Shown: piece after piece, positions 1 through 22,091 of the stretch
Layout of the letters: the number at the start of each line of letters is the position of its first letter
How positions within the stretch are numbered: the first letter of the stretch is position 1
Source: a virus
Strand: one strand, 5' to 3'
DNA: 22,091 bases
Virus record (IMG/VR): IMGVR_UViG_3300009080_000059
Location: 1-22,091 of that record
Notes under the pieces: generated by a model
Seen by the model: the letters and a program-made list of their open reading frames with translations, nothing else
Told to the model about the DNA's origin: nothing
Databases searched by the model: none
Made by a program: the position numbers and the translations under genes

Positions 1-3000
1 ATGTAGTTAACAACAGCTTGTTCAGTTGGAAGAGCTTCGTCACTAATATCTGACATGTCACTGTCTGGTGAAAATTCATTTACTGTAACCCCACGTGTAA
101 ATCCTAAGCCATCTAAGTTTGAAAGAGCAATACTTGCTGAGAAACTAACACTACCATCACCTTGGTTAACACGGAAATAGTCACCTACTCTAAAATTACC
201 ATCTTGGTCATTAGTAACAAAGAACACACGCCCTGGCGCCGTTTCTGTAACTTCTTGTGATTGTGCTGGACGCCTAGTTGGTGGTCCGTATAGTTCTCTT
301 GGATAGTTTGAATCTTCGTATGAACCTGTACCAACATCGAGCATGTCGTGGTTACCAGCTTTAACAACTGAGAAGTCTGTAAATATCTTACCCGTTGCTC
401 CTGGAGGTGGACTTAGTCGTACACTTGCTTGATCAATAAGTGCATCGTTCAAATTTTGATCTAATGTAATAGTATTAGTTACAGTATCATAAGCGGTAAC
501 TTTATAAATTGTTCCTTTGTAACCTAAACGTCTGTTTACTATTTCGTCAGCGTCATATCCTATTTGGTTGATTGTAAATTGATTTACTCCTGGACCTATA
601 TTACTACCGCCACCATTTATAACAACGCCTAAGTGATTTAGTGTTGGCAGTGCTCTAATAGCAAATCTGTTTACTACATTTTCATTTGGAGTAACTTGAA
701 TAATTCTATAACCAACATCTGGCTCATTAACATATTGTAACCCCGCACCTAATAAAAGGTTTGTAATATCAGCATTAGTATCAATTTCATATTCTTGTAA
801 CAATCTAATTGTAATATTTGCATCGTCAGGAATATCTGCTAATAGTCCTTGTGCTGATCCTCTAATGTTTATTTTATTGCCATTAAAGTTTCCAATCTCA
901 TAACTTACGTTACCAGTGGCGCCACCGTGTTCAACATCAGCAACCATAACATTAAAGAACTCTGCTGCGGAGCCGTTATAACCTTGCTGATTTTTAATTG
1001 TAATTTGTAAATCGCCTTGTACGTTCTCCCCTGTTACACTACTATCGGCTAGTGCTATAAACACACTTTCATTAACTGTTGCGGCATTAACTGGAACTTC
1101 AAATGGGTTTCTTCCTTCAGCACCTAGTCCATATATTCCGTTTGAACTTGATCCGTTTAGTGAACGTACTTCTGATCCGCTTTCTGCTTTGTATGTGTAT
1201 CCACAATAGTATGTGAATATACTAACAAGCTCAACTCTTGCATTGTTTCTTGCTAGTACACCGTAACCTAAGTTACCAAACATTGTCCAGTCAGTAGCAA
1301 CAAATGACTTGTTACCAGCTGTAATCATTGTTAAGTTTCTATCTACAAGTGTAGGTAATAATGGAGTTTCACTGCTTATATTAATATTATATTTAGGTAG
1401 ACTCTGCGGACCTTGTGTTTCTCCGTTCTCCATAATATCAAGTATTATATCAAAGTCGCTGTTTGCTTTATCTTTTATAGTCTGTGCTACAACATCTGCT
1501 GTAATAGTTTGTGTTGAAACAGATTGGTATGTTGGCGATGCTGCTACATTACTTAATACATTTTGTATAAGTCCTTTGACATGATTGTTTGCCGCTAGTG
1601 TTTCTGTTAGCTGTGCGCCAATTGCAACACTTGGATCACCTAAGTCGCTTACACCTCTATAATAACTTCTGCCTGCTTCTACACTTCTTCTACTACCTCC
1701 AAACAAATCGTTTGCAATAGCTGCAACAATATATCCTGTATCACGTTTACATAAGACATCGTTGTAAACAAATGCAGGATACGAAGCATTAATAAATGCA
1801 ATAGTTTCATCTTGTATCCAACTAATGTTAGACATAATAAGATCATGTGCTTCTTTAATACTTACATAGTTTGTAATTAAATTAGTTATTATGCCAAATA
1901 GTGTTGTGATTGTTGCGTCTGTGCCTGCTTCACCATTATTACTATTAGTCGTTTGTGTAACTACACTTTGTAACGGAGTAACAGAAGTGTTAGCAACACA
2001 GGCAATCGCAAGATCTCTTGCTTTGTTTATTGCATCAACTGTCTCGGCTTCTTGTTCAGCAATTACTGTACTTCCTGTTTCAAAATAAGTTGCCGCGGCT
2101 TCACAAGTTTCAGCTTCTCCACCGTAGGTTAAGTCGTGTATCATTGCATCAATGATAAGTCCTACATCTCTACGACATGTGTCTTCATCGTACACAAAAC
2201 TTGCATAGTTAGTATCGATAAAATTAATTGTGCTTGTAATAATAGTAGGAAACTCAGTAACAAATGATGTACGCAAAGTAAGTTTTGCTTGTAAGTCATC
2301 TACAAATGCTGGAGGAGTATTCGCAACTAGTGTTTCAAAGTTAGGTGCTATAGTTTGCGGTGCATAGTTAGTTCCGCTTTCAATTACTTCTTCAACTAGT
2401 AATATTAAATCCTGTGCTCTTGTAATAAGACTTTCACTTATTGTAGGCTCTGCTATAGTTTGCTGTTCAACTACTACTTGCTTACGTTGACCTACAGTAA
2501 AAACAGTATTACGCATAATAGTATCGATGATACTTCTTATAAATCCAAATGCGGCTATGTGCTGTTGAATTTGTGTTGGTATTACGCTTGTTATACCGTT
2601 CCAATAACTATTTGCAATTTCCTTTATTGCAGTATTACCTTCAAACAATAAATCAAATCTTAATGCGTCTAATAAGAATCCTATATCTCTTTCACATTTT
2701 GCTTGGTCGTAAACATAGTCAGTAGTAAATGGCTCAGCACCTGCTACTACTTTTTGTCTAATAAATTCAACTGTTTCAGCTTGTATAAAAGTCTTGTTTG
2801 CGGCGATAATTGCACTAGCATAATCTTTAGCATCGTCATATACTGTTGCCGGAAAAAATAAGTTGTCAACATTTCCTGCGCCATTGTTTAGGACATCTAT
2901 AACATCATCAAATATACTAGCATTTGCTTGTTGGACAGCAGTTATATCAGATAATGCTGTGTTGGCTTGACCTTTTGCATATGTTAGACCGCCTATTGTA

Positions 3001-4418
3001 GGTGCAAGCTGATCACTTAATACATACGCACTGTTTGGTCTTGTGTAGGATAAGGCAGCAACTCTGCCAAAATAGTTTGTACCAAGTATACTATCGTAAC
3101 TACTTGCTTTTAGTATAAATTGTAAATCACGTTTGCACTTGTCTCTATTATAATCGAACAAATATGTATTGTTAACATATGTAATAGTTTCTTCTTGTAT
3201 AAAACTTTTGTTTGCCGCTAATAATGTTGTTGCATTTACTTTTGCATCACTAGGTGCTGTAACTGATTGTGCTTGATAACGATTACCATCTGCATAAAAC
3301 GCTGTAGGCATAAGAGGCTTGCGCCAAAAGCTACTAGCAACCATACTAAGGTTATCGCCTGCTACTGAGTCTATATTAAATTCTTGGTTTCCTGTGAATC
3401 CGTCTGCAAATATACCTCCGTGGAAGCCAACTGCATAAGGATCAGTGTCGTAACTTGATTTTGGAAAACATGCACCTGTATGTGGATAAGGTGACTTAGT
3501 TAAAATTTGTCCTTCTGGATCTAGTACAAAGGCAAAACTACTGTGCTTGTCTGTTGTATAATCGTGAAACCAGTTTGTACTGTTACACAAGAATACATCA
3601 TTGTATAAGTTATCTCGTGGCGTACTATATTCACTACGAGGATCTGTTAGGTAATGATAACCAAAGTACCCATCTGGAAATTCATCTGTTTCTCTCCAAA
3701 AACGTATCTTAGCCCAAGGTGATTCACTTGGTACACCAATCTTTGGTCTTACTGTTGTACGTCTTTGTCCACTACCAAATATACTTGTATTCTCTGGAAC
3801 TTTAATAGGCAAGTGTTCTTCGTATATACCACTTGCAACGTGTACTAGTATCTGTTTTGTTTTTATAGGTTGTTCTTCGTTAACAAAGTTTTCAGTTTCA
3901 GGATTTGCTGTAATTATATCTTCAGCTAATCGCATTGCAGAATTAAGTGTTCTAAACGCTGTACCCCAACTTCTACCTCTTTGTACTCCGTAACGTCGAT
4001 CATCGTGTCCGTCAAGACTAACATATAGTTCTACTACATCACCGTTGATAACCGTTTTGTTTAAAAAGAACCATTCTTGGCCGTCGGCATACTCAACTAC
4101 TTTATCATTTTTATTGTAACGTAAACTGCCTTCTACAGGATTAGGTCTGTCTTTTTTATCCCCACCTGGAAGTCTTAGACTTTTTGCTTCGCCGTTGTCA
4201 TCAATAATAATTGCAAGATTGTTTCCTACCTTTAGATTGCTATCATCGTCAACTACTAGTTGTTCGTTGAAAACATTGTTACCGCCGTACTTTTCACCAT
4301 CGCCAACATAAACTTGTTTAGTTTCAGTGTCGTATATTATTTCACCTTTGAGTGGAACAAAGGCTAACCTTTCGGCTGTAGTACCTCTACGTAAGATGAT
4401 GCTACCAAGTTCTGCCAT
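1..4418 (-). CDS. Giant tail-fibre-like virion protein, partial (C-terminus beyond window)
   Basis: An unbroken frame runs from ATG at 4418 to the window edge, giving more than 1,470 residues with the C-terminus missing. The start MAELGSIILRRGTTAERL, followed by a GEIIYDTETKQVYVGDG stretch, resembles the N-terminal domain of major-tropism-determinant/fibre proteins. About residues 395-905 hold four diverged copies of a module built on FxY(D/N)xxxCxRD and preceded by an (N/S)xxFIQxET-like helix. A later part has a DQDGNFRVGD acidic loop (near 160-190) that could bind metal. Such long repeated proteins occur in marine T4-like phages as virion or fibre components; the exact role is inferred. The start has a GGAG Shine-Dalgarno and lies one base after the stop of the preceding gene, so translation is probably coupled. 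Confidence 0.8.
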   Translation of the reverse strand, partial: MAELGSIILRRGTTAERLAFVPLKGEIIYDTETKQVYVGDGEKYGGNNVFNEQLVVDDDSNLKVGNNLAIIIDDNGEAKSLRLPGGDKKDRPNPVEGSLRYNKNDKVVEYADGQEWFFLNKTVINGDVVELYVSLDGHDDRRYGVQRGRSWGTAFRTLNSAMRLAEDIITANPETENFVNEEQPIKTKQILVHVASGIYEEHLPIKVPENTSIFGSGQRRTTVRPKIGVPSESPWAKIRFWRETDEFPDGYFGYHYLTDPRSEYSTPRDNLYNDVFLCNSTNWFHDYTTDKHSSFAFVLDPEGQILTKSPYPHTGACFPKSSYDTDPYAVGFHGGIFADGFTGNQEFNIDSVAGDNLSMVASSFWRKPLMPTAFYADGNRYQAQSVTAPSDAKVNATTLLAANKSFIQEETITYVNNTYLFDYNRDKCKRDLQFILKASSYDSILGTNYFGRVAALSYTRPNSAYVLSDQLAPTIGGLTYAKGQANTALSDITAVQQANASIFDDVIDVLNNGAGNVDNLFFPATVYDDAKDYASAIIAANKTFIQAETVEFIRQKVVAGAEPFTTDYVYDQAKCERDIGFLLDALRFDLLFEGNTAIKEIANSYWNGITSVIPTQIQQHIAAFGFIRSIIDTIMRNTVFTVGQRKQVVVEQQTIAEPTISESLITRAQDLILLVEEVIESGTNYAPQTIAPNFETLVANTPPAFVDDLQAKLTLRTSFVTEFPTIITSTINFIDTNYASFVYDEDTCRRDVGLIIDAMIHDLTYGGEAETCEAAATYFETGSTVIAEQEAETVDAINKARDLAIACVANTSVTPLQSVVTQTTNSNNGEAGTDATITTLFGIITNLITNYVSIKEAHDLIMSNISWIQDETIAFINASYPAFVYNDVLCKRDTGYIVAAIANDLFGGSRRSVEAGRSYYRGVSDLGDPSVAIGAQLTETLAANNHVKGLIQNVLSNVAASPTYQSVSTQTITADVVAQTIKDKANSDFDIILDIMENGETQGPQSLPKYNINISSETPLLPTLVDRNLTMITAGNKSFVATDWTMFGNLGYGVLARNNARVELVSIFTYYCGYTYKAESGSEVRSLNGSSSNGIYGLGAEGRNPFEVPVNAATVNESVFIALADSSVTGENVQGDLQITIKNQQGYNGSAAEFFNVMVADVEHGGATGNVSYEIGNFNGNKINIRGSAQGLLADIPDDANITIRLLQEYEIDTNADITNLLLGAGLQYVNEPDVGYRIIQVTPNENVVNRFAIRALPTLNHLGVVINGGGSNIGPGVNQFTINQIGYDADEIVNRRLGYKGTIYKVTAYDTVTNTITLDQNLNDALIDQASVRLSPPPGATGKIFTDFSVVKAGNHDMLDVGTGSYEDSNYPRELYGPPTRRPAQSQEVTETAPGRVFFVTNDQDGNFRVGDYFRVNQGDGSVSFSASIALSNLDGLGFTRGVTVNEFSPDSDMSDISDEALPTEQAVVNY

Positions 4419-4419
4419 A

Positions 4420-4647
4420 CTATGCTCCTATAATTAAACCATTTTTATCATAATTCGGATCAGGAACATATGTGGCTTCTCCTACTTTTGGAAGATTGCC
4501 ACAGTCATTTATTTCTGTATTTGGTGCTGTAAATGAGCCGCCGTCTAACGTAGATCCTGCTTGCTCATAAGTAGTTTTTCCGCCATCTACAGAAGCTCTA
4601 TTAAAGATATTATTTTTATCAAATGGTGCGCCACGTGGTGTTGTCAT
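4420..4647 (-). CDS. Small unknown protein, probably virion-associated
   Basis: A 75-residue protein rich in Gly, Asn and Asp, beginning MTTPRGAPFDKNN and ending NGLIIGA. I recognise no domain. The ATG at 4647 is preferred over the in-frame TTG at 4650 because AAGGA lies 8 bases before it. The stop codon overlaps the Shine-Dalgarno region of the giant fibre-like gene, with one base between stop and ATG, so the two are almost certainly co-translated. A late-type promoter motif CGATAAATAC lies just upstream (4669-4678). A fibre-associated or assembly role is inferred from position only. Confidence 0.65.
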   Translation of the reverse strand: MTTPRGAPFDKNNIFNRASVDGGKTTYEQAGSTLDGGSFTAPNTEINDCGNLPKVGEATYVPDPNYDKNGLIIGA

Positions 4648-4668
4648 CAATACATTCCTTATATGAAT

Positions 4669-4678
4669 GTATTTATCG
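4669..4678 (-). promoter_or_regulatory. T4-type late promoter motif CGATAAATAC
   Basis: Reads CGATAAATAC on the minus strand, one base away from the T4 late -10 element TATAAATA. It lies 22 bases before the ATG at 4647. Immediately downstream is a 6-bp inverted repeat, ACATTC-ATATAAG-GAATGT, which would place part of the AAGGA ribosome site in a weak hairpin. Confidence 0.5.
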
Positions 4679-4684
4679 TGATCT

Positions 4685-4972
4685 TTACAACGCTATGCCA
4701 GTTGTCTTTTCTGTATATTGTTTGCTGATTTGTTCTTCTGTTTTGCCCATACAACTTACTGCTGAACTGTTTAAAACAAATTTACCATCAGGTGATACGC
4801 TAAACATAAATGGTGCAAGTCCTAGTCCTTGTTGCTGTGCAATAAGTACCATTGGCTTTTTTAGTGTGTAAGACTTATCATCCTCTTTTTCTAAACGAGC
4901 AATAATTTCTTCGCCTGAACTTAACTTAAATGAGACATTGTCTCCAATTTTATACGGTGCTTCGATTAACAT
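4685..4972 (-). CDS. Small LSm-like protein (unknown role)
   Basis: 95 residues. The N-terminal half, GDNVSFKLSSGEEIIARLEKED, has the alternating pattern and central Gly of an Sm1 motif, so a small Sm/LSm-like beta barrel is possible. The C-terminal half contains APFMFSVSPDGKFVLN and no motif I recognise. The start ATG shares its A with the TAA stop of the glutaredoxin gene (TAATG), so it belongs to the nrdA-nrdB-grx transcription unit. Whether it binds RNA is not shown by the sequence. It could equally be a small structural or regulatory protein conserved in marine T4-like phages. Confidence 0.6.
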   Translation of the reverse strand: MLIEAPYKIGDNVSFKLSSGEEIIARLEKEDDKSYTLKKPMVLIAQQQGLGLAPFMFSVSPDGKFVLNSSAVSCMGKTEEQISKQYTEKTTGIAL

Positions 4973-5223
4973 TATATAGTATGTCCTGTTCCGTTGTAAT
5001 TAGTATTTTCAATATAGTCTACCATTTGTTCGTAGCCGCCAACTTTATGTCCACCTACTATTATTTGTGGGAATGTTCTTGCAGTTGGAAATTCTTCAAA
5101 GACTTGTTCTCTAGTAAAGTCTTTGCCTAATTCTTTATACTCGTATAGTAACTGTCTTGTTTCGCATAGTGCTTTAGCTTTTGTACAACTTGGACATGCA
5201 GGTTTACCCCATATGGTTATCAT
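4972..5223 (-). CDS. grx: Glutaredoxin
   Basis: An 83-residue thioredoxin-fold protein, the normal size for a phage glutaredoxin. The redox site is CPSC (Cys10, Cys13) after the first strand (ITIWGKPACPSC). TFPQI supplies the cis-proline, and VGGHKVGGYEQM is the usual glutathione-side loop. It would use glutathione to re-reduce ribonucleotide reductase, like T4 NrdC. Its ATG overlaps the nrdB stop by four bases (ATGA), so supply is tied to the reductase. The function is well supported; the exact gene name is less certain. Confidence 0.93.
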   Translation of the reverse strand: MITIWGKPACPSCTKAKALCETRQLLYEYKELGKDFTREQVFEEFPTARTFPQIIVGGHKVGGYEQMVDYIENTNYNGTGHTI

Positions 5224-6323
5224 AAACTAAATCCTTTCAATGAATCCTTATCTACATCTTGTTTAATGCCGCCAATAATATAAGACTCTACTTCTGTCTC
5301 TTGTGGAGCAACTTGTAGCCCTGAGCTACTTAACCAATGTTGTGTCCAAGGAAGTGGGTTAGTGTTAAGAGGCTGATCAAAAATTGCTTGTAACCCCAGC
5401 GCCTTTAACCTGCGGTTGGCAATGTATTCAACATATTGATTTAGTAAAGCTGCATTCAATCCAATCATTGAGCCATCTTTAAACAAATAGTCAGCCCAGT
5501 CTTTTTCTTCTGCAACACAATCGCGCCATAAGTCGTATACTTCTTGTTCACACTCTTTAGCAATCTTAGCCATGTCCGGATCGTCTTTGCCTTGCGACCA
5601 AATTTTCAAAACGTGTGTACTTAGAGCTAAGTGTTGAGCTTCGTCTCGAGCAATAAGTGAAATAATCTTAGCTGAGCCTTCCATTAGCTTTAGTTCGCCA
5701 AAGCCAAATGTACATGCAAAACTTACATAGAAACGCAAACCTTCTAAAATATTTACAGTCATCATTGCTAGATACAATTTCTTTTTAACATCATGTAAGC
5801 TACCTTCGCCTCTATGATTGTAAGCATCAACTGCTTCTACAAATGCATCATAGTGTTTGGTAACACTTGTTGCACGAGCAATAATTTTCTCATCGTCTAG
5901 AATAGTGTCAAACACTTCTGCAGGATCAGCATACACATTTTTCATAATGTGTGTATAGCTACGTGAATGGATTGTTTCAAAGAAGTCCCAAGTAACAATA
6001 CATCCTTCTAGTTCAGGAAGTGAAACATGCGGCAAAAATGCTAGGCATGGACCACGTCCTTGGACACTATCAAGTAATGTTTGATACTTTAAGTTTGCTG
6101 TAAAGATATGCTTCTGCTCAGGGCGGAAGTTAGCATAGTCTGCTCTATCTTTCTGCAATGAAACTTCTTCTGGACGCCAAAAATATCCAAGCATCGTTTG
6201 GTTTAATTTATCAAACACAGGAAACTTAAATGTATCATATCTCTGCGTGTTCATATCTGCTCCGAAGAACATGTTTTGTTTTGTAAAGTCAACCTTATCA
6301 GTGTTGAATACTGTTTTCGCCAT
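5220..6323 (-). CDS. nrdB: Ribonucleoside-diphosphate reductase, class Ia beta subunit
   Basis: 367 residues, close to E. coli NrdB (376). It houses the diiron-tyrosyl radical cofactor. By alignment from memory with the E. coli protein, the metal ligands are Asp85, Glu116, His119, Glu194, Glu228 and His231, and the radical tyrosine is Tyr123 in ETIHSRSYTHI; all are present. The C-terminal tail (SLKGFSL) resembles the peptide that docks on NrdA. With NrdA it reduces ribonucleotides to deoxyribonucleotides for phage DNA synthesis. It lies 60 bases after nrdA and overlaps glutaredoxin by ATGA. A sigma70-like promoter and an inverted repeat in the 60-base gap suggest it can also be transcribed without nrdA. 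Confidence 0.97.
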   Translation of the reverse strand: MAKTVFNTDKVDFTKQNMFFGADMNTQRYDTFKFPVFDKLNQTMLGYFWRPEEVSLQKDRADYANFRPEQKHIFTANLKYQTLLDSVQGRGPCLAFLPHVSLPELEGCIVTWDFFETIHSRSYTHIMKNVYADPAEVFDTILDDEKIIARATSVTKHYDAFVEAVDAYNHRGEGSLHDVKKKLYLAMMTVNILEGLRFYVSFACTFGFGELKLMEGSAKIISLIARDEAQHLALSTHVLKIWSQGKDDPDMAKIAKECEQEVYDLWRDCVAEEKDWADYLFKDGSMIGLNAALLNQYVEYIANRRLKALGLQAIFDQPLNTNPLPWTQHWLSSSGLQVAPQETEVESYIIGGIKQDVDKDSLKGFSL

Positions 6324-6345
6324 TTTAAACTTTCCTCTTTCCTAT

Positions 6346-6380
6346 GTAGCTATGCTACTATCTTTTCTATCGTTTGTCAA
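6346..6380 (-). promoter_or_regulatory. Sigma70-like promoter before nrdB with overlapping inverted repeat
   Basis: On the minus strand TTGACA (6375-6380) is followed after 17 bases by TAGCAT (6352-6357, 4 of 6 to consensus). A perfect inverted repeat, GTAGC-ATA-GCTAC (6346-6358), covers the -10 element and could be an operator. Confidence 0.45.
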
Positions 6381-6383
6381 GAA

Positions 6384-8687
6384 CTAAATTGCACAAGCTT
6401 CGCACTCTTCTTCATCGTTCTCAAATTCGCCCTGCGGCAGTTGTTCTAGTGGTGCTTCGTCTTCTAGCTCACTAGGATCTGTTTTATAATCATATGTGTT
6501 CTGATAGTATGATGTCTTCCAACCTAACTTGTATGTGTTAAGTAGATCACCTATCATTACGCTCATTGGCACTTCATTGTTATCAAAGTGTGTTGGATTG
6601 TAACTCCAGTTGCCGCTAATTGCTTGGTCAAAGAACTTCTGCATCACAGCAACAATATTTATATATCCTGTGTTGTTTGGCATTTCCCATAACAAACTGT
6701 AGTGGTTCTTTAGTGTTTGATACTGTGGAACAATCTGCTTAAGAGGCCCTTTCTTGGACTTCTTAACGGACAAGAACCCTCTAGGTGCTTCAATTCCGTT
6801 TGTTGCGTTCGACACAACGGAACTGCTTTCCGATGGCATTTGTGCGGACAACGTTGAGTGCCGTAGTCCGTGTTCCTTGATGTCAGATCGTAAACCATCC
6901 CAATCATAGTTTAATTTGTTCTCCACTACTGTATCTACATCTTTCTTATACGTATCAATAGGAAGGATGCCGTCTGCGTATTTAGTACGATTAAAGTACT
7001 CGCATGCGCCGCGCTCTTTTGCAATAGTGTTACTTGCTTTTAACAAATAGTACTGGAATGCTTCTGTTAAATCGTGTACTAATTTCCATGCTTCTTTATC
7101 ATCATATTTAACATGATTCTTTGCAAGGTAATGTGCTAGTCCAATATAACCTACACCTAAACTACGCCTTGCTTTTGTGCTAATCTCTGCCGCCTTAATT
7201 GGATATTTCTGATAGTCAATAATTTCTTCTAATGCTCTTACAGCTAACTCACATAGTTCGCCTAAGTCATCTAAGTTTCTTAGTGTACCTACATTAATAG
7301 CACTAAGAATACATAATGCAATTTCGCCTTCTGGGTCATCAATATGATTAAGTGGCTTAGTTGGTAGTGTAATTTCTTGACACAAGTTACTCATGTACAC
7401 TGTGTCTTTAAATGAGCTATGCGTATTTGCGTGGTCTACATTCATAATGTATATACGCCCTGTTTCTGCACGTTCTTTAACTAACGCACTAAACAGTTCC
7501 ATTGCTTTGATAGTTTTCTTTTTAACACTTGTTTTACGTTCATATGACTCGTATAGTTCTTTAAATTTATCTGCATCACCAAAGTATGCTTCGTACAATC
7601 CTGGAACATCGTGTGGCGAGAAAAGAGTTATATCACCGCCTGATAACAATCTTTCATACATAGTTTTGTTTAACTGTATGCTGTAATCTAATTTACGTAC
7701 ACGATTATCTTCAGTACCTTTGTTGTTCTTTAGTACAAGAATGTCTTCAATCTCTTGATGCCAGAACGGAAAATGTGTTGTAGCACTTCCGCCACGTACT
7801 CCGTTTTGTGTACAACAACGTACTGTGCTTTCGAACTTCTTTAAGAAAGGAATGATACCAGTGTGCGCCACTTCGCCACCACGTATCTTCGCGTTGACCC
7901 CACGTATGCGTCCAGCGTTAATGCCAATGCCCGCACGTTGAGCAGTATACCTGCCGATAGCCATATCACTAGCAAAAATACTGTCAAGAGTATCATCACT
8001 GTCAACAAGTACACAACTTGCAAACTGGCGTACAGGAGTTCTAACCCCTGCCATGACTGGCGTTGGGATATTGATTTTAAAAAGTGAGGTCGCATCGTAG
8101 TATCTCCTTACGTAGTGCATACGTGTTTCTGCTGGGTAGTTAGCAAACAATGTTGCCGCAATCATCATATACATAAACTGAGGAGTTTCAAATATTTGGC
8201 CATTAGAACGATCCTGACAAAGGTACTTGTCAACTACTTGACGTAGCCCTGCATAGGTAAAGTTTTCATCACGCTTATGTCTTATATAACCATCAAGTGT
8301 AGCAATTTCTTCTGTAGTGTACTTTTCAAGTATCTCAGAATCATATACGTTACGCTCAATGTTAAGTTCAATGTTTTTCTGTAGTGTAATTGCATTGTAC
8401 TCGCCGAATACATCTTTGTTTACACCATAACTTAATAGTCTAGCAGCAGCATACTGATAGTTAGGAGCATCTAAACTGATAAGATCGTTTGCACTTCGTA
8501 CAAGTATCTCTTGTATATCACTTGTTGGCATACCATCATAAAACTGTAAGTTTGCATTCATTTCAATTTGACTACTACTAACACCAGCAAGACCTTCACA
8601 AGCAAATTCTACTACCTTGTGTATTTTATCGATATTAATGTGTTCTTTGTTGCCGTCTCTTTTTGTGATTTGAATGCCATTTGACAT
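6384..8687 (-). CDS. nrdA: Ribonucleoside-diphosphate reductase, class Ia alpha subunit
   Basis: 767 residues, the usual NrdA length. Residues 1-90 form an ATP-cone (ITKRDGNKEHINIDKIHKVV), implying allosteric control of overall activity. Catalytic residues are in place: Cys225 and Cys459 as the redox pair, the thiyl radical Cys436 within NLCQEI with Asn434 and Glu438, and Tyr727-Tyr728 on the radical path. The tail ends CEACAI, so Cys762 and Cys765 can shuttle electrons from glutaredoxin. The start ATG has AGGAG 8 bases upstream. It opens the nrdA-nrdB-grx block. Nothing appears truncated or missing. Confidence 0.97.
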   Translation of the reverse strand: MSNGIQITKRDGNKEHINIDKIHKVVEFACEGLAGVSSSQIEMNANLQFYDGMPTSDIQEILVRSANDLISLDAPNYQYAAARLLSYGVNKDVFGEYNAITLQKNIELNIERNVYDSEILEKYTTEEIATLDGYIRHKRDENFTYAGLRQVVDKYLCQDRSNGQIFETPQFMYMMIAATLFANYPAETRMHYVRRYYDATSLFKINIPTPVMAGVRTPVRQFASCVLVDSDDTLDSIFASDMAIGRYTAQRAGIGINAGRIRGVNAKIRGGEVAHTGIIPFLKKFESTVRCCTQNGVRGGSATTHFPFWHQEIEDILVLKNNKGTEDNRVRKLDYSIQLNKTMYERLLSGGDITLFSPHDVPGLYEAYFGDADKFKELYESYERKTSVKKKTIKAMELFSALVKERAETGRIYIMNVDHANTHSSFKDTVYMSNLCQEITLPTKPLNHIDDPEGEIALCILSAINVGTLRNLDDLGELCELAVRALEEIIDYQKYPIKAAEISTKARRSLGVGYIGLAHYLAKNHVKYDDKEAWKLVHDLTEAFQYYLLKASNTIAKERGACEYFNRTKYADGILPIDTYKKDVDTVVENKLNYDWDGLRSDIKEHGLRHSTLSAQMPSESSSVVSNATNGIEAPRGFLSVKKSKKGPLKQIVPQYQTLKNHYSLLWEMPNNTGYINIVAVMQKFFDQAISGNWSYNPTHFDNNEVPMSVMIGDLLNTYKLGWKTSYYQNTYDYKTDPSELEDEAPLEQLPQGEFENDEEECEACAI

Positions 8688-8717
8688 GTATGTTTCTCCT
8701 GTTCCTATTAAGTTTAT

Positions 8718-8726
8718 TATTTATTG
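8718..8726 (-). promoter_or_regulatory. Late-type promoter motif CAATAAATA before nrdA
   Basis: The motif reads CAATAAATA on the minus strand, 31 bases before the nrdA ATG, and overlaps the TAA stop of the upstream gene. Because nrdA is not usually a late gene and the region is AT-rich, this may be a chance match. Confidence 0.3.
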
Positions 8727-9146
8727 CAGTCGTGGCATTGTATAGACACGTTGCGAAATTATTTCTTTTGGTAGATCCGAAACTGAAATATGACTCTCGC
8801 CATCATACCCAATTACTCTATTTTGAATCATTAACAAATAGAAAGTTTCGTTCTTCTCTCTATCTATACAGATATGTATCTCTACCAATTCTTGTTTAAA
8901 GCGTTCTGTTAACTGTAGTGAATAGCACATTCCTAATACGGTACAGAAGGCACAATACTGATTTTCTGAAATCAGTTCCCACGGTTGAGGCCACATCTTT
9001 TGGTCCCATGGATCAGTATGAATACTTACTCCAGGTACACGCTGGTAGGCATCAATTGTGTGCTGTAGCGGATCAGGGTGTGTTTCGAGTGTAGCTCGAA
9101 AATCGTGCCACGATTGAAGCCTCTTCTCAAATTGTTCTTCAAACAT
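8721..9146 (-). CDS. Unknown protein downstream of the tailspike gene
   Basis: 141 residues with no domain I can name. It is rich in aromatic residues; the centre DPWDQKMWPQPWELI followed by ENQYCAFCTVLGMCY is distinctive, with three Cys within about 10 residues. A strand-rich second half (VEIHICIDREKNETFYLLMI) follows. There is no signal peptide or membrane segment. The ATG lies four bases after the stop of the tailspike-like gene with no clear ribosome site, so translation is probably coupled. A role in folding, trimming or decorating the tailspike is an inference from position only. Confidence 0.65.
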   Translation of the reverse strand: MFEEQFEKRLQSWHDFRATLETHPDPLQHTIDAYQRVPGVSIHTDPWDQKMWPQPWELISENQYCAFCTVLGMCYSLQLTERFKQELVEIHICIDREKNETFYLLMIQNRVIGYDGESHISVSDLPKEIISQRVYTMPRLQ

Positions 9147-9150
9147 ACGT

Positions 9151-10755
9151 TTAACTTCGTGAACGTATTTTAAAAGTTAATTTTCCTGAGTCGAGTTGAT
9201 TGGTATACTTTACCTGGGCACTCCACGCTGTCTCCAATTGGTTTAGTGTTGCACTAAATTGCAAACTTTCACCTAATGAATCTAGTCCACTTATATCGTA
9301 ATCATCCATAATACTAACGCTGTTACTCTCTCTGTTTACAAACACAGTCAAAGTTCCTGATCTTGAAAACACTCTTGAGCCAACATCAGTTTTATACCAG
9401 TAGTCAATATCAAATGACTTAGTACTATCTGCGGGCAATCTAAACAATAGTTGTGGTGTGCCAATTTGGGCAAGGTCAACTTGTTCAGTATATTCGTGTT
9501 CATAAAACGCAGGTCCTTCAACCTCTGGAATATATGGTTTACTAACTATATACGCCTGATTAATACTTAAATTATACGTTCTATCAAACTCATTGTCAAC
9601 TGAAATATTGCCTGATTCTCCAAATTTTATTATACTGTGAGCAACAGTTGTTTCACTTCCGCCATTGTTACCAACACTAGGACCAAATCTGTTATTGATG
9701 CTAGAGTTACGTGTACCATTTTCAATATGAATTGCTTGTTGCTCTATGGTCTCAAAGTAACACTCTCTAATGTTGTTGTCGGTTGCGTTGAATTGAGTTG
9801 CATCTGGTGTTACACCTAATTCAATTGCTTTAGTAATGTTAAAGAACTTACATGAGTCAAATTCATTACGTGATATATTACTATTGCTTACTATGGCTTT
9901 ACCTATAGAAACAAATTCACAATCAATGAATCTATTAAACTCTGATCTTACAGCATTACTTTTACTTCTTATTTCAACAGCTGGGTTAGTTGCTGTGTTT
10001 AATATTTTATTACCTTCAAACTTTACATTTTCAAAGCGACTGTCACGACAACTATTTAATTGTAGTAATGCCGCGGTATCTTCTGATTCTGTTTGAAGTG
10101 TACAATCTTTAAATGTAATATACCTTGCACTGTTAGCATATGACATTGTGGGATCATCATTTGGAATAGTAGTAGATACTACGCCTGTGTAAGTTGTATC
10201 GCTTGATATAGTCTTAAACATATTAAAGTCGCCTGTCTTAATAAAAACAGTTTTCTCTTTACCTGCTCCAACTATAGTTGCGTAAGGTGGTATGTTTATT
10301 GTTGAACTTATTCTATATATACCTGCTTCAACATGTAGTATTACTCTGCTCTGCGGATTGTTACGTGTTGATGGTTTTAGGTATAGTTCGTATAATGCTT
10401 TTTGTAATGCTACAGTAACATCTGAACCGTCACCTGCACATCCAAATGAACGAACACTTACAATATCGTCGAGTCTAGAATTAAGTGTACGCTCTACAGA
10501 GATACCTTCGCCAGTGTCAATACTACCTCGTTTGTAAGAATATGTACCAACTAGTTCGAACAAGTCATCATGTTCGGTAAGTATCTTTGAATTGCCTACT
10601 TGAGGTGCGCCTTCTGCAACACTGCCATTGCCGATGTAAAGTTCTTGTTCGTCAACTGCCCAACCAAATTCACCGCCAGCAAGTTGCGGGATACCTGATC
10701 CTTGATTTGCTTGTCCCCTACGGACTTGTATACGACTGATTTGTACTACGGCCAC
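9151..10755 (-). CDS. Tailspike-like protein with fibre N-terminal domain and beta-helix
   Basis: 534 residues, starting at GTG 10755 with a strong AGGAG six bases upstream. Residues 5-50 (ISRIQVRRGQ... LAGGEFGWAVDEQELYIGNG) resemble the major-tropism-determinant N-terminal domain also found in the giant fibre-like protein at 1-4418. Residues 98-125 (VSVRSFGCAGDGSDVTVALQKAL) are the classic entry to a pectate-lyase-type right-handed beta-helix. Asn- and Ile-rich repeats such as ECYFETIEQQAIHIEN follow as helix rungs. The last 130 residues appear to be a separate beta-rich domain. It probably binds or digests a host surface polysaccharide; catalytic residues cannot be assigned by eye. A late-type promoter lies just upstream. 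Confidence 0.85.
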   Translation of the reverse strand: MAVVQISRIQVRRGQANQGSGIPQLAGGEFGWAVDEQELYIGNGSVAEGAPQVGNSKILTEHDDLFELVGTYSYKRGSIDTGEGISVERTLNSRLDDIVSVRSFGCAGDGSDVTVALQKALYELYLKPSTRNNPQSRVILHVEAGIYRISSTINIPPYATIVGAGKEKTVFIKTGDFNMFKTISSDTTYTGVVSTTIPNDDPTMSYANSARYITFKDCTLQTESEDTAALLQLNSCRDSRFENVKFEGNKILNTATNPAVEIRSKSNAVRSEFNRFIDCEFVSIGKAIVSNSNISRNEFDSCKFFNITKAIELGVTPDATQFNATDNNIRECYFETIEQQAIHIENGTRNSSINNRFGPSVGNNGGSETTVAHSIIKFGESGNISVDNEFDRTYNLSINQAYIVSKPYIPEVEGPAFYEHEYTEQVDLAQIGTPQLLFRLPADSTKSFDIDYWYKTDVGSRVFSRSGTLTVFVNRESNSVSIMDDYDISGLDSLGESLQFSATLNQLETAWSAQVKYTNQLDSGKLTFKIRSRS

Positions 10756-10783
10756 TGCGCTCTCCTAAGTTGCTTTCTATAAT

Positions 10784-10792
10784 GTATTTATG
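10784..10792 (-). promoter_or_regulatory. Late-type promoter motif CATAAATAC
   Basis: Reads CATAAATAC on the minus strand, 29 bases before the GTG start of the tailspike-like gene and overlapping the TAA stop of the nuclease gene. It fits NATAAATA, and a late structural gene is a sensible target. Confidence 0.5.
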
Positions 10793-11468
10793 CTTGTTTC
10801 TCATAATACATTTCGCAACGCTTCCACCACTCCTGCGCCCACTCATCAAACTCATCTGGCCATATATCAAACTGTTGATAATCTAAATCACGCGAACACA
10901 TAAAGATATGTCCTTCACGTATGTTTGTGCCATGTACTTCGTTGTGTGCTAATGCGTATGCAGTAAGTTGTAGGTAGTAGTCATACACCCACTCAGGTTT
11001 CTTAGGTTTGTTAGTTTGTTTAAAGTCCATTATGCAAGGCTGACCTTTGTATTGTCCTACTAAGTCAGTTGTTCCTGCATAGATGCCCGGAACATATAAA
11101 GGAACTTCACTTCCCCATATCTCATCTACATCACCCATTGCTTCGTCACGTATAACACACGCCATTGAGTGTGCTTTTTGTGCATATGGATTGCTACCAC
11201 AAGTTGGCCATTCGCCAAACTCTATATAATCTTCAAGGTATTTGTGCATACGTGTACCCACGCCTGCCGCTTCAGTTACAATCTCTTGTGCTTTCTTTTC
11301 GCCTACACGTTTGCGCCATGCAATTAAGTGTGACTTATCTTTTGTAGCGTCAAGTATAGTTGTTACACTTGCTACAGGTACACCGCCTGGTGCAGCATAC
11401 TTACGTTTACCGTTTACTTCAACTCGCTTGAGTCTTTCGTATTTGTACTTCTCTATAATTAAGCTCAA
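10788..11468 (-). CDS. PD-(D/E)XK nuclease, RecB/Cas4-like
   Basis: 226 residues with the ordered motifs of a RecB-family nuclease: GTRMH (His75), SEVPL (Glu121), AGTTD (Asp135), IMDFK (Asp148, Lys150) and QLTAY (Gln167, Tyr171). These are the metal-binding and catalytic residues of the PD-(D/E)XK fold. It likely degrades or trims DNA, in host DNA breakdown, recombination or end processing; polarity and substrate cannot be told. Cas4-type FeS cysteines are not obvious. The start is TTG at 11468, overlapping the TGA stop of the NFU gene, so translation is coupled. The pairing with an Fe-S protein gene is notable. Confidence 0.85.
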   Translation of the reverse strand: MSLIIEKYKYERLKRVEVNGKRKYAAPGGVPVASVTTILDATKDKSHLIAWRKRVGEKKAQEIVTEAAGVGTRMHKYLEDYIEFGEWPTCGSNPYAQKAHSMACVIRDEAMGDVDEIWGSEVPLYVPGIYAGTTDLVGQYKGQPCIMDFKQTNKPKKPEWVYDYYLQLTAYALAHNEVHGTNIREGHIFMCSRDLDYQQFDIWPDEFDEWAQEWWKRCEMYYEKQA

Positions 11469-11818
11469 TCTTTAGGTTCCTTTGGTAATTCTACGTCATA
11501 GTCTTCTAGATGAATACGTTGCATGCCAAATGGGTCTGACATATATGGCTCGACTCCCGAGTTCGGATCGTCTACTCCAACAACAGCCGTTACTTCAGGG
11601 ATCATACCAGTAAGAGTTCTTTCAATACCCTCTTTTAAAGTCATTGAAGACATAGCACAACCAGAACAAGCACCGCTCATTTCAAGTGTTACAACTCCGT
11701 CATTGTAATCAAGGTAATTTACTACGCCACCGTGTCCTGCTACTGCTGGCTGAACATATATTTCTAATACTTGTTTAATATTTTCAACAGTTGAATCATA
11801 TGTATTTTTATCAGTCAT
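11465..11818 (-). CDS. NFU-domain (NifU C-terminal-like) Fe-S cluster protein
   Basis: 117 residues from the ATG at 11818, which has AGGAG upstream; the frame stays open to 11869 but that extension has no ribosome site. Residues 10-85 match the NFU domain: a helix with VLEIYVQPAVAGHGGVV, a strand VVTLEMSGAC, and the cluster-binding CSGC (Cys51, Cys54) followed by SSMTLKEGIE. NFU proteins carry and deliver Fe-S clusters to target enzymes in the cytoplasm. The acidic C-terminal tail (residues 90-117) is extra to the domain. It is transcribed with the PD-(D/E)XK nuclease from its own sigma70-like promoter. Confidence 0.9.
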   Translation of the reverse strand: MTDKNTYDSTVENIKQVLEIYVQPAVAGHGGVVNYLDYNDGVVTLEMSGACSGCAMSSMTLKEGIERTLTGMIPEVTAVVGVDDPNSGVEPYMSDPFGMQRIHLEDYDVELPKEPKD

Positions 11819-11840
11819 AAAAAAGCTCCTATTAATGTAT

Positions 11841-11869
11841 ATAATAACACCAAATAAGAGCTCTGTCAA
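11841..11869 (-). promoter_or_regulatory. Sigma70-like promoter for NFU-nuclease operon
   Basis: On the minus strand, TTGACA (11864-11869) and TATTAT (11841-11846) are separated by exactly 17 bases: a perfect -35 and a 5-of-6 -10. The start codon lies 22 bases after the -10. It suggests early transcription by unmodified host RNA polymerase. Confidence 0.75.
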
Positions 11870-11877
11870 CCGTTAAT

Positions 11878-12090
11878 TTAAAGTCCAGCACCCACGTCAG
11901 TTGCTCGCTTTGCCATGTCACCAACAGTGTCAGCATCACTTGGCTCAGTGCTACCTACTTGATCCATAGAACTATCGTTAATAGTTACACCTTGTGGATC
12001 AAACTTAACTAACTTTTGGAGTTGTGGATTGCTATCGTAAGTTGCTTTGAATGAATTGTAATCAAACTGTGGTACGCCAGCTTTTTTCAT
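11878..12090 (-). CDS. C-terminal part of the frameshifted acidic protein
   Basis: As a stand-alone frame this gives 70 residues from ATG 12090 (MKKAGVPQFDYNSFKATYD), but no ribosome site precedes that ATG. The same frame is open for 34 more codons upstream to 12192, encoding protein-like sequence (KIAEALDESGTLVQIIKTI), and joins the nine-A run at 12193-12201 where the upstream gene is in the neighbouring frame. A -1 shift there fuses the two into one protein of about 351 residues. I therefore read it as the C-terminal end of the gene at 12183-12932. Function unknown. Confidence 0.6.
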   Translation of the reverse strand: MKKAGVPQFDYNSFKATYDSNPQLQKLVKFDPQGVTINDSSMDQVGSTEPSDADTVGDMAKRATDVGAGL

Positions 12091-12182
12091 ATAGCCATTA
12101 AGTTTGTCCCACGTAATAGTGGTTCCAGGCTTAATTGTTTTGATTATTTGTACTAGTGTACCAGACTCGTCTAATGCTTCGG

Positions 12183-12932
12183 CTATTTTAGCTTTTTTTT
12201 TGAACGCTCTACTGACTCACGCTTTTCTCTGCCAGCTTCTTCTTCGCCGCCAGCAGCCGCATCGTCTGCACCAAAGTCATCGCCCATGTCATCTAAAGGC
12301 TCATCAATACCTGGCTCTAACTCATCAGTAGGTTCCATGTCGCCTAAGTCGCCCATGTCATCGTCGCCCATTGGCTGTTGCATGTCGCCTTCACCAGTTA
12401 GCATACCAACACCACTTGTTAGTGCTGCTCTTGTGCCTTCCATTTCAGCATATAGTTGCTCTAATGCAGGCTTAATAGTATTAGTAAATGACTCAGCTTG
12501 CTCACTACCCATCTCGTCTCTAATAGCATCTGCTAGTTCAAGCATTGATTCAGTTTGCATTTCTGCTGTGTCTTCCATCCAACCAGTAACTCTGTCAACC
12601 ATGTCTTTGGCTGCCATTACTAATTCAGCTTTGTCTTCTTCGCCTTCAGTAATAGTTGCTTCAAGCATTGGTTCGTCAATGTCAGCTCTTTCGCCAATCT
12701 CAGCATTAAGTACATCTAGGAAAAGTTTTGACTTTTGATACGCTGGATTTTGAGTTGAGTTAAAACTTTCCTTTGTTTCAACTTGACTAAGTGTTGTTCT
12801 TAATTTGTTTTGGGCATCTTGTAACTGTCCAAGTGTAAATTCTTCTAAGTTTAGACGCTGGCCAAACTTCTTAGCTAGGCTTTCGTTCAAGCTCTTTGCT
12901 GTAATTGGTTTTGAAATTTCTCTTATATTCAT
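12183..12932 (-). CDS. Acidic coiled-coil-like protein with capsid-targeting-like N-terminus (0-frame product)
   Basis: 249 residues in the 0 frame. The N-terminus MNIREISKPITAKSLNESLAKK carries the signature shared by neighbouring genes and an L-N-E|S site that could be cut by a prohead protease. Residues 30-185 are mostly predicted helix; 185-235 is a strongly acidic Asp/Glu/Gly/Met tract, recalling T4 prohead core proteins in composition only. The frame ends in a Lys tail just after A AAA AAG, and the -1 frame continues for 104 codons (see 11878-12090). The full product is probably about 351 residues. A late-type promoter lies upstream. Confidence 0.75.
   Translation of the reverse strand: MNIREISKPITAKSLNESLAKKFGQRLNLEEFTLGQLQDAQNKLRTTLSQVETKESFNSTQNPAYQKSKLFLDVLNAEIGERADIDEPMLEATITEGEEDKAELVMAAKDMVDRVTGWMEDTAEMQTESMLELADAIRDEMGSEQAESFTNTIKPALEQLYAEMEGTRAALTSGVGMLTGEGDMQQPMGDDDMGDLGDMEPTDELEPGIDEPLDDMGDDFGADDAAAGGEEEAGREKRESVERSKKKLK
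12192..12203 (-). other. Slippery A9 run, candidate -1 frameshift site
   Basis: The minus strand reads TCA AAA AAA AAG in the 0 frame, containing A AAA AAG, the heptamer used in E. coli dnaX frameshifting. Slipping back one base continues as AAA GCT AAA ATA and stays open to 11878. A small GCTA-AAA-TAGC hairpin follows directly. A missing A in the assembly would look identical. Confidence 0.6.
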
Positions 12933-12967
12933 TGTTCAACTTTCCTAAATGTTGTTCTTTGTACATT

Positions 12968-12975
12968 TATTTATC
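12968..12975 (-). promoter_or_regulatory. Late-type promoter motif GATAAATA
   Basis: GATAAATA on the minus strand, 35 bases before the ATG at 12932 and in the gap after the gene at 12978-13406. It differs from the T4 late motif TATAAATA at one base. Confidence 0.5.
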
Positions 12976-12977
12976 AT

Positions 12978-13406
12978 TTAACACAGGATTAGTTCATCCA
13001 GTTGATTCTTGGCATCTTGTGCTAATGAGTAACTTATATCGAATCTAGTTTCTAATACTTCGTATTTAGATCCGTCCTTTGTTCGTTTCATTCCGTGATT
13101 GTAAAAAACACAATCTTGATAATGCTTACTTAATATATCATCTAACTTTTCTACAGTTCTAACTAAACTTCCTGTTTGATCACTTGCGTGTACCTTAGCA
13201 AAAGCAATAGCACTAGTCTTAGCAAAGAACTTACCTGCTTGTATATTTTCTGCTACATCATATACTAACCAAGCGCCAGCTTTCTTACTGTATCTAACTA
13301 CATAGTTCTTGATACGTATGGAATTGCCTTTTACTACCGGTAGAGGGTATTCTTTTAACTTGTTGTTAATTAAATTTTCTAATTGACTAGCTAAGTCCGA
13401 AATCAT
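12978..13406 (-). CDS. Unknown protein, small phage hypothetical
   Basis: 142 residues, no recognisable domain. A helical start (DLASQLENLINNKLKEYP) is followed by a strand-rich core (SIRIKNYVVRYSKKAGAWLVYDV) and a helical end (SYSLAQDAKNQLDELILC). It is basic in the middle, so nucleic-acid contact is conceivable but unproven. It lacks the N-terminal signature of its neighbours. Its start overlaps the end of the gene at 13387-13599 by 20 bases, so it is part of the same operon running from 14736 down to 11878. Confidence 0.7.
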   Translation of the reverse strand: MISDLASQLENLINNKLKEYPLPVVKGNSIRIKNYVVRYSKKAGAWLVYDVAENIQAGKFFAKTSAIAFAKVHASDQTGSLVRTVEKLDDILSKHYQDCVFYNHGMKRTKDGSKYEVLETRFDISYSLAQDAKNQLDELILC

Positions 13407-13599
13407 TTTGCACCACCATTACTATGTTGTCCCGAAGTACTTTACTTACAAGACTTTTCCTTATCAAGTTCTCAATTATGACTTGTTCTCTAGGAGAAAA
13501 GCCTTGTAGGGGTTGCACAGGTTTTACTTTATTCAATACCTCTGCTTCCTCGTTTGATAGAGCTATACTAAAGCTCTGAATTAACTCGTTCAGTTTCAT
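13387..13599 (-). CDS. Small helical unknown protein
   Basis: 70 residues: MKLNELIQSF followed by helical sequence containing SPREQVIIENLIRKSLVSKV. It starts with the M-x-hydrophobic-x-E-hydrophobic signature, though its best cleavage-like site (SNE|E) is weak. The ATG overlaps the TGA of the upstream gene (ATGA) and its 3' end overlaps the next gene by 20 bases. No function can be given. A DNA- or protein-binding helical bundle is possible. Confidence 0.65.
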   Translation of the reverse strand: MKLNELIQSFSIALSNEEAEVLNKVKPVQPLQGFSPREQVIIENLIRKSLVSKVLRDNIVMVVQNDFGLS

Positions 13600-13853
13600 T
13601 GTGGTGCAACAACTACCTTGTCACCTCTTTTGGCTTGCATAGCCGGATTAGGTTTTTCGCCAGGTTGTTGTTTCTTTGTCATTGTGACCTTTTTGGTCTT
13701 TGGATCTTTTTGTAATGCAGTAGGATTCTTCTTTAGGTCGATCATTGTTTTTGTGCCGTCTCCGTGATCAACTTCTGCCGACTGTCCTGGCTTAAGGTTT
13801 TTTATAATAGAAGGTTTCATTCCTTGCATTTCTGTTATTTCATTAATTTTCAT
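13596..13853 (-). CDS. Small Lys-rich unknown protein
   Basis: 85 residues, strongly basic and Pro/Lys/Gln-rich after residue 45 (KKVTMTKKQQPGEKPNP), with little sign of globular structure. The start MKINEITEMQG fits the shared signature, and I-T-E|M is a possible cleavage site. An AAGGA ribosome site lies 8 bases before the ATG. It directly follows the two basic paralogues and overlaps the next gene by ATGA. A packaged, DNA-associated head protein is an inference from composition and context. Confidence 0.65.
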   Translation of the reverse strand: MKINEITEMQGMKPSIIKNLKPGQSAEVDHGDGTKTMIDLKKNPTALQKDPKTKKVTMTKKQQPGEKPNPAMQAKRGDKVVVAPQ

Positions 13854-13854
13854 A

Positions 13855-14178
13855 TTATATCCTTTTTGCCTTAGACTTTTTACGGTTAGTCCTCATGCTT
13901 ATGTTTACCTTAGGTAACCTACGTGAAGCAGGATTTGCTCTTTTAGTTCTTGCTGTTTTAACAGCCTGGCGCTTGGCGCCTGCTCTTTTTACTTTTTTAA
14001 GTGTAGTTGCCTTCTTAATATTCTTTGGTGCTGTACATGTTGACATCTTAGCAACAATACGTCCTTTACGTGGACCACTACTACATCTGTATTTACGAGT
14101 ACTCTGGTTGCCTTTACGTCCATAAATGGATGTTGCACCTTCGTCTATACTTATTGATGTTAACTCTCGTAAGTACAT
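13855..14178 (-). CDS. Basic protein, paralogue A (possible packaged DNA-binding protein)
   Basis: 107 residues, extremely basic, ending KKSKAKRI. The start MYLRELTSISIDE|GATS carries the shared signature and an I-D-E|G cleavage-like site. The rest aligns with its neighbour: RKYRC-x15-C (Cys32, Cys48) around a GRIV core, an IKK segment and a KRANPASRR motif. The two Cys could pair or bind metal, but no zinc-ribbon set is complete. Basic internal proteins of T4 heads are injected with the DNA; a similar role is inferred. The ATG overlaps the stop of the upstream paralogue (TAATG). Confidence 0.75.
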   Translation of the reverse strand: MYLRELTSISIDEGATSIYGRKGNQSTRKYRCSSGPRKGRIVAKMSTCTAPKNIKKATTLKKVKRAGAKRQAVKTARTKRANPASRRLPKVNISMRTNRKKSKAKRI

Positions 14179-14483
14179 TAGATTCTCTTTGCCTTACCTG
14201 CCTTATTAAGTTGAGCAACTCTACGGCTTGCTGAATTAGTGCGTTTAGTCTTACGTGCTTTACGTGACATCTTGGCACCTAGTCTTGCTTTTGTAACCTT
14301 AAGTTTCAAACGTTTCTTTATGTCAGGTCTTGCAAAGCATTGTGCAATGTTAGACACAATACGTCCATGCCGTGTGCCGCCAGCACATCTAAACTTACGA
14401 ACAACCTTGTTGCCACGTTTAGCCCATGCCATCTTAGCTTCGTCTAGTTCTTCTAGCGGTAAGGTAATCTCTCTTAATAACAT
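14178..14483 (-). CDS. Basic protein, paralogue B (possible packaged DNA-binding protein)
   Basis: 101 residues, very rich in Lys and Arg and ending AGKAKRI, like its neighbour. The start MLLREITLPLEELDE|AKMA contains the shared signature and L-D-E|A, the closest match here to the T4 prohead protease site. It shares RK(Y/F)RC-x15-C (Cys33, Cys49), GRIV, IKK and KRTNSASRR with paralogue A, so the pair arose by duplication. No Shine-Dalgarno precedes the ATG, which is 16 bases after the upstream stop; re-initiation is likely. Confidence 0.75.
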   Translation of the reverse strand: MLLREITLPLEELDEAKMAWAKRGNKVVRKFRCAGGTRHGRIVSNIAQCFARPDIKKRLKLKVTKARLGAKMSRKARKTKRTNSASRRVAQLNKAGKAKRI

Positions 14484-14499
14484 ATAGTTATTTAGTTGA

Positions 14500-14736
14500 T
14501 TAATTAACGTTTAATAATATAACGATTATTGTTGATAATAAACCAGCAACGATTGTGCCAGCTGTTCCGATAAGCACTTTAGTCAATGATGTTTGACCCT
14601 CTGTGATATCTCTGTGAATGTCTTCTACTTTTTCTTCGATTTTGCCTAAGCGGCCTTCAAGTTGTTTATATCTTTCTTGACATAAATCAACATGTGCTTC
14701 TAAATTTTCTTTTTCTAAACTGGTGGCTTTAGCCAT
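14500..14736 (-). CDS. Coiled-coil protein with C-terminal membrane segment (XhlA/holin-like)
   Basis: 78 residues from ATG 14736, which has GGAG nine bases upstream; an in-frame TTG at 14763 lacks one. Residues 5-50 form a charged heptad-like helix (LEAHVDLCQERYKQLEGRL). Residues 55-76 are a hydrophobic membrane segment (VLIGTAGTIVAGLLSTIIVILL) ending just before the C-terminus. This layout resembles haemolysin XhlA and some phage lysis accessory proteins, so a membrane role at lysis is plausible. A membrane anchor for another phage protein is equally possible. Confidence 0.7.
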   Translation of the reverse strand: MAKATSLEKENLEAHVDLCQERYKQLEGRLGKIEEKVEDIHRDITEGQTSLTKVLIGTAGTIVAGLLSTIIVILLNVN

Positions 14737-14829
14737 CTCTATTTCTCCATTAACTCTGCTCAAGAGTTTTGTTAAGTAAACTCGTAGTTCGCCTTAAAAT
14801 AAGATTGCCTTCAGTGCCTTGTATACTTT

Positions 14830-14837
14830 TATTTATC
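14830..14837 (-). promoter_or_regulatory. Late-type promoter motif GATAAATA
   Basis: GATAAATA on the minus strand, overlapping the TGA stop of the gene at 14836-15234. It lies 93 bases before the XhlA-like start. The leader contains a GAGTTT/AAACTC hairpin at 14764-14783. Confidence 0.45.
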
Positions 14838-15234
14838 ATACTTTTGCAAAAACAATGTTGTTATATTGTGAATCGGTTGTTTGAAATACATGTTTATTGA
14901 ATGTGACAGTTTCGCCTAACTCGTTAATAAAAGGTACCAAGTCATAATCTTGTTTTAACAGTTCTAAATCAACGCCACCCTCACGCTCTATTTCAAATTC
15001 TACAGTCCATACAGTATGCTTGCCAGTATACTTCTTTCCAAATTCTTTAGTGTCTTCTTCATTACTTGTTACTACAACAGATACAGGATTGCTTCTTAGG
15101 CCTAACGTATTAAACATAGTCATATAGTTTTGGTGTTGTTTATACATATACCTATCTTCTGTTCTACGTGCATGTGTAGGTGTAATGTCGACAAGTGTCT
15201 TTAATGTAAATCTCATACTATTACTTATAGCCAT
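14836..15234 (-). CDS. Conserved-looking unknown protein, probably virion-related
   Basis: 132 residues from ATG 15234, or 126 from the in-frame ATG at 15216 (MRFTLKTLVDITPTHARR), which looks a more natural start. Neither has a good ribosome site. The first ATG touches the U-tract of the terminator at 15235-15266, so expression may rely on read-through. The core alternates strands (PVSVVVTSNEEDTKEFG, HTVWTVEFEIERE) and the end is FQTTDSQYNNIVFAKV. I know of no domain. I have the impression that similar proteins occur in marine T4-like phages, but no search was run. A tail or baseplate role is inferred only. Confidence 0.65.
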   Translation of the reverse strand: MAISNSMRFTLKTLVDITPTHARRTEDRYMYKQHQNYMTMFNTLGLRSNPVSVVVTSNEEDTKEFGKKYTGKHTVWTVEFEIEREGGVDLELLKQDYDLVPFINELGETVTFNKHVFQTTDSQYNNIVFAKV

Positions 15235-15266
15235 AAAAAAAGGCCCACTTAAAAAGTGAGCCTTTT
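15235..15266 (-). terminator. Rho-independent terminator after the 15316-15690 gene
   Basis: The minus strand reads GGCTCACTT-TTT-AAGTGGGCC followed by seven T's: a 9-bp stem with one mismatch and a strong U-tract. The other side carries four T's, so it may act weakly in both directions. Confidence 0.85.
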
Positions 15267-15315
15267 GATGTGACGCCTTTATAACATCACGGTTCCTAAA
15301 GGTAGCTAGGAATTC

Positions 15316-15690
15316 TTATGCTAAGTCGCCTGCTGTTAGTGTGATAGCTGCTACAGTTGATGTTACACCTGTTGCTGTATCTACTAATGCTTTAACAGCT
15401 GCTGCTACGTCTGTGTCAGTGTTAGCTGAAACATATGCGTTTGCTGTTGCTGAGTCAACCATTACACATACAATGTTGTTAGCTCTTTCGCCAACGTGTA
15501 CAACGCTCATTTGTGTTTGAATTGCACTAATTGCTTTTGAAAGGTTACCTTGTGTAAAAGCTGCTACGCCGTCTACAGATGCTGTATCTGCTGTTGCTAC
15601 GTTTGTTCCTGTAATCTTAAGGATGATTGGATCATATCCATAAAAACTACCTGCGGTTGTTAAACCATTTACTTTTGCTTGTGTTGCCAT
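15316..15690 (-). CDS. Small Ala/Thr/Val-rich protein, probable structural (head) protein
   Basis: 124 residues, with no charged clusters and about half Ala, Thr, Val, Ser and Gly, a composition usual for small capsid or decoration proteins. It starts MATQAKVNGLTTAGSFYGYDP and ends AITLTAGDLA. There is a strong AGGAG 8 bases before the ATG. The gene stands alone between two terminator-like structures and has a late-type motif upstream, suggesting a separate, abundant late mRNA. No named domain is recognised, so the virion role is inferred from composition and gene layout. Confidence 0.7.
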   Translation of the reverse strand: MATQAKVNGLTTAGSFYGYDPIILKITGTNVATADTASVDGVAAFTQGNLSKAISAIQTQMSVVHVGERANNIVCVMVDSATANAYVSANTDTDVAAAVKALVDTATGVTSTVAAITLTAGDLA

Positions 15691-15717
15691 TTTATTTCTC
15701 CTGTTTAATATAAAATT

Positions 15718-15770
15718 GAAGAGTGTTACCTCTTCGGCTCTAATGACACTATTCGTAAGCTCTTTACGAA
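15718..15770 (-). promoter_or_regulatory. Two hairpins in the leader of the small structural gene
   Basis: GAAGAG-N6-CTCTTC (15718-15735) and TTCGTAA-N5-TTACGAA (15752-15770) are perfect inverted repeats between the late motif at 15782-15789 and the ATG at 15690. They may protect the mRNA 5' end or tune expression. Confidence 0.5.
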
Positions 15771-15781
15771 GTGCTTATTAT

Positions 15782-15789
15782 TATTTAGT
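15782..15789 (-). promoter_or_regulatory. Late-type promoter motif ACTAAATA
   Basis: The minus strand reads ACTAAATA, 92 bases before the ATG at 15690. The same CTAAATA variant occurs before the gene at 18504-18764, so this phage may accept C/T at the second position. Confidence 0.4.
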
Positions 15790-15799
15790 CTTTTTACAA

Positions 15800-15830
15800 A
15801 AAAAGGGCTATTATCAGCCTTTTTTGGCTC
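15800..15830 (-). terminator. Terminator overlapping a triple stop codon
   Basis: On the minus strand AAAAAAGGC-TGATAATA-GCCC is followed by seven T's, with the A and T tracts extending the stem. The TGA, TAA and TAG in the loop are three consecutive in-frame stops (15816-15808) of the gene at 15814-16185. Confidence 0.75.
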
Positions 15831-16185
15831 TCTGATGTAGTAAGCGTAGCATTTGAACATATCCAGGCCCTGCTGTAACTATATCATCAAGCATTTTAAG
15901 TGCTGGCAAGTACCCTTTGACCATTGAACTTGGTACCGACTTGCCATTTAATGCTAGTTCTAAAAACTTCTTTGTGAGCATCATATTACTCTGTCCTACA
16001 ATCATTCTATAAAGAAGTAAGTCTCTTGCTTCAACACGCTGTTCAATGCGGTCAAATGCTCCTTCATCTAATTCTTCTAGATCGTTGAATACTAACTGTA
16101 GTTCATCTAACTTCTCAAGTAGCTCTACAGACTCTTTGTCCGGAGATATATCTTGATCGTTTTCTAATGCTCGGATAAAATCCAT
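15814..16185 (-). CDS. Helical unknown protein at the end of the NTase/ligase-like operon
   Basis: 123 residues, mainly helical and Leu/Glu-rich (VELLEKLDELQLVFNDLEELDEG), with a basic end (RLLHQRAKKG). No domain recognised. The ATG shares its A with the preceding TAA stop (TAATG), placing it last in the 18764-to-15814 operon. The gene finishes with TGA-TAA-TAG inside a terminator hairpin. It lacks the shared N-terminal signature. It might be an adaptor for its neighbours, which is speculation. Confidence 0.7.
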   Translation of the reverse strand: MDFIRALENDQDISPDKESVELLEKLDELQLVFNDLEELDEGAFDRIEQRVEARDLLLYRMIVGQSNMMLTKKFLELALNGKSVPSSMVKGYLPALKMLDDIVTAGPGYVQMLRLLHQRAKKG

Positions 16186-16592
16186 TACTTGCCTCGGGCC
16201 ATTGCTCTTGCTTTTGCGTCAATCTCGTCATCACTCGGGCCAGCGTCAAAATCATCTTCTGGCTCATCTACTGGTTCTGGATCTTTAACTACCGGCTTAA
16301 TTGGGCCAGTCTTTTTAGCAAGTTCAATAAACTCCATTGCGTCCTGTTTTGAACAACCACTATCTTTTAGTAGTTCAGGCAAGGTACGTGGTCCCCACGT
16401 TGTGCCAAAGCGTGTTAGCGCATCACCAAATGCAGACATTCTATTTGACTTTGCAATTTCTTCGTCTGATGTAGTTTTTGTTATCTTCATCTTTGCACTT
16501 AGGTCCATTAGTGTGCGGCCCATTGTTGCAAAGTGTTTTGTCTTAGGATCATCACCGTAGTTAGATTCTGTTACTATCTCATTCATTTTCAT
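16185..16592 (-). CDS. Unknown protein with capsid-targeting-like N-terminus and acidic tail
   Basis: 135 residues. The start MKMNEIVTE|SNYG fits the shared signature and a V-T-E|S cleavage-like site after residue 9. Residues 20-90 look like a small helical domain (TLPELLKDSGCSKQDAMEFIELAKK). Residues 95-135 are an acidic, Pro-rich linker (EPVDEPEDDFDAGPSDDEIDA) with a short basic end. AAGGA lies ten bases before the ATG. It is the next gene after the ligase-like one, 15 bases away. Function unknown. Confidence 0.7.
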   Translation of the reverse strand: MKMNEIVTESNYGDDPKTKHFATMGRTLMDLSAKMKITKTTSDEEIAKSNRMSAFGDALTRFGTTWGPRTLPELLKDSGCSKQDAMEFIELAKKTGPIKPVVKDPEPVDEPEDDFDAGPSDDEIDAKARAMARGK

Positions 16593-16607
16593 TGTATTAG
16601 TTTCCTT

Positions 16608-17693
16608 TTAGTTCGGTTGCCATCTAGAGCGTGGAACCAATTTAATCTTTGATTTTTGAGCAACGTAACCTTCACCGCCGCGTTCGTCGCCTGTTGATGC
16701 TTTAATGTCTGCATCAGCATCGTCTAGTTGATCTATAATATCATCCTTTGCTAACATAATTTGTTTTACCAAACCAAATATAGCTAGAAGTGCTTGTGGC
16801 GACTCGTTATGCATTGCCTGTATCTTTGCCTGCTTGTTAGCACTAACCTTACTAGTGCCTAGCCAATCAAAGAATCCTTTTTCAATATTCTGTAATTGTT
16901 TTGTTCGTGTCATATGATTAACATAGGTATAAATTATGTTCTTCATATCACTTAACCCTTTCACTGGAGCAAGGAACGAATCAATTAATTTTCCATTCTT
17001 TTGTACCAGCTTACGTATACTATCTGTTTCGCCTGACTTCACAGTTGGCTGATGTGATACATAAGTTTGCCCTAGTACTACAACATCTTTACTGTTTAGT
17101 TCACCTACTTGGTTAACTGGCTGTCCGTCTTTGTCTCCAAAGGCATTATATCTTGTGTGTACTGTAACTCCTACTTTAGACTGTGCTATACGTTTACCTA
17201 TATCGCTGTTAACGTCTACAGTATAAGTTACTTTGTTTGGTGTAAATTGTATTTTACCATCTGTTATTGTGTATGGATTACCTGGATGGTATAATAAGTC
17301 TCCGTATACATATTGATTTGTACTTGGTGGAGTTGAGCCTTTTAGTATGTCAAATATCTGTCCCATATCATTGCCAAACTTCTCACGCCATTGTTCGCCT
17401 TTGCCACTGTTCTTGATAAACTTAGAAAGGTCAGCGGATGATGTTGAACGCTGTCTTCCCCAGCCATTCTTACCAACCATAACAAACTCACCATTGTCTT
17501 CACGTCCCCAATAGATAGTTGGATTACCGTCCCACTTAATGGCAACGTCTGAACTATCTGTTCCTAGGGTGTCTAGTATGTCTGCGGCTTTGTTCGCACC
17601 CTGTGACCCATCAACAAACACTAGGTCCTCTAAGTGTTGATACTCTCGGCCAACTTTTGCTTCTGTTAATATACGGAATTCACCAAATCTCAT
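16608..17693 (-). CDS. Ligase-like protein with KWDG motif and capsid-targeting-like N-terminus
   Basis: 361 residues. AIKWDGNPTIYWGR (Lys53) matches motif I, KxDG, where ATP-dependent ligases and capping enzymes bind the nucleotide. YVYGDLLYH (128-136) resembles motif III, with Asp in place of the usual Glu. EGYV (341-344) and KIKLVPR (349-355) resemble motifs IV and V, though they are unusually close together and near the C-terminus. The start MRFGEFRILTE|AKVG has a good L-T-E|A prohead-protease-like site. It is coupled by ATGA to the nucleotidyltransferase-like gene. A ligase or nucleotidyltransferase role, perhaps in nucleic-acid end repair, is likely but unproven. It may instead be a catalytically drifted relative. 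Confidence 0.7.
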   Translation of the reverse strand: MRFGEFRILTEAKVGREYQHLEDLVFVDGSQGANKAADILDTLGTDSSDVAIKWDGNPTIYWGREDNGEFVMVGKNGWGRQRSTSSADLSKFIKNSGKGEQWREKFGNDMGQIFDILKGSTPPSTNQYVYGDLLYHPGNPYTITDGKIQFTPNKVTYTVDVNSDIGKRIAQSKVGVTVHTRYNAFGDKDGQPVNQVGELNSKDVVVLGQTYVSHQPTVKSGETDSIRKLVQKNGKLIDSFLAPVKGLSDMKNIIYTYVNHMTRTKQLQNIEKGFFDWLGTSKVSANKQAKIQAMHNESPQALLAIFGLVKQIMLAKDDIIDQLDDADADIKASTGDERGGEGYVAQKSKIKLVPRSRWQPN

Positions 17694-18514
17694 TTTACTA
17701 ATACGCTCGCTAATGTAACAATTCTATTTATTTGCTTGTCGGCTAATGATTCAAATGTTGACTCAGGTACTTGTTTACCTGCCTTCTCCATTGTTTCTTT
17801 CCAGGGAGCAATAAGCTCTTCGTAGTTTGGATCTTTCTTTAAAAAAGCAAGCATTGATTCTACAGTAATTGTATCAGATTCTTTTGCTCCTTTGCCTAGT
17901 AGCATAGGTGCAATATCATTCCAGTTAGAAGCAACTACTTCATCGCCTTGTGCAGGATCAACTAAGCCGAACTTAGGACTAAATTTTAAGCCTCGTCCTC
18001 TTGCAATACTTGATAACAATATAGCTCTGTCTGTTCCGCCAAACTGTGGGGTGCCGCCTCGCTTTGCTCCACGTTGGAACTCTGGGTTGTCAGTAAACAT
18101 AAAGTCTGTTTGCACATAACCATTCTTGGAGTTGCCTGCAATAGGTGTACGGAAATGAACTTGATCGCCTGCATTATGAATCCAACCGTCTGTCTTCTTG
18201 CGGCCTTTGTTCATGATAGCTTCGTCATCAATGCCTTTTGATTTTAACCAACTAGTAAGTTTAGCAATCAATTGTTCTTTGCTAATTTTACTTGCGTCTG
18301 TGTTTAAGTCTAAGTCGCCGGAACTATTCTTTTCAAACTCTCCATCTGGATCGTTTTTCTTACCTGTTGTACCTAACCAATCTTCTTCATCGTATACTAA
18401 GCCTGTAATCTTTTCTATAAAGTCTATTGAAGCTTGTACGTCTTTGGTTGCAATACGCTGAGTAAGAGGTCCTTGCTCGGATTTAAATATGTTGCCACCT
18501 TCTTTAAGAATCAT
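17690..18514 (-). CDS. Pol-beta-like nucleotidyltransferase-type protein
   Basis: 274 residues. WLGTTGKK (46-53) followed by SSGDLDLNTD (64-73) looks like the Gly-(Gly/Ser) and Asp-x-Asp elements of the pol-beta superfamily, giving Asp67 and Asp69. VQTDFMF (134-140) supplies the third acidic residue, Asp137. The spacing between the first Gly and Asp67 is longer than usual, so this is suggestive rather than certain. It begins MILKEGG, only a partial match to the shared signature. Its start overlaps the upstream gene by 11 bases and its stop overlaps the ligase-like gene by ATGA, so the two are made together. Confidence 0.65.
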   Translation of the reverse strand: MILKEGGNIFKSEQGPLTQRIATKDVQASIDFIEKITGLVYDEEDWLGTTGKKNDPDGEFEKNSSGDLDLNTDASKISKEQLIAKLTSWLKSKGIDDEAIMNKGRKKTDGWIHNAGDQVHFRTPIAGNSKNGYVQTDFMFTDNPEFQRGAKRGGTPQFGGTDRAILLSSIARGRGLKFSPKFGLVDPAQGDEVVASNWNDIAPMLLGKGAKESDTITVESMLAFLKKDPNYEELIAPWKETMEKAGKQVPESTFESLADKQINRIVTLASVLVK

Positions 18515-18764
18515 TTTTCTTACTCTCCATTATTCTGTTTATGCTTCTTTTAAACTTACGAGGATCGCCTGATTTAATACTGTTAATAAATCTGCGTTCC
18601 AACTCGGATGCATTATCTTGATCATATGTTCTATGTATCATATTTAATAAGTTAATAGAGCTTTCAATGATGTTACTTGCAGATGCTTCGATCAACAAGT
18701 CGTTATCCTTGGGTCTACCAATATTATTAAGTTCATCCAGGATACTTCTAGTTTTTTTACGCAT
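18504..18764 (-). CDS. Small basic helical unknown protein, first gene of the NTase/ligase-like operon
   Basis: 86 residues. It is almost entirely helical and basic overall (DPRKFKRSINRIMESKK), starting MRKKTRSILDELNNIG. The ATG has AGGAAAG 7 bases upstream. A CTAAATA late-type motif lies 21 bases before the start, so it leads the operon of five overlapping or closely spaced genes down to 15814. No domain is recognised. A nucleic-acid-binding partner for the downstream enzymes is an inference. Confidence 0.7.
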   Translation of the reverse strand: MRKKTRSILDELNNIGRPKDNDLLIEASASNIIESSINLLNMIHRTYDQDNASELERRFINSIKSGDPRKFKRSINRIMESKKNDS

Positions 18765-18784
18765 TAGTTTACTTTCCTATATTT

Positions 18785-18793
18785 GTATTTAGT
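18785..18793 (-). promoter_or_regulatory. Late-type promoter motif ACTAAATAC
   Basis: On the minus strand ACTAAATAC, 21 bases before the ATG at 18764. It faces a plus-strand motif at 18802-18810, making a compact divergent promoter pair. Confidence 0.5.
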
Positions 18794-18801
18794 TACAATA
18801 A

Positions 18802-18810
18802 CAATAAATA
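18802..18810 (+). promoter_or_regulatory. Late-type promoter motif CAATAAATA before the lipase gene
   Basis: CAATAAATA on the plus strand, 22 bases before the lipase ATG. It fits NATAAATA and the spacing is like that of the other late motifs in the window. Confidence 0.5.
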
Positions 18811-18832
18811 AATGTACATAATGGAGGGCACA

Positions 18833-19600
18833 ATGAAAGGTATACAAAAATTAAGTTTTTTAGAAAGATCATTATTATTCGCTAAACTATCACAAGTAGC
18901 ATATAATAACATAGACGATGCTAAAAAGCAAGCAAAAGAATTAGGTTTCACAACTATTGAGTTTTATGACAAAGACGGAGCACAAGCATATCGATTTATG
19001 AACAAGACAGATCTTGTTATTGCTTGTAGAGGAACACAACCTACAGAATTTAATGACATCAAAGCAGATTTAAAAGCCCTACCAGTTCTTGCAGAAACTA
19101 TGAGTCGAGTACACAGAGGTTTCAAAGCAGAAGTTGATGAACTTTGGCCAATGGTCGAAGAAGATGTATTACGTAAAACAAACTTAAACAAGACACTTTG
19201 GTTTTGTGGACATAGTTTAGGAGCGGCAATGGCAACTATAATGTCTAGTCGTTGCAAACATAATATTGAACTAAATGACCCAGTACAATTATACACTTAT
19301 GGTTCTCCTCGTGTAGGTTGGAAAGGTTATTGTGATAATATATGTGTCGAGCATAATAGATGGAAGAACAATAATGATATTGTTACTAGTGTTCCTCCAA
19401 CGTTTATGGGATATAAGCACCACGGTACTAAACACTACATCAACGCCTATGGTAATGTCCGTAATTTAACTTCATGGCAACGAATCAAAGATAAGTTGCG
19501 TGGACTATGGATGGGTATTAAGGCTGGTAAGGTAGATTCATTTAGCGATCACAGTATTGATGAATACATCAAACACATTGAAACAGCGTTAGGAAAATAA
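18833..19600 (+). CDS. Class 3 lipase, alpha/beta hydrolase
   Basis: 255 residues from the ATG at 18833, chosen because GGAGGG lies just before it; an upstream in-frame ATG lacks a site. The nucleophile elbow [11 protein letters not shown] has Ser128, Asp172 lies in [10 protein letters not shown], and His230 lies in SDHSIDEYI, giving a full Ser-Asp-His triad in lipase_3 order. YTYGSPRVG before the Asp is also typical. There is no signal peptide, so it acts in the cytoplasm or is released at lysis. It would hydrolyse acyl esters, possibly host membrane lipids. It is the only complete plus-strand gene here and overlaps prs tail to tail by 12 bases. Confidence 0.9.
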
Positions 19601-20521
19601 ACTACTAACGCTTTCTTCGTTTGACACTCTACGTATTGCTTCACCAAACAAAGGCGCGACACTAACCTGTCGTGTCTTTTTACAGTTCTTAGGACAACGA
19701 TCGTTGATACTATCTGTAACTACTAACTCCTCTAACACACTCTTTTCAACCTTGTTACATGCTTCGCCTGACAATACACCATGTGTAATATAAGCACGAA
19801 CTGACAATGCACCTGCGTCCATAATTGCTTTGGCCGCACTACATAATGTTCCGCCTGAGTCAACAATGTCGTCAACTAGAATAGCATGTTTGCCTTCAAC
19901 ATCACCAATCAGTGCCATTACTTCGCTCTTGCCTGCTTCAGGCCTACGCTTGTCTACAATAGCAATGTCTCCATGGAACATGTCTGCAAACTTACGAGCT
20001 CTAACAGCACCACCTGCATCTGGTGATACAAATACTGTCGGCTCTTCTGTGTTAACTTTATATTTGATGTCTTTGGCAAATACTTTACGGCTTGTTAAAT
20101 CGTCCACTGGAATATCAAAGAAACCTTGTATCTGTCCTGCGTGTAGATCCATTGTAAGGATTCTATCTGCGCCTGCTGTAACTAATAAGTTAGCAACTAA
20201 CTTTGCTGTAATAGGAGTACGACTTGCACTCTTACGATCTTGTCTAGCATAACCGAAGTAAGGAATAACAGCAGTAATACGACTAGCACTTGATCGTCTT
20301 GCCGCATCAATCATAATCAACAGTTCCATTAAACTATCATTTACAGGGGATGATGTACTTTGTATAATAAACACATCTTCGCCTCTAACGTTTTCTTCAA
20401 ACTCAACACTTGTTTCTCCGTCTGCAAATGTTGATATTGTTGCTGGTACTAGTCCAGCAAAACAGTGTTCTGCAATATCTTGTGCTAACACCCTATTGCT
20501 ATTCCCTGCGATTATTTTCAT
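19589..20521 (-). CDS. prs: Ribose-phosphate pyrophosphokinase (PRPP synthetase)
   Basis: 310 residues, normal for bacterial Prs (about 315). It makes PRPP from ribose 5-phosphate and ATP for purine, pyrimidine and NAD synthesis. Visible motifs are the ATP loop [17 protein letters not shown], the metal site [18 protein letters not shown], and the PRPP-binding [13 protein letters not shown]. The start could be ATG 20521 (AAGGA 12 bases upstream) or TTG 20527 (6 bases); the ATG is used here. It follows a sigma70-like promoter and a terminator, so it is a separate early-type unit. No truncation is seen. Confidence 0.97.
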
Positions 20522-20573
20522 CTTCAAACTGTTTCCTTTCCGCTATGGATGGTTAATTTCTTAGTGTTTGTAT

Positions 20574-20602
20574 AGTATATATGTAAATGGTTTAAAAGTC
20601 AA
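20574..20602 (-). promoter_or_regulatory. Sigma70-like promoter for prs
   Basis: On the minus strand TTGACT (20597-20602), 17 bases, TATACT (20574-20579): 5 of 6 for each element. The -35 abuts the terminator of the upstream permease gene. Confidence 0.75.
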
Positions 20603-20603
20603 G

Positions 20604-20636
20604 AAAAAAGACGCCGAAACGTCTTTTTATTTTTTG
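20604..20636 (-). terminator. Terminator after the PiT permease gene
   Basis: The minus strand reads AAAAAGACG-TTTCGG-CGTC followed by six T's, starting six bases after the permease stop. The A/T tracts on both sides mean it could work in both directions. Confidence 0.85.
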
Positions 20637-20641
20637 TTGTA

Positions 20642-21613
20642 TTACAGTCCGTTTGGTACGATAATATAATGTATCATAAGAACCAATGCTACTGAAGCAC
20701 CAAGTCCTACCATCATCTTTCCAAAGTCCTTTGCTACAAGTGGAAACACACTCTTGGTCTTTTGCTTACCATAGTATGTAGCCATTGCAAGTTCACGTCC
20801 TGCAAGTAGACCAACGAACACCCAAGTTGTTGACATAGGAATATCGTTGAGCTCTTTAAAGAAGTATAAGCACAACCAATAGAATAAATCAATCAGTGTT
20901 GCTGATCTTACATATTTTGTATTGTGCTTCTCTAGAACAATTTGTTGTATCTTGCCGCCTCGTTCTCTAAACATAAAGAACATGCCTGCTACAAATACAA
21001 AACTAATTAGGAACATTAAGTCCATAGGAACTACACGTGGCAGGAATACAGCGATGTTTGCCATGTCATGACTAAGCCATGTCCACCACAAGCCACCAGT
21101 TGCTATCCATTGTGCAATGCGCCAAAACTTCTTGTTCTCTTCGCTTACTGGTTTCGTTTCGTCAAACCAACTGTTTGCATACTTTGTTATAGCAAACCAT
21201 ACCATGTATGCAAAACCTGCGGCTACACCGTAACCCATTATCGATTTCATAAGCATCTTCTCCAACACGAAAGTTGAAGCAAATACTGATAAGACCAAGA
21301 ACGAAGTTGATACTGGTACACCTAAACGTGTTAGTGCAACAAGTATTGCAGGCGCGGCTGCATGATACCATTGTACTTCTTGCCAGGGTATCTTGTTAAG
21401 TCTTCCGTAACTGATGTCGCCACCATTTACACTCCAACCATACCATAAGGTTGCAAGTAACACTGCACTTGCGGCTCCCCATAATGTTTTGTAGTTGAAT
21501 CTCTCATTGTTTGATGCCATCCATGTACCGAGAGTTTGTACTGAATCATTTGCTATTACCGCATATGCGGCGAATAGGAACCCGACTAGGCTCCATAAGG
21601 TGAGTGCTTCCAT
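20642..21613 (-). CDS. PiT-family inorganic phosphate permease
   Basis: 323 residues with about eight or nine hydrophobic membrane segments. Two PiT half-signatures are visible: AYAVIANDSVQTLGT (Asn22, Asp23) with GVPVSTSFLV, and WLSHDMANIAVFLPR (Asp183, Asn186) with DIPMSTTWVFVG. These are the duplicated transport motifs of ion-coupled phosphate carriers. It is shorter than E. coli PitA (about 499) and its signatures differ from the usual GANDVANAxGT, so it is a divergent phage-type member. It would bring phosphate into the infected cell. AAGGAG precedes the ATG, and a sigma70-like promoter with an inverted repeat lies upstream. Confidence 0.9.
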   Translation of the reverse strand: MEALTLWSLVGFLFAAYAVIANDSVQTLGTWMASNNERFNYKTLWGAASAVLLATLWYGWSVNGGDISYGRLNKIPWQEVQWYHAAAPAILVALTRLGVPVSTSFLVLSVFASTFVLEKMLMKSIMGYGVAAGFAYMVWFAITKYANSWFDETKPVSEENKKFWRIAQWIATGGLWWTWLSHDMANIAVFLPRVVPMDLMFLISFVFVAGMFFMFRERGGKIQQIVLEKHNTKYVRSATLIDLFYWLCLYFFKELNDIPMSTTWVFVGLLAGRELAMATYYGKQKTKSVFPLVAKDFGKMMVGLGASVALVLMIHYIIVPNGL

Positions 21614-21658
21614 CCTTTTCTCCTTTGCTTGACGGCTTTACCCCGTCGCTCACAAACT

Positions 21659-21685
21659 AGTAAGCGAGATTGCTTACTATTTTTT
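21659..21685 (+). terminator. Terminator-like hairpin in the PiT upstream region
   Basis: TAGTAAGC-GAGATT-GCTTACTA is an 8-bp perfect stem from 21658 followed by six T's on the plus strand. It points toward the plus-strand gene at the right end and would stop antisense transcripts. On the minus strand it lies in the permease leader without a U-tract. Confidence 0.55.
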
Positions 21686-21686
21686 A

Positions 21687-21715
21687 ACTGTAACATCACT
21701 TAATGTTACTGTCAA
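21687..21715 (-). promoter_or_regulatory. Sigma70-like promoter for PiT permease with inverted repeat between -35 and -10
   Basis: On the minus strand TTGACA (21710-21715), 17 bases, TACAGT (21687-21692). The spacer is filled by GTAACAT-N6-ATGTTAC (7 bp perfect, flanked by CTG/CTG-type ends), a likely operator. Confidence 0.55.
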
Positions 21716-21716
21716 A

Positions 21717-21735
21717 CATATTTACTAAAAATATG
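21717..21735. repeat. Inverted repeat CATATTT-N5-AAATATG
   Basis: A 7-bp perfect inverted repeat just upstream of the permease -35 element. It could be a regulator site or a chance AT-rich palindrome. Confidence 0.4.
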
Positions 21736-21770
21736 ATTACAGTTTTATTACAATGGTGCAACAATCTTGT

Positions 21771-21820
21771 GTTATGCATTTAGTGCATAACGAGTATGCA
21801 TAAATGTAACTTGATTTATG
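21771..21820. repeat. Cluster of TGCATAA half-sites
   Basis: GTTATGCA-TTTAG-TGCATAAC (21771-21791) is an 8-bp perfect inverted repeat. Another TGCATAA begins at 21797, and a TTATGC lies near 21816. The four half-sites end at the plus-strand promoter, as expected for an operator array. Confidence 0.5.
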
Positions 21821-21839
21821 CTCTTAAAGCATGTATTAT
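21811..21839 (+). promoter_or_regulatory. Sigma70-like promoter for the right-end plus-strand gene
   Basis: TTGATT (21811-21816), 17 bases, TATTAT (21834-21839) on the plus strand. An ATGCT/AGCAT inverted repeat lies in the spacer. Confidence 0.5.
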
Positions 21840-21851
21840 GTAGTAGTAAAG

Positions 21852-21859
21852 TATAAATA
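21852..21859 (+). promoter_or_regulatory. Late promoter TATAAATA
   Basis: An exact match to the T4 late -10 element, 13 bases downstream of the sigma70-like -10. The right-end gene may thus be transcribed both early and late. Confidence 0.6.
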
Positions 21860-22040
21860 CAAGCGTTAAAACAGTCGCAATGACGGTTTTGACAACACAC
21901 ATAGACACATTGGATAGACAATGCGGATCATCCATCCGTTACAAGTGATTGACGAATACCAAAGGTATTTGCACCGCCGGGGAAGTTCCGGGGTATTGCT
22001 TTCCTCAAGCATCATTGAAAACTTAACCAAGGAGAACGAA
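21860..22040 (+). promoter_or_regulatory. Long structured leader of the right-end gene
   Basis: About 180 bases before the ATG at 22041. Hairpins are visible at 21924-21938 (CGGAT/ATCCG), 21955-21969 (AATACC/GGTATT) and 21997-22011 (TGCTT/AAGCA). The AATACC can pair with GGTATT at 21964 or with a second GGTATT at 21992, so two exclusive folds are possible. No known riboswitch consensus is recognised. From ATG 21921 the frame is open into the gene, so coding cannot be fully excluded. Confidence 0.4.
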
Positions 22041-22091
22041 ATGTTTGAAATGACATTCAACGGCCTTGTGAGTTTGCTTGGACCGAAACCG
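22041..22091 (+). CDS. Start of an unknown gene, partial at window edge
   Basis: Seventeen residues are visible, MFEMTFNGLVSLLGPKP, too few to identify. The ATG has a strong AAGGAG six bases upstream. It has both a sigma70-like and a late promoter and a long leader. An in-frame ATG at 21921 would add 40 residues but has no ribosome site. Confidence 0.6.
   Translation, partial: MFEMTFNGLVSLLGPKP

Follow-up and report, generated by a model that had tools for sequence, protein, structure and literature searches.

A probable optional cargo site for nfu and other iron-linked genes beside an exonuclease gene in T4-like marine phages

The locus and its expression signals

The window, meaning the whole stretch of DNA analysed, is a 22,091-base virus record of T4-like marine type (IMGVR_UViG_3300009080_000059). 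No close cultured relative of it was found, the best DNA match being nrdA at 73% and the best nuclease match 47%, and cyanophages show only distant DNA similarity. Genes for nrdA, nrdB, glutaredoxin and PRPP synthetase are present (named from ORF translations and similarity matches), together with a pectate-lyase-fold protein and structural-type ORFs (Pfam, PHROG). The features considered here are the following:

11878..12090, minus strand: orf70, left border of the slot described below, with its frame open further upstream (locus comparison)
11841..11869, minus strand: sigma70-like promoter, TTGACA-17-TATTAT with extended -10 (11/12 match and conservation)
11826..11830, minus strand: AGGAG, ribosome-binding site of nfu (sequence)
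11465..11818, minus strand: nfu, encoding a 117-aa NFU-domain protein (PF01106; start kept in relatives)
11657..11668, minus strand: CSGC motif (Cys51, Cys54), presumed cluster ligands (GACSGC invariant in 19/19)
11468..11554, minus strand: C-terminal tail of NFU, a DDPxSxVxPyM/Y stretch and then a variable end (alignment of slot NFUs)
11478..11483, minus strand: AAAGGA, likely ribosome-binding site of the nuclease gene inside the end of nfu (sequence; function inferred)
10788..11468, minus strand: nuclease of PD-(D/E)XK RecB/MGME1 type, PHROG_298 exonuclease, TTG start (Pfam, PHROG, motifs, fold)
9151..10755, minus strand: pectate-lyase-fold protein, probably tail-associated (PF12708, 50.4 bits; synteny)

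The preliminary description of this DNA had recognised an NFU-domain protein with a CSGC motif, which is confirmed by PF01106 (84.5 bits against a cut-off of 27, residues 14-80 of 117) and by Cys51 and Cys54 within a GACSGC stretch common to all 19 aligned slot NFUs. The start proposed there, TTG 11869, has to be moved. This TTG, also the start in the ORF list, opens the -35 box, and relatives share ATG 11818, downstream of AGGAG, so the protein has 117 rather than 134 residues. After the GACSGC domain the 19 slot NFUs carry a DDPxSxVDPY-like tail, and the structure model is of low confidence there (residues 90-111). Solved relatives include human NFU1 and a plant NFU, and the phage protein, as a dimer, would use CSGC to bind a [4Fe-4S] cluster. 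Pairwise dN/dS values of 0.06-0.27 (15 pairs of 6 sequences) indicate that nfu is under purifying selection.

The best NCBIfam match is NfuA, with which the protein shares the NFU domain and its CxxC, yet it aligns to positions 105-185 of 190 of TIGR03341 only and scores 62.6 bits, far below the equivalog cut-off of 269.35. It thus corresponds to the C-terminal half of NfuA, lacks the A-type N-terminal domain and has a C-terminal tail of its own. The C-terminal half of NfuA binds a [4Fe-4S] cluster, NfuA matters under oxidative stress, and stand-alone NFU proteins work in several bacteria (PMC8593673). In E. coli NfuA, however, the A-type half is needed in vivo (PMC8593673), which by analogy may count against a carrier role for the phage protein.

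The near-consensus sigma70 promoter reported upstream of the gene pair is borne out, matching 11 of 12 consensus positions with a TG before the -10 box. Such a match alone proves little, because a scan of 5 kb gives about as many promoter-like sites (17) as shuffled sequence (mean 15.3). Its position is nonetheless kept in relatives: at the edge of the slot, the segment between orf70 and the nuclease gene, a match of at least 10/12 is found in 25/25 slots that begin with nfu, 39/40 empty slots and 30/38 slots that begin with another gene. The same threshold is reached in 3% of 309 random stretches, 3% of 515 shuffled stretches and 4/63 (6%) stretches immediately ahead of the nuclease gene where the slot is filled. 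The eight misses (L040, L059, L076, L092, L312, L318, L325 and L336) all carry cargo to the left of the promoter, which there follows the cargo and precedes nfu or the nuclease gene; likewise, all five distinct slots with iscU have it between iscU and nfu. Since it is kept in full and empty slots, and after left-hand cargo, the promoter belongs to the slot. A search for the T4 late promoter TATAAATA gave no signal (2 matches against 2.5 expected), and no minus-strand terminator was found in 8500-13500. As for nfu being a moron, no terminator of its own was found, the gene overlaps the next, and the promoter before it goes with the slot, being present also where there is no cargo. A perfect 12/12 sigma70 consensus stands on the minus strand at 9571-9599, inside the pectate-lyase ORF, and may be a chance match or an internal promoter.

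The two genes overlap in TTGA (nuclease TTG 11468-11466, nfu TGA 11467-11465, minus strand). Co-translation had been proposed on this ground; the overlap is confirmed by the coordinates, while translational coupling itself is what we infer from it. The stretch AAAGGAACCTA precedes the nuclease gene in an empty relative (L025) and stands within the end of nfu in the window, as though nfu had been inserted downstream of the promoter but ahead of a ribosome site belonging to the nuclease gene. The start codon of the nuclease gene was considered as a marker of coupling and dropped, being mixed in overlapping types (ATG in 16, TTG in 5 and one misread; n=22) and in empty ones (ATG in 37, TTG in 3; n=40, with 9 further types left out).

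Upstream of the slot, orf249 matches the virion protein family PHROG_14154, and its junction with orf70 (12183-12215, minus strand) has a -1 frame overlap across an A9G run just before the first stop, with no ATG in the second frame for 42 codons. This overlap is found in 93/104 distinct relatives, always in -1 (90 with an A run, 82 with exactly A9G); it is absent from 6, and 5 were not evaluable. The junction is a strong candidate for an orf249-orf70 fusion made by programmed -1 frameshifting at A9G.

The nuclease as a neighbour of nfu

The nuclease matches PDDEXK_1 (26.1 bits; cut-off 22) and the PHROG_298 exonucleases (178 bits). Its model (pLDDT 92) is closest in structure to human MGME1 (TM 0.72, E 1.6e-12), also the nearest solved relative by sequence profile (E 1e-12). 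H75, D135, D148-x-K150 and Q167xxxY171 are conserved across 104 distinct proteins and match H180, D238, D251 and the QhXXY motif of MGME1, which is described as a two-cation nuclease in its structure paper (PMC6237815). These motifs and the fold place the protein in the RecB/MGME1-type PD-(D/E)XK group. It differs from MGME1 in being a phage protein, with a substrate that would have to be predicted from these relatives. The earlier assignment to a RecB/Cas4 type therefore stands as regards RecB, whereas the cysteine columns and MGME1-type fold speak against a Cas4-like Fe-S character.

One possible role of NFU would be as a dedicated maturation factor of the adjoining nuclease, which would carry an Fe-S cluster as Cas4 or AddB does. 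Of the 104 types, 40 carry nfu, in most of them adjacent to or overlapping the nuclease gene, and the nuclease has weak fold matches to Cas4 and AddAB. A four-cysteine site was looked for in the structure model and the alignment, and none exists: of six cysteine-bearing columns only Cys191 is near-invariant (103/104 distinct relatives), and the others vary (145 in 75 types, 218 in 45, 104 in 30). The absence of clear cluster cysteines, already remarked on in the preliminary description, is thereby upheld. Furthermore, 97%-identical nucleases occur without an adjoining NFU, and their records, as assembled, hold none elsewhere. With a two-cation nuclease as its best solved relative by both sequence and fold, the maturation role is largely refuted and we regard it as very improbable.

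The pairing is also confined in its distribution. Among 50,697 phage records the PHROG_298 nuclease occurs in 947 and NFU in 23, several of the latter evidently bacterial contigs. Eight cyanophage-type records have NFU; four of them also hold the nuclease, never next to NFU, which makes the pairing a feature of the present lineage and slot. Conservation of the pair across phages thus fails in cyanophage-type records, and in the present lineage the pair recurs in the same slot (40/104 types) as an optional arrangement. The cluster delivery suggested earlier is accordingly not supported where the nuclease is the recipient, given the missing cluster site, the optional pairing and the separate cyanophage-type genes; delivery to another phage or host enzyme is the best reading.

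Stand-alone NFU domains (NifU-like) are known from the T4-like cyanophages P-SSM2 and P-TIM68, but these are about 40% identical or less to the window protein and are not beside a PHROG_298 nuclease. In P-TIM68 (L019, 3962-4473) the NFU gene shares a single base with a short gene annotated as endonuclease VII, which is unrelated to the window nuclease and represents another NFU-nuclease overlap.

Contents and turnover of the slot

Loci were collected by the window NFU (9), the window nuclease (80), an NFU alignment (80) and a distant nuclease (80); being gathered by similarity to few query proteins, they are related and not independent samples. A first screen placed NFU beside the nuclease in 32/80 nuclease-collected loci and the nuclease near NFU in 16/80 NFU-collected loci; where NFU was missing, the upstream gene abutted the nuclease gene or an oxygenase-like gene lay in between. 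From 215 loci of uncultured T4-like marine phages, 168 with both slot borders were counted. NFU loci L147-L179, profile-screened and without a nuclease nearby, were excluded, as were the viral-contig IscU loci L180-L259, many of which lie on contigs of up to 337 kb that are possibly bacterial.

All 168 loci share a fixed order of the virion-type orf70, the slot and the nuclease gene; the pectate-lyase-fold gene is the next conserved gene in relatives. These loci represent 104 distinct nuclease types (window included), of which 40 have nfu, 40 are empty and 24 hold other genes without nfu. An iron-linked family (NFU, IscU, 2OG-Fe(II)-oxygenase-like, HemC, HemE or HemF) is present in 61/64 filled slots; the exceptions, L312, L325 and L336, each hold one gene of unknown family. 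The 229 slot ORFs fall into 12 clusters, with nfu the commonest single cassette: NFU 76 ORFs, three 2OG-oxygenase-like clusters of 83, 40 and 2, IscU 6, HemC 6, HemE 3, HemF 3, and four clusters of 3, 3, 3 and 1 without an iron link.

Family identities were checked on cluster representatives (Pfam, NCBIfam, PHROG). IscU of L040 exceeds the TIGR01999 cut-off (214.8 against 192.4 bits) and that of L066 falls below it (157.8); HemC and HemF of L143 are above their NCBIfam cut-offs; the oxygenases match PHROG_81, several of them below Pfam cut-offs. Identity between phage IscU and gammaproteobacterial IscU reaches no more than 85-86%, a slight hint that the host belongs to the Gammaproteobacteria. 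The most heavily loaded slot (L143/L261) has a pair of oxygenase genes, nfu, hemE, hemF, hemC and a second pair of oxygenase genes; its hemE-hemF-hemC run (L143, 4251-6830) includes HemE and HemF proteins without a PHROG family at E 0.01. Cargo also sorts by side, with nfu, oxygenases and hemF/hemC to the right of the promoter, before the nuclease gene, and iscU, a lone hemE and two unknown genes to its left. The two protein families represented left of the promoter at L336 3078-3716 and L076 925-1524 have no Pfam or PHROG match.

The distribution of nfu requires 16 changes on the nuclease tree, a quick tree with many weak branches (46/101 open), and at least five of these changes are forced by well-supported branches. 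The window groups with seven empty types and one other nfu type. Exactly one NFU was found in each of 19 nfu-slot records and none in 26 others of up to 117 kb. Relocation of NFU in nfu-free relatives was considered and rejected, none being found elsewhere in 22 (of 30) or 26 (of 45) partial records. As is typical of auxiliary metabolic genes, nfu is thus host-type, in a phage context and present in only 40/104 distinct types.

Repeated gain and loss would also fit neutral traffic through a recombination-tolerant gap, with the iron theme arising from chance and the general abundance of 2OG oxygenases. T4-like marine phages as a group often carry such oxygenases, the family PHROG_81 is itself a phage one, and genes of unknown family also enter the slot. 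The adjoining variable site, the gap between the nuclease and pectate-lyase-fold genes, served as a control. It is filled in 13/100 distinct loci (16 ORFs, 8 clusters), and its clusters match none of the slot families; Pfam searches of 4/8 gave a reprolysin-like peptidase, MlaC and two without a match. Iron-linked clusters make up 8/12 in the slot against 0/8 in the control gap (Fisher, p = 0.004; 0.011 with oxygenases merged), in a test that treats families as independent, was chosen after the pattern had been seen and uses a single control site picked for convenience. This absence of slot families from the control, the purifying selection on nfu, and the fact that the slot is shared by NFU, IscU, HemC, HemE and HemF, which do not form a single family, all argue against neutral traffic, which we consider unlikely.

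Not all iron genes are held in the slot, as IscU is mostly found outside it (once in the slot and elsewhere in 7/8 of the 8/45 records with IscU) and, among the 3/45 records with HemF, one hemF lies downstream of nrdA. Possible Fe-S clients in these records, radical SAM proteins (5/45), as well as A-type carriers (3/45), show no clear link to nfu.

Possible roles of the cargo

The site, its order, its promoter, its contents and the repeated gain or loss of nfu are apparent from sequence comparison. Building on these, the interpretation we favour, and consider reasonably probable, is that nfu is cargo which may or may not occupy a fixed insertion site, and that NFU acts as a carrier serving Fe-S enzymes of the host or phage, not the nuclease. 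Behind a virion-type ORF, the resident parts would be the sigma70-like promoter and the MGME1/RecB-type exonuclease gene. Cargo between promoter and nuclease gene would be transcribed early by the host RNA polymerase, on a transcript that leads into the nuclease gene, with early timing suggested by the promoter match; cargo immediately to the left of the promoter would share a transcript with the upstream gene. NFU may then supply Fe-S enzymes of the host (or others of the phage) with clusters and so keep the cell functioning during phage production, with the nuclease as a neighbour on the same transcript and not a client.

A more specific role would be service to phage metal enzymes, chiefly upkeep of the downstream ribonucleotide reductase (nrdA, nrdB, glutaredoxin). 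In most loci reaching that far nrdA lies downstream in the same direction, the window has nrdA-nrdB-glutaredoxin, and in two single-cell marine virus records (L013, L014) the NFU gene lies at about 5001, just after nrdA-nrdB. Against this, nrdA is equally present beside empty slots, and no [2Fe-2S] ferredoxin (Fer2) was found in the 45 partial records, so this role appears improbable.

The optional-cargo interpretation can be taken further, as the slot resembles a loading bay in which genes of iron chemistry can be exchanged. In this tentative extension, which we hold as possible but with some doubt, the promoter marks a loading site at which right-hand cargo is expressed early with the nuclease, presumably an enzyme of replication or repair, and left-hand cargo with virion genes, and the phage adjusts host iron-cofactor supply by swapping cassettes. 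If so, Fe-S, heme and Fe(II)-oxygenase capacity of the host could be tuned by a single cassette. Iron is limiting for life in much of the ocean. Because close relatives differ in cargo but share promoter and nuclease, these loci also provide natural with/without pairs for studying gene function. More generally, overlapping phage genes are not necessarily functional partners; in this case the neighbour is the marker of an insertion site.

Fe-S and heme genes in marine phages are known singly, and reports of phage iron-cofactor genes have until now been isolated ones. For example, T4-like marine viruses carry the Fe-S assembly genes IscU and an A-type carrier, along with radical SAM, Cas4 and PaaD (PMC5332604). 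They resemble the present phages in type and in having Fe-S assembly genes of gammaproteobacterial type; the section of that paper on these viruses names neither NFU nor a fixed site with promoter and nuclease. Pelagimyophages, also marine and T4-like, carry the heme genes coproporphyrinogen oxidase and porphobilinogen deaminase, which the relevant part of the source does not link to NFU or to such a slot (PMC7029224). Other reports include nifU in viromes (PMC7785012, PMC8940887, PMC2186209), a phage 5-ALA synthase (PMC11480375) and iscU with erpA in HMO-2011-type phages (PMC9038755). In the open-access literature searched, we did not find an iron-themed cargo site described before, nor an account of NFU paired with a PHROG_298 nuclease.

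Two further observations concern the rest of the window. At 13855-14483 (minus strand) lie two basic ORFs in tandem, paralogues of 107 and 101 aa that are ~44% identical and are present in relatives too. At 18812-19600 (plus strand) a Lipase_3-type gene (67.6 bits) stands on the strand opposite to its neighbours.

Follow-up and report, generated by a model that had tools for sequence, protein, structure and literature searches.

Why should a long reading frame stop directly behind a run of nine A's, with a second frame carrying on from the same point? In the window, the whole 22,091-nucleotide stretch of viral DNA analysed here, the minus strand reads GTTCAAAAAAAAAGCTAAAATAG at this junction (more fully, GAGCGTTCAAAAAAAAAGCTAAAATAGCCGAAGCA). 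The 0-frame stop, TAG, lies two codons past A_AAA_AAG, and the -1 frame, taken up at GCT (12192), is closed by a stop at 11880..11878 (Table 1). A -1 slip on the heptamer would give the fusion ...SKKK-AKIAEALDESG... of 247 + 104 = 351 aa. The minus-strand reading thus agrees with the first-pass annotation, which had described a 0 frame ending two codons after A_AAA_AAG within A9, a -1 frame open for 104 codons, and products of 249 and about 351 residues. The 22-kb window, an IMG/VR record, holds no other A9G.

Table 1. Features of the slip junction and of its products in the window.
Feature	Position	Strand	Detail
0-frame ORF, 249-aa N-terminal protein	12183..12932	-	translation ends ...ERSKKKLK, then stop
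Slip heptamer A_AAA_AAG, in 0 frame	12192..12198	-	
A9 run	12193..12201	-	
-1 frame extension, 104 codons + stop	11878..12192	-	AKIAEALDESG...KRATDVGAGL, then stop
Candidate prohead-protease site IAE↓A, fusion residues 250-252	12178..12186	-	[VIL]xE in 120/120 junctions
Candidate protease site LNE↓S, residues 15-17	12882..12890	-	L15, N16, E17 invariant (34 aligned sequences)
Candidate protease site ITE↓G, residues 94-96	12645..12653	-	E96 invariant, I/L/V/M at -2 in 34/34
Predicted closing stem, 5' arm	12181..12186	-	fold of 12193..12082
Predicted closing stem, 3' arm	12091..12096	-	fold of 12193..12082

The same annotation had left three options for this arrangement: programmed slippage, a variable-length homopolymer acting as a switch, or an assembly error. 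Relatives of the N-terminal part (N part) are present in at least 570 viral contigs, and the comparison covered 139 distinct junctions, drawn from two MAGs and from relatives in IMG/VR. It should be noted that this survey is a sample, because each of the six viral-contig scans and the one genome scan behind it gave its best 80 loci at most. A slip site is present in 133/139 junctions and absent in six. In all 133, a heptamer of the form X_XXY_YYZ stands in the 0 frame (A_AAA_AAG in 124, A_AAA_AAA in 7 and A_AAA_AAC in 2), and the 0-frame stop follows 0-4 codons from the slip. The run is A9 in 115 of these junctions, A6 in nine, A8 in five and A10 in four. Such runs are almost absent elsewhere in the slip-site loci, where the junction holds 119 of the 128 A9/T9-or-longer runs in 948,058 bases. 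A few loci carry a second A9 run, either about 48 nt upstream of the slip (L044, L069, L079 and L345) or 23 nt downstream of it (L005 and L015), which looks like a duplication of the junction segment.

Homopolymers are prone to error, and a sequencing or assembly error, or a pseudogene, is the reading that this property favors. It is refuted by the recurrence of the run across many independent metagenomes (133 distinct junctions), by identical copies of the window's N-terminal gene assembled in three other contigs (L002-L004), and by similar purifying selection in both frames (dN/dS of 0.114 in the -1 frame and 0.129 in the 0 frame), and we regard its probability as negligible. A homopolymer switch is unlikely because no run length among the surveyed members fuses the two frames at the DNA level; with 6, 8, 9 or 10 A's the heptamer stays in the 0 frame. 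These comparisons support the remaining option, and a programmed frameshift almost certainly operates at this junction.

At the 133 slip-site junctions the -1 frame meets its first stop after 97-204 codons (median 104) and the +1 frame after 1 codon at the median, and the -1 ORF is conserved along its whole length, with a constant C-terminal motif, MAKxA. The longest example, L077:4756-5379, has a -1 frame of 204 codons in which some 95 extra residues separate the slip from the C-terminal domain (C domain). The C-terminal part might alternatively be an independent gene, translated by re-initiation or from a non-standard start and never fused, and the cultured relatives and a subclade typified by L112 do carry such a gene, the latter via a TAATG overlap. 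Among slip-site members, however, ATG, GTG or TTG occurs in the first 12 -1 codons of just 9/133. A start codon accompanied by a Shine-Dalgarno-like 4-mer is found within the first 40 -1 codons of just 7/133, so that the earlier remark that the first -1 frame ATG has no ribosome site holds family-wide. Independent translation would also leave the homopolymer without a reason for being kept, and the TAATG subclade is nested within frameshift members in the tree described below; we therefore consider this alternative very improbable. A separate downstream gene in homologues had been named as an observation that would count against the frameshift. It is present in a minority of them (the L112-type subclade, L369 and four cultured relatives), and the C part can therefore also be made alone; the frameshift reading for the other members is not undermined.

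A frameshift at this junction could arise on the ribosome or on the polymerase. In transcriptional slippage, the polymerase would add one A on A9 and the ribosome would read the longer message unslipped. A run of nine A's is long enough for slippage by bacterial polymerase, and the predominance of exactly A9 is consistent with it. Many IS elements use transcriptional slippage, as does Shigella spa13 (PMC5009743). Against it, the nine A6 and five A8 junctions all keep A_AAA_AAG in frame, as in the GGA AAA AAG TCG TAA of L245, L247, L254, L263 and their relatives (A6), and RNA structure behind the slip is under selection, although polymerase slippage needs none. Because nine junctions have only A6, we favor ribosomal slippage, which is very probably the main mechanism; transcriptional slippage is improbable in that role and may add to the yield on A9. 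The heptamer itself is the dnaX slip site and is among the most shift-prone in E. coli, where it shifts much more than A_AAA_AAA or A_AAA_AAC (PMC5009743).

Over nt 0-110 behind the slip, the mean RNA folding z is -1.70 (se 0.13, 90 clusters; synonymous shuffles), compared with -0.35 for control nt 180-290 (Mann-Whitney p 1e-11, uncorrected for relatedness). Structure in excess of synonymous shuffles spans about 110 nt and is weaker further on, and its form varies by clade, some clades having 9-10 bp hairpins (GTAGATAGTGCTACTATCTAC type). In the window, the fold of 12193..12082 reaches -21.7 kcal/mol with a z of -2.36 against dinucleotide shuffles, and the window's clade has a z of just -0.98 against synonymous shuffles, a modest excess. 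The predicted fold is branched, and its closing stem, AUAGCC/GGCUAU, lies five nt past the slip heptamer. The 3' RNA structure associated with -1 frameshifting is thus present in the family as a putative stimulator. An upstream Shine-Dalgarno stimulator, which is optional in bacteria, was not found, with SD-like 4-mers in 9/133 junctions. The arrangement resembles dnaX in having the same heptamer, a 0-frame product that ends or changes right behind it, and downstream RNA structure. It differs in that the frameshift shortens the dnaX product and lengthens the product here, that no Shine-Dalgarno stimulator was found, and that the A-run is usually A9.

The frameshift gene comes from a large marine clade of T4-like jumbo phages. 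Two near-complete relatives, of 357 kb and 330 kb, both encode the gp21 protease and gp23 and show the T4-like order acidic gene, gp21, gp22-like, gp23. In the 330-kb relative, the major capsid protein is 71.5% identical to its counterpart in Vibrio phage 2.275.O; against the PA5oct and Paride counterparts, identity is 67%. Cultured relatives of the frameshift gene were reached by profile search only, tblastn of the N and C parts against INPHARED having returned nothing. The N-part profile matches one gene each in PA5oct, Vibrio 2.275.O, Erwinia SNUABM_19 and Phosso (E 1e-10 to 1e-17). In all four, the N gene is succeeded after 0-12 nt by a separately started small gene (104-132 aa), and the slip site is absent from the N/C junction; in three of the four, an exonuclease-type gene comes next. 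These jumbo T4-like phages (PA5oct/Paride, the Eneladusvirus Erwinia SNUABM_19, Vibrio 2.275.O and Phosso) thus share the homologous N gene and its small downstream neighbour, each with a start of its own. The C-domain profile aligns with the cultured small proteins at an hhalign E of 5e-5 and a probability of 68%, with four divergent sequences on the latter side. In PA5oct, the C profile matched genes other than gp246; the case for orthology of gp246 and the C domain is therefore made by synteny, size and the joint profile.

Within the marine clade, a subclade without the slip site (L112, L113, L114/L115, L117 and L149) starts the C domain at TAATG with the peptide MKISDIINE↓G. A tree of the exonuclease (4 label changes) has the frameshift throughout the marine clade, with the L112-type TAATG subclade branching from within. 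How often the frameshift was gained and lost can be read from this tree only tentatively, because it is built on one short gene with long outgroup branches and possible recombination.

The N part is modelled by AF2 as helices at residues 12-179, followed by an acidic, disordered tail (182-249) of low confidence. The C domain gives a weak winged-helix-like model (pLDDT about 80 over residues 11-80), and this fold is only a hint because a Foldseek search with the model gave no match below E 0.001. Neither part has a Pfam match. A PHROG head-protein match (phrog_14154, 2e-11) is not taken as proof because its alignment partly covers the acidic tail, and identity with the T4 gp22 scaffold was rejected, a different 362-aa gene lying between gp21 and gp23 in the 330-kb relative.

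What, then, might the two products do? A [VIL]xE motif ends no later than the eleventh -1 frame codon in 120/120 distinct junctions, with a variable middle residue and mostly A, G or S next, and two further candidate sites lie in the N part (Table 1; the arrow marks the candidate cut), of which LNE↓S is possibly the end of a targeting peptide. The cleavage consensus of T4 gp21 is [I/L]xE. A related motif, AxE, is that of the SPN3US protease (PMC7411985), and the capsid targeting sequence of T4 internal proteins is cut off by gp21 (PMC7411985; PMC9958956). The separate C proteins start MKISDIINE↓G, MRFSQITE↓D, MRYKDLCE↓G, VKIKDILVE↓S and MRLSEIINE↓S, and these starts resemble capsid targeting peptides that are cleaved off. 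Frameshift members have lost the start peptide and retain [VIL]xE directly behind the lysines. The gp21 protease (PF03420, Peptidase_S77) is encoded in the two near-complete relatives and in a Marinimicrobia MAG; the 22-kb window is too short for gp21.

We propose that -1 ribosomal frameshifting on A_AAA_AAG, just before the 0-frame stop, yields two products from one gene: mainly the 249-aa protein, which probably belongs to the prohead core or to the internal head proteins, and a minority 351-aa fusion with the 104-aa C-terminal domain. Through the fusion, the small C domain would enter the prohead in a proportion that depends on slip efficiency. The active prohead protease (gp21, Peptidase_S77) would cut after the junction [VIL]xE, and the freed C domain would either remain in the head or be ejected. 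The targeting-like starts, the junction [VIL]xE and the sites in the N part suggest that the N part brings the C domain into the prohead and that the protease releases it. Since a protease-type site sits exactly at the fusion point, the slip is likely to be a fixed-dose loading device. The annotation of PA5oct gp247 and gp246 as virion proteins (both structural by ESI-MS/MS) fits head loading. Comparative sequence establishes the recoding signal, its conservation, the selection on both frames, the RNA structure and the two-gene arrangement of cultured relatives. Head location, cleavage, slip efficiency and the role of the freed domain are here inferred from sequence, and for head loading with protease release we put the chances at about even. 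The whole account, from frameshift and two products to head loading and protease release, is with good confidence the best explanation of the data.

The frameshift may instead be real in a protein that is not a protease-processed head protein, [VIL]xE being structural and the fusion working uncut, for example as a minor extension like T7 10B. C-terminal extension of phage structural proteins by frameshifting is known (PMC5009743), and the cleavage itself is read from sequence; but a purely structural role sits poorly with a junction [VIL]xE that is present in 120/120 junctions and has a variable middle residue, with the same motif form opening the separate C proteins, and with gp21 in the near-complete relatives. 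We consider an uncut fusion unlikely, though a serious competitor to head loading with protease release.

Minor structural or assembly fusions made at a fixed ratio are likewise found in T3/T7 gene 10, Listeria PSA/A118 and lambda G/GT. Here, in contrast, the protein is neither a major capsid protein nor a tail chaperone, and the extension, a conserved domain of 100 aa, is encoded by a gene of its own in relatives and has a protease-type site at the junction. With T4 IPI-III, Alt and the core proteins gp67/gp68 the system shares a short peptide ending xxE, a gp21-type protease and an acidic core-like carrier, but the carrier is joined by frameshift here and an N-terminal targeting peptide serves there. 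Retroviral Gag-Pol, in which a -1 frameshift fuses a minor cargo to the particle protein and a protease frees it, offers an analogy only, without homology, and the phage cleavage is putative. A device of this Gag-Pol-like kind, in which the frameshift replaces the N-terminal targeting peptide, supplies a fixed minority of fusion with release behind the slip, and has been lost at least once through a regained start and targeting-like peptide, is plausible at somewhat less than even chances.

Several neighbouring genes in the window were also noted. Directly downstream of the frameshift gene lies a NifU-like Fe-S scaffold domain protein (11465-11869, minus strand; Pfam NifU 8e-24). Two similar, adjacent, very basic small proteins (13855-14178 and 14178-14483, minus strand) begin MYLRELTSISIDEG and MLLREITLPLEELDEA and end KSKAKRI and GKAKRI, respectively; they have no Pfam match and are possibly DNA-binding internal head proteins with targeting-like N-termini. 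A 361-aa DUF6267 protein (16608-17693, minus strand), with distant relatives in cyanophages, starts MRFGEFRILTE↓AKVG, resembling a T4-type targeting peptide. A Class 3 lipase gene (18812-19600, plus strand) lies on the strand opposite to its neighbours.

Frameshifting in phage structural genes is a known kind of event; its pairing with a protease-type release site and its exchange with a separately started gene are new. An earlier report of this frameshift was not found in our literature search, most subscription journals being outside its scope, nor was a frameshift ratio combined with maturation-protease release found in the phage literature searched. The recoding is very widely conserved in marine jumbo phages, and gene callers will split or truncate the gene. 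It suggests a way of dosing a protein into the virus head, in which the frameshift ratio would set the amount and the maturation protease would release it, and the cultured relatives with an unfused pair make this idea testable.
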